Shown here: one piece after another, positions 1-49,968 of the stretch | How the letters are laid out: each line of letters begins with the position of its first letter | How positions within the stretch are numbered: the stretch's first letter is position 1 | Assembly (NCBI GenBank): GCA_937900945.1 | Contig: CALCGG010000138.1 | Span: 1 to 49,968, forward strand | Direction: 5' to 3' | Length of the DNA stretch: 49,968 bases | DNA from: an uncultured Sulfurimonas sp. | GTDB lineage: Bacteria > Campylobacterota > Campylobacteria > Campylobacterales > Sulfurimonadaceae | Program-made: the position numbers and the translations under genes | Notes under the pieces: model-generated | What the model was told of the DNA's origin: nothing | Database searches by the model: none | The model's input: the letters and a program-made list of their open reading frames with translations, nothing else

Positions 1-333
1 TTTCATACTTCGTACAATTTTTTCAAGCTCTCTGGTCTCAAAACCCTCTTCAATGATTACGCTACATGTAAGGTACTTAGGCTGCGCACCCATCATAGCC
101 AAGTCGTTACATGTACCGCAAACTGCAAGCTTTCCAATGTCCGCACCGGGGAAAAACAGAGGCGAAACCGTAAAACTGTCAGTAGAAAATGCTAACGCAC
201 CATCATGGATAATAGCCGCATCTTCACTTTTTTCTAAAATCTCATTTTTAAAGGCTTTGTAAAATACCTTAGAGATAAGTTCGTTATTTTCTTCTCCGCC
301 GTTTCCACATGCCAAGCTTATTGTTTTGTTCAT
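1..333 (-). CDS. hypE: HypE, hydrogenase maturation protein (N-terminal part, cut by window edge)
   Basis: The first 111 codons of HypE, which dehydrates the carbamoyl group that HypF loads on its C-terminal cysteine into the cyanide ligand of the [NiFe] active site. Visible are the N-terminal GNGG segment, the IIHDGALAFSTDSFTVSPLFF-like core of the AIRS/PurM nucleotide-binding fold and AVCGTCNDLAMMGA, all typical of HypE. The catalytic C-terminal cysteine lies outside the window. The ATG overlaps the hypD stop codon in an ATGA, so the two are translationally coupled and belong to the permease-hypBCDE operon. hypA is not in the window and may lie beyond the left edge. Confidence 0.93.
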   Translation of the reverse strand, partial: MNKTISLACGNGGEENNELISKVFYKAFKNEILEKSEDAAIIHDGALAFSTDSFTVSPLFFPGADIGKLAVCGTCNDLAMMGAQPKYLTCSVIIEEGFETRELEKIVRSMK

Positions 334-1472
334 ATCAAATTCCCATACTTATAATAAGCCGCACATGCACCTTCACTGCTTACCATGCAACTTCCAATAG
401 GGGAAGTCGGTTTACATGCAGTTCCAAAGATAGTGCACTCTGGCGGATTTGCCATGCCTCTTAGTATATCTCCACAGATGCAGAGTTTATGGTCTTCTAT
501 CTCTTGAAGCGGTAAGACATCTTTGTAAATCACTTCTGCGTCGTACTTTTTAAATTCTGCTTTGAGTTTGAATCCGCTTTTTGGGATATTTCCTAAGCCT
601 CTCCATTTAAAGAGATCTGCTTTTTCAAAGTACTTATTTATCAACTCTTGTGCCTTAATATTTCCATCGTAAGTTACAAGCCGTTTGTACTCTACTTCAA
701 GCTCACATCTGCCCTCTATAAACTGTTTTACTACCATGCTAATCGCCTGCATGACATCCACAGGTTCAAATCCTGCGACAACTACTGGACGATTATAGTC
801 TCGTGGAAACTCTTCATAAATTTTACTTCCGCTTATCACGCTTACATGTGATGGTCCTAGAAATGCATCTATTTTGTTATTGTAACTGTCTACATGTACA
901 TCTCTAGAATCTATAAGCTCTTTCATAACTTCTGGAACCGTTACATGGTTTATGTGAAAGAAAATGTTTTTGATATCTTGTTTTATGACTGCATGTAAAA
1001 GTGCCGCGGTCATTGGCGTAGTCGTCTCAAAACCGATGGCAAAAAATATAATTTTTTTAGTTGGGTTCTCTTTTGCAATCTTTAGACATTCAAGAGGAGA
1101 GTACACAAAACGCACGTCTGCTCCTTTGCTTCTTGCATTTTGAAGACTTCCGTGACTTCCGGGAACTTTTATCATATCGCCTAAAGTTACCAAAATCACA
1201 TTCTCTTGCATGCTTAAAACATAAGCATGGTCAATTCTCTCTTTTGGCATGATACATACAGGACAGCCCGGACCATGTATAAACTTGATGTTTGCAGGCA
1301 GAAGTTGAGGAAGACCATATTTCATAATAGTATGCGTATGTCCGCCGCACACCTCCATAATGTTTATGGCATGTGGAAGCTTTAACGCATCTTCTTTTAT
1401 GATTTTTGCAAATGCTTTGATGGTGTCTGCGTCTCGAAAATCATCATAAAGATTTTTAAGTTCTAAACCCAT
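330..1472 (-). CDS. hypD: HypD, Fe-S hydrogenase maturation protein
   Basis: HypD is the scaffold that, with HypC and HypE, assembles the Fe(CN)2CO unit of [NiFe] hydrogenases. From the chosen start the protein is 380 residues, the usual size. It has the conserved CGGHTH motif (Cys42, His45, His47), GPGCPVC (Cys70, Cys73) and the C-terminal cysteine cluster CICGDILRG...GTACKPTSPIGSCMVSSEGACAAY that holds the [4Fe-4S] cluster. The reading frame is open further upstream inside hypC, but the ATG at 1472 is preceded by AGAGG at a good distance and starts at MGLELKNLYDDF like other HypD proteins. It begins 1 nt after the hypC stop codon and overlaps hypE by 4 bp. Confidence 0.95.
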   Translation of the reverse strand: MGLELKNLYDDFRDADTIKAFAKIIKEDALKLPHAINIMEVCGGHTHTIMKYGLPQLLPANIKFIHGPGCPVCIMPKERIDHAYVLSMQENVILVTLGDMIKVPGSHGSLQNARSKGADVRFVYSPLECLKIAKENPTKKIIFFAIGFETTTPMTAALLHAVIKQDIKNIFFHINHVTVPEVMKELIDSRDVHVDSYNNKIDAFLGPSHVSVISGSKIYEEFPRDYNRPVVVAGFEPVDVMQAISMVVKQFIEGRCELEVEYKRLVTYDGNIKAQELINKYFEKADLFKWRGLGNIPKSGFKLKAEFKKYDAEVIYKDVLPLQEIEDHKLCICGDILRGMANPPECTIFGTACKPTSPIGSCMVSSEGACAAYYKYGNLI

Positions 1473-1473
1473 T

Positions 1474-1764
1474 TTATTCGCCTCTGTTTTGACACTCATC
1501 ATCTTCCAGGATTGCCATCTGCCTATCCTCTTCATTCATTGCTTCAATGATTTCCCGATAAGTTTCCAAGCTAAGTAGCGCATCTTCTTCATCTATCTTG
1601 TTCATGATAAACCCGATATGCAAAAGAACATAATCACCTATCTTTATCTCCTCTTCTTGCATCAAATCCAAACTGGCATCTCGCTGGACACCCATGGTGT
1701 CAACTGTCGCCATGTTGGCTTCTTTGTCTATCTTTACTACTTTGCTCGGTATTGAGAGGCACAT
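1474..1764 (-). CDS. hypC: HypC, hydrogenase assembly chaperone
   Basis: Small OB-fold chaperone (96 residues) that shuttles the Fe(CN)2CO moiety with HypD to the large-subunit precursor. The N terminus MCLSIPSKVVKID carries the obligatory Cys2, which binds iron after removal of Met1, and GDYVLLHIGFIMNKIDEEDA is the second conserved HypC block. The C-terminal 25 residues are acidic (EEDRQMAILEDDE), an extension I cannot assign. Its ATG abuts the hypB stop (1 bp shared), typical of the tight hypBCDE operon. Confidence 0.95.
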   Translation of the reverse strand: MCLSIPSKVVKIDKEANMATVDTMGVQRDASLDLMQEEEIKIGDYVLLHIGFIMNKIDEEDALLSLETYREIIEAMNEEDRQMAILEDDECQNRGE

Positions 1765-2573
1765 TATCTCATCTCCATTTTAAATTTTATCCACGAAGCC
1801 ATTTTTTTCACACTTGCTTCATCCTTGATGCTGACTTCCAATATATCAACATTGGGTTTTAGCTTTCTCGCCATCTCTTTTTCTTTTTCCATGTCATACT
1901 CAAAATATGGAAGCAAGTCTGTTTTTGTGAATAAAATCAAATCAGCCTGACGGAACATGACCGGATATTTAGCGATTTTATCTTCCCCTTCAGGGATGCT
2001 TACAAGAACTATATTTAAGTGACTTCCGACATCATAAGAGGCAGGACAAACAAGATTTCCGACATTTTCAACGAAGCATATATCCATAGCGTCCAAGTCT
2101 AAATGGTGAAGCGCTTTATGAACCATGAATGCGTCCAAATGACATGCTGAACCTGTTTGAATCTGATGAGCCTGAATCCCTTTTGCTTTGAGTCTATCTG
2201 CATCTTTACTTGTTTCCAAGTCACCTTCAATTACAGCAAATTTAAAATCATTTAACTCAGCCAATTTTTCAAGCAGAGCCGTTTTTCCACTTCCCGGAGA
2301 GCTCATGAGATTTATGCAAAGCACGTTATGTGAGTCAAAATGCTCGCGGTTATGCCCAGCTTCTTTGTCATTTTTATCTAAAATCTTTGTAATAACTGAA
2401 ATCGTCTTAGGGTCATTTAGCTGGGGATTATCATGCAGATGTTGATGCGCTTCTTGATGTTCATGAGAATCTCCATGATGGTGATGATGTTCGTGAGAAT
2501 GACCTTCTTCATGAGAGCGACTTTCTTCACCATGGGAATGTTCAGTTATACTGCAACCGCAATCTTTACACAT
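1764..2573 (-). CDS. hypB: HypB, nickel-binding GTPase for hydrogenase maturation
   Basis: HypB inserts nickel into the hydrogenase large subunit using GTP hydrolysis together with HypA. The N terminus is MCKDCGC, the high-affinity nickel site of HypB proteins. Residues 12-47 hold 15 histidines, a nickel-storage tract as in the histidine-rich HypB of some rhizobia. The G domain follows: Walker A SSPGSGKT at about 91-98, EGDLETSKDADR switch region, GSACHLDA metal site, ENVGNLVCPA and the TKTDLLP guanine specificity motif. The gene starts 10 nt after the upstream nickel permease gene and runs into hypC. It may serve both hydrogenases in the window. Confidence 0.96.
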   Translation of the reverse strand: MCKDCGCSITEHSHGEESRSHEEGHSHEHHHHHGDSHEHQEAHQHLHDNPQLNDPKTISVITKILDKNDKEAGHNREHFDSHNVLCINLMSSPGSGKTALLEKLAELNDFKFAVIEGDLETSKDADRLKAKGIQAHQIQTGSACHLDAFMVHKALHHLDLDAMDICFVENVGNLVCPASYDVGSHLNIVLVSIPEGEDKIAKYPVMFRQADLILFTKTDLLPYFEYDMEKEKEMARKLKPNVDILEVSIKDEASVKKMASWIKFKMEMR

Positions 2574-2583
2574 TTCTTTTCCT

Positions 2584-3225
2584 TTAATTTAATAACATAT
2601 TTGAGCCGACAACTACAGAAACTAGTCCTGCAGTTGCAAAGACTCTTTTTAAATTTTGCTTTGAGTTTAACAGATTTTTATTTATATAGAGTATCACAAT
2701 GCCGAATCCTATAAATATACTCATAACTCCAAGTGTAAAAGCCAAAACCATTATAAAATCTACACTCTGCCCCTCAATCGCGCCAAGAGTTATGAGCATT
2801 CCGCGAACGCCGCCTATTCCCATCAATGCGCCGATTGTAAAAGCAGAAGTTGTATCTGTGTTGCCATGTGAGTGTTCTTTTCCAAACCAGATGTGGACAT
2901 GTTCTTCGCCATGGTGGATATGTTTTTTTAACTGAATACGGTCAGTGAAAACCATAAACAAAAGATACACACCCATACTCAAAATCACGGCTGATGAGAT
3001 GATATCTCCATACCCTAAGATGATATCACTTATATGATAGCTTTGGAGTATTTTTGCAAAGATAAAAAGAGAGAGACCATGTCCTATGGCAAAAAGAGTT
3101 GTGATGAGCATGGTTTTCTTTTTATTTTTACCAATGGAAAAATCTGCAATAGCAGTCAAATGGTCAGGTCCAAATGCATGCAAGACACCGTACCAAAATA
3201 TAAATAACAACCCTATATTTTCCAT
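2584..3225 (-). CDS. NiCoT-like nickel permease
   Basis: Polytopic membrane protein of 213 residues with about six hydrophobic segments. HAFGPDHLTAIADFSIGK near the N terminus matches the nickel/cobalt permease signature (HAFDADHI-AIDN in NixA/HoxN) with changes, and FAIGHGLSLFIFAK resembles their second motif. A cytoplasmic or periplasmic loop (about residues 95-120) is rich in histidine: HIHHGEEHVHIWFGKEHSHG. Together with its position as first gene of the hypBCDE operon this argues for nickel supply to the hydrogenases. The ATG at 3225 is chosen because GAGGGAG lies 5 nt upstream; an in-frame GTG at 3231 would overlap that ribosome site. A UreH/HupE-type family assignment is possible; the nickel role is inferred. 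Confidence 0.75.
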   Translation of the reverse strand: MENIGLLFIFWYGVLHAFGPDHLTAIADFSIGKNKKKTMLITTLFAIGHGLSLFIFAKILQSYHISDIILGYGDIISSAVILSMGVYLLFMVFTDRIQLKKHIHHGEEHVHIWFGKEHSHGNTDTTSAFTIGALMGIGGVRGMLITLGAIEGQSVDFIMVLAFTLGVMSIFIGFGIVILYINKNLLNSKQNLKRVFATAGLVSVVVGSNMLLN

Positions 3226-3241
3226 TTTCACTCCCTCAAAC

Positions 3242-3255
3242 TGAATAAGTATTCA
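3242..3255. promoter_or_regulatory. TetR-type operator candidate in front of nickel permease-hypBCDE
   Basis: Palindrome TGAATAAGTATTCA, 6-bp arms around AG. It lies just upstream of the GAGGGAG ribosome site of the nickel permease gene. The same TGAAT-N4-ATTCA pattern occurs at 17625 and 20498 in front of the other hydrogenase operons, next to a tetR-type gene, which suggests a shared operator. Binding is inferred. Confidence 0.65.
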
Positions 3256-3323
3256 TATTATATATCTTTTAAATAAAGATAAAATAAAATTTCTACTTTC
3301 TTATATAGTTTTGGGACTAACTT

Positions 3324-3989
3324 ATGCTAAAATCCCCTATGAGATGTATTTATTGTTATCATGAAAAATTATATGAACTAAAATCAGGGCAACTGAAGTG
3401 TGCAAAGTGTAAAAAAAAGTTTTCTCCTAAAAAAATACAAACAGATTCAAAACTTATAGATTACTTTTGCCAGAATTTAAGTGCCAACCAAACGAGCAAA
3501 GAATTAAACATAAGTTATGTAACTGTAAAAAAAAGATATGAACTCTTTCGCAAACTTATAGCCAACCATTTGGAAGAAGTGTTCCAAGAAAAAACAGTCA
3601 TAGAATATGATGAATATATCTACTTACAACAAAGCAAAAAAAAGATAAAAGAAAATATTTTTGATGCACAAAACTTCTTAACATTTCAGTATGAAAACAA
3701 GGTCTATAACCTGCTCATGCCAAACCTAAACAGATATAAAAGTCAGTTTCTAGATGATGGGGCCGGAGAAGCTTACTTTAAAGAGTTCTCAAAATTTATG
3801 ATGTTCAACAAGATTTCTAAAACAAAAAAGAGAGAAAACCTTATAACAAAATTTTGGCTTTTTTTTGAGGAGTCGATGTTAAAGTATAAAGGGGTGAGCG
3901 ATGAAAACTTTTTTTATTATCTCAAAGAAATTGAGTTTAAGTTTAATTATGAGATGAATGAGCAAAGAGAAATTTTAAACAATAAATAG
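3324..3989 (+). CDS. IS1595-type transposase-derived protein, probably not an active transposase
   Basis: 221 residues. An N-terminal zinc ribbon (CIYC...CAKCKKKFS, about residues 8-32) is followed by a helix-turn-helix-like stretch (TSKELNISYVTVKKRYELFRKL), as in IS1595/ISXO2 transposases. The rest aligns by eye with the IS1595 DDE domain: VIEYDEYIYL where the family has VEVDETYIGG, SQFLDDGAGEAYF in the middle, and the C-terminal hallmark KFWLFFEESMLKYKGVSDENFFYYLKEIEFKFN (family: IESFWSFLKRRL-GV---F--YLKEFEFRFN). The family Glu/Asn of the last catalytic position is Thr here (ITKFW). I saw no clear terminal inverted repeats. Its 3' end overlaps a hypF relic on the other strand. It may be domesticated as a DNA-binding protein. 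Confidence 0.6.
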   Translation: MLKSPMRCIYCYHEKLYELKSGQLKCAKCKKKFSPKKIQTDSKLIDYFCQNLSANQTSKELNISYVTVKKRYELFRKLIANHLEEVFQEKTVIEYDEYIYLQQSKKKIKENIFDAQNFLTFQYENKVYNLLMPNLNRYKSQFLDDGAGEAYFKEFSKFMMFNKISKTKKRENLITKFWLFFEESMLKYKGVSDENFFYYLKEIEFKFNYEMNEQREILNNK

Positions 3990-4038
3990 CTTGCCCAAGC
4001 ACAATTCCAGCATCACTAATTGGCGTTTTTTGTTGGAG
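3979..4038 (-). pseudogene. Relic of a second hypF 3' end
   Basis: The minus strand reads LQQKTPISDAGIVLGQAIYC, which matches the C terminus of the intact HypF encoded at 7732-9960 (HQQQTAINDGGIALGQAFYY) at 12 of 20 residues. By hand count about 37 of 54 nucleotides are shared around 3980-4034 and 7747-7800. There is no start codon, and the frame is closed four codons upstream. It sits directly after the tgpA-like gene and overlaps the end of the transposase-derived gene. Confidence 0.7.
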
Positions 4039-4059
4039 GGATACATACTAATCACAATT

Positions 4060-5988
4060 TTATAAACTATTTTTTTGGTAATTCAATGCGCTTTCAAATT
4101 TTTTAATCTCAAATGCAAGTCTCATAAGAAGTAAAGCTTTATCACCTTGTGAATATTTAAGAGTATGGTAAATCTCACTTATCTCTAAAAGTGGGATACC
4201 CAGCTTCTTCTGGGCTCTTTTTAGAAATGCCTGCATGGTTTCATTCTCTTTTTTTACAAGTTCATATCTTTGTAAAATCTTTAGAAGCTTGTTCATCTTA
4301 CACATGATTTCATCTTTACATGTAGAGCTTTTAATGTTGATGTAGATTAAAAATGACGCTAGAACAAGTCCGAGAATCGATACAATGAACTTTAAAAGGT
4401 AGAGAGTGTCATTGAGTAGCTTATTCAGTATAGCCATCTGCTTGAATCTGTTATAGTCAAGTATCCAGCTGTCTATGATATATTTTACATACATGAAATT
4501 AAGGTTCATTTTTTGAAAAACCGTATTTTGCAATGCAGTCTGATTTTGAGTGTTTTGTACCCTATCCAAGTTTTTTAAAGCTGTAGCAGTCGGGTCAAAT
4601 TTCACCCAGCCGCTATCGTCCAAATAAAGTTCAACCCAAGCATGTGCATCGGATTGTTTCACTAAGAGATAGTTCTTAATCATGTTTTGTTTGTCTGTTT
4701 TAAAGCCGGTTACGACTCGGGATGGAATATCAAGCATTCTTGCACTTTGGGCAAAGGCAGAGGCAAAATGCACGCAGTAGCCGTTTTTACTTTCAAACAA
4801 AAAAGAGTCGGTAAAATCTTCTAAGTCAATGCCCTTTGGTTTGAGTGTGTATGAGAGATTCTGGTCTTTAAAAAACTTTAGCAGCAGTGTCGCTTTTTCA
4901 TTCTTCTCTACATGTAAGGCTCTTAACCTTTTCAATGCTTCATAGGTTTTTTCACTTTTTTGTATATCCACCTCAAGAGCATCTGACAAATCTTTCGAGT
5001 ACAGCTTATACGAAAGCGCTGATTGAAGCTTGTACCTTTTTTTCTCATATACAGGCTTCTCAGATTCAAGCGTGTAGTCATCGTTCAGCTTTGTTTTTTT
5101 AACCGGTTTTATTGGCATGTCCAGAGAATATATCCACTTGTTTCCATGCGGATACAGTGTTATGTCGTAATTTATGAAATTTTTTGCTTCCATTAAATTA
5201 TCGTTCGCCCTCTTTGCAAACCCTTTTTTCCATTCCAAGCCGTCTAGTCTGTAAAGTGTTGAACCTCTGAAATAGAGCTTTTCCTCAGATATATTTTCAT
5301 CTCTGAAGAACACTTCCATGACAACTTTATTTGATAACCTAATCTCGCTGGATGAGACAATCATCTTGCCTTCATAACCGCTGTTGCTGTAACTCTCTGC
5401 CTTAAATCCAAAATCTGCTTTTTCAAAAGAGATGCGGGGAAAAGCTAAAAACAAAATCACCACCGCCGGAAGCGAGAGGACAAAAAGCTGTGATGTTATT
5501 TTTAGAACGTCTATCAGTTTTACATCCATTCTGCTCCATATATTTAAAAGCACAAAAACGAAAAGCACAAATATTGAGTACACAAGCATGCTTATAGATT
5601 CAAAAAAGAAAAAGCTCAGAAGCATTAAAAGTGCAGGAGAGATTTTGAGATATATGTTTATCTCCCGTGTGACTCTTTGCAGAGTAACCGCATAAATGAG
5701 CAGGGAGCTGACCAGAGATACAAAGAACTGGATTCTTGAAAAATTTGAAAAATTGTAGTTGTTGAAAAAGGAGATGGCGATGAGTATAAACCCGATGGCC
5801 ATAAGTATATATCTGTCTTTGTCGGATTTTTCTTTTTTGAGTATAAAAATCAGAGCTATTAACATGTACAAAATCATAAAAGATTTCATGACAAAAAGGT
5901 GTGGAATTATAGAGAGCAGTATCGCTATATCTAAAAGTCGCTCCTGAGAGGGTGCCTTAGTATTTAGCAATTGCTTCAAGGATTTCAT
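4060..5988 (-). CDS. TgpA-like membrane transglutaminase-domain protein (DUF3488 plus transglutaminase core)
   Basis: 642 residues. The first about 190 form five to seven membrane helices (DUF3488-type), followed by a soluble region (about 200-540) and one more helix near residue 560. The papain-like transglutaminase triad is complete: Cys in NGYCVHFASAFAQSARMLDIPSRVVTGF, His in SDAHAWVELYLDDSGWV and Asp in KFDPTA. This is the TgpA layout with the catalytic domain outside the cytoplasmic membrane, and a cytoplasmic tail of about 80 residues. It is the last gene of moxR-DUF58-tgpA, a partnership seen in many bacteria, and overlaps the DUF58 gene by 32 bp. Substrate and role (envelope protein cross-linking or proteolysis) are unknown. 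Confidence 0.85.
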   Translation of the reverse strand: MKSLKQLLNTKAPSQERLLDIAILLSIIPHLFVMKSFMILYMLIALIFILKKEKSDKDRYILMAIGFILIAISFFNNYNFSNFSRIQFFVSLVSSLLIYAVTLQRVTREINIYLKISPALLMLLSFFFFESISMLVYSIFVLFVFVLLNIWSRMDVKLIDVLKITSQLFVLSLPAVVILFLAFPRISFEKADFGFKAESYSNSGYEGKMIVSSSEIRLSNKVVMEVFFRDENISEEKLYFRGSTLYRLDGLEWKKGFAKRANDNLMEAKNFINYDITLYPHGNKWIYSLDMPIKPVKKTKLNDDYTLESEKPVYEKKRYKLQSALSYKLYSKDLSDALEVDIQKSEKTYEALKRLRALHVEKNEKATLLLKFFKDQNLSYTLKPKGIDLEDFTDSFLFESKNGYCVHFASAFAQSARMLDIPSRVVTGFKTDKQNMIKNYLLVKQSDAHAWVELYLDDSGWVKFDPTATALKNLDRVQNTQNQTALQNTVFQKMNLNFMYVKYIIDSWILDYNRFKQMAILNKLLNDTLYLLKFIVSILGLVLASFLIYINIKSSTCKDEIMCKMNKLLKILQRYELVKKENETMQAFLKRAQKKLGIPLLEISEIYHTLKYSQGDKALLLMRLAFEIKKFESALNYQKNSL

Positions 5989-6829
5989 CTATACTCATTT
6001 TCTTAGAATCAAGAATTTTATCGCTCAGGTCTATACTAAAATCAAAACCATATTTTTCACATTCTATGACCCAAAGCGTTAGTTGTGAAAGCCTTTGTTC
6101 ATCATCTCCGCTCAGATTTTTAAAACTAAAACGGAGCTTTTTCGTTTCATCTTCAAAGAGAAAATTTTTACTCATCAACGCATCATGTTTAGCCAAAGAA
6201 GCCCAATGGATATAAGAGAGATTGTCCCCTTGGTTGAATTTCTTAATCCCTTCAAAATCATCAATCTCACCGTTTATGGAGTTGTTTTTATCGTAAAATT
6301 TCAAGAGTGACACACCTGAGGGTTTGGCAAAAACGACTACCTTTTTATCCATTTCAATAACTTTATATTTTAACTCATGAGGCAGAGGAAATAGAGAATG
6401 GACTTTTATTTTTGGCAACTCTGCTTCACCTCTTTTGTCGAACTTCACTTCGAGTGAAATTGTTTGGGCATTGTGAGGCTCTATAACTTTTATATGTTGA
6501 GTTTGCTCGCTACATGTGAGGCTTATATCGTATGCGAAATTATCTGATTCATTTATTACTAGGATATTATAAGTTGAGGAAGTATCAGCAAAAAACCTCT
6601 CATAAGAGAGCAATTTCACCTGAATGTAGTAAAGATTTAACATCCCAAAAATGGATGAGGCTCCGGCAATAGCGACCAAGAAAAACATCACCAAAAAGAC
6701 AATGTTGTAGTTATGCATGTAAGCTTGTAAAAAAAGGCTCACAATAGCGATGATTAAAAACCAAAAGAACTTTGTAGGTCGGTTTTTTACGCCCTTAAGT
6801 ATCGATATGTAGGTTTTGAATGATTTCAT
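5957..6829 (-). CDS. DUF58 protein, MoxR partner
   Basis: 290 residues with two hydrophobic helices near the N terminus (about 22-40 and 44-65) and a long soluble remainder. The DUF58 core is GEIDDFEGIKKFNQGDNLSYIHWASLAKHDALMSKNF, corresponding to the family's R-Y--GD---I-W--SAR motif; the family Arg after W--S is replaced here by LAK. DUF58 proteins occur with MoxR ATPases and often have vWA-like folds. The gene overlaps moxR by 35 bp upstream and the transglutaminase gene by 32 bp downstream, so the three are translationally coupled. Confidence 0.85.
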   Translation of the reverse strand: MKSFKTYISILKGVKNRPTKFFWFLIIAIVSLFLQAYMHNYNIVFLVMFFLVAIAGASSIFGMLNLYYIQVKLLSYERFFADTSSTYNILVINESDNFAYDISLTCSEQTQHIKVIEPHNAQTISLEVKFDKRGEAELPKIKVHSLFPLPHELKYKVIEMDKKVVVFAKPSGVSLLKFYDKNNSINGEIDDFEGIKKFNQGDNLSYIHWASLAKHDALMSKNFLFEDETKKLRFSFKNLSGDDEQRLSQLTLWVIECEKYGFDFSIDLSDKILDSKKMSIDEILEAIAKY

Positions 6830-7712
6830 CTACCATCTCTTTTGGAGTTTTTTTCTCGCCTCGTGGGAGCAAGCGATGGGAAGTGATATATGGCAGAACT
6901 TCCAAAACATCAGAGGGGATGACATAATCTCTAAAAGATAGCAAAGACCAAGCTTTTGATACCTTTAAAAGTGTTATAGCAGCCCTTGTTGAAAGCCCTG
7001 TCACGTAAAGTCCGCTCTCTCTTGTAAACTTCAAAATCTCCTGAATGATGTTTAGTATCTCTTCGCTTACATGTACCTCTTCAAACTTCTTTTGCAGGAG
7101 TTCTATCTCCTCAGCATTAAGTGATTTGAGTTCATTTATAGAGTATTTTTTATTGGATGACAGTATGTGTCTCTCTGCCTCAAAAGTTGGATAACCAAGA
7201 GAAAAAGAGATGGCAAATCTGTCCAGCTGAGAGGAAGGAAGTATGTAAGTTCCCACCTCCTCAAAAGGGTTTTTAGTAGCTATGACAAAAAATGGTCTGG
7301 GAAGGTCAAAGGTCTTTCCATCAACACTCACCTGCTTCTCCTCCATAGCTTCTAAAAGTGCGCTCTGTGTTTTTGAGGAAGCACGGTTAATCTCATCGGC
7401 GAGTAAAAACTGGGAAAAAACGGGACCTTTTTTAAAAGTAAAAGTAGCATCTTTGGTGTTGTAAAAATTAACCCCCGTGATGTCTGAAGGTAAAAGGTCA
7501 TTTGTGAACTGAACCCTCGAGTACTCCAACCCTATCACATGAGCGAGAGTTTTGGCAAGAGTCGTTTTTCCAACGCCCGGTCTATCCTCTATGAGCACAT
7601 GTGAGCCTGAGAGAAAAGTGGCAAGAGAAAGCTTCACCTGCATCTGTTTTCCTATGATTATCTTCTGAGTCTCATCTAAAACCTGCTTGATTAAATCTTC
7701 AAAATTTCTCAT
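6795..7712 (-). CDS. MoxR-family AAA+ ATPase
   Basis: 305 residues, the normal length. Walker A is DRPGVGKTTLAKTLA, Walker B LLADEINRASSKTQSALLEAMEE, sensor 1 VIATKNPFEEVGTYILPSSQLDRF, and sensor 2/lid GLSTRAAITLLKVSKAWSL. MoxR proteins act as chaperone-like ATPases that activate or assemble partner proteins, usually a vWA or DUF58 protein encoded next door. Here the DUF58 and transglutaminase genes follow with overlaps. The ATG at 7712 has AAGGA 6 nt upstream and starts 19 nt after the hypF stop codon, so co-transcription with hypF is likely. Confidence 0.92.
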   Translation of the reverse strand: MRNFEDLIKQVLDETQKIIIGKQMQVKLSLATFLSGSHVLIEDRPGVGKTTLAKTLAHVIGLEYSRVQFTNDLLPSDITGVNFYNTKDATFTFKKGPVFSQFLLADEINRASSKTQSALLEAMEEKQVSVDGKTFDLPRPFFVIATKNPFEEVGTYILPSSQLDRFAISFSLGYPTFEAERHILSSNKKYSINELKSLNAEEIELLQKKFEEVHVSEEILNIIQEILKFTRESGLYVTGLSTRAAITLLKVSKAWSLLSFRDYVIPSDVLEVLPYITSHRLLPRGEKKTPKEMVDEIIQNLHIDT

Positions 7713-7731
7713 GTTAGTCCTTGATGATTGA

Positions 7732-9960
7732 TTATAACACTGTTTTGTTTAAATAATAAAAAGCCTGTCCAAGAGCTATTCCGCCATCGTTGATAGCGGT
7801 TTGCTGCTGATGGTAGTATTTGATATTTTCGCTCTCCAGCTTTTTACTAACAAGCGCTAACAGTGTTTTGTTCTGAAACACTCCGCCGCTGAAAATTACT
7901 TCCATTTCTTCTAACTTTGAGATATCGAGTATGATTTTTACAAGAGTGTTTATAAACATGCTGTTTAACTCTTTTGTATCGTTTTGATTCTTTAACATGT
8001 AGTCAACTATCTTTATATCTATGATGCCTTCTATTATGGTGTAATCGAATGTTTTTTTTATCTTTTCATCGTAGTAGCTCTCACACAAGAGTCCGCTCTC
8101 ACCTTCGTAGCTTATCTTTTGTACGATTCCGGATAAGGAAGCGATGCCATCAAAGAGTCTTCCAACGGATGAGCTAAGGGGTGCATTGAGATTTTTTGTA
8201 TGGCTTTGATGGAGGATTTTTAGCTCCACATGTGAAAAAGATTTTACAGTTTCCAAATCAAGTTCTTGTACCTCTTCTAAAGAGAGCGCATCAAAAAGCA
8301 TACTTAGCCCTACTCTTCTTGGCTCTTTTATCGCCTTGTCTGCGCCTAAGAGTTTGATGGGTTTGAAGTGATATTTTCTTTTGTCGCCGACAAAAACTTC
8401 CCCGCCCCAAAGAGTCTTGTCTTCACCATAACCGGTTCCGTCAAAACTAAAACCTAAGTAATCATTTGTGAGTCCAAACTCTGCCTTACATGCATAGATG
8501 TGTGCCAAATGATGTCCAACTGCTATAAGCTCTTTTGTTTGCTTCTTAGCCCACTGAGTCGTCATGTAAGATGGATGCTTATCATGAACTATAACCTCCG
8601 GTTCAAAATCATAAAAACTTTTAAAACTCTCTATGGTTTGCTCGAAAAACTCAAAAGCCTCCAGCGAATCTAAATCGCCTACATGTGGAGAGAGGATGAT
8701 GCTGTCTTCTATCACAAACGCCAGTGAGTTTTTTGCGTTTGCTCCGACTGCCAAGATTTTCTTGTCAGATTTAAAAGGGAGTTTTATAACTTTCGGCGCA
8801 TACCCGCGAGCCAATCTTAAAACCTGTGTTTTGCCATTGACAACCTGAACTAAACTGTCATCCACCCCATTTATGATATTCCTGTCAAAATCCAAAACAA
8901 AATCAATAAAGGAAAGCTTTTTAACGATATCTTCTACTTTTGTAATGACAGGCTCATTCCCAAGGTTTGCACTTGTTGCAACAATCGGATTTTGGAGGTG
9001 CTCAAACAGAAGATGATGCAGAGACGTATATGGCAAAAAGCACCCTATTCTGTCTATGTTGGGAGCTAAAAGTTTTGAGAGTTTGGCATCTTTGTTTTTT
9101 TTCAAAACAACTATCGGCGCCTCTTTTGAAATAAGTAACTCTTCCTCTTTTTCATCTACATGTGAGAAACTTTTTATCTGTTCCAAATTTTTACACATGA
9201 TTGCAAAAGGTTTTGTTGGTCTGTTTTTATGAGTTCTTAACTTAGAAACTACCTTATCGTTTGTAGCATCACAAACAATGTGAAATCCGCCAACTCCTTT
9301 TATGGCAACAATTTCACCATCTTTTATAAGCTCTGCCACCTTTGCGAACTTCTCGCCATCACTAACCTTTAGCTCTTCATTTTTGACTATCAACCGCAAA
9401 CTCGGTCCACAATTATTACAAGAGATTGGCTGTGCATGGTATCTTCTGTTGAGCGGATTTGTATACTCTTCTTCACAGGATTCACACATGACAAACTTTT
9501 GCATGGAAGTCTGTTTCCTATCATAGGGAACAGTTTTTATGATGGAGTACCTCGGTCCGCAGTTAGTACAGTTCGTTGCAAAATAGTTATGATACTTCCC
9601 GACCTTTTTTATATCTTCCAAGCACTCATCACATGTAGCAATATCCGGAGAGATTAAAGCTGTTTTTGAATGCGTGAAATCATCTGAACTTTGTACAATC
9701 TCAAAAGTTTTCCCATGAAGCAGTTCTTTGTATGAGCTTTCTATTTTGTCTATTCTTGCAAGCAGTGGAAGTTTGGAGTGAAGCTGTTTTTCAAACAGAA
9801 CAATATTTTCAGCCCTACCCTCAACCTCAAGCTCCACACCATTGATACCGTTTTTCACAAACCCGACAAGAGAATTTTCAAGGGATAGTCGATAAATAAA
9901 AGGACGAAATCCAACACCCTGAACAATGCCTTGGATTAAAAAAACTTTTCTTATGAGCAA
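7732..9960 (-). CDS. hypF: HypF, carbamoyltransferase for hydrogenase cyanide ligands
   Basis: HypF uses carbamoyl phosphate and ATP to carbamoylate HypE. All four modules are present in 742 residues: acylphosphatase domain (1-90, with VQGVGFRPF), two zinc fingers (C110-C113/C131-C134 and C159-C162/C181-C184), a YrdC-like domain (about 200-380, with KGVGGFHIVCDA and ATSANLGNEP) and a Kae1-like domain (HHLAHIYAC, FDGTGYG, GGVFQNKTLLA, AINDGGIALGQA). The start is a TTG at 9960 supported by GGGAG 7 nt upstream and by the correct acylphosphatase N terminus. It is separated from hypBCDE by the moxR cassette and the transposase-derived gene, unlike a compact hyp operon. Confidence 0.95.
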   Translation of the reverse strand: MLIRKVFLIQGIVQGVGFRPFIYRLSLENSLVGFVKNGINGVELEVEGRAENIVLFEKQLHSKLPLLARIDKIESSYKELLHGKTFEIVQSSDDFTHSKTALISPDIATCDECLEDIKKVGKYHNYFATNCTNCGPRYSIIKTVPYDRKQTSMQKFVMCESCEEEYTNPLNRRYHAQPISCNNCGPSLRLIVKNEELKVSDGEKFAKVAELIKDGEIVAIKGVGGFHIVCDATNDKVVSKLRTHKNRPTKPFAIMCKNLEQIKSFSHVDEKEEELLISKEAPIVVLKKNKDAKLSKLLAPNIDRIGCFLPYTSLHHLLFEHLQNPIVATSANLGNEPVITKVEDIVKKLSFIDFVLDFDRNIINGVDDSLVQVVNGKTQVLRLARGYAPKVIKLPFKSDKKILAVGANAKNSLAFVIEDSIILSPHVGDLDSLEAFEFFEQTIESFKSFYDFEPEVIVHDKHPSYMTTQWAKKQTKELIAVGHHLAHIYACKAEFGLTNDYLGFSFDGTGYGEDKTLWGGEVFVGDKRKYHFKPIKLLGADKAIKEPRRVGLSMLFDALSLEEVQELDLETVKSFSHVELKILHQSHTKNLNAPLSSSVGRLFDGIASLSGIVQKISYEGESGLLCESYYDEKIKKTFDYTIIEGIIDIKIVDYMLKNQNDTKELNSMFINTLVKIILDISKLEEMEVIFSGGVFQNKTLLALVSKKLESENIKYYHQQQTAINDGGIALGQAFYYLNKTVL

Positions 9961-10013
9961 ATGATATCTCCCTAACTAAATTACAATGTTACCATACCAA
10001 TACCTTTGCACAC

Positions 10014-10019
10014 ATTATA
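10014..10019 (-). promoter_or_regulatory. Likely -10 element for hypF
   Basis: TATAAT on the minus strand, 54 nt upstream of the hypF TTG. Campylobacterota housekeeping promoters rely on an extended -10 with little -35 conservation, so this is only a candidate. Confidence 0.4.
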
Positions 10020-10175
10020 ATACTTTCATACGGAAAAGCAAATTTCTTTCGTTACTTCATCTTCATAACAGCTAAAAAGATATCAATAAAAAAAGTAATG
10101 ATACGTTTTAGAAGAATATAAAAAAATATTATACAAATTTTCTATAATTAAAAGTTTTCTTAAGTCTTAAACTTG

Positions 10176-10181
10176 TACAAT
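10176..10181 (+). promoter_or_regulatory. Candidate -10 element for the sulfide:quinone reductase gene
   Basis: TACAAT in an AT-rich stretch, about 33 nt before the ATG and about 20 nt before the GGGAG ribosome site. A second candidate, TATAAT, is at 10143-10148. No copy of the TGAAT-N4-ATTCA operator is present here, so this gene may be regulated separately from the hydrogenases. Confidence 0.35.
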
Positions 10182-10213
10182 AAATTAATTTTACTATAAA
10201 GGGAGTGTTAAGA

Positions 10214-11689
10214 ATGAAAAAAAATGAGATTCTAGAAGAGATTCTAGCAGAAGTTGATAAGCATCCAGAGATTATGTCCCGTCGTGATGCTCTTAAATAT
10301 TTAACAATGTCTCCATTAGCTGCAGCTGTAATTGCGAATGCTACTGTTGGCACATCAACTGTTAGTGCTTCTAGTGCTACCGGTAAAATCGTTATTGTTG
10401 GTGGTGGTCTGGCTGGTATGAGTACTGCTGCTCGTCTTAACAATACTTTATCAAATCCTGATATTACTGTTATTGAACCAGACCCGATGTCTGTATCTTA
10501 CCAGCCAGGTCAGACACTTGTAGCTGCTGGTATTTGGGATCTTAGCGATATTCAATATAGCAGAGATGATAAATTACCATCGGGTGTTAAATTAATCAAA
10601 GGCAGTGTTACTGCATTTGATCCTGCTAATAACAAAGTTACTGTTGATGGAAACCAAGAAGTGACTTATGACCAACTTATTATTGCTGCCGGTCTTATGC
10701 TTAATTATGCTGCAATCAAAGGTCTTGATGGTGTTATAACTTCATCTGGAAAAGATAATGCTGCTGTTAAAAATAGCGGTGTTGGAAAAAATGGACTTCA
10801 TTCAATCTATTTCCAAGATGGAGCAGAAGCAACTTGGAAGGGAATCGAAGAGTTAGTAGCTAAAGCTAAAGCTCATACAGGCCCTGAAAAATTACAAGCC
10901 CTATTTACTCACCCAAATACACCTATTAAATGTGGTGGTGCTCCGATGAAAATCATGTATCTTACAAACTCTCGTTTAGAAGAAGCGGGTGTTAGAGATA
11001 AAGTTGAACTGACTTTCTACCCGGATGGCGGAAAACTGTTCGGTATTCCAGAATATCATGATGCGATCGTGAAACAATTTGAGACAAGAGGTTTCAAATG
11101 GAATTATGCCCACAACCTTATAGAAGTAGATACTGCAAATAAAGTAGCTGTGTTTGATTATCATACAACAGTTAAAACTTTAGTTGATGAGGAAATGGAA
11201 GAGTATGAGGATGTTACTACGCATAAAAATGTTGAAGTTAAATATGACTTTATCCATGTAACTCCTCCAATGAAAGGTCCGGATGAAATTGTTAACTCTC
11301 CAGTTGGCTCCATTCAAGGCTGGGTTCCTGTTGTAAAAGAGACTCTACAGCATACTAAATTCAAAAATATATGGGCTTTAGGTGATATTGCTTTGATTCC
11401 TATGGGTAAAACAGGCGGTTCAGTTCGTAAACAGTACAAAGTGCTGGTTGACAATTTAGTGGCTTCTATGGAAGGTAAAACTGAATTACCTGCTGCTTAT
11501 GGTGGTTATACAGTATGTCCACTTATTACAAGTATCGGTACTGTTATGCTCGCTGAATTTGACTGGAGCAAAAAACCAACTCCTTCATTCCCACTTGACC
11601 CAACTCAAGAAAGATGGATTTGGTGGTTATTAAAAGTCTACGCACTTAAACCAATGACAATGATTGGTATGCTTGGCGGTAGAGCATAG
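10214..11689 (+). CDS. Tat-exported sulfide:quinone reductase-like flavoprotein
   Basis: 491 residues. The N terminus has a twin-arginine-like signal (SRRDALKYL, residues 22-30, followed by a hydrophobic, Ala-rich stretch), then the FAD-binding KIVIVGGGLAGMSTAARL (58-75). Two cysteines occupy the positions of the redox-active pair of sulfide:quinone reductases: Cys240 in IKCGGAPMKIMYL and Cys435 in GGYTVCPLI, and NIWALGDIA is the second FAD motif. The C terminus (RWIWWLLKVYALKP) could anchor the protein to the membrane. It would oxidise sulfide at the periplasmic face and reduce quinone. Flavocytochrome c sulfide dehydrogenase is the alternative. The ATG at 10214 follows GGGAG by 8 nt; an in-frame GTG at 10205 overlaps that site. 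The strong bias to GCT/GTT codons hints at high expression. Confidence 0.85.
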   Translation: MKKNEILEEILAEVDKHPEIMSRRDALKYLTMSPLAAAVIANATVGTSTVSASSATGKIVIVGGGLAGMSTAARLNNTLSNPDITVIEPDPMSVSYQPGQTLVAAGIWDLSDIQYSRDDKLPSGVKLIKGSVTAFDPANNKVTVDGNQEVTYDQLIIAAGLMLNYAAIKGLDGVITSSGKDNAAVKNSGVGKNGLHSIYFQDGAEATWKGIEELVAKAKAHTGPEKLQALFTHPNTPIKCGGAPMKIMYLTNSRLEEAGVRDKVELTFYPDGGKLFGIPEYHDAIVKQFETRGFKWNYAHNLIEVDTANKVAVFDYHTTVKTLVDEEMEEYEDVTTHKNVEVKYDFIHVTPPMKGPDEIVNSPVGSIQGWVPVVKETLQHTKFKNIWALGDIALIPMGKTGGSVRKQYKVLVDNLVASMEGKTELPAAYGGYTVCPLITSIGTVMLAEFDWSKKPTPSFPLDPTQERWIWWLLKVYALKPMTMIGMLGGRA

Positions 11690-11691
11690 TA

Positions 11692-11714
11692 TTAACCCTC
11701 TTTTAGAGGGTTAA
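11692..11714. terminator. Convergent hairpin between sqr-like gene and hydE
   Basis: TTAACCCTC and GAGGGTTAA form a 9-bp stem around TTTTA, right after the sqr-like stop codon and 21 nt before the end of hydE. There is no long U run on either strand, so efficiency is uncertain, but it lies between convergent genes. Confidence 0.6.
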
Positions 11715-11734
11715 AAACATTGAACAGGTTCTTT

Positions 11735-13402
11735 TCAAAACAATTCATTTCCGCCATATTGAATATTCTTTCCATCTACAGGTAACTCTTTATTGAAGTA
11801 TAAATTGTGATTTACCGAAACTTCTTTGCTTAGCTTACTAAAAAGATGCCTATTTTCCAGCAACGAGCCTGTGACAACAACTGCATCACTTTTCATCTCC
11901 GCCTTTATCTCATCCAACTGGGTTGAAATAAACTCAACAAAACTCTCGATAACTCCATAACAAAGCGTGAGCTGATCAATTTGGGCAAGTTTAAAACTCA
12001 TCGCTGTTCTGATGGTCATCAACGGGTCTAAGTAAACCTTGGAGTTTATACTTTTTAGTTTATAGTCTATACGAGGACCTTTTGTTCCTAAAAATAAACT
12101 TGCACTGTTTTCAAGAATTTTTGCTGACTTGGTAAGATCTTTCTCTTTCGAGTAACCTAAGACTATGGCGATAATGCCCCATAGTTTATAGACATTAAAA
12201 TCTTTTTCATCAAATACTATATCAGATATGGTCTCAAAATGTTTAGGAAACTTGTTTTTAAAGTTCTCTACCAACTTCGCACCTGTTTCATCTGTCCTTA
12301 TAATAGAATCAAGCACCTCTTTGATTGAGTGAAATTTAAACTCAAATGACAGATACTCAATAGTTCCAAATTTTTTAAAGTACACTAAAATATCATTGTG
12401 ATACTCTTTGCTGATATTCACACCAACCACAGTTTTATCAAATAGAGCATGTTCTTTTATAACCGAGAAGAAAGCTCCGATATGAGGAATCAAAGCTTTG
12501 TTGCCAAGATTGTCGTATGGCAAACCTTTTTCACCTTTTACTATGACAATATGCTTATCGCTTACTACAACCTCTATTGGCTCTGACTCTTTTTTATACT
12601 TAACCAAGTCCAGTTGAACATTACAGGGAAGCTTCTCTTTTGTTATAAAGATGAGGTTGATTCCAAGCTTATGAAGCTCTTGCGATAAAAGATGCAAAAC
12701 AAAATCATCGGCAATTTTAAAGCGAATAAGCTCATTTTTCACATCTTCAAAATCCATTTTAAATTTAATGTTGGTTGTTAATTTTATAAGAGGTTTTTCA
12801 ATAGTTCCAAGTGCTACTATTTCACTGTTCGTAGCATTTGTATAATGTGCGATTGTGTCTAGATCATAACTGATAATATCAAAATCAACGCCATTACATT
12901 TTTCGTCTAGTTTACCTAGATAATATTTTCCGTAAAATGTGTCTACTTCAACTACCAAGTCATCACTTATTGATTTTGCAATATTGACAAGACTCTCTTT
13001 ATAGCTCTTTTTTTCACCCTCAACAGAGTATCCGCAAACTTCACACTCATGAAAAATATTGTAATAGTTTTCATTTGATTCATCCATAACTTCACCTAAA
13101 CATTGCGGACAAAAAGGGATGGCAGGTTTTGGCACTTCAGGTAAGACAAAAAATTCTTCTGGCATCTCATCAACAACTCTTGCATCTGTTTCATGTAAAA
13201 AAATCGAGTGAGGCAATTCTAATGATAATGTATTTGCAAAATTTTCCAACTCGTCACTGTCATCTGATTCAACATATAAAAAAAGTTCATCGCCATTTTT
13301 TACTATTTTCGATTCAAGTGAAAAGAGTTTTGCGGTTCTTAGAATTATTTTTTCATAAACTAAAGATGAAGACAAATAATTGAATGAAAATTCCAATATC
13401 AT
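11735..13402 (-). CDS. hydE: HydE, hydrogenase accessory protein related to HypF
   Basis: 555 residues, last gene of hydABCDE and placed as in Wolinella and Helicobacter, where HydE is needed for active uptake hydrogenase. What can be seen is a HypF-like zinc ribbon, C98-PQ-C101 then 18 residues then C120-EV-C123-GY, with CL and YY spaced as in HypF, and a C-terminal block (VVTGSLLENRHLFSKLSK...YGG) resembling the HypF C-terminal segment (IFSGGVFQNKTLLALVSK...NDGG). It lacks the acylphosphatase domain, and the NDGGIALGQA end is not conserved. The exact reaction is unknown. The ATG overlaps hydD by 4 bp. Confidence 0.85.
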   Translation of the reverse strand: MILEFSFNYLSSSLVYEKIILRTAKLFSLESKIVKNGDELFLYVESDDSDELENFANTLSLELPHSIFLHETDARVVDEMPEEFFVLPEVPKPAIPFCPQCLGEVMDESNENYYNIFHECEVCGYSVEGEKKSYKESLVNIAKSISDDLVVEVDTFYGKYYLGKLDEKCNGVDFDIISYDLDTIAHYTNATNSEIVALGTIEKPLIKLTTNIKFKMDFEDVKNELIRFKIADDFVLHLLSQELHKLGINLIFITKEKLPCNVQLDLVKYKKESEPIEVVVSDKHIVIVKGEKGLPYDNLGNKALIPHIGAFFSVIKEHALFDKTVVGVNISKEYHNDILVYFKKFGTIEYLSFEFKFHSIKEVLDSIIRTDETGAKLVENFKNKFPKHFETISDIVFDEKDFNVYKLWGIIAIVLGYSKEKDLTKSAKILENSASLFLGTKGPRIDYKLKSINSKVYLDPLMTIRTAMSFKLAQIDQLTLCYGVIESFVEFISTQLDEIKAEMKSDAVVVTGSLLENRHLFSKLSKEVSVNHNLYFNKELPVDGKNIQYGGNELF

Positions 13403-13947
13403 AGAATGCCCTTTAAATATGTATATTTTGAGACTTCTTCTATGGTTATATTCTTCTTTATTGAAGTTTGAACTCCAAAATCTTCTATATATTTTATAAT
13501 GATTTTCTCCATTATCTGGCTGGCTTTTACAACTTCCTGCGTCATAGTAAAAGTGCTGTTTTCTCCAATCACAAAAGGAATCACACCCACTATTTTTGTG
13601 GGCGGCAAGTCACCCATCATCTCAATCATTTGTAGCGTTTGAAGCATTTCAACTTCATGAGCGCTGCCTTCCCATGTAATAAAGTCCGGAACATCAGTAA
13701 AATCAAATTTATAAACATCACCGATTTCACCATCAGCCGCACTGATACAATCTATGATTAAGACATTATCGTAATCTGTAATTATCGGGATAAGTCTTTG
13801 AGCCAATGTCCCGCCATCAATGACATCTATAACATGTTCATCAGATTTAAACTCATATTTTTCATCTATAAGATTTGCCAGATGTGGTCCAAGACCCTCA
13901 TCGCCAAATAAAATATTACCGATACCAAGGATTAAAATCTTCAACAA
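13399..13947 (-). CDS. hydD: HydD, hydrogenase large-subunit maturation endopeptidase
   Basis: 182 residues of the HyaD/HybD/HupD peptidase family, which removes the C-terminal tail of the large subunit once nickel is in place. The N terminus MLKILILGIGNILFGDEGLGPHLAN contains the GN-L--DEG motif with the nickel-sensing Glu; Asp in VIDGGTL and His in GSAHEVEMLQTL complete the metal-binding set. It likely processes HydB; the second large subunit in this window has no tail to cleave. It lies between hydC (15 nt gap) and hydE (4 bp overlap). Confidence 0.93.
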   Translation of the reverse strand: MLKILILGIGNILFGDEGLGPHLANLIDEKYEFKSDEHVIDVIDGGTLAQRLIPIITDYDNVLIIDCISAADGEIGDVYKFDFTDVPDFITWEGSAHEVEMLQTLQMIEMMGDLPPTKIVGVIPFVIGENSTFTMTQEVVKASQIMEKIIIKYIEDFGVQTSIKKNITIEEVSKYTYLKGIL

Positions 13948-13962
13948 ATATCCTTATTGCAA

Positions 13963-14676
13963 TTAATGTTTTCTTTTCCATCTGTATCCGCTAAAAATAG
14001 TATCAACAGTTCCTTCTTTACCATATACAGCATTGAAAACCACCATATAAATGTGCGCAACTGCAAAAAACAGAACTCCCCACATTAGTAAATGATGCAT
14101 TTCCCTAACATTTGCTAAACCACCGAACATTACTTCAAAAAACTTCATACTGCCGTGTATCATTCCGCCAAATCCTTCATGATAATTACTGGCATAAAGA
14201 ATAAACCCTGTAAGCAACAAACCGGTAATCGCAATATAAAAGACTAGATAAGCTGCAAGCTGTACAACATTATAGGCTCCGCTTAATTTTGGATGCTTCG
14301 TTAATAGTAAATAATATCCTATTTGACTAACCCAGTTTTTTAGACTGATTACATCTTTAAAAGACTTTATTTCTATTCTATCTTTTACAGAAAAAAAGAA
14401 ATAATAGGTCTTTGCTATATACATAGCAACCATTAAAAATCCAAATATCTCATGCCAACTTCTAAAAAGAGCATTCATAAAATTTGTCGGTTCGGCGTTC
14501 ACAACTGGGATAACAAATGGAGTAGAAATATAAAATCCTGTTATTGTTAAAGCTATGATACTAAACACCCTAAGCCAATGATGCCATCTATAAAACGGAG
14601 TAAACTCAAGTTCCATCTCAATCTCTTCATCTACTTTTCTAGAAGAATTTTTTCTAGATTTATCAGTAGTTTCCAT
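13963..14676 (-). CDS. hydC: HydC, cytochrome b subunit of uptake hydrogenase
   Basis: Di-heme cytochrome b (237 residues) that anchors HydAB in the membrane and passes electrons to menaquinone. Four hydrophobic helices are visible, with histidines suited to heme ligation at YRWHHWLRVF, SWHEIFG, YHEGFGGMIHG and REMHHLLMWG. The N-terminal 20 residues are charged and cytoplasmic. Twelve nt separate it from hydB. Confidence 0.93.
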   Translation of the reverse strand: METTDKSRKNSSRKVDEEIEMELEFTPFYRWHHWLRVFSIIALTITGFYISTPFVIPVVNAEPTNFMNALFRSWHEIFGFLMVAMYIAKTYYFFFSVKDRIEIKSFKDVISLKNWVSQIGYYLLLTKHPKLSGAYNVVQLAAYLVFYIAITGLLLTGFILYASNYHEGFGGMIHGSMKFFEVMFGGLANVREMHHLLMWGVLFFAVAHIYMVVFNAVYGKEGTVDTIFSGYRWKRKH

Positions 14677-14688
14677 AGTTACTCCTTT

Positions 14689-16422
14689 TTAAATGCTACA
14701 TCCACCATAAAGCGGATTTACTTTGTATTCACTAAGCGTTTTGCCCTTTGTATCCATTACATGAACTGCACATGCTATACAAGGGTCATAAGAGTGAATA
14801 ATTCTAATTATCTCCAGCGGCTGTGTCAAATCTTCTATTTTAAGACCAATCAAGTCAGCTTCGTATGGTCCTTTAACACCGCTAGAATCCATTGGTCCTG
14901 CATTCCAAGTGGATGGAACTACAGCTTGATAGTTTTCTACAACACCATTTTTGATTCTAATCCAATGACTTAGCATTCCTCTTGGAACATCACCGATACC
15001 TCTGCCGTGGTATTCTTTGTCCTTGTCAATAGTATATGTAGCGCAAGTTTCTTGATCGACTTTTAGATTTTCAATTAAGTTATTGAAAGCGACTAACGCA
15101 TTATCTGCAATAAGTTTTGCTTGTAGCATTCTGGCACCTGTTCTGCCTAGTGTTGACAATAAAGCACTTGCCGGAACACCTGTTTTAGCAAGAAATTCAC
15201 CGACAACAGCTTGCACTTTTTTATTTCCACGCACATAACTCACTAAAATAGAGGCCAAAGGACCAACTTCCATTGGCTCGCCATTGTATCTTGGTGACTT
15301 AATCCAACTGTATTTTTTAGTTTCATCTATTTGCTTGGTTTTTACCATTTTACCATCTGGACCAACGGTTTCTCCATCAACAAATCCAGTATAATTTGGT
15401 TCTGTCTCACCCTTATATGGGTGGAGTGGATTATCATTTTTATACCATGAATGAGTAGCTTCCTCAGTAATCATATCTTCATCAATATCAAAAACTTTAC
15501 TAAGATCTCCATCTTTAATAATCCCGCTGTCAAAAAGGTACTCATTTCTGCCAATCATAAACTCTTTATGCGCCATGAAATTTTTAACACCCATAGGTTT
15601 CATGACTGATGGCTCTGTTTTATACATCTCAACTGCCATGACAATATCTGCATAATAAGCATTGTTAATAAAATCAGCCATTGCTTGAAATTTAACCAAA
15701 TATTCACCCATTCTAGCCGGATTTAAAATATCCATAACACAGGTTACTCCACCAATTGCCAAACTTTGTGGATGGGGCTGTTTACCGCCAAAAATAGCCA
15801 TCAATTGAGCAGCCGTTCTTTGCATCTCTAAAGCTTTTAAATAGTGTGAAAGTGCAATCAAATTTTGTTCTGGAGTAAATCTAAATGTTTTATGCCCCCA
15901 GTATGCATTTGCAAAAGGTCCAAGTCCTTGAGGATTTTTAGCAAACTTAGCGATTGTTTCTTTTACTTTTTTAAGTTCATTTTCACCGGTTCCTATTGGA
16001 TTATCCGTATATTTAAATGCCAATTCACTAGCTTTTTTTTCGTCTGCACTTAATGCTGAAACAATATCAACCCAGTCAACACCATGTAAATGATAAAAGT
16101 GAACAGGATGATCATGAATGAACAGTGCGGCATTCATTAATGTACGGACAAGTTCTGCATTATATGGAATTTTTATCCCCAGTGCATCTTCCACAGCCAT
16201 TGTACTTTTCAAATAATGCGAATAAGTACATACTCCACAGATTCTTTGCATCATCAACGGTATGTTTCTTGGATCACGACCTTTTGCTATTACTTCAAGA
16301 CCTCTCCATAAAGTTGATGAAGCAAAAGCATCTTCAACCACTCCATCATCTCCAACGATAACCTCAACTCTTAAGTGCCCTTCAATTCTTGTTATTGGGT
16401 CTACTATTACTCTCTTTGACAT
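14689..16422 (-). CDS. hydB: HydB, [NiFe] uptake hydrogenase large subunit (group 1)
   Basis: 577 residues, catalytic subunit of the membrane-bound H2-uptake enzyme. The nickel ligands are in RICGVCTYSH (Cys62, Cys65) and DPCIACAVH (Cys548, Cys551). His554 is followed by a 23-residue tail (VMDTKGKTLSEYKV...), the part that HydD would remove. The N terminus VDPITRIEGHLRVEV is the group 1 signature. Export is with the Tat signal of HydA. Fifteen nt separate it from hydA. It is probably a respiratory hydrogenase facing the periplasm, as in Wolinella. Confidence 0.97.
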   Translation of the reverse strand: MSKRVIVDPITRIEGHLRVEVIVGDDGVVEDAFASSTLWRGLEVIAKGRDPRNIPLMMQRICGVCTYSHYLKSTMAVEDALGIKIPYNAELVRTLMNAALFIHDHPVHFYHLHGVDWVDIVSALSADEKKASELAFKYTDNPIGTGENELKKVKETIAKFAKNPQGLGPFANAYWGHKTFRFTPEQNLIALSHYLKALEMQRTAAQLMAIFGGKQPHPQSLAIGGVTCVMDILNPARMGEYLVKFQAMADFINNAYYADIVMAVEMYKTEPSVMKPMGVKNFMAHKEFMIGRNEYLFDSGIIKDGDLSKVFDIDEDMITEEATHSWYKNDNPLHPYKGETEPNYTGFVDGETVGPDGKMVKTKQIDETKKYSWIKSPRYNGEPMEVGPLASILVSYVRGNKKVQAVVGEFLAKTGVPASALLSTLGRTGARMLQAKLIADNALVAFNNLIENLKVDQETCATYTIDKDKEYHGRGIGDVPRGMLSHWIRIKNGVVENYQAVVPSTWNAGPMDSSGVKGPYEADLIGLKIEDLTQPLEIIRIIHSYDPCIACAVHVMDTKGKTLSEYKVNPLYGGCSI

Positions 16423-16437
16423 ATCGAAACTCCTTAA

Positions 16438-17589
16438 TTAGTCTTTTGGTTTTTTAATTACCGATATTAGCGCATGTGCTGCGATTCCAATTGCGGTTAC
16501 AGTCAGTATTCCTCTACCAATTTTATCCGCTGTGGCATCAGAACCCATTCCACCGAATGCCGTATGATAAAGTCTGTTACCCAATGGTTCATGAACAATG
16601 CCCATAGCATCCCAAAAATCAGGTTCACTGCATCCCATACAGCCATGTCCGGCTTGAACAGGCCAAGATGTACCTTGGTTAAACTTTTGTTTTGAACAGT
16701 TGTTAAATGTATATGGCCCTTTACAGCCCACCTTATAGAGACAATAGCCGTTTTTCGCACCATCATCACCAAACTGTTGTACGAATTCGCCGGCATCAAA
16801 ACGACCTCTTCTCTCACAAGCATCATGGATTCTAAGCCCGTAAGCCCATTTAGGTCTATTGTAAACATCAAGTGCCGGAAGAGTTCCGTATAAAATAAAA
16901 TGCAATAATGTTCCTACAATATTACTCTCACTTGGAGGGCATCCTGGAACATTTATGACGGGCTTGCTTATTACATTGCTTAAGGCCGTAGCATTTGTAG
17001 GATTTGGAGCGGCGGCTTGAACACCTCCAAAAGATGAACATGTACCAATGGCAAAAATTGCAGCTGCATGTTCAGAAGCATTTACTGCAATTTCTTCTCC
17101 TGTTCTGGCATGAGCACCAAGTGTTAAGAAGTAATCACTTTGACCATGCGGGATACCGCCTTCAACCATTAAAATATATCTGCCTTTATATTTTTCGATT
17201 GCATGCTCGAGATTTTGTTCAGCCTGCCAACCAGCTGCTGCCATAATCGTTTCATGATATTCAAGTGAAATATAATCAAATATCAGGCTGTCTATACTTG
17301 GAGTTGCGGATCTTAGCAAAGATTCACTGCATCCGGTACATTCAGCCATATGCAACCAAACTAAAGGAAGTCTGTCCGCCATTTCAGCTGCTTTAGCGAC
17401 TAATGGAGTAAAACTTGCCGGTAACATTAACATAGATGTCATAGCTCCAGCCCAACCCATAAATTCTCTTCTGGAAAAACCTTTTTCTTCAATCAGCTTT
17501 GAAATCGACACTTCATCATCAAGTTTTGGCAAATTTGACAACTCATCCAGCCTAGAAGACAATTTGTTAAACAAACTATTATCCTTCAT
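16438..17589 (-). CDS. hydA: HydA, [NiFe] uptake hydrogenase small subunit with Tat signal
   Basis: 383-residue Fe-S subunit. The twin-arginine signal is SRREFMGWAGAM (39-50), preceded by an unusually long charged stretch. Cluster ligands are visible: WLHMAECTGCSESLLR, IGTCSSFGG and VPGCPPSE, then HDACERRGRF, CLYKVGCKGPYTFNNCSKQKFN and GHGCMGCSEPDFWD. A C-terminal hydrophobic helix (GILTVTAIGIAAHALISVI) anchors it to the membrane, as in group 1b enzymes. The ATG follows GGGAG by 8 nt. The TGAAT-N4-ATTCA operator candidate lies 36 nt upstream. Confidence 0.97.
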   Translation of the reverse strand: MKDNSLFNKLSSRLDELSNLPKLDDEVSISKLIEEKGFSRREFMGWAGAMTSMLMLPASFTPLVAKAAEMADRLPLVWLHMAECTGCSESLLRSATPSIDSLIFDYISLEYHETIMAAAGWQAEQNLEHAIEKYKGRYILMVEGGIPHGQSDYFLTLGAHARTGEEIAVNASEHAAAIFAIGTCSSFGGVQAAAPNPTNATALSNVISKPVINVPGCPPSESNIVGTLLHFILYGTLPALDVYNRPKWAYGLRIHDACERRGRFDAGEFVQQFGDDGAKNGYCLYKVGCKGPYTFNNCSKQKFNQGTSWPVQAGHGCMGCSEPDFWDAMGIVHEPLGNRLYHTAFGGMGSDATADKIGRGILTVTAIGIAAHALISVIKKPKD

Positions 17590-17624
17590 AATACACTCCC
17601 TTATATTTTAGTTACATTGGAAAA

Positions 17625-17638
17625 TGAATACTCATTCA
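17625..17638. promoter_or_regulatory. TetR-type operator candidate in front of hydABCDE
   Basis: TGAATACTCATTCA, 5-bp arms around ACTC, in the 155-bp gap between the group-2-like large subunit gene and hydA. It shares both arms with the copies at 3242 and 20498. Confidence 0.65.
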
Positions 17639-17744
17639 GTAATATTATAAGAAATAAACTTAAACTAAAGTTAATATGCTTGATATAAGTATTGTTTATA
17701 TCAAAATATTAGTTACAGTTATAAAATGTGGGATTATTTTTTAA

Positions 17745-19004
17745 TTAATGTGTGGTACAGACAGAGCAGACGTCAAATGATTTGAAAACAAGTTCAGCAG
17801 TTTTAATATCGCTTAAACCAATCATGGCTTTTTGTGATACTCCCTGCTTATCCTTTGTGCCTCCGCTTAAGTTCCATTGTGTCGGCGTGATGATTTCGTA
17901 ATTTTTTATCATCCCATCTTCAATCTCAACTTTATGTATGAGCGTGCCGCGTGCCGCTTCTACGGCAGAATATCCGCTGGCACTTAGTTGCGATATGTCT
18001 AGAGAAGGTTCAATATATGACGGTTCACTCAAATCTAAATCTTTAATCAGCTTTTTTGAGTGCTCTAAAAGTTGAGATATCTCACAAACCCTTGCCAAGA
18101 TTCTGCTAAAAATACTGTCACCGTACTTTTTATGTGCATCTGCTATTAACGGAGTTTTGTTTACCATGGCGCGTGCCAACGGACCCACTTCGTAATATTT
18201 ATCCTTGAAGCTTACATTTTTAGCAAATGATGAAGGTATCTCGGACTCTTTGACATGTTCTATGGAGATATTATGGCTCACTTTTGTTTGTAATGATTTG
18301 CCTTTTTTAAAGTAGCTGTTCTCACCAAAAGATATAAATCTGTCATAACTCTTTCCATACTTTAGCAATTTTTCTTTTTTTATCTGTCTCAGTATGTCAG
18401 GCAAATCTCCTTCGTAATCTAAAAGAGTATCTGCATCTTTACATGTTAAAAAATTCTCACTATCTATTTTTACCAGATTATCTTCTACAAACTTAATTGT
18501 CTGGGCTATATAGTGTTGCAGTTTTATAATATCCATCTCTGTAATCTCACAAACAACTCCCCCGACAATTGCATAAGAGGTATGCGGATACTGTCCGCCA
18601 AAAAGTGCAATGGCTTTGCCCATAAGCTGCGATGGATATGTAGCCTTTAGTACTTGCTGCTTCTGTCCAAACAGGGGCAGCATAGTCAGATAATACCATT
18701 TAAAGTGATTCTGAATAAGCTCGAAATTAAGTGTTAACTCCCTTATAATCTTGGCTTTATTTGAAAGTTCCAAATTATCATAGCAATTCTCAAGAGCTTG
18801 AACTGTAGCTATAAGGTGGGCATGACCGCATATTCCGCAGACTCTAGGATTTATAACAAGTGCATCGAAAGCACTCTTGCCTTTTAAAATATTTTCAATA
18901 TTTCTTGTAGACATAAACTCTATATCCACAAAATCAATCTTAGCATCTTTAAAATTAAAGTTTAATTTCGCTTCGCCTTCTATCTTCTCTATTAATTTAA
19001 TCAT
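17745..19004 (-). CDS. Cytoplasmic [NiFe] hydrogenase large subunit, group-2-like, without C-terminal extension
   Basis: 419 residues. The nickel ligands are NPRVCGICGHAH (Cys56, Cys59) and, at the very end, CSVCTTH (Cys413, Cys416): the protein stops at the His after which other large subunits are cleaved, so no maturation peptidase is needed. That is a feature of sensory (HupV/HoxC-type) and some other hydrogenases. The motif before the last cysteines is DVC rather than DPC. The protein is much shorter than HydB. The ATG at 19004 overlaps the small-subunit gene by 8 bp; a TTG one codon earlier is possible. Function could be H2 sensing, or cytoplasmic H2 uptake as proposed for group 2d enzymes of Campylobacterota and Aquificae. 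Confidence 0.88.
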   Translation of the reverse strand: MIKLIEKIEGEAKLNFNFKDAKIDFVDIEFMSTRNIENILKGKSAFDALVINPRVCGICGHAHLIATVQALENCYDNLELSNKAKIIRELTLNFELIQNHFKWYYLTMLPLFGQKQQVLKATYPSQLMGKAIALFGGQYPHTSYAIVGGVVCEITEMDIIKLQHYIAQTIKFVEDNLVKIDSENFLTCKDADTLLDYEGDLPDILRQIKKEKLLKYGKSYDRFISFGENSYFKKGKSLQTKVSHNISIEHVKESEIPSSFAKNVSFKDKYYEVGPLARAMVNKTPLIADAHKKYGDSIFSRILARVCEISQLLEHSKKLIKDLDLSEPSYIEPSLDISQLSASGYSAVEAARGTLIHKVEIEDGMIKNYEIITPTQWNLSGGTKDKQGVSQKAMIGLSDIKTAELVFKSFDVCSVCTTH

Positions 19005-19878
19005 CAAACAACTTCTTTTCTAATCTATCAATTTTAAATGCTTTTGAAATACCTGCGAGAGTAAGATAGACTCTTTTACCTACTCCAACGGGAAGATTTT
19101 CAGGTATTGCCATATTTTTTTTCGTACTGAAGAGGTTTTGTTTTGGAAATGTCGGTTCTGTACAGCCCATGCATGAAAGCCCTGCTCTGGTTTTTGAGTT
19201 TACTTCATTCCATAGTATTTTATTGCAGCTTCCGTGAGTAAATGGTGCCTGACAGCCGTGGTCATAAAACATACATCCCTCAAGTTCGCCAAACTGATGG
19301 TTATCCACTTTGTATTCAAAATATTCGTTTCTCGTACAGCCGTTATGAATGGTATATGCATAGAACTCTTTTGGTCTTAGAAAGTTGTCCAGTTTTAATG
19401 CAGCGCTTTTTTTAATGGCATAAAGAGTATTAACTAAAACTTCGGGATGAACCGGACAACCGGATACTGAAATAGTTTTATCAAGCAAGTCATGAAATCT
19501 TTCTGAGGGTTTATCTTGGTCAAAATGCAGTCCGGAAGTCTCTGAATAACCGCTTTCTCTAAAAATCCCGCCAAAAGTTGCACATGTTCCGACTGTAACT
19601 ATTTTTTGGACTATTTTGGAATATTTCTCGATTATATCCACAACGGAAACATCTGCTCTTTGAAACTCTTTTGAAATTGCGCCTTCAATAAGTAAAATAT
19701 CGCAAGGTATCTCTTTTGAAACGATATCTTCAAGTGTGTAATGAGAATCTATCACAGGGTGATAAATAAACTCAAAATCATCTAAGAATTGTTCTAGAAA
19801 CGGATAGTTTAAAAATGAGTGAGTATTGCCGTTGCAAGCGATTGCACTAAGCCATAATACTCTCATTTTATTTTTCAT
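18997..19878 (-). CDS. Cytoplasmic [NiFe] hydrogenase small subunit, group-2-like
   Basis: 293 residues without Tat signal or C-terminal anchor, hence cytoplasmic. Fe-S motifs are TVGTCATFGG, VSGCPVHPE, HNGCTRNEYFEY, CMFYDHGCQAPFTHGSCNK and GLSCMGCTEPTFP. The N-terminal proximal-cluster motif is WLSAIACNGNTHS: where group 1 enzymes have CxGC the second Cys is Asn (Cys15, Asn18), a change I recall for cyanobacterial HupS (group 2a). The distal-cluster segment begins HNGC, in place of the HDAC seen in HydA. The gene begins 2 nt after the tetR stop, so regulator and enzyme share one transcript. Confidence 0.88.
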   Translation of the reverse strand: MKNKMRVLWLSAIACNGNTHSFLNYPFLEQFLDDFEFIYHPVIDSHYTLEDIVSKEIPCDILLIEGAISKEFQRADVSVVDIIEKYSKIVQKIVTVGTCATFGGIFRESGYSETSGLHFDQDKPSERFHDLLDKTISVSGCPVHPEVLVNTLYAIKKSAALKLDNFLRPKEFYAYTIHNGCTRNEYFEYKVDNHQFGELEGCMFYDHGCQAPFTHGSCNKILWNEVNSKTRAGLSCMGCTEPTFPKQNLFSTKKNMAIPENLPVGVGKRVYLTLAGISKAFKIDRLEKKLFDD

Positions 19879-19880
19879 AA

Positions 19881-20471
19881 CTATTCTGTACTCAGCGCTT
19901 TATAAATATTAAATGCTATATCATCTACATAACCATCTAAATCTTTTGGTAAAATATTTTCACCTTTTAAAAAGACCATGCCGCCAAGATAACCCATAAA
20001 AAGACCAAATGCGCTGAAAAAGTCCTGTTCTCTGAGGTCTCCGCATTTAACGCCCTCTTCAAAATAAATCATTATCTCCGTGACAAACTCGTTGACACAA
20101 ATCATTCCCTCGCAGCCATCTTTAAAAACTTCACGGTTTGAGAGATATATTCTTAAAAAATAGTCTATCATCTCTGGTTTTAAAGAAGCCGTTTTAAAAT
20201 ACACTTCTATTATTTTTCTTGTTTTTTCTTTAGTAGGTATATCTTCTTCATTAATTTCTCTTAATTTTTTCCCAAGATATACGGAGATGTACTTTATGAT
20301 TTCTCGCGCGAGAATATCCTTAGATTTAAAATAGTTGTACATATTGCCTACACTCATTTTTAGTGAAAGGGCAATATCTGGGATTGTGGTACTATAAAAC
20401 CCTTTAGAGGCAAATAGCTCCAGAGCGGATTGCATTATCTGCTCTTTTTTTAATTTTTTTCTATCTAACAA
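19881..20471 (-). CDS. TetR-family transcriptional regulator
   Basis: 196 residues. Residues about 1-60 form a TetR DNA-binding domain: KKEQIMQSALELFASKGFYSTTIPDIALSLKMSVGNMYNYFKSKDILAREII, with the helix-turn-helix and the YNYFKSK end of helix 3 well conserved. The C-terminal ligand-binding domain is not similar to anything I recognise; a GGMVFLKGE segment lies near the end. The start is a TTG at 20471, supported by AGGGAG 8 nt upstream. The palindrome at 20498 just upstream suggests autoregulation, and copies before hydA and the nickel permease suggest control of the island. The effector is unknown. Confidence 0.9.
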   Translation of the reverse strand: MLDRKKLKKEQIMQSALELFASKGFYSTTIPDIALSLKMSVGNMYNYFKSKDILAREIIKYISVYLGKKLREINEEDIPTKEKTRKIIEVYFKTASLKPEMIDYFLRIYLSNREVFKDGCEGMICVNEFVTEIMIYFEEGVKCGDLREQDFFSAFGLFMGYLGGMVFLKGENILPKDLDGYVDDIAFNIYKALSTE

Positions 20472-20497
20472 TATAGATTCTCCCTACTCTCAATTAT

Positions 20498-20511
20498 TGA
20501 ATTTTCATTCA
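20498..20511. promoter_or_regulatory. TetR-type operator candidate in front of tetR-hydrogenase operon
   Basis: TGAATTTTCATTCA, 5-bp arms around TTTC, 26 nt upstream of the tetR start codon. It matches the arms at 3242 and 17625, as expected for an autoregulated TetR repressor. Confidence 0.68.
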
Positions 20512-20580
20512 TTCTATTGTATTTTTTTCTGCCGCTTAAAATCAAAAGTGGCACAATTAATAATCAAATTCTTGAGAGTC

Positions 20581-20880
20581 TTAATATGATTCCTCTACTT
20601 CACTCGTACAAGCACTAACGCTCTTATCCATCTTATACAAAGCCCTCAATCTCGACATTATAGCATAGTTATGACGTCCTGAATATATGGATTTTTTTTG
20701 ACTTTTCTTGAACGATTATCTGAGGAGAACTTAGGTTTCCCCTTGAAAAGCTCACTCAATTTAGCGTCTTGTGGTGATGTTTTAGATCATTTCAAGTCAC
20801 TAATGAAGTTGTTAAAACCCCTTATTTAAGATAATTTCAGCACTTTTATTACTTTTATAAATTATAATTCATGATGAAGT
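20581..20880 (-). pseudogene. Decayed unidentified ORF
   Basis: The minus strand codes in one frame from about 20868 to a run of eight T (plus strand 20692-20699), with one internal TGA, and then continues in the next frame to a TAA at 20581. Joined across the homopolymer it gives a basic, protein-like sequence including SGRHNYAIMSRLRALYKMDK. I do not recognise the family; a mobile-element gene remnant is possible but not shown. Confidence 0.3.
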
Positions 20881-20918
20881 TTTTTCAAAACTCTATTATG
20901 AATTAATTTGGATTTAAC

Positions 20919-23051
20919 ATGAAAATAAATGAATGCGTTAATACTCGCTCAGAAATAACTGAGTTGAAAGTGCTCGGTGACAAACTTATAGCATATAGTA
21001 CTAAGCTTCATGGTTTAAAATTTTATTCTCTCGAAGAATCCAAAACAACACTCAATCTGAGTAGCGAATTTCTCAACTCCCAAACTGCCGCAATAGCTTT
21101 TAGCAAAGATTCTAAGCATGTTGCTCTGGCTAATGCGCAGGTAATAGATATTCTTCACATTCCAAGCAATCAACTGATTAAAAAAATATCTACAGATGAA
21201 GATCTGGAAATATTAGCATTTGACTTATCATCCATGTATATAATTGCCGGAACTAAAAGCGGGCGTGTCTTGCAATATCGATATAATGAAATTTCTTTGC
21301 TCTCAAGACTTTGTTCTTTTCCGGCTAACCAAGAAATAGATAGATCAAAAATAAAACAAAACTTTGTGAGTGCATTTGCATTTCATAAAAATAAAATAGC
21401 TTGCAGCGGTTATGGAGGATCAATCGTTATTATTGACTTGCACTCTTTATCTCATAAAGAGATATTAACCCATGATAAAGTTAGAACAGACGCCTTATGT
21501 TTTGCAGATAAAGAGATAATTATCAGTGGAAATATTGATGGCATCATTCATGTACGCTCACTTCAAGACAAAAATTTTCACAAGCAGATAAGCGTACCTT
21601 TTAGTAGAATTAAAAAAATCCTTCTAATGCCGAATCCTGAATATATTATGGTTAGCGGGGATTCTAACAGTGTGGCAATTGTAGATATAAAAAGATACAA
21701 AATTGCACGAAGTAAGTATATAGAGTTTGAAGATAAGATACAGCATATTGCTCTTTTAGATGATGAGACGATGGTTGTTGCACTCAAAAATATGAAGATA
21801 TTAGCTGTTGAACTGCCGAGCATTGAGAAACTAAAATCTTTAATTCTTCATAATTCTTTAGATGAAGCTTTTAAATTAATAGAAAATGAGCCTATGCTTA
21901 TGGGCTCGAATGAGCATAAAGAGCTTAAGAAAAAATTCGATAAAGTATATTTAGATGCGCTTGATGCACTCATCAACCATAAAAAAAACTTTGCATTACA
22001 AATAACAGGCATGTTCAAAGAGATACCTTTGCTCAAAGAAAAAATAAAACTTCTCTTTGAAGCTTTTGATTATTATCCAAGATTTCAAGTACTTTGTGCT
22101 GAACAAAAGCTGTCTTTGGCCTATGCAATGGCATATAAATATCCGGCTCTTCAACATACATGGCAATATAAGAGAATGGAAGAAGCTTGGAAAAGTGCTT
22201 TTATAAATGCTCAGAAACAAGTGCTTCTTGGTAACAAAGAGAATGCAAAAATGTACTTAAATGCCTATGTAACCGTACTTTCAAAAAAAGAATTAATACA
22301 GCTTATTTTAAAAAATAACAGTGAGTTTATACAGTTTTTAAAAGCAATAGCAAATAAGGATTTTGCAACTGTTGATAAACTGGCATCACAGTATTCAATC
22401 TTTACCGAAATACCTACATATATAGCACTTAACGAAGAGATGGACACTCATTTGCAACAGGCAAAGAAATATGTAGAAAAAGGAGTCATTAAATCTGCTT
22501 CTATCTATCTGGATAAAATAAAAGATATGCCAAAGATGCAAGATGAATTTATAAAGTTAAATAAAAAGTGTAAAACAATACTCAAGCTCAATGAATTCTA
22601 TGAACAAAACAATTTTAACTCTTGCTACGAAATGATAGATACAAACAGATATCTTTCTTCTATAAAACTTGCCGTACTTTTAGAAAAACATTGGTCTAAG
22701 GTGATACATACATGTGAAGAGTATGCACTTCAAGGAAATATCAGAGAGATTAAAAATACTCTGGGAGAACTTATGAAGCTTCGTACAAGAAGAGACAAAA
22801 TCGGTAACCTTTTACGACTTAGTTTTCACGCAAAAATAAAAATACTTATGGCAAAAAAAGCCTTCAAACAAGCAGAGACTGTCATATATTCATACATAGA
22901 TATTTTTGGCTTAGATCAAGAGGTAGGTGCTATCATGAAGACATTTGAAATCAAATCATCTTCAAAGTTGGCTATAACTCACACAGAAAATTATAGACCC
23001 AAAAGAGATGCTTGGATAAACTCAGAAATTATAATGGGGAAGCTTCCATAA
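20919..23051 (+). CDS. Beta-propeller (WD40-like) plus helical-repeat protein of unknown function
   Basis: 710 residues, no signal peptide or membrane helix. About residues 1-300 are beta-rich repeats of WD40 type, with recurrent blades such as AIAFSKDSKHVALAN, ILAFDLSSMYIIAGTKSGRVLQY, AFAFHKNKIACSGYGGSIVIIDL and LCFADKEIIISGNIDGIIHVRSL. Residues about 310-700 are almost entirely predicted helix with tandem helix pairs, resembling TPR or solenoid repeats. I do not know a named family. It is transcribed towards fliI and its last 23 bp overlap the fliI 3' end, so no flagellar role follows from position alone. The ATG has no strong ribosome site (only GGATTTAAC upstream). Confidence 0.75.
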   Translation: MKINECVNTRSEITELKVLGDKLIAYSTKLHGLKFYSLEESKTTLNLSSEFLNSQTAAIAFSKDSKHVALANAQVIDILHIPSNQLIKKISTDEDLEILAFDLSSMYIIAGTKSGRVLQYRYNEISLLSRLCSFPANQEIDRSKIKQNFVSAFAFHKNKIACSGYGGSIVIIDLHSLSHKEILTHDKVRTDALCFADKEIIISGNIDGIIHVRSLQDKNFHKQISVPFSRIKKILLMPNPEYIMVSGDSNSVAIVDIKRYKIARSKYIEFEDKIQHIALLDDETMVVALKNMKILAVELPSIEKLKSLILHNSLDEAFKLIENEPMLMGSNEHKELKKKFDKVYLDALDALINHKKNFALQITGMFKEIPLLKEKIKLLFEAFDYYPRFQVLCAEQKLSLAYAMAYKYPALQHTWQYKRMEEAWKSAFINAQKQVLLGNKENAKMYLNAYVTVLSKKELIQLILKNNSEFIQFLKAIANKDFATVDKLASQYSIFTEIPTYIALNEEMDTHLQQAKKYVEKGVIKSASIYLDKIKDMPKMQDEFIKLNKKCKTILKLNEFYEQNNFNSCYEMIDTNRYLSSIKLAVLLEKHWSKVIHTCEEYALQGNIREIKNTLGELMKLRTRRDKIGNLLRLSFHAKIKILMAKKAFKQAETVIYSYIDIFGLDQEVGAIMKTFEIKSSSKLAITHTENYRPKRDAWINSEIIMGKLP

Positions 23052-24345
23052 GCTTCATAAGTGTTTCTACTGCCTCGTCATAATTAGTTTGAGTATTTGA
23101 ATGTTGGCTTAGAAATTTATCCATTGAAGTTTTCTTACTTATAGCCTCATCAAGTTCTGAATCCGAACCTTTTGTGTAAGCTCCAATCCGTATTAGCACC
23201 TCATTCTCTTTTAAGAGCGTATAGAATCTTCTAAATTTAAGTATGGCGGCTAAATGTTCTTCTGTGACTATATCGCTCATAACTCTTGATGCAGAGTTTA
23301 GAACATGAACCGGTGGGTATATACCAAAATCTGTAAGTTCCCGAGAAAGTACTATATGCCCATCTAAAATAGAGCGTGACTGATCGGCTATAGGATCACT
23401 CATATCATCACCCTCAATAAGTATCGTAAAAAAGGCGGTAATGGAACCTTTACCTTCCTCTTTCCCTGCCCGCTCCATCAACTGAGGAAGAAGTGTGAGC
23501 GAAGACGGCGGATAACCTTTTGAGGTTGGCGGTTCACCAAGTGCTAGACCTATTTCTCTTTGAGCCATAGCAAATCTTGTAACCGAGTCCATAATGAAAA
23601 GAACATCCAAGCCTTGATCTTTAAAGTGCTCTGCAACACTCATAGCGGCAAATGCTCCATACTTTCTCATTAAAGGAGAGTCATCAGAAGTTGCTACAAT
23701 AATTACAGTGTTTTCTAAATTACCGGCTAGATTTTTTTCTATAAACTCAGGAACTTCCCTGCCCCGCTCACCGATAAGCGCGACCACTTTTATGGGAGCA
23801 TTTGAGCCACGCACAATCATCCCCATTAAAGTTGACTTTCCAACCCCTGAACCCGCAAAAATTCCTAATTTCTGCCCTTTTCCACAGGTCAGCAGTCCGT
23901 CTATACTTTTTACACCAACACTGAATACTTCATCTATCATCCCTCTTTTCATAGCGGGAATTGGCGCTTTTATGATTGGGGAAAGTTTCGAAGTTGCAAT
24001 AGGTCCTTTTCCATCAATTGGTCGCATAAAAGGATCAACCACTCGACCCAAAAGTGAAGACCCGACAGGAATATTCATCCCTGTCTGATCTAAAAAGACT
24101 CTATCGCCAGAGCAAAAACCTTCTACAAAACTAAAGGGAGTTATAAAAAATGTTTTTCCATCTATCTCCGTCACCATGCCAAAAGTTTCTTGACCTGTAT
24201 CGTTAGAGATAATTTTAACCATATCACTAATGCTGACTTTTAATCCAATAGCGGTAATTACAGTAGCATTGATTTTAACTACTTCACCAAAAGATATGGA
24301 ATACTTTTGAGAAGCTAATTTATCTTTTAAGGAAGTAAATGGCAT
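23029..24345 (-). CDS. fliI: FliI, flagellar type III export ATPase
   Basis: 438 residues, close to the family length. Walker A is GIFAGSGVGKSTLMGMIVRG, with VVALIGERGREVPEFIEK, Walker B VLFIMDSVTRFAMAQREIGLALGEPP and the SLTLLPQLMERAGKEEGKGSITAFFTI segment of F1-like ATPases of the flagellar export type. It energises substrate unloading at the flagellar export gate. The neighbours are not flagellar genes, which is common in Campylobacterota with scattered flagellar loci. It is 5 nt downstream of folE, so the two may be co-transcribed. Confidence 0.95.
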   Translation of the reverse strand: MPFTSLKDKLASQKYSISFGEVVKINATVITAIGLKVSISDMVKIISNDTGQETFGMVTEIDGKTFFITPFSFVEGFCSGDRVFLDQTGMNIPVGSSLLGRVVDPFMRPIDGKGPIATSKLSPIIKAPIPAMKRGMIDEVFSVGVKSIDGLLTCGKGQKLGIFAGSGVGKSTLMGMIVRGSNAPIKVVALIGERGREVPEFIEKNLAGNLENTVIIVATSDDSPLMRKYGAFAAMSVAEHFKDQGLDVLFIMDSVTRFAMAQREIGLALGEPPTSKGYPPSSLTLLPQLMERAGKEEGKGSITAFFTILIEGDDMSDPIADQSRSILDGHIVLSRELTDFGIYPPVHVLNSASRVMSDIVTEEHLAAILKFRRFYTLLKENEVLIRIGAYTKGSDSELDEAISKKTSMDKFLSQHSNTQTNYDEAVETLMKLMEASPL

Positions 24346-24350
24346 GGGAA

Positions 24351-24935
24351 TTAGTAACGAGTTCCGTTTGGTGAATTAATCAACGAAAAGAACTCACTTC
24401 TGGTTTTTTCATCTTTTTTAAATAAACCTCTTAAAGCTGATGATGTAGTGGTAGAGTTTATTTTCTCAACTCCTCTCATCTCCATACACATATGACGTGC
24501 CTGAATAACAACTGCAACTCCTTTTGGTGCAATAGCTTCCATAATAGCATCGGCAATCTGTTCAGTCAACTGCTCCTGAATCTGCATACGACGGGCAAAC
24601 ACATTTACTACGCGAGGAATTTTTGAGAGTCCTACAACTTTACCATCAGGTATATAAGCAACATGTACACGACCGATAATCGGTAAAAGGTGATGCTCAC
24701 ATGTAGAGTAAAACTCGATGTCTTTAATGAGGACCATCTCATCATTGGAGCTTGTAAAAAGTGCTTTTTCCAGAATCTCTTTTGGATTTTCTTTATAACC
24801 GCCGTAGATGAACTCATAAGCTTTTCTGACTCTTGAAGGAGTCTCAAGAAGCCCTTCCCTGTTTGGATTTTCACCAACATGCAACATCATAGTTTTGACG
24901 GCTATCTCGAATTCTGTGTCTTGTTTATTTGTCAA
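24351..24935 (-). CDS. folE: GTP cyclohydrolase I
   Basis: 194 residues. FolE converts GTP to dihydroneopterin triphosphate, the first step of folate synthesis, and also feeds queuosine synthesis, for which queF is present at 44105. The zinc-binding Cys-His pair is in [23 protein letters not shown], followed by [32 protein letters not shown] and the second zinc Cys in [11 protein letters not shown]. Normal length and full motif set indicate an active homodecameric enzyme. It lies 98 nt after the RNase J gene and 5 nt before fliI. Confidence 0.96.
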
Positions 24936-24998
24936 AGTATTACCTCGCGAGAGTTTTATTACTGTAGGATATCACTAAATAGCTGAGAAGTTTATGTT

Positions 24999-25020
24999 GG
25001 CGCGCAGATTTCCACGCGCC
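24999..25020. terminator. GC-rich hairpin downstream of RNase J gene
   Basis: GGCGCG and CGCGCC enclose a 10-nt loop, 14 nt beyond the RNase J stop codon on the minus strand. It stands out in AT-rich DNA. No U run follows, so it may be a transcript 3' stabiliser rather than an intrinsic terminator. Confidence 0.4.
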
Positions 25021-25033
25021 GAGAGATTATATG

Positions 25034-26962
25034 TTATTGAATAAATACATGCGGAACGATAAGTGGATATTTTTTCATTTTTCTGAAAATATGCTTTCTG
25101 ACAACCTGACGAAGATCATTTTCTAAAGCTCTAGGATTTTCAATCAATCCCTCTTTTATATTTAGCAGAAAATGCTCTAAAATATCTTCCATCTCTTTTG
25201 CAAAAAATCTATCCTGCTTGTCCGCAACTATACCAAATGTAGTGACTTTTGGTTTTTCAATCATTTTTCCATGTTGTCCGTCAATCTGAGCAACTAGCAT
25301 AACAATACCATCAGAAGCAAGTTTTTGACGGTCAAGAACTATATCATCTTCTATTTGATGATTATTTTGGTTGTCTATGTAAGTTTTACCAGTTTTTACT
25401 GTTTTAACTTTTCTCATGTACTTAGGAGATATTTCTATCTGTTCACCGTCCGTCATAAGCAAGATGTTCCTCTCTGGAACACCACACAATATACCAGTCT
25501 CTTTGTGTTTCGTTACATGATTATACTCACCATGGATAGGAAGAAAGAACTTAGGATTAACAAGACGGAGCATAAGTTTTTGCTCTTCTATGGAAGCATG
25601 ACCTGATACATGTATATCTTTCTCGGAAACAACTCCAGCACCTGCGCGCTGTAAATGATTTAACATTCCAGAGATTGAACCTTCATTTCCGGGAATAGCA
25701 CGAGAAGAAAGAACAATTAAATCTGTCGGTTTTATCTTAATATGTCTATGTTCACCGATTGACATTCTAAATAGTGCAGAACTTGGCTCACCTTGTGAAC
25801 CTGTCGTTACTATAAGAACTTCCTTGTCATTTAAACGGGAAACTTCATCTGCATCAACAAATATACTTTTTGGAAATTTAATATAATCATACTGCATTGC
25901 GATTTCCAGATTTCTTTCCATTGAACGACCGATTACACATACTTTACGGCCATACTTGACACCATACTGGATAGCCTGATAAACACGGTGAATATTTGAG
26001 CTGAATGTTGATAGTAGAACACGCCCTTCTGCCTTTGCAAAGACTCTGTCAAGAGCTGGTCCAACACTTAATTCTGAACCTGTCGGAGTAGTATTATAAG
26101 AGTTTGTTGAATCACTCATCAAACATAAAACACCTTTTTCTCCATAATGTGCAAGTCTGTGCAAATCTGCTGTATAGCCATCTACCGGTGTATAATCTAT
26201 TTTAAAGTCACCCGTATGGATAACCGTTCCTGCAGCGGTTGTAATTGCTAGTGAAGATGAATCAATAATAGAGTGCGTCATGTGCATCCATTCTATTTCA
26301 AAATCATTCCCAATTTTATAAACTTCTCTTTTTACAATAGGATTGAAATGTTTTCTAAACTCTTTTATGTGATGTTCATCAAATTTATTACCAATCATCG
26401 CCAATGGAAGCGGCGTACCATATATAGGAAATTGCATCTCTTTATAAAGATATGGCATAGCACCGATGTGGTCTTCATGCGCATGAGTGATAATTACTGC
26501 AACTATTTTATGTTTAATCTCACGAATGTAAGAAAAATCAGGTATCAAGATATCTACACCATGCATATCTTCATCTGGAAAACTCATCCCGACATCAACA
26601 AGAATTGCTTCTTTTTCTGTTTCAAAAACAGTGATATTCCCACCAATCTCACCAAGTCCACCAAGTGGAGTTATGCGAATTTTGGCATTTGAGCCTAGGT
26701 CTAATTTATAGTGAGGATTTAATCTTTGCTTGTGAGCTTCTTGATTCTTTGCAACAAATTCTTTTAAATTTTCATCGACTGGCGTTGGTGTACGGCGATT
26801 ACGATTTCTGTTATTTTTATTTGAATTGCTATTTGGTTTAGCTGCTGTAGCTTGTGGATTTGGTCCACGGCTGTTAGTATTTGGTCTTCTGTTATTGTTT
26901 GTATTTGGTTTACGATTTTCCTGAGGGTTAACTGTTTGTGTTCCCTGATTCTCTTCTGCCAT
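25034..26962 (-). CDS. rnj: Ribonuclease J
   Basis: 642 residues, metallo-beta-lactamase/beta-CASP ribonuclease with 5'-3' exonuclease and endonuclease activity, the main RNA-decay enzyme of Campylobacterota, which lack RNase E. The metal motif is THAHEDHIGAMPYL, with GDFKIDYTPVDGY, STFSSNIHRVYQAI (beta-CASP) and HVSGHASIEEQKLMLRLVNPKFFLPIHGEY. Residues 1-60 are an Asn/Pro/Arg/Gln-rich low-complexity tail, as in Helicobacter pylori RNase J, where an N-terminal extension is also present. The ATG lies inside the 3' end of rsmA (35-bp overlap). Confidence 0.95.
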   Translation of the reverse strand: MAEENQGTQTVNPQENRKPNTNNNRRPNTNSRGPNPQATAAKPNSNSNKNNRNRNRRTPTPVDENLKEFVAKNQEAHKQRLNPHYKLDLGSNAKIRITPLGGLGEIGGNITVFETEKEAILVDVGMSFPDEDMHGVDILIPDFSYIREIKHKIVAVIITHAHEDHIGAMPYLYKEMQFPIYGTPLPLAMIGNKFDEHHIKEFRKHFNPIVKREVYKIGNDFEIEWMHMTHSIIDSSSLAITTAAGTVIHTGDFKIDYTPVDGYTADLHRLAHYGEKGVLCLMSDSTNSYNTTPTGSELSVGPALDRVFAKAEGRVLLSTFSSNIHRVYQAIQYGVKYGRKVCVIGRSMERNLEIAMQYDYIKFPKSIFVDADEVSRLNDKEVLIVTTGSQGEPSSALFRMSIGEHRHIKIKPTDLIVLSSRAIPGNEGSISGMLNHLQRAGAGVVSEKDIHVSGHASIEEQKLMLRLVNPKFFLPIHGEYNHVTKHKETGILCGVPERNILLMTDGEQIEISPKYMRKVKTVKTGKTYIDNQNNHQIEDDIVLDRQKLASDGIVMLVAQIDGQHGKMIEKPKVTTFGIVADKQDRFFAKEMEDILEHFLLNIKEGLIENPRALENDLRQVVRKHIFRKMKKYPLIVPHVFIQ

Positions 26963-27743
26963 CCAAACTCCTTGTTATTTTGTAGAGTTGGTGATAGTCG
27001 TGGGCAGAAACTTGATGAGGACGAATCGTTAATGTAAAGTTTAGCTCAACAAAAGCCTCTTGAAGTAAAGTTTTTTCATATACTACTGCTAAATTTTTCA
27101 TAAGAGTTTTCCGAGGTTGCTTAAATGCAACTCTAAGCATATCCTCAAAATTTTCATCGCTTCTATCAGCATTTTTTTGTATCAAAAAAACAGCAGAATC
27201 TATTTTTGGCTGTGGTTCAAATGCAGTTGGGGGAACTCTCACTATTATGTGAGCATTCCCTATACTTTGAGTTATGACACTCAAAGAACCAAATACTTTC
27301 TCACCCTCGTTCGCACAAAATTTTTCTGCTACTTCAAGTTGTACCATTACAAGTATATTTTTACACATTGGATCTGCGAGTGCTTTTAGGATGATATTTG
27401 TTGCTATATAATATGGCAAATTCGCCACTAAATCATACGGCTCATCAACTAGGCTACTCTGCCAAGCTTGTAGAACATCCCCACAATTCATGTGGAGTCG
27501 CTTGGTAGCAATCTCTTCTTTAAATGTACTTTGTAACAGTTTACATAAATCGGTATCTACCTCAAAAGCTTCTACGCTTTTGACATCAACTAAAAATTTA
27601 GTTAAATCACCTAAGCCAGGCCCAATTTCTACTAACTTATTGTTATTATGGGGCATCGCTTCGACGATTTTTCTTAAGACTGTTTCATCTTTTAAGAAAT
27701 TTTGTCCAAATTTCTTCTTAGCTACAACGCTATTTCTATTCAT
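26928..27743 (-). CDS. rsmA: 16S rRNA dimethyladenosine transferase RsmA/KsgA
   Basis: 271 residues. It dimethylates the two adjacent adenines near the 3' end of 16S rRNA during small-subunit assembly. The N terminus AKKKFGQNFLKDETVLRKIV, the SAM motif VEIGPGLGDLTKFL and the catalytic NLPYYIATNIILKAL are all present, as is the C-terminal helical domain with RPHQVSAHDYHQLYK. The final 10-12 residues are hydrophilic and encoded within the overlap with the RNase J gene; the two are translationally linked. Confidence 0.96.
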   Translation of the reverse strand: MNRNSVVAKKKFGQNFLKDETVLRKIVEAMPHNNNKLVEIGPGLGDLTKFLVDVKSVEAFEVDTDLCKLLQSTFKEEIATKRLHMNCGDVLQAWQSSLVDEPYDLVANLPYYIATNIILKALADPMCKNILVMVQLEVAEKFCANEGEKVFGSLSVITQSIGNAHIIVRVPPTAFEPQPKIDSAVFLIQKNADRSDENFEDMLRVAFKQPRKTLMKNLAVVYEKTLLQEAFVELNFTLTIRPHQVSAHDYHQLYKITRSLDGRRESGNTNS

Positions 27744-27831
27744 GGAGGGGAGTGTACCCTATTTTTGCTTACAAGAAGTTAACATCTCTAAGAAATTTCA
27801 GATTTTATTTTAGATGTTTTAATCTTTTATA

Positions 27832-27847
27832 TGTTTCATGTGAAACA
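27832..27847. other. parS-like centromere site 1
   Basis: TGTTTCATGTGAAACA differs from the widely conserved parS core TGTTTCACGTGAAACA at one position. It lies in the gap between divergent rsmA and hisF. Its reverse complement is identical to the site at 31227. ParB binding is inferred from the sequence and from the proximity to dnaA. Confidence 0.7.
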
Positions 27848-27895
27848 TATAGTTATAGACCAAACAGAACAAATCTAAACATAAGCGATAAAGTG

Positions 27896-27901
27896 TATAA
27901 T
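27896..27901 (+). promoter_or_regulatory. Likely -10 element of the hisF operon
   Basis: TATAAT, 32 nt upstream of the hisF ATG, in the gap between divergent rsmA and hisF. Confidence 0.5.
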
Positions 27902-27932
27902 TTCAAATAACTAAATCAAGGTATGCATAACC

Positions 27933-28691
27933 ATGAACTATTTCGCAAAAAGAATCATTCCGTGTCTTGATGTAAAAGATGGACGCGTTGTCAAAGGTGT
28001 CAACTTTGTAGGTTTAAAAGATGCAGGTGACCCCGTTGAAGTTGCAAGACGTTACAACGAAGAGGGTGCTGATGAACTTACATTTTTAGACATTACTGCA
28101 TCAAGCGACAACAGAGATACTATAGTGGATATCGTGGCACAAGTTGCAAGAGAAATTTTTATACCGCTGACTGTTGGCGGAGGAATACGAAAACTAGAAG
28201 ATATTTACAAACTCTTAAATGTTGGCTGCGATAAAGTAAGTGTTAATTCTGCAGCAATAAAAAGACCAGAACTTATAGACGAAGGTGCAAAAAGATTTGG
28301 TTCTCAATGTATCGTGACTGCAATAGATGTTAAAAGAGCAGGGGACAGATACCATGTATTTTTAAATGGCGGCAGAGTGGATACTGGACTCGATGCAGTT
28401 GAGTGGGCAAAAGAAGTTGTAAGTCGTGGAAGCGGTGAGATACTTCTAACATCTATGGATGCAGATGGAACAAAAGCCGGATTTGAGTTAAATATAACTG
28501 AACAAATTTCTCGTGCCGTAAATGTTCCTGTAATCGCTAGTGGTGGAGCTGGAACTATGGAGCATATAAAGGAAGCATTTGAACATGGTGCAGATGCAGC
28601 TCTCGCTGCTAGTATCTTTCATTATAAAGAGATTGATATTATGGACTTAAAGCGCTACCTGCATGATAACAATATTCCAGTGAGGCTTTAA
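27933..28691 (+). CDS. hisF: Imidazole glycerol phosphate synthase cyclase subunit HisF
   Basis: 252 residues, the standard length. HisF is a TIM barrel that, with HisH-derived ammonia, converts PRFAR to imidazole glycerol phosphate and AICAR in histidine synthesis. The catalytic aspartates are in [18 protein letters not shown] (Asp11 region) and [15 protein letters not shown] (Asp130 region); [12 protein letters not shown] and [13 protein letters not shown] are the two phosphate-binding half-barrel loops. It is the first gene of an operon with a nucleoside-phosphorylase-like gene, rlmN and a small membrane peptide; the stop shares one base with the next ATG. Confidence 0.97.
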
Positions 28692-29233
28692 TGATAATCT
28701 GTGCTGGAAATAACGAAACATTCGATTTTGCGCAACCTATGGGAATAGGGCTTATTGAAACTGCAATGAACTTAACAAGACTTTGTTTGTTTGATAAACC
28801 TGAATTTTTACTTTTTGTAGGTTCAGCCGGTAGCTATGGAAATCATAAAATATTTGATATTATTGAATCAAAAACAGCTTCGAATATTGAACTTTCTTTT
28901 TTAAACGGTGACGCATACACACCATTAGATAATGTAATTTCTACTAACACAACTAACAAAAAAGAGACTATAGTAAATTCCTCTAACTACATTTCAACGA
29001 ATCAGGAGTTGTCAGAAAAGTTCTTAAATCTAGGCATTGGGATAGAGAATATGGAGTTTTTTTCTGTATTGAAAGTAGCTCAGGAATTTAATATTCCAGC
29101 TGGCGGAGTTTTTTGTATAACAAACTATACTAACAAAAATGCTCACGAAGATTTTTTAAAGAATCATGAAAAAGCAAAAGAGCTCTTAAGCGTACATGTG
29201 AAAACTAGAATCAAGGAACTTACCACAAGATGA
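28691..29233 (+). CDS. Short nucleoside phosphorylase-like protein
   Basis: 180 residues, related to the PNP/MTA nucleosidase superfamily: FVGSAGSYG fits the phosphate/ribose-binding glycine segment, IENMEFFSVLKVAQEFNIPAGGVFCITNY fits the family ENME/MEG ribose-binding strand with the following F-VAxxxGIP-----ITD. The Asp of the usual D-N or D-A base-binding end appears as Asn (TNYTN). It is about 50 residues shorter than typical members, so substrate and even activity are uncertain. Its ATG overlaps hisF by one base and its stop overlaps rlmN by 4 bp. Confidence 0.7.
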   Translation: MIICAGNNETFDFAQPMGIGLIETAMNLTRLCLFDKPEFLLFVGSAGSYGNHKIFDIIESKTASNIELSFLNGDAYTPLDNVISTNTTNKKETIVNSSNYISTNQELSEKFLNLGIGIENMEFFSVLKVAQEFNIPAGGVFCITNYTNKNAHEDFLKNHEKAKELLSVHVKTRIKELTTR

Positions 29234-30306
29234 ATGAACCAAAGCCTTCACTACTTGACTTCACACAAACAGAATTACTAACACTGATAAAACCTAGTTT
29301 TAGAGCAAAACAGATTTATGGTTGGCTATATCACCAATACGTAGAAAGCTATGAAGATATGAAAAATATTCCAAAAGCTCTCAAAGAAGAATTAGCCCAA
29401 AAGTATATTGTCAATCCTATGAAAATAGTTAAAAAAGAGATTTCAACTGATGGAACTATAAAGTATCTTTTTGAACTTCAAGACGGAAAAACAATTGAAG
29501 CCGTTTGGCTCAAGATGAAAAATGAAGAAATTGATTGTGATGGAAATATAGTTCATGAAGCAAAATATACTATTTGTGTTTCAACACAAGTTGGATGCAA
29601 AGTAGGGTGCTCATTTTGTTTAACTGCCAAAGGTGGCTTTACAAGAGACTTAACCGCTGGAGAAATAGTGGCTCAAGTAGTAAATCTAAAAAGAGATAAT
29701 GAGCACAAACACAACAGAATGATAAACATAGTTTATATGGGTATGGGTGAACCGCTTGACAATCTAAACAATCTTGCAAAAGCAATAGAGATATTTAAAG
29801 AAGAAGAGGGGCTTTGTATAAGTGGCAAGCGTCAAACAGTATCTACAAGCGGATTAAGCAACAAGATAGACAGACTGGGAGAGATGGACTTAGGTGTTCA
29901 TATTGCCATCTCTCTCCACGCTGTTGATGATGAACTTAGAACTGAACTTATTCCAATGAATAAAGCACATAACATCTCATCAATTATAGAAGCTGTAAAA
30001 CGCTTTCCGATTGACACTAGAAAACGAGTTATGTTTGAGTATCTTGTTATAAAAAATAAAAATGATGATATCGCCTCTGCTAAAAAGCTAGTGAAGCTTT
30101 TAACAGGTATTAAAGCAAAAGTAAATCTTATCTATTTTAATCCGTATCCAGGAACAACCTATGATAGACCAACCAGGGCTGATATGGTAGCTTTCCAAGA
30201 ATATTTGGTTAATCATGGTTTGTTATGTACAATACGCGATTCAAAGGGCATAGACATTAGTGCTGCATGTGGACAATTAAAAGAACAGACTGAGAGGGAA
30301 TTATAA
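29230..30306 (+). CDS. rlmN: Dual-specificity 23S rRNA/tRNA m2A methyltransferase RlmN
   Basis: 358 residues. It is a radical SAM enzyme methylating C2 of A2503 in 23S rRNA and A37 of some tRNAs. The radical SAM motif is CKVGCSFC, preceded by ICVSTQVG; YMGMGEPLDNLNNLAKAI, TVSTSGLSNKI and the catalytic Cys near the end (DISAACGQL) are present. ATGA overlap with the preceding gene and a 1-base overlap with the following peptide gene show tight coupling. Confidence 0.96.
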   Translation: MNEPKPSLLDFTQTELLTLIKPSFRAKQIYGWLYHQYVESYEDMKNIPKALKEELAQKYIVNPMKIVKKEISTDGTIKYLFELQDGKTIEAVWLKMKNEEIDCDGNIVHEAKYTICVSTQVGCKVGCSFCLTAKGGFTRDLTAGEIVAQVVNLKRDNEHKHNRMINIVYMGMGEPLDNLNNLAKAIEIFKEEEGLCISGKRQTVSTSGLSNKIDRLGEMDLGVHIAISLHAVDDELRTELIPMNKAHNISSIIEAVKRFPIDTRKRVMFEYLVIKNKNDDIASAKKLVKLLTGIKAKVNLIYFNPYPGTTYDRPTRADMVAFQEYLVNHGLLCTIRDSKGIDISAACGQLKEQTEREL

Positions 30307-30401
30307 TGAGCGGAGTAGATATTTTTGAGATTGTTTTTTTAGTAATAGTTTTTTTAGTTGGTGTTATTGGATTTGTAAAAGTTGCTTCAAAAGATGATTA
30401 A
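30306..30401 (+). CDS. 31-residue single-span membrane peptide
   Basis: An open frame starting on the last base of the rlmN stop codon (TAATG). It encodes MSGVDIFEIVFLVIVFLVGV followed by IGFVKVASKDD, one hydrophobic helix with a lysine-containing C-terminal tail. The upstream GAGGGAATTAT inside rlmN can serve as ribosome site. There is no further support such as homologues, so it is a candidate only. Confidence 0.55.
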   Translation: MSGVDIFEIVFLVIVFLVGVIGFVKVASKDD

Positions 30402-30439
30402 AAGATAGAATACAATTTAAAGTAGTATTGTTTGCCCCG

Positions 30440-30483
30440 AGTCAAAAAAAGCTAAACGACCAACACACCAGGGAGGTCGTTTA
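30440..30483 (-). terminator. Minus-strand intrinsic terminator
   Basis: TAAACGACC and GGTCGTTTA form a 9-bp stem with a 13-nt loop; read on the minus strand it is followed by AGC and seven T. No annotated minus-strand gene ends within 500 bp, the nearest being the pseudouridine synthase at 31013. Confidence 0.55.
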
Positions 30484-30744
30484 TGCATGTAATAATACCT
30501 TAGTTTTCTTATATAAAAATAACAAAACTTCTCAAAAATTATTTCACAAGAAAATCATTCAATAAAAATAAAAGATTCTTTTCTTATCAAAAAAAATTAC
30601 AAATTTAGCCAAAGTGTGTAGTATTCACACATTGTGATAAGCTGTGAATAACATTGCACTACATAAAGGTAAATTTGAATATTCTTTTCTTTATTAAGAA
30701 TTATTTTATATAAATTTGGCATAAAAAATATTATCATTTATTTT

Positions 30745-30766
30745 GCTAAAAACCCCTAAAATAGGG
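30745..30766 (-). terminator. Possible minus-strand terminator
   Basis: CCCTA-TTT-TAGGG on the minus strand followed by GTTTTT. The short 5-bp stem makes it a weak candidate; it could end the transcript of the pseudouridine synthase gene. Confidence 0.35.
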
Positions 30767-30929
30767 CTTATAGATAGATTATTAGCTTAGATTATTTTAA
30801 TTGTCATCATAAGTAATTTAAATAAAAAGTTATTCACAGTAAAATATTATGAAGAGTTCAAAACAACGGCTAAATAATAAAGCATAAATATCTTGCATGT
30901 GAAAAAAAGTTTTTCACATATACTATTGG

Positions 30930-30969
30930 AATTTCTATAAATGTTTCATATGAAACATTTATAGAAATT
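30930..30969. repeat. Perfect 40-bp palindrome with parS-like core
   Basis: Each base from 30930 to 30949 pairs with 30969 to 30950 without mismatch or loop. The central 16 bp, TGTTTCATATGAAACA (30942-30957), differ from the parS core at two positions. It lies 44 nt beyond the stop of the minus-strand pseudouridine synthase gene. It may be a ParB site, a transcription stop, or both. Confidence 0.75.
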
Positions 30970-31012
30970 TATTAAAAGAATAACTGGATTTTTTGCATAA
31001 CTTTTTTATTTA

Positions 31013-31921
31013 TTAATACATGCTTTCAAAACAAATTTTCTCAAAATCAATTTTACTTTTTATATGATACTTTTCATTATAAAGTTCAAACTCTAATTCA
31101 TTTGCATGAAGCAACAATCTCTTTGCACCACTTAGTTCTATTCTTATTTTATCATCCAACTCTCTGTCTAAAAATCTGATAATGTTTTCTTCACTCTGTC
31201 CATAAATAGGATCGCCTACTATTGGATGTTTCACATGAAACAAATGAACCCTAATTTGATGTTGTCTTCCTGTGTATGGAGAGCACTCTACTAAAGTCAT
31301 ATCCACCTCTGGAAAATACTTTAAAGGTTTAAAATCTGTTTTAGATGCTTTACCGGTTTCATGAACTTTTACAACCATCCTGACAATAGCACTATCATCT
31401 TGTGCTCTTAGAAGTGGAGCTTCAACACACATGTTCTTTTTAAACTCTCCGTGGACCAGTGCTAGATATTTCTTTTTCATATCCCGTTCTTGAAACATCA
31501 TCTTGATATCTCGTTCACTTTCTTTATTTCTAGCACATAAAACCAACCCGCTTGTCTCTTGATCAATCCTATGAGCTATGTTGGCATCTCTTCCAAACTG
31601 ATATCTTAGTTCATCTATAAGAGAGTAGGGAGTATTTCTATTTTGTGGGTGGATAAGAACTCCGCTTGGTTTATCAAATAAAACGAATTCATCATATACG
31701 GCAGTTGGAACTAAACCTTTTGTAATCGGTTTAAAATAGATAAATTCAAACTCACCCTCTATTTCACCGGCAGTTCTTGTCATAGCAACTCCATCAACAA
31801 AAAGCCTCCCTTTAGCTATAAGCCTTTGAGCTTCTTTTTGAGTATAATCCAATTCTTTTATGAGATACAAAAAAGCTTTCTGCTTTTTCTCAGCATACAT
31901 TTTCTTTAAAACAAATGGCAA
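31013..31921 (-). CDS. RluA-family pseudouridine synthase
   Basis: 302 residues. An N-terminal S4-like RNA-binding domain (about 10-70; KEAQRLIAKGRLFVDGV) is followed by the catalytic domain with ANIAHRIDQETSGLVLCARN, in which the Asp is the nucleophile, and YTGRQHQIRVHLFHVKHPIVGDPIYG. It modifies U to pseudouridine in 23S rRNA or tRNA; which position cannot be told from sequence. The parS-like site 3 lies within codons for FHVKH. Monocistronic, transcribed away from purB. Confidence 0.9.
   Translation of the reverse strand: MPFVLKKMYAEKKQKAFLYLIKELDYTQKEAQRLIAKGRLFVDGVAMTRTAGEIEGEFEFIYFKPITKGLVPTAVYDEFVLFDKPSGVLIHPQNRNTPYSLIDELRYQFGRDANIAHRIDQETSGLVLCARNKESERDIKMMFQERDMKKKYLALVHGEFKKNMCVEAPLLRAQDDSAIVRMVVKVHETGKASKTDFKPLKYFPEVDMTLVECSPYTGRQHQIRVHLFHVKHPIVGDPIYGQSEENIIRFLDRELDDKIRIELSGAKRLLLHANELEFELYNEKYHIKSKIDFEKICFESMY
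31227..31242. other. parS-like centromere site 3 (inside coding sequence)
   Basis: TGTTTCACATGAAACA, the exact reverse complement of the site at 27832, within the pseudouridine synthase gene. It differs from the general parS core at one position. Confidence 0.65.
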
Positions 31922-32022
31922 AATTTAAACCCTTTTTTACAATAAATTATGTAGAATAAATAACTTTAATAATTGTGAATTTTAACATAAATAATCAATA
32001 TAAAAATCATAAGGGAGCATGA

Positions 32023-33351
32023 ATGATCGAAAGATACTCTAGAGAAGAGATGAGTTCGAAATGGACTATGCAGGCAAAATATCAAGCTTGGCTAGACGTA
32101 GAAAAAGCTGTTGTAAAGGCTTGGGCAAAACTAGGTAAGATTCCACAAGATGACGCCGACAAGATTATAAAAAATGCAGGTTTTAACATAGAGAGAATAG
32201 ACGAGATAGAGGCAGTGACTCGCCATGACCTCATAGCGTTTACAACTAGTGTTTCTGAAACACTCGGAAGCGAATCAAGATGGTTCCATTACGGAATGAC
32301 AAGCAGTGATACAGTTGATACTGCAGTAGCGCTTCAGATGAAATCTTCTCTAGAATTGGTTATAGAAGATGTGAAGATGCTTATGGAATCGATTAAGAAA
32401 AGAGCTATGGAACACAAGATGACTCTTATGGTTGGAAGAAGCCATGGCATACATGGTGAGCCAATAACATTTGGTTTAGTGTTAGCTGTTTGGTATGATG
32501 AGATGGCTAGACATTTAGAAAACTTAGAACAAACACTTGTTGTCATAAGTGTCGGACAAGTGAGTGGTGCAATGGGTAACTTTGCACATGCTCCTCTAGA
32601 ACTTGAGGAGCTTACATGTGAAGAGCTAGGTCTAAAACCGGCTCCGGCATCTAACCAAGTTATTCAGCGTGATAGATATGCCAGACTTGCTACTGCATTG
32701 GCATTAATGGCAAGCTCTATTGAGAAGTTTGCTGTTCAGGTTCGTCACTGGCAAAGAACTGAAGTTTATGAATGTGAAGAGTATTTTGCAAAAGGACAAA
32801 AAGGCTCATCTGCAATGCCTCATAAAAGAAACCCTATCCTAACAGAAAACATAACTGGTTTGGCTAGAATGATTAGAGCGTATGCTGTTCCCGCTATGGA
32901 AAACGTAGCTCTTTGGCATGAAAGAGATATCAGTCATTCATCAACTGAAAGATTCTGGCTACCGGATAGTTTTATAACAACTGACTTCATGTTACACCGC
33001 ATGAACAATGTAATAGCTAACCTAACAGTGTATCCTGAGAATATGATGAAAAATCTAAATCTGACCGGCGGACTTGTTTTCTCTCAAAGAGTTTTACTTG
33101 AACTTCCACTTCAAGGTGTAAGTCGTGAAGATGCTTATCGCATAGTACAAAGAAATGCTATGAAAGTTTGGGAAGAGATACAACAAGGCAAACCAACCAC
33201 AAATGAAAATGGAGAAAGTTTATATCTAAACCATTTGTTGGCAGATGAAGAGTTAAGAAATTCATTAAGCGAAAAACAGATTAGAGAATGTTTTAACTAT
33301 GACTACTATACTAAAAATGTAGATAAAATTTTTGCAAGAGTATTTAAATAA
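32023..33351 (+). CDS. purB: Adenylosuccinate lyase
   Basis: 442 residues. PurB cleaves SAICAR to AICAR and adenylosuccinate to AMP, both releasing fumarate. The fumarase/aspartase signature GQKGSSAMPHKRNP and the N-terminal MIERYSREEMSSKWTMQAKYQAWLDVE are diagnostic, as are TSSDTVDTA and the catalytic His in GRSHGIHGEP. AGGGAG 7-8 nt before the ATG is a good ribosome site. nrdA follows after 25 nt, so the two probably share a transcript. Confidence 0.97.
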   Translation: MIERYSREEMSSKWTMQAKYQAWLDVEKAVVKAWAKLGKIPQDDADKIIKNAGFNIERIDEIEAVTRHDLIAFTTSVSETLGSESRWFHYGMTSSDTVDTAVALQMKSSLELVIEDVKMLMESIKKRAMEHKMTLMVGRSHGIHGEPITFGLVLAVWYDEMARHLENLEQTLVVISVGQVSGAMGNFAHAPLELEELTCEELGLKPAPASNQVIQRDRYARLATALALMASSIEKFAVQVRHWQRTEVYECEEYFAKGQKGSSAMPHKRNPILTENITGLARMIRAYAVPAMENVALWHERDISHSSTERFWLPDSFITTDFMLHRMNNVIANLTVYPENMMKNLNLTGGLVFSQRVLLELPLQGVSREDAYRIVQRNAMKVWEEIQQGKPTTNENGESLYLNHLLADEELRNSLSEKQIRECFNYDYYTKNVDKIFARVFK

Positions 33352-33376
33352 AAATCCATTAAAGAAGAAGTAGATA

Positions 33377-35743
33377 ATGATTACAATTATAAAAAGAAAC
33401 GGAAGAACAGAGCCTCTTGATATTACTAAGATACAAAAGTATACATCGGCAGCAGTTAAAGGCTTAAGCAATGTATCTCAAAGTGAATTGGAAGTTGATG
33501 CACAGATTCATTTTCGCGATGGCATAACATCTAAAGAGATACAGCAAACGCTGATTAAAACAGCAGTAGATAAAATAGATATTGATGCACCAAACTGGAC
33601 ATTTGTTGCGTCAAGATTATTTATATTTAATCTCTATCATCAAGTAAACGGTTTTTCAGGCTATTGCTCACTTGAGAAATATTTTATCAGGGGTGAGAAA
33701 GAGGGGAGAATCCTCTCCGGATTAAAAGATATGTATGACTTGGAAAGATTAGAAGAGCATCTTAAGCCTGAGAGAGATTTTCTCTTTAATTATCTCGGCG
33801 TAAAAACACTGTATGACAGATATCTCATCAAAGACAGAAACTCAGATCCGATAGAACTTCCTCAACATATGTTCATGGCAATATCTATGTTCTTGGCTCA
33901 AAGAGAAGAAGATAAACATGAATGGGCTATCAAGTTTTACGACATGATTTCTCAGTTTCAAGTAATGTTAGCAACTCCGACTCTCTCTAATGCCAGGACA
34001 ACAAGACACCAACTTAGCTCATGTTATATCGGCTCAACTCCTGATAACATCGAAGGTATTTTTGATGCTTACCAAGAGATGGCAATGCTTTCTAAATTTG
34101 GCGGCGGCATCGGTTGGGATTGGACTCAAGTTCGATCAATGGGTTCATATATAGATGGACACAAAAATGCTGCAGGCGGTACTGTTCCATTTCTAAAAAT
34201 AACAAACGATATAGCTATTGCTGTTGATCAGCTAGGAACAAGAAAGGGAGCGATTGCTGTTTATCTTGAACCATGGCACATAGATGTAAATGACTTTTTA
34301 GACCTGAAGAAAAATTCCGGAGAAGAGCGCCGTCGTGCTCATGATCTGTTTCCTGCCATGTGGCTAAACGATCTGTTTATGCAAAGAGTTCAAGACGATG
34401 CGATATGGACACTTTTTGATCCTTATGATTGTGGAGACTTGGCTAAACTTCACGGCGAAGAATTCAATAAAAAATACAAAGAATATGAACAAGATGAATC
34501 TTTAATAAAAGAAAGACTTAAAGCGAAAGATTTGTGGAAAAAGATTTTAACTTCTTACTTTGAAACCGGCAGTCCATTTTTGTGTTTCAAAGATAATGCC
34601 AACAAAGCTAACCCGAATGATCATTATGGTGTTATCCGAAGTTCAAACCTTTGTACTGAAATCTTTCAAAATACAGAACCGAATCATTACAAAATAAAGT
34701 TCATTTTTGAAAACGGTGAGAGTGTTAGTTATGAAGAAGATGAGATTGTAAAAGTAGACAGCGGCCTAGAAAAACCTGCTAAAAAAGTTACGGCTCTCGA
34801 CTCTCTTGGTGGAATGCCAATCTATGTGGTTGAAAAAGAAAAGGTCAATGGAGCTACTGCCGTTTGTAATCTTGCTTCTGTAAACCTATCTAGAATAAAC
34901 ACGAAAGAAGAGATAGACAGGATCGTTCCAATTGCTGTTCGTGCTTTAGATAATGTTATCGACTTAAACTTCTATCCTATAGAAAAAGTAAAGCGCACTA
35001 ACATGAGAAGTCGTTCAATCGGTCTTGGTGTTATGGGTGAAGCGCAGATGTTAGCCGAACATGAAATAATGTGGGGAAGTCAAGAACACTTCGATAAAAT
35101 AGATGAGGTTATGGAAGCTGTTAGTTTTAACACCATCTCTGCCTCTGCTGATATCGCTTTAGAAAAAGGAGCATATCCAGAATTTAATGGTTCAAAATGG
35201 AGCCGTGGAATTTTACCGATGGACCATGCTAATGCTGAAGTCAGAAATCTAGTTGACCGTGGCGGACTATTTGCTTCCAGCTATGAATGGGATGAACTCC
35301 GAAGCAAGATTAAAACTCAAGGGATGAGAAATGGATATTTAATGGCCATAGCACCAACAAGTTCTATCTCAATTCTTACGGGAACCACTCAAGCGATTGA
35401 GCCTGTATTCAAAAGAAAATGGTTTGAGGAAAATCTATCCGGACTTATCCCGGTTGTTGTTCCTAACCTTTCACCTGAGACATGGAGCTATTACACTCCT
35501 GCTTATGATTTGGATCAAAGAGTGCTAATCAAAGCTGCTGCAATTCGTCAAAAATGGATAGACCAAGGTCAGAGTCTAAATATCTTTATAACCCTTGATA
35601 AAGCAAGCGGTAAATACTTAAATGACATCTACATGTTGGCTTGGAAACTTGGACTCAAATCTACTTACTACCTTCGTTCACAATCGCCGGAAGTTGCAAA
35701 TGATGTAGAAGACAGATCTATGGAGTGTGTCGGTTGTCAATAG
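33377..35743 (+). CDS. nrdA: Class Ia ribonucleoside-diphosphate reductase alpha subunit
   Basis: 788 residues. An N-terminal ATP-cone (about 1-90; ITIIKRNGRTEPLDITKIQ) gives allosteric control. Catalytic residues are in LSSCYIGSTPDNIEGIF, NLCTEIF (Asn-x-Cys-x-Glu) and CNLASVNLSRI, the tyrosine pair in STYYLRSQSPE, and the C-terminal relay cysteines in CVGCQ. Between NLCTEI and CNLASVNL there is an insertion of about 60 residues (NYHYKIKFIFENG-like), which I recall in other Campylobacterota NrdA. The partner nrdB lies about 14 kb away at 49418 and is not in the same operon. Confidence 0.97.
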   Translation: MITIIKRNGRTEPLDITKIQKYTSAAVKGLSNVSQSELEVDAQIHFRDGITSKEIQQTLIKTAVDKIDIDAPNWTFVASRLFIFNLYHQVNGFSGYCSLEKYFIRGEKEGRILSGLKDMYDLERLEEHLKPERDFLFNYLGVKTLYDRYLIKDRNSDPIELPQHMFMAISMFLAQREEDKHEWAIKFYDMISQFQVMLATPTLSNARTTRHQLSSCYIGSTPDNIEGIFDAYQEMAMLSKFGGGIGWDWTQVRSMGSYIDGHKNAAGGTVPFLKITNDIAIAVDQLGTRKGAIAVYLEPWHIDVNDFLDLKKNSGEERRRAHDLFPAMWLNDLFMQRVQDDAIWTLFDPYDCGDLAKLHGEEFNKKYKEYEQDESLIKERLKAKDLWKKILTSYFETGSPFLCFKDNANKANPNDHYGVIRSSNLCTEIFQNTEPNHYKIKFIFENGESVSYEEDEIVKVDSGLEKPAKKVTALDSLGGMPIYVVEKEKVNGATAVCNLASVNLSRINTKEEIDRIVPIAVRALDNVIDLNFYPIEKVKRTNMRSRSIGLGVMGEAQMLAEHEIMWGSQEHFDKIDEVMEAVSFNTISASADIALEKGAYPEFNGSKWSRGILPMDHANAEVRNLVDRGGLFASSYEWDELRSKIKTQGMRNGYLMAIAPTSSISILTGTTQAIEPVFKRKWFEENLSGLIPVVVPNLSPETWSYYTPAYDLDQRVLIKAAAIRQKWIDQGQSLNIFITLDKASGKYLNDIYMLAWKLGLKSTYYLRSQSPEVANDVEDRSMECVGCQ

Positions 35744-35785
35744 GATATAGTATATGCATATGAGATTAAACAATAAGAAATTTTT

Positions 35786-36151
35786 GTGAAACCATTATTA
35801 GCAAATAACTTGAATTCTTTTTTAAAAAGATTTGATAGTTTTCGTAGTGGCGAGCTCCGTTCTATTGAAGTTATCTCTTCCTCAAACATTATAATTACCT
35901 TAGCAGTACAAGATGCTGCAAGAGGATTTGACTGGATTGGTATGAAGTTTGAATTTAATGAAGTCGAAGATGCAAAACTTCTAGAAGAGAGCAAACTTTC
36001 ATTTGTTGATATGAGTGATGGAATAAGTATAATACATAATGACAACCATTTTGCTTTTGGCATTGGTGAGTGCCATAATATATCAAGCATTAAATCCTCT
36101 GCATGTTATATTATGAGTTCGAGCTTGAAATATCAAGAGGAATTGTTTTAA
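35786..36151 (+). CDS. Conserved-looking hypothetical protein
   Basis: 121 residues, cytoplasmic, no motif that I recognise. Features are a hydrophilic start, a beta-rich centre (SIEVISSSNIIITLAVQDAARGFDWIGMKFEF) and two cysteines near the end (GECHNIS, SSACYIM). Length, codon use and position between nrdA (42 nt) and the thioredoxin gene support a real gene. The start is a GTG at 35786 with only a weak upstream AAGAAA; no ATG is available nearby. Confidence 0.65.
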   Translation: MKPLLANNLNSFLKRFDSFRSGELRSIEVISSSNIIITLAVQDAARGFDWIGMKFEFNEVEDAKLLEESKLSFVDMSDGISIIHNDNHFAFGIGECHNISSIKSSACYIMSSSLKYQEELF

Positions 36152-36205
36152 TTTTAAAATGCACTAAATACTGAAAGTATAAAAATTTTTAGATTAGGAG
36201 ATTAT

Positions 36206-36631
36206 ATGAGAGTTGTATGTCCACACTGTTTAAGTGTTAATAATATACCGCAAAGAGATTCTTACAAAAAAGCAAATTGCGGTAAATGTAAAAAATCATT
36301 ACTGGATACAAAGCCGATAGAATTAAGTAATGCAAACTTTGATGAAGTTATAGTAAACAGTGACATACCTGTTGTAATAGATTTCTGGGCACCTTGGTGC
36401 GGACCATGTAAAATGATGGGGCCAAACTTTGAAAAGAGTGCTACTAAGTTTCCGCTGAAAATGCTATTTACAAAAGTCAATACTGAGAATGAACAAAATC
36501 TAGGTGCAAGATTTGGAATAAGAAGTATCCCGACTTTGATGGTATTTAAAAACGGTAAAGAAGTTCACCGAGTATCCGGCGCTTTAGATGAAGCGAATCT
36601 GACCAAACTTGTTTCGCAATTTGTTAGCTAA
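36206..36631 (+). CDS. trxC: Thioredoxin 2-type protein with N-terminal zinc ribbon
   Basis: 141 residues. A zinc ribbon (Cys5-x2-Cys8 and Cys25-x2-Cys28) precedes a thioredoxin fold with the active site FWAPWCGPCKMMGP and the cis-proline segment RSIPTLMVFKNG. This is the TrxC layout; zinc binding tunes its redox response in E. coli. It probably reduces cytoplasmic disulfides, possibly including ribonucleotide reductase encoded just upstream. The ribosome site AGGAG is at 36197. Confidence 0.93.
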   Translation: MRVVCPHCLSVNNIPQRDSYKKANCGKCKKSLLDTKPIELSNANFDEVIVNSDIPVVIDFWAPWCGPCKMMGPNFEKSATKFPLKMLFTKVNTENEQNLGARFGIRSIPTLMVFKNGKEVHRVSGALDEANLTKLVSQFVS

Positions 36632-36644
36632 CAAACTAACAAGA

Positions 36645-36679
36645 GTTAGAGAAAAAAAATTAATTTTTTTCTCTCTAAC
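36645..36679. terminator. Bidirectional terminator between trxC and ppnP
   Basis: GTTAGAG followed by an A run and a T run and CTCTAAC pair over a long stem between convergent genes. Each strand has a run of T in the hairpin's 3' arm, fitting termination in both directions. Confidence 0.75.
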
Positions 36680-36700
36680 ATAAATACTGCTTAACTTATT

Positions 36701-37018
36701 TTAAGCCTTGATATAAGAACAACAATAGTCAGTAACACTTTTAACTTTAATATCAAAAGCACTGTTTGCTTCAACTTCAAATGAACAAGGTGTTTTCATA
36801 GATACAAATTCATTACTATCAGGTAATTTTAATTCAAAATCACCTGAAAAAATCTCCATTATCTCTTTATCTGCTGTATTAAATGTATAATCACCCTCAA
36901 GCATAATTCCTAATGATTTTATTGTCCCATCCTGAAATTCAACTGTACGACTTGTTACTTTTCCATCATAATAGATATTGGCTTCTTTTACTATATTTAC
37001 ATTGTTAAATTTTGACAT
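36701..37018 (-). CDS. ppnP: Pyrimidine/purine nucleoside phosphorylase PpnP (YaiE type)
   Basis: 105 residues of cupin fold, the full length of the family. Characteristic blocks are NIYYDGKVTSRTVEFQDGTIKSLGIMLEGDYTFNTADKEIMEIFSGDFELKLP and FEVEANSAFDIKV. PpnP phosphorolyses diverse nucleosides. The ATG has AAAGGTAACC upstream. It is downstream of, and in the same direction as, ruvC with a 22-nt gap. Confidence 0.93.
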   Translation of the reverse strand: MSKFNNVNIVKEANIYYDGKVTSRTVEFQDGTIKSLGIMLEGDYTFNTADKEIMEIFSGDFELKLPDSNEFVSMKTPCSFEVEANSAFDIKVKSVTDYCCSYIKA

Positions 37019-37040
37019 TGGTTACCTTTTTTTATAAAAA

Positions 37041-37529
37041 TTATACCTTATTTTGATTGTTTAATCTCACTCTTTGTGAATGCGTTATAGCGACAGCCAT
37101 GGCATCGGTTATATCTAGTGGCTTAATCTCTTTTTTTATATTTAAAAGTCTTTTAACCATAAATGCAACCTGTTCTTTTCCGGCTTTTGCTTTTCCGGTA
37201 AGAGCTTTCTTTACCTGAAGTGCTGTGTATTCATTAAACTGCCCAAATTCTTGAAGAAGTTTCAACATAATTGCACCACGAAACTGTGCTAGTTTTATTG
37301 TTGTGGCAGGATTATGTGCATAAAAAATATCTTCCATTGCAACTTCATCAATATTGTAGCTTTTAAATATATTGTCAAATGCTTCTACCATCTGAGGTAT
37401 TTGAAATTGTAACTCTTCTGCTTTTATTTTGATAAGACCTGCTTCAACAAGTGAAATTTTTCCTTTTTCTAAAGATATGAGAGCATAGCCCATATTTCTG
37501 GTTCCCGGGTCAATTCCAAGTATAATCAT
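37041..37529 (-). CDS. ruvC: Holliday junction endonuclease RuvC
   Basis: 162 residues. RuvC resolves Holliday junctions with RuvAB. Acidic catalytic residues are seen in [16 protein letters not shown] (Asp7), [11 protein letters not shown] (Glu), and [12 protein letters not shown] (Asp pair). Divergent from dnaA across the 152-bp box-containing gap. A ruvC-dnaA pairing at the origin is usual in Campylobacterota such as Helicobacter and Wolinella. Confidence 0.96.
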
Positions 37530-37595
37530 TTTATTCCTATATCACATATAAATTTATTACAGATTATATACAAAGAAATTACTTATGACAAACAA

Positions 37596-37680
37596 ATATA
37601 ATCATTCACATGTGTACATGTTAGTTATTCACATATTTTTAACCATATTTTATGCAATTTATTGATATTATTCACATATA
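37596..37680 (+). other. DnaA box cluster upstream of dnaA (part of oriC)
   Basis: Two perfect TTATTCACA boxes at 37625-37633 and 37668-37676 and one TCATTCACA at 37602-37610, all in one orientation and 23 and 43 bp apart. TTATTCACA is close to the box used in Helicobacter. They lie in AT-rich DNA just before dnaA, so they may serve replication initiation and dnaA autoregulation. Confidence 0.75.
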
Positions 37681-37681
37681 A

Positions 37682-39010
37682 ATGATTAAAAAAGGTTTGT
37701 GCTTGAATATAGGTCAAGAAGTTCTACAACTACTAAAAGAAGAGATAACTGAAGTTGAATATAATAGATATATAAAGCAGTTGGTATATGACATAAAAAA
37801 ATCAACAAGTGATTTGGGTGTATTTTATGCTCCTAACGCTTTAGTATGTAATTGGATTAAAAGTAAATATCGTGAAAAAATTTCACATCTTTTTGAGGTT
37901 AAGAGTGGTTCAAAAGTCACCATATCTATAACATTAAAAGACCATTTGAATATGAAAAAAACTAAAAAAATTATTGAGCAAAAAGTTCAACATTCACTTT
38001 TAAATCCATCTCATACATTTGACAATTTTATGGTTGGTGGATCCAATCAGTTTGCCTATGCAGCAGTGAAGAGTGTTAGTGAAAAAGCCGGCGAAGTTTA
38101 TAATCCACTTTTTATTTATGGAGGAGTAGGACTGGGTAAAACACACCTTATGCAAGCAGCTGGAAATGTTTTTCAAAATCAGGGAAAAAATGTTATATAT
38201 ACTACTGTTGAACAATTTTTAAATGATTTTATAAGACATGTAAGAAACAAAACAATGGAAAGATTTCAAGAAAAATATCGTAAATGTGATGTTCTTCTTA
38301 TTGATGATATTCAATTTTTAAGTAACAAAGAAGGTATTCAAGAAGAATTTTTTCATACTTTTGAAGCACTCAAAGGTGCTGGAAAACAGATACTTTTAAC
38401 AGCAGATAAACACCCTAAAAAAATTGGCGGACTTGAAAAAAGACTTCAAAGCCGTTTTGAATGGGGACTTGTTGCAGATATTCAACCTCCGGAGCTTGAA
38501 ACAAAAATAGCTATTATAGAAAATAAATGTGAATTAAATAAAGTAAAACTCTCTAAAGACATTGTAAATTATATAGCAACAGTAATAGACAGTAATGTTC
38601 GTGAAATAGAAGGAATACTTTCTAAGCTTCATGCTTATTCACAACTTATGCATGTAGACATAGATTTGGCATTTACAAAAAATGTATTAAAAGATCAGCT
38701 TCAAGAAAATCGAGCAAATTTAACTCTTGATATCATCACACAAAGTGTTGCAAAAGACTTAAATATTAAACCAAGTGAAATCCGCTCAAAAGGCAGAAGT
38801 AAAAATTTAGTTTACGCTAGAAGAATTGCTATCTATATATGCCGTGAATTAACTACAAGCACTATGCCTCAATTAGCCCAGTACTTTGGCATGAATGATC
38901 ATACCGCAATCAGTCACACCATAAAAAGAATTAATGAATTAATTATTAATGACGAAGATTTTAAAGTGAAGATTGAAGAATTAACAAATAAAATAACTTC
39001 ATCTTCTTAA
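37682..39010 (+). CDS. dnaA: Chromosomal replication initiator DnaA
   Basis: 442 residues. Domain I is short; the AAA+ domain has Walker A GGVGLGKTHLMQAAGN, Walker B VLLIDDIQFLSNKEG and the box VII-like RLQSRFEWGLVADIQPPELETK. Domain IV carries the box-binding signature MNDHTAISHTIKRI. Two starts are possible: the ATG at 37682, which has no ribosome site, and a TTG at 37703 (MNIGQEVLQLL), which has AAAAAAGG 7 nt upstream and the better N terminus. I list the longer form. Confidence 0.97.
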   Translation: MIKKGLCLNIGQEVLQLLKEEITEVEYNRYIKQLVYDIKKSTSDLGVFYAPNALVCNWIKSKYREKISHLFEVKSGSKVTISITLKDHLNMKKTKKIIEQKVQHSLLNPSHTFDNFMVGGSNQFAYAAVKSVSEKAGEVYNPLFIYGGVGLGKTHLMQAAGNVFQNQGKNVIYTTVEQFLNDFIRHVRNKTMERFQEKYRKCDVLLIDDIQFLSNKEGIQEEFFHTFEALKGAGKQILLTADKHPKKIGGLEKRLQSRFEWGLVADIQPPELETKIAIIENKCELNKVKLSKDIVNYIATVIDSNVREIEGILSKLHAYSQLMHVDIDLAFTKNVLKDQLQENRANLTLDIITQSVAKDLNIKPSEIRSKGRSKNLVYARRIAIYICRELTTSTMPQLAQYFGMNDHTAISHTIKRINELIINDEDFKVKIEELTNKITSSS

Positions 39011-39029
39011 AAAAGCAAAAAAAAGATAT

Positions 39030-39170
39030 AATTATCAAAGTGAATATATGTGAAAAGAGTTGTATAGGTTCATCACATCTGAACCACTCTTAAATTGGGG
39101 TTACAAGCGTGATATTCACAATATTACATACCCCTACTACTACATACTAAAATTATATAAAATATATAGG
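39030..39170 (+). other. Putative DNA unwinding element with DnaA-trio in the dnaA-dnaN gap
   Basis: A box variant ATATTCACA at 39112-39120 is followed by ATATTACATA, four C (39131-39134), TACTACTACATACTA (39135-39149) and then AT-rich DNA (39150-39169). Read 3' to 5' on the bottom strand the run gives GAT-GAT-GAT directly after GGG, the arrangement described for DnaA-trios. Variant boxes TGTGAAAA and TCATCACA lie upstream. Confidence 0.6.
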
Positions 39171-39178
39171 AAATTTAC

Positions 39179-40246
39179 ATGAAAATAACAGTCTCTAAAT
39201 CAATAATTGAAAACATGCTTATTCATGCTCAACCGTTTTTAGAAAAAAAAGATACTTCACAAATTACATCTCATGTTTATTTAAATGCATCAAACTCTAA
39301 ATTAACAATAAAAGCCACAGATAATGAAATAGGCTTACTGATGTCCACAAAAAATATAAATATTCAAGAAGATGGAAATGTAACTGCTAACGGTAAGAAA
39401 ATTTTAGACATAGTTAAAATTTTAAAAGATGGAAATATTAATTTAGAAGTTAAAAAAGATGTATTATATATTTCACAATCACACTCTAAATTTAAACTAC
39501 CTACATTTGCATATAATGAATTTCCAGAATTTCCAAGTTATGAAGGTAAACCTAGAATATCAATTAACTCCAATTCTTTAATAGATTCATTAAAAAAAAT
39601 AACCCCTTCAATTGATACAAATAATCCTAAATTTGAGTTAAATGGAGCATTAATTGATATTAAAAAAGATAGTATTAATTTTGCATCAACAGATACAAGG
39701 AGATTAGCCGTTGTTAATGTTGAAAATCAAAGTTCCACAGAAATTTCAATTATTCTTCCAAAAAAAGCAATAGTTGAAATTCAAAAACTATTTTTTAATG
39801 ACATAGAACTATATTATGATGAAACAAATCTTATTATTCATTCAGACCAATATACATTTTTCACAAAACTTATAAATGGAAAGTTTCCTGAATATTCCAG
39901 AATTATCCCTAAAGAAATATCTAAAAATCTAGTATTGCCAAAGGCAATAATGATAGATTCAATAAAACAAATAACAACCATTTCAACAGATGTTAAAATT
40001 ACTTTTTTAAATGATTCTATAACTTTTGAATCATTGAGTGATGATAATATTGAAGCAAAAACAGAAATAAATTTTAATACAGGTTTTTCAGAACCCTTCA
40101 CAATTGCAATTAACAGCAGATATTTACTTGATTTTTTAAACAGTATTAATAGTTCTGAATTTAATATTGGATTAAATGAAGGAAATTTACCTTTTATTTT
40201 AAGTGATAATAATTTTAAAACTATTGTAATGCCTATTGTTATTTAA
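39179..40246 (+). CDS. dnaN: DNA polymerase III sliding clamp (beta subunit)
   Basis: 355 residues, three clamp domains of about 120 residues each, ending in the conserved FKTIVMPIVI C terminus (family M-P-R/I). Recognised from its position after dnaA, the N terminus MKITVSKSIIENMLIHAQPFL, and FASTDTRRLAVV in the middle domain. It is relatively divergent and very AT-rich, as usual for this phylum. The sequence TAGGAAATTTAC before the ATG includes the ribosome site. Confidence 0.93.
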   Translation: MKITVSKSIIENMLIHAQPFLEKKDTSQITSHVYLNASNSKLTIKATDNEIGLLMSTKNINIQEDGNVTANGKKILDIVKILKDGNINLEVKKDVLYISQSHSKFKLPTFAYNEFPEFPSYEGKPRISINSNSLIDSLKKITPSIDTNNPKFELNGALIDIKKDSINFASTDTRRLAVVNVENQSSTEISIILPKKAIVEIQKLFFNDIELYYDETNLIIHSDQYTFFTKLINGKFPEYSRIIPKEISKNLVLPKAIMIDSIKQITTISTDVKITFLNDSITFESLSDDNIEAKTEINFNTGFSEPFTIAINSRYLLDFLNSINSSEFNIGLNEGNLPFILSDNNFKTIVMPIVI

Positions 40247-40250
40247 ATAA

Positions 40251-40279
40251 TAATAGCACTATATTTTACAGTGCTATTA
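40251..40279 (+). terminator. Hairpin after dnaN
   Basis: TAATAGCACT and AGTGCTATTA form a perfect 10-bp stem with a 9-nt loop right after the dnaN stop. The following AACTTTAAC has only a short T run. Confidence 0.55.
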
Positions 40280-40373
40280 AACTTTAACTACCTCAAATCC
40301 CTCATAAAACTTTCTTTTAGATAAATTTAGATAAAATAACTTTAATTATGCCCAAAGGGCAACGGAGTGTTAA

Positions 40374-42683
<2,310 letters not shown>

Positions 42684-42689
42684 ACTTAA

Positions 42690-44096
42690 ATGCTGCTACC
42701 ACAAAAAAAAGAGAGAGAATACCGTTTTAAGTTAGCACTTAGAATGGGACTTCCCATTTTTGCTTTAGTTCTTGCTCTTATTTCAAATACTCTTATTACT
42801 ACTTATGAAAGTTTAAATAGTGCCTTTTATTTTGAAGCTATTGTGCTTTTAGCTTTTAGTATCTATTTTATTTTTTATATCATATATAGTGGTTTCAATG
42901 TAAGAATCACAGAAGAAGTCACAAAAACATTTACAAGAGAATATCTGTATGAATATCTTCAAAAAGAGATTAGAAAAAATAAAGATATGACGCTGATGCT
43001 TATTAGCATAGATAATCTTGATGATATTAATAATCTTTATGGTATAAAAAATGGAGATAAAGTTCTTTATAAAGTCGCCATCTGGATTGAGGAATATTTA
43101 ACAGATAAAAATATACATAATTTTCCAATAGGTCACATAAAAGGCGGAGATTTTATTATAGGTTTAGTTGGAGATAAAAGCAAATATAAACCTATTTTAG
43201 ATTTGCTGTGTCTGAAAAGTGATGATTTTAAAGTTGATACAATAGAAGTTAAAATATCAGCTGCCATAAATGACACTTCTTTTTCAAATCAAATAGAATA
43301 TCTCGTAGAAAATTTATTTGAATTACAAAATGAAAATAAGAATTTAAAATCATCCTCGAAAGACGAAGAAATAAATCCAAATGAGTTAGAATCATTCATA
43401 ATAAAAGCAATAAAAGATAAAAATTTTATATTAAGTACACAAGATGTTTTTGAAAAAGATAAGCTTGTCATTAAAGAATGCTTTGTAAAATTAAAAACAC
43501 CACAAAATAAAATACTTCATCAAAAAAACTATATGAAAGTTGTGAATAGACTTGGGCTTATGCTTGATTATGACCTAATGGTTTTAGAAGAAAGCATAAG
43601 AAATTGCATTCACACATGTGAAGAAATAATCGCAGTTACTATTTCTCCAACTTCATTAAGAAATCATCAGTTTTTATCAAAAGTAAAAGAATTATTGCAT
43701 AATAATCAAAATATAAAGAATAGGCTTATGTTTATTCTCTGGGAAACAGAATATTATTCACATATTAATAAATATAATGCCATATTAAAAATATTACGAG
43801 GTATGGGAGTTTTGATAGCGATAGACAGGCTTGGTGCTATTCACACAAGTTTTTTATATTTAAGAGATTTAGAGATAGATGTTGTTAGGTTTGATTCTTT
43901 TTATGTAAAAGAGATTACAAAAAGAGATTACGAAAGTATAATAGATGGTTTTAATGTTATGGCACATAACAAAAACATGAAAACCTGGATAAAAATGCTT
44001 GAAGAAGAAGAAATAAAAGCATTGACAGAAAAGATAGGGATTGATTATTTACAAGGTAAATATTTAGCACCTTTAGAAAAAATTTATGAGAGTTGA
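42690..44096 (+). CDS. Membrane protein with degenerate GGDEF and EAL domains
   Basis: 468 residues. Two membrane helices (about 18-38 and 44-66) precede a GGDEF-like domain (about 95-205) with IKGGDFIIGL in place of GGDEF, and an EAL-like domain (about 235-465). The EAL motif is replaced (ECFVKL), and the catalytic DDFGTG loop reads DRLGAIHTSF, so neither cyclase nor phosphodiesterase chemistry is expected. The IDYLQGKYLAPLE end is the EAL family end. A c-di-GMP sensor or scaffold is likely. It starts 6 nt after gyrB and is 8 nt before queF, so it is in their operon. Confidence 0.85.
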   Translation: MLLPQKKEREYRFKLALRMGLPIFALVLALISNTLITTYESLNSAFYFEAIVLLAFSIYFIFYIIYSGFNVRITEEVTKTFTREYLYEYLQKEIRKNKDMTLMLISIDNLDDINNLYGIKNGDKVLYKVAIWIEEYLTDKNIHNFPIGHIKGGDFIIGLVGDKSKYKPILDLLCLKSDDFKVDTIEVKISAAINDTSFSNQIEYLVENLFELQNENKNLKSSSKDEEINPNELESFIIKAIKDKNFILSTQDVFEKDKLVIKECFVKLKTPQNKILHQKNYMKVVNRLGLMLDYDLMVLEESIRNCIHTCEEIIAVTISPTSLRNHQFLSKVKELLHNNQNIKNRLMFILWETEYYSHINKYNAILKILRGMGVLIAIDRLGAIHTSFLYLRDLEIDVVRFDSFYVKEITKRDYESIIDGFNVMAHNKNMKTWIKMLEEEEIKALTEKIGIDYLQGKYLAPLEKIYES

Positions 44097-44104
44097 GGAT
44101 TAAA

Positions 44105-44482
44105 ATGAAGTACGGTGAAAAAATTGTTAACGAGTTTGATGTAGAAAAAGATTTGGAAATATGGCCAAATGAACATAAAAGAAATTATTTAATTAAAATG
44201 ACCCTACCTGAATTTTCTTGTCTTTGCCCTAGAAGCGGTTATCCGGATTATGCAACTATATATTTAGAATATACACCGGATGAGTGGGTTGTTGAGCTAA
44301 AAGCTATTAAACTCTACATAAATGCATTTCGTGATAGACATATCTCCCATGAAAATTCTGCAAATGAGATATATGAGGTGTTGGAGAGAAAGTTAAAGCC
44401 AAAATATATGAAAATTGTAGCGGATTACAATCCAAGAGGAAATGTGCATACAGTTATAGAGATAGATAGCTCAAAGCTTTAA
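44105..44482 (+). CDS. queF: NADPH-dependent preQ0 reductase QueF
   Basis: 125 residues from the ATG at 44105, chosen because GAGG lies 6 nt upstream; a TTG at 44093 is in frame but lacks a ribosome site. QueF reduces preQ0 to preQ1 on the queuosine pathway. The catalytic Cys is in LPEFSCLCPRSGYPDYATI, the Glu/substrate motif ELKAIKLYINAFRDRHISHENSANEI and ADYNPRGNVHTVIEI follow. This is the short, unimodular form. FolE at 24351 supplies the same pathway. Confidence 0.95.
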   Translation: MKYGEKIVNEFDVEKDLEIWPNEHKRNYLIKMTLPEFSCLCPRSGYPDYATIYLEYTPDEWVVELKAIKLYINAFRDRHISHENSANEIYEVLERKLKPKYMKIVADYNPRGNVHTVIEIDSSKL

Positions 44483-44500
44483 TTGTTTGAAAAATTAGTG

Positions 44501-45790
44501 CTACTGTATTTCTTTGGGCAGATATTTTTCTAACCACACTAATGCCTGAGAATAAGAGGTGAATTCACCTCTCATCTGAGCTTCATAGGCTTTATTTAAA
44601 ATAATTGTGAATTCTTTTGATGGCTTTATCTTATATTTTGATGAAGTTTGCAATGTCAAGATATCTCTTCCCCTCAATATTGGAGTCATTTTTTTATTTA
44701 ATATATTTAATTCTATTGCTCTTTTTTTTACAGCAATTTCTATATTATTGTTTCTCGAAAAATGAATAGCCTTGCTTAAAAGCAGAACTTCATTAATGTT
44801 TACTTTTGCAGCTAGTTTATAAAGCTGTAAATCTTTTAGCCCACTTGCATATATATAATCAATTGATGGATAATTATCAATTAAAATGAGAACTCTGGTT
44901 AAAATCTCTTTCTCGTCCGTAAGTCTTTTTATAAAATTTGTTATTTGAGCAGCATCAAAATTATAACAAATTGATGCGAGCATTAAAACAATGTTAGTTT
45001 TTTCATCATAGGCGAGCAGGCTTCTCATTTTATCCATTGCGGATAACAGTAAATTAAAATTTTCTTTATTTATTGTTTGTAGATCAGAAAAATATTTAAA
45101 AGCTCCAAGCTTTTTTAGTAATCTAAAACCAATTGACGGCTTTTTTGATTTTAAGAGAAGTTTTTTTATTTCCTGAAAAATTCTATCTTTTGAGAGCTCG
45201 TCTAGCATATTGTTTTTTATCATATCTTTAGCGAGAATTAAAAGGGGCTTATCAATTGTTAAATTGAATCTTGCACAAAATTGTACAGCTCTTAAAACTC
45301 TCAGCGGGTCATCAATAAAAGTTTTCTCATTAACAGCTCTTAGAACTTGATTTTTTAAATCTTCTATACCATTAAATGGGTCTAAAATTTTTTTCTCTGC
45401 AACATCAAAACCAATTGCATTGATAGTAAAGTCTCTTCTTGATGTTGCACTAAAAAAGTCTAAATCCGGATCAATTTTAATATCAAAGCCCTGATGTCCA
45501 ATAGTAGTTTTACTATCAACTCTGGGTAAAGTAAAATCAAGCTCCATATCCTGAAAAGTTAATTTACAAACACCAAAGCTTCTGCCAACCTTATTAACGG
45601 AACCAAATTCTTGCAAAATTATTTCTAAGTTTGAGAATGAAGAAATGTTGTAGACCTCAATATCTATATCTTTGCTAGGAATATTTAGTAAATAATCTCT
45701 AATAAATCCACCAATTATTATAGGCTTAGCACCGCAATATAGTAATTTATCAAATATAATATTTAATTTACTTGGATATTTAATCATCAA
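44501..45790 (-). CDS. cca: tRNA CCA-adding enzyme / poly(A) polymerase family nucleotidyltransferase
   Basis: 429 residues, class II nucleotidyltransferase. GGFIRDYLLNIPSKDIDIEVY contains the GG-R--L and D-D motifs with metal-binding Asp pair; RRDFTINAIGFD and DDPLRVLRAVQFCARF are the next conserved blocks, and the C-terminal half is a helical HD-type region of CCA-adding enzymes (GRDIL close to the end). It repairs or completes tRNA 3' ends, or part of that task if split with another enzyme. The ORF begins two Met in a row; the second (45787) is equally possible. Confidence 0.9.
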   Translation of the reverse strand: MMIKYPSKLNIIFDKLLYCGAKPIIIGGFIRDYLLNIPSKDIDIEVYNISSFSNLEIILQEFGSVNKVGRSFGVCKLTFQDMELDFTLPRVDSKTTIGHQGFDIKIDPDLDFFSATSRRDFTINAIGFDVAEKKILDPFNGIEDLKNQVLRAVNEKTFIDDPLRVLRAVQFCARFNLTIDKPLLILAKDMIKNNMLDELSKDRIFQEIKKLLLKSKKPSIGFRLLKKLGAFKYFSDLQTINKENFNLLLSAMDKMRSLLAYDEKTNIVLMLASICYNFDAAQITNFIKRLTDEKEILTRVLILIDNYPSIDYIYASGLKDLQLYKLAAKVNINEVLLLSKAIHFSRNNNIEIAVKKRAIELNILNKKMTPILRGRDILTLQTSSKYKIKPSKEFTIILNKAYEAQMRGEFTSYSQALVWLEKYLPKEIQ

Positions 45791-45879
45791 TTACTTTTTT
45801 ATCTATAGAATTTTTTTGAGCTTTCTCTCTTGTTTATAAGTATATCACTACTTTAACGAATATATAACTTTTATTTGGG

Positions 45880-45885
45880 TATAAT
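45880..45885 (+). promoter_or_regulatory. Likely -10 element of typA
   Basis: TATAAT in TTGGGTATAATCC, about 58 nt before the GTG start chosen for typA. It excludes the in-frame upstream start at 45875, which would precede the promoter. Confidence 0.5.
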
Positions 45886-45943
45886 CCCGAAAATTTTTAC
45901 CCTCAGTTTCATAAAATATAAGAAACAAAATAAAGGAAGCCTC

Positions 45944-47746
45944 GTGCAAAAAATAAGAAATATTGCAGTTATCGCCCACGTTGACCATGGTAAGACTACA
46001 TTAGTTGATGGATTATTAGAACAATCGGGAACATATGGTTCTCATGAACAACATGACGAAAGAGCTATGGATAGTAATGATTTAGAAAAAGAGCGTGGTA
46101 TTACGATTCTTTCTAAAAATACAGCTATTCGCTATAAAGATTATAAGATTAACATTATTGACACTCCGGGTCACGCTGACTTTGGTGGAGAAGTTGAACG
46201 TGTTCTTAAGATGGTTGATGGCGTTTTGGTTCTTGTTGATGCTTACGAGGGTGTTATGCCTCAAACTAAGTTTGTTGTTAAGAAGATGTTGGCGCTTGGT
46301 AAAAAACCAATTGTTGTTATCAATAAAATTGACAAACCTTCTGCTGACCCTGAGCGTGTTGTAGATGAGATGTTTGACCTTTTTGCAGCTATGGGTGCAA
46401 CTGATGATCAACAAGACTTCCCGATTATCTATGCAGCAGCTCGTGATGGTATAGCTAAGCTTAATATGTCTGATCCTGATGGGGGCTTCGAATGTATATT
46501 TGAAACAATTTTAAATAGCATTCCTGAGCCGGAAGGTGATAGAGAAAATTCAACTCAAGCTCAGGTATTTACACTTGACTACGATAACTATGTTGGTAAA
46601 ATCGGCATCTCCCGTATTTTTAACGGTGTTATCAGAAAAGGTGACAACATTATGCTTGCAAAAGCTGATGGAGAACTTGTAAAAGGTAAAATCAGTAAAC
46701 TTATTGGTTTCCACGGGCTTAACCGTATGGAAATCCAAGAAGCCGAAGCAGGAGATATCGTTGCATTTGCCGGTTTAGAAACTGTGGACGTTGGTGATAC
46801 TGTCTGTGATCCTAAAAATCCTATGCCACTTGATCCTATGCACATCGAAGAGCCAACACTTACGGTTGTATTTTCTGTAAATGATTCTCCTCTCGCCGGT
46901 CAAGAAGGAAAGCACGTAACTTCAAACAAACTAAAAGAGCGTTTAGAGTTTGAAATGACAACGAATGTTGCTATGAAACTTGAAGTAGTTGGTGAGGGTA
47001 AGTTTAAAGTTTCAGGTCGTGGTGAGCTTCAGATTACTATTTTGGCTGAAAATATGCGTCGTGAAAACTTTGAGTTTGGTGTTTCCCGCCCAGAAGTTAT
47101 CGTTAGAGAAATTGAAGGTGTTAAATGTGAACCATTTGAACATTTAGTGATTGATGTTCCTGAAAACTTAAGCGGTGCAGTTATTGAAAAACTTGGTAAA
47201 AGAAAAGCAGAGATGAAAGCAATGGTTCCAATGGGACAAGGCTTTCAAAGAATCGAGTTTGAAATTCCGGCTCGTGCACTTATCGGATTCCGTGGACAGT
47301 TTTTAACAGATACTAAGGGTGAAGGTATCATGAATCATTCTTTCTTGGATTTCCGTCCATTCTCTGGTACGGTTGAATCAAGAACTTACGGTGCACTTGT
47401 ATCTATGGAAAATGGTTCTACTTTAGCATTTTCACTATTCAATATTCAAGACCGTGGTGTTCTTTTTATAGGACCACAAACTCAAGTATACGAAGGTATG
47501 ATTGTTGGTGAGCATTCTCGTTCAAATGATTTAGTTGTTAATGCTATAAAAGGTAAAGCTCAGTCAAATGTTCGTTCATCTGGTGCTGATGAAGCTATAA
47601 AACTTATTCCATTCCGTAATATGTCACTAGAGCGTGCTTTAGAGTGGATTGAAGATGATGAGCTTCTTGAAGTAACTCCTAAATCTATCCGTATCCGTAA
47701 AAAATTCTTGACAGAATCAGAAAGAAAAAGATACTCTCGTAAATAA
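45944..47746 (+). CDS. typA: Ribosome-binding GTPase TypA/BipA
   Basis: 600 residues from a GTG at 45944 with AAAGGAAG a few nt upstream; this matches the family N terminus [25 protein letters not shown] motifs are [15 protein letters not shown] (switch), [17 protein letters not shown]-like domains III and V and a BipA-specific C-terminal domain follow ([39 protein letters not shown]). It assists ribosome assembly and translation under stress. Transcribed divergently from the CCA enzyme gene. Confidence 0.97.
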
Positions 47747-47764
47747 TACTCCTTTTTACTTCCC

Positions 47765-47795
47765 ACATGTGCCCTAGAAGATGAAGGGCACATGT
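47765..47795 (+). terminator. Hairpin after typA
   Basis: ACATGTGCCCT and AGGGCACATGT make an 11-bp stem with a 9-nt loop, 19 nt after the typA stop codon. Only a modest T run follows. Confidence 0.6.
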
Positions 47796-47842
47796 AAATC
47801 ATACTTTTAACCTTATAAAATGATTTTATTAAGCTAATATGA

Positions 47843-47848
47843 TATAAT
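47843..47848 (+). promoter_or_regulatory. Likely -10 element of the 86-residue membrane protein gene
   Basis: TATAAT in ATGATATAATC, 27 nt before the ATG, with TTAGGAG as ribosome site at 47862-47868. Confidence 0.5.
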
Positions 47849-47874
47849 CTGTACAAAAAACTTAGGAGATAAAA

Positions 47875-48135
47875 ATGGATGGATTTCTTTATCCGGCTAG
47901 TTTAATTCTGATAGTCCTATTGGCTTTTACATTTTATAGAAATAATAATACTATATTGATGGGTTTGGTCTTAGTAATTGGAGTCTATATTGTATTTTCT
48001 CATGAGACTGGACATACTGCAACAGAGTTTAGAAATGATGTGATAGACTCCCTTGATCAATCAGCTAGGGATTTTAGTGCGACACATGGTGCTGAGGGTT
48101 ATGATGCCGATAAAGCAAAAAAGGCTGTTAAGTAA
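47875..48135 (+). CDS. Small membrane protein, unknown function
   Basis: 86 residues. Two hydrophobic helices (about 6-20 and 27-42) separated by a short basic turn FYRNNNT, then an acidic soluble tail (HETGHTATEFRNDVIDSLDQSARDF...). The gene has its own -10 candidate and a strong ribosome site (TTAGGAG). It is monocistronic and convergent with the chemoreceptor gene. I do not recognise a family. Confidence 0.7.
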   Translation: MDGFLYPASLILIVLLAFTFYRNNNTILMGLVLVIGVYIVFSHETGHTATEFRNDVIDSLDQSARDFSATHGAEGYDADKAKKAVK

Positions 48136-48160
48136 GAAATTTATTCCCATAATGCAAGTT

Positions 48161-48190
48161 ATCTTCACATGTTATGGGGCATGTGAAGAT
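48161..48190. terminator. Convergent hairpin between small membrane protein and chemoreceptor genes
   Basis: ATCTTCACATG and CATGTGAAGAT form an 11-bp perfect stem with an 8-nt loop, 5 nt from the chemoreceptor stop. It probably acts in both directions. Confidence 0.6.
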
Positions 48191-48194
48191 TGAT

Positions 48195-49289
48195 TTAGCT
48201 TTTATCGTGAAGAATATCATCAAGTGACTTAAAGACTTCATCACTTCCTTTTTCCATCTCTTCAAATGCTTTAACAAGTGAATTTACATCAATATTCTCT
48301 TGCGTCATCAGGTCAAAAACTTTATGCGTTCCGTTATGAACTATTGCATGTGGAGCTTCTAGTTTAGAATAATTTGGAGTTTTTGAAAAACTTTCTTTCC
48401 CATCACCTTCATAATACCATTTGCCTAAGCGGCAGTTATGATGGTCTACAAATTTTAATTGTTCTTCTTTTGTTATTGCTGAATAGTAGGTGTTAACCTT
48501 CCACAAAATATGATCAAGTTTGGCCAAAGACATAAAAACACGGTCATTAGTAAATCCCATTCCTTCAAATGAGTGTCTCATATTGGCAGAATCTTCCTCT
48601 AAGCAATCGTAGATTACATGGACTAACTCATTTGAACTTGTTATTCCCTCTTGTATATCTTTAAATTGTTCAGACATACTGTCTACATCTTGTTTCATCG
48701 ACTGCAAAGAGATATTTATTTCGCTTACTGCTTTATCAGTTCTATCTGCAAGTTTTCTTACTTCATCTGCAACGACTGCAAATCCACGCCCATGTTCACC
48801 TGCCCGAGCAGCTTCAATAGCCGCATTTAAAGCAAGTAGGTTTGTTTGGTCAGATATATCTTTTATGAGTGACAATATATTTGATATGTCATCTGTCCGT
48901 TGTGAAAGCCCAGTAACGGTATGCATAGAGTTTTCAGATAATTCATTCAGGTTATCCAAGGTAGTGACAATTCTATTCGCTTTTTCGCCAATCCTGCTTA
49001 TGCTTTCAACTTGTTCATTTGTTTTGTGTAAACTGTCTTTAGCGGCGGCAACTGATTCAGCCATATTGCTTTGAATATCTACTATGTTCGATTTAAGATG
49101 CTTGTTTTGCATCTTCATTAATATTTCAGATTTATTCTCTTTGGGCATAGAAGCATAGTGGTGTAGTTTAGATTCTAATTCAATTATCCTCTGATGTAAA
49201 TTATCATTACTCTCCAATAACTCTTCGTTATGTTCTTTTAGTTTGTTGTATTCAGTCAGTTTGACGCTTGAACTTCCAAATATGCCCAT
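48195..49289 (-). CDS. Soluble methyl-accepting chemotaxis protein with CZB zinc domain (TlpD type)
   Basis: 364 residues with no membrane helix. A coiled-coil start (about 10-65) leads to the signalling domain with the hairpin tip [37 protein letters not shown]. The C-terminal CZB domain has conserved zinc ligands: His in [14 protein letters not shown], Cys in [16 protein letters not shown], and His in PHAIVHN. Helicobacter TlpD with this layout senses oxidants through the CZB cysteine; the stimulus here is inferred by analogy. Confidence 0.92.
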
Positions 49290-49384
49290 AATAATTCCTT
49301 TGCATGTATAACTAAATATAATTTTCAGCTAGATTTTATCTAACTAATTATAAACAGAACATTAAAGCTTTAATGTTTAGATGA

Positions 49385-49390
49385 TATAAT
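49385..49390 (+). promoter_or_regulatory. Likely -10 element of nrdB
   Basis: TATAAT, 27 nt before the nrdB ATG, with TTAGGAG as ribosome site at 49405-49411. Confidence 0.5.
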
Positions 49391-49417
49391 CACAAACTAT
49401 AAATTTAGGAGTGAGTT

Positions 49418-49968
49418 ATGAAAAGAAAAAAAATCTATAATCCAGATTCAGCTGAAACAGTAAACGATAGAAAAGTATTTGGCGGCAATCCGACGGGTAT
49501 TTTTGAGTTAAACAATATAAAATATCAGTGGGCCTATAATCTTTGGGAGGTGATGTTAAATAATACATGGTTTCCAAAAGAGGTAGATATGACAAGAGAT
49601 GTGAATGATTATAAGAATCTTACAGAAGCTGAAAAAAAAGCTTACGACAAAGCACTCTCTCAACTGATTTTTATGGATTCACTGCAGACAAATAACATAA
49701 TAGATAACATTAATCCTTACATAACTGCTCCTGAGATTAATCTTATATTGGTCCGTCAGTCATTTGAAGAGGCGCTTCATTCTCAAAGTTATGCCGTTAT
49801 GGTTGATAGTATTTCTCAAAATTCTGCAGAGATTTATGATCTTTGGCGTAGAGATATGATGCTAAAGCATAAAAACGATGCCATTGCTGCTGTTTATACG
49901 GAGCTATCAACTAACCCAAGTGAACACAATTTAGTCAAGGCATTTTTTGCAAACCAGATTTTGGAAGG
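49418..49968 (+). CDS. nrdB: Class Ia ribonucleotide reductase beta subunit (N-terminal part, cut by window edge)
   Basis: First 183 codons of the radical-generating subunit that pairs with NrdA (33377-35743). Iron ligands are seen in MDSLQTNNI (Asp) and [16 protein letters not shown] (Glu and His). The tyrosyl-radical position falls in HSQSYAVM, an intact Tyr. It has its own promoter elements and is apart from nrdA. Confidence 0.95.

Follow-up and report, generated by a model that had tools for sequence, protein, structure and literature searches.

The 40-bp palindrome at positions 30930-30969 of the window, by which we mean the whole 49,968-nucleotide stretch of DNA from an uncultured Sulfurimonas sp. 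analysed here, is an ordinary parS site that bears a mutational signature in its arms. Its centre, TGTTTCATATGAAACA, qualifies as a genuine parS on account of its sequence, its copy number and its location, and because such sites recur in relatives and the genome encodes parAB. On balance, we favour a reading in which this chromosomal core was joined by its 12-bp arms in a separate, lineage-specific and probably neutral template-switch mutation.

A cluster of three parS sites near dnaA

The 16-bp core departs from TGTTTCACGTGAAACA by two changes, which keeps it in the range of a parS (Table 1). Exact matches to TGTTTCANNTGAAACA occur at only three positions in the entire 2.35-Mb genome (27832, 30942 and 31227; 99.95% complete, in a draft assembly of 244 contigs). 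These three exact sites span 3.4 kb at a distance of 6-10 kb from dnaA, with no zero-mismatch match elsewhere in the genome; those at 27832 and 31227 come in addition to the one in the preliminary description. The parA-parB pair is encoded by adjacent ORFs on a different contig from the window (18-866 and 866-1648 of L001), and the ParB scores 176 bits against TIGR00180, its best PDB match being H. pylori ParB (4umk, E 2e-69).

Table 1. Features of the palindrome and its surroundings (window coordinates)
Feature	Sequence	Position	Strand	Remark
parS site A	TGTTTCATGTGAAACA	27832..27847	.	divergent ksgA(-)/hisF(+) gap; same position in most Sulfurimonas loci
rlmN		29230..30306	+	TIGR00048; flanks the palindrome gap on the left
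Left palindrome arm	AATTTCTATAAA	30930..30941	.	no match in any relative (135-genome genus search)
parS core (site B)	TGTTTCATATGAAACA	30942..30957	.	two central changes from TGTTTCACGTGAAACA
Right palindrome arm	TTTATAGAAATT	30958..30969	.	exact reverse complement of left arm
RluA-family pseudouridine synthase gene		31013..31921	-	TIGR00005 best hit, below its cut-off; right neighbour
parS site C	TGTTTCACATGAAACA	31227..31242	.	inside the RluA-family pseudouridine synthase gene
dnaA		37682..39010	+	TIGR00362; marks chromosomal origin region

This arrangement is reminiscent of the chromosomal parS of ParABS systems (Spo0J/ParB family) such as that of H. pylori, with which it shares the 16-bp inverted repeat TGTTTCAYRTGAAACA, a small number of copies close to dnaA and an encoded parA-parB pair. 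In contrast to the H. pylori-type site and its central CACGTG, the window core contains CATATG, and the perfect 12-bp arms beyond the 16-bp core are a property of the window site, not of H. pylori-type parS.

Across the genus, exact sites of the TGTTTCAYRTGAAACA type were present in 122 of 135 genomes, while a reversed-pattern control yielded zero matches in all 135. In the named Sulfurimonas loci, parS is found at three places, namely the divergent ksgA-hisF gap (A), the gap between rlmN and the pseudouridine synthase gene (B) and the interior of the latter gene (C); C is occupied in nearly all loci that extend that far, A in the majority and B in a minority. Site C is thus a coding parS. Its placement is constant across nearly all Sulfurimonas loci and is shared by Sulfurovum loci, so that the centromere probably constrains the protein sequence at this point. 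The preliminary description had proposed a ParB site, and for the 16-bp core this reading is borne out by the three clustered sites near dnaA, the encoded ParAB and the recurrence across the genus; binding of ParB at the core is predicted from its sequence.

A perfect palindrome between convergent genes

The palindrome consists of AATTTCTATAAATGTTTCAT and ATGAAACATTTATAGAAATT, 20 + 20 bp that pair with zero mismatches and without a loop. As previously described, and at correct coordinates, it comprises a 16-bp parS-like core (30942-30957) extended by 12 bp on either side. No other perfect loopless palindrome in the window is as long, the runner-up measuring 20 bp (at 49358). Assuming a match probability of about 0.29 per pair from local composition, we estimate the chance of a perfect 20-bp arm at about 2e-11 per position, and that of a 12-bp extension, given the core, at about 4e-7. 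Just to the left lies a second short hairpin, ATGTGAAAAAAAGTTTTTCACAT (30897-30919), built from inverted TTTTTCACA boxes.

Since rlmN (+) and the pseudouridine synthase gene (-) converge on this gap, the palindrome might represent a bidirectional transcription terminator with parS embedded in it, all the more as it is located 44-83 bp past the pseudouridine synthase stop and its predicted RNA forms an 18-pair stem. However, neither strand shows a T-run or U-tract after the stem, which is itself 85% A+T and 15% G+C, and the palindrome went unflagged by a terminator scan; it thus lacks the combination of G+C-rich stem and U-tract that defines an intrinsic (rho-independent) terminator. Moreover, comparable long palindromes (L057, L132) reside in the divergent ksgA-hisF gap, where no terminator would be expected. 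The missing U-tract and these two palindromes between divergent genes disfavour termination, also offered as an option in the preliminary description, and we consider it very improbable.

Similarly improbable are arms created by assembly or amplification as a fold-back chimera. The window does stem from a 244-contig draft, and some contigs of other draft genomes end at parS dyads (the end of C1 and the start of C29 in G067, represented by L212 and L213, and the start of C157 in G031, L214). Yet a read is longer than 40 bp, features of this class recur in independent drafts, and a similar 36-bp parS palindrome (17-bp arms, 2-bp centre) is present at site A of G052, a genome assembled into a single 2.49-Mb contig, which renders an assembly artefact unlikely in general. 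Contig ends at parS were also considered as a sign of longer palindromes, an idea we rejected as the dyads there measure only 22-28 bp.

Other identities fared no better. The exact 40-mer was absent from viral contigs, no plasmid matched the palindrome gap, and Rfam gave no match at the gathering threshold; sub-threshold Rfam miRNA matches to the palindrome were dismissed as chance hairpin matches.

Further elements in the same gap

The gap between rlmN and the pseudouridine synthase gene also harbours a separate hairpin, AAACGACC-AACACACCAGGGA-GGTCGTTT (30445-30522, core about 30454-30480), with invariant loop residues and a covarying stem: five of the seven counted pairs change on both sides, and the covariation score was reached by none of 500 shuffles. 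It is found in most Sulfurimonas genomes and in some other genera of the family, with one copy per genome among the Sulfurimonadaceae matches listed, and has no match in Rfam. An undescribed structured RNA element is its likeliest reading. In genus g22, only the hairpin turned up, at a distance of about 300 kb from dnaA, so the hairpin and parS can be uncoupled. In many loci of the genus, the hairpin is followed, at near-constant spacing, by TATTCACA boxes, which resemble DnaA boxes and are possibly candidate DnaA-binding sites, judging from their sequence; in the window, they form an inverted pair about 21 bp apart (30622-30650), with a third box at 30830-30840.

The inverted TATTCACA pair, an AT-rich block and the raw GC-skew minimum at 27741 lend the gap an origin-like appearance. 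We nevertheless set this replication-origin reading aside as the main account: in g22, parS lies about 16 kb from dnaA and the gap hairpin at the far greater distance given above, and no switch in third-position skew is seen at the gap. In published work, oriC is located at dnaA, and the extra 'oriC3' of S. denitrificans is not bound by DnaA (PMC5043019). The raw cumulative skew minimum is positioned about 90 bp from site A and coincides with a switch in gene direction; a minimum similarly near this site was observed in three further genomes (G009, G047 and G011).

Arm lengths and conservation

When the whole gap was compared with the 135 genus genomes, the palindrome had no reported match beyond this genome, the sole one being the window's own fold-back. 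We surveyed arms at 296 distinct parS sites from Campylobacterota, 99 of them intergenic and 184 coding, with sites counted as intergenic if no ORF of at least 100 aa spanned them, that is, by ORF length and not by annotation. Arms of at least 10 bp were seen at five of the 99 intergenic sites (0.04 expected) and arms of at least 12 bp at three (0.012 expected), where the expectation derives from re-pairing left and right flanks over the 99 sites and is only a guide, given that the sites are mostly from draft genomes and phylogenetically related; the loci had been chosen around parS or rlmN. None of the 184 coding sites had arms of 10 bp or more, which may reflect nothing but coding constraint.

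The five long arms (L057, 19 bp; the window, 12; L162, 12; L132, 10; L321, 10) stop abruptly and are unrelated in sequence, each differing from the others. The distribution among intergenic sites is gapped: 91 of the 99 have arms of at most 4 bp, none falls at 5-6 bp, and the remainder range from 7 to 19 bp. Sites A and C, in the same genome as the window palindrome, are devoid of long arms. Four species of one related genus retain 7-8-bp arms over about 15% divergence, and these overlie the ends of two convergent genes. In G043, the closest relative of G052, the arms of the latter are missing along with about 80 bp around them; this indel is unpolarised, a deletion being equally possible.

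Is the symmetry itself under selection? An extended dyad could make a better ParB-loading site, or a cruciform could aid ParB, SMC or topoisomerase at the centromere. Consistent with this are the surplus of long, perfectly symmetric dyads among intergenic parS sites, the stable hairpin predicted for the 40-mer (-14.3 kcal/mol as DNA, -18.8 as RNA; equalled by no shuffle) and the arms retained in the four related species. Selected arms are nonetheless at odds with the short arms of most intergenic sites, the unrelated sequences of the long ones and the neighbours A and C, and work on H. pylori ParB-parS employed a 24-bp duplex carrying the 16-bp parS (PMC11229316). We hence deem selection rather unlikely. 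The preliminary description had thought it likely unless arms proved unconserved where the core is, and this is what the 135-genome search and the unrelated arms of the other long-armed sites revealed. Intergenic palindromes in general over-extend as well: those with 7-bp arms outside parS reached at least 14 bp in 4 of 160 cases, against 7 of 91 for parS, a parS-specific excess that is not significant (p=0.10), so that arms are probably not peculiar to parS.

Discussion

How might an ordinary parS acquire such arms? In the canonical part of our model, dimeric ParB would bind the parS core, load as a CTP clamp and spread, ParA would move the origin region to the daughter cells, and site B would act together with its neighbours at 27832 and 31227. 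As the core is all that ParB requires, the arms are probably neutral or close to it. They probably arose by template switching: during replication, a nascent strand at parS would fold into a hairpin at the 16-bp dyad, copy a few bases of its own flank and then rejoin the template, generating a longer perfect palindrome in a single step. Template switching at quasipalindromes renders inverted repeats more perfect in E. coli (PMC7202029) and can generate perfect stems in a single event (PMC8794818). The window palindrome shares with these Ripley/Lovett products its perfect, abruptly ending arms, a sequence specific to the lineage and an origin in a short dyad. Unlike them, it would have a conserved protein-binding site as its seed, and neither its ancestral form nor the copying event has been observed; the single-arm state that should precede copying was found in no close relative, and we infer that step.

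The gapped arm lengths, abrupt ends and unrelated sequences fit one-step copying better than gradual selection. Against template switching count the possible deletion in G043, the 7-8-bp arms kept in the related genus and the p value of 0.10 obtained with other intergenic palindromes. More tentatively, parS in Campylobacterota might repeatedly gain long, unrelated perfect dyads, be it as a hotspot of template switching or because symmetry beyond 16 bp is favoured for ParB loading.

The data place the Sulfurimonas centromere cluster, of which we found no description in the literature searched, near dnaA and, in this genome, between ksgA and purB, where it comprises three parS sites. They further illustrate that selection need not lie behind long perfect symmetry around a conserved protein site, as the core may be kept while arms arise lineage by lineage. 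If parS truly is a template-switch hotspot, this would link the evolution of centromere sequences to replication stalling.
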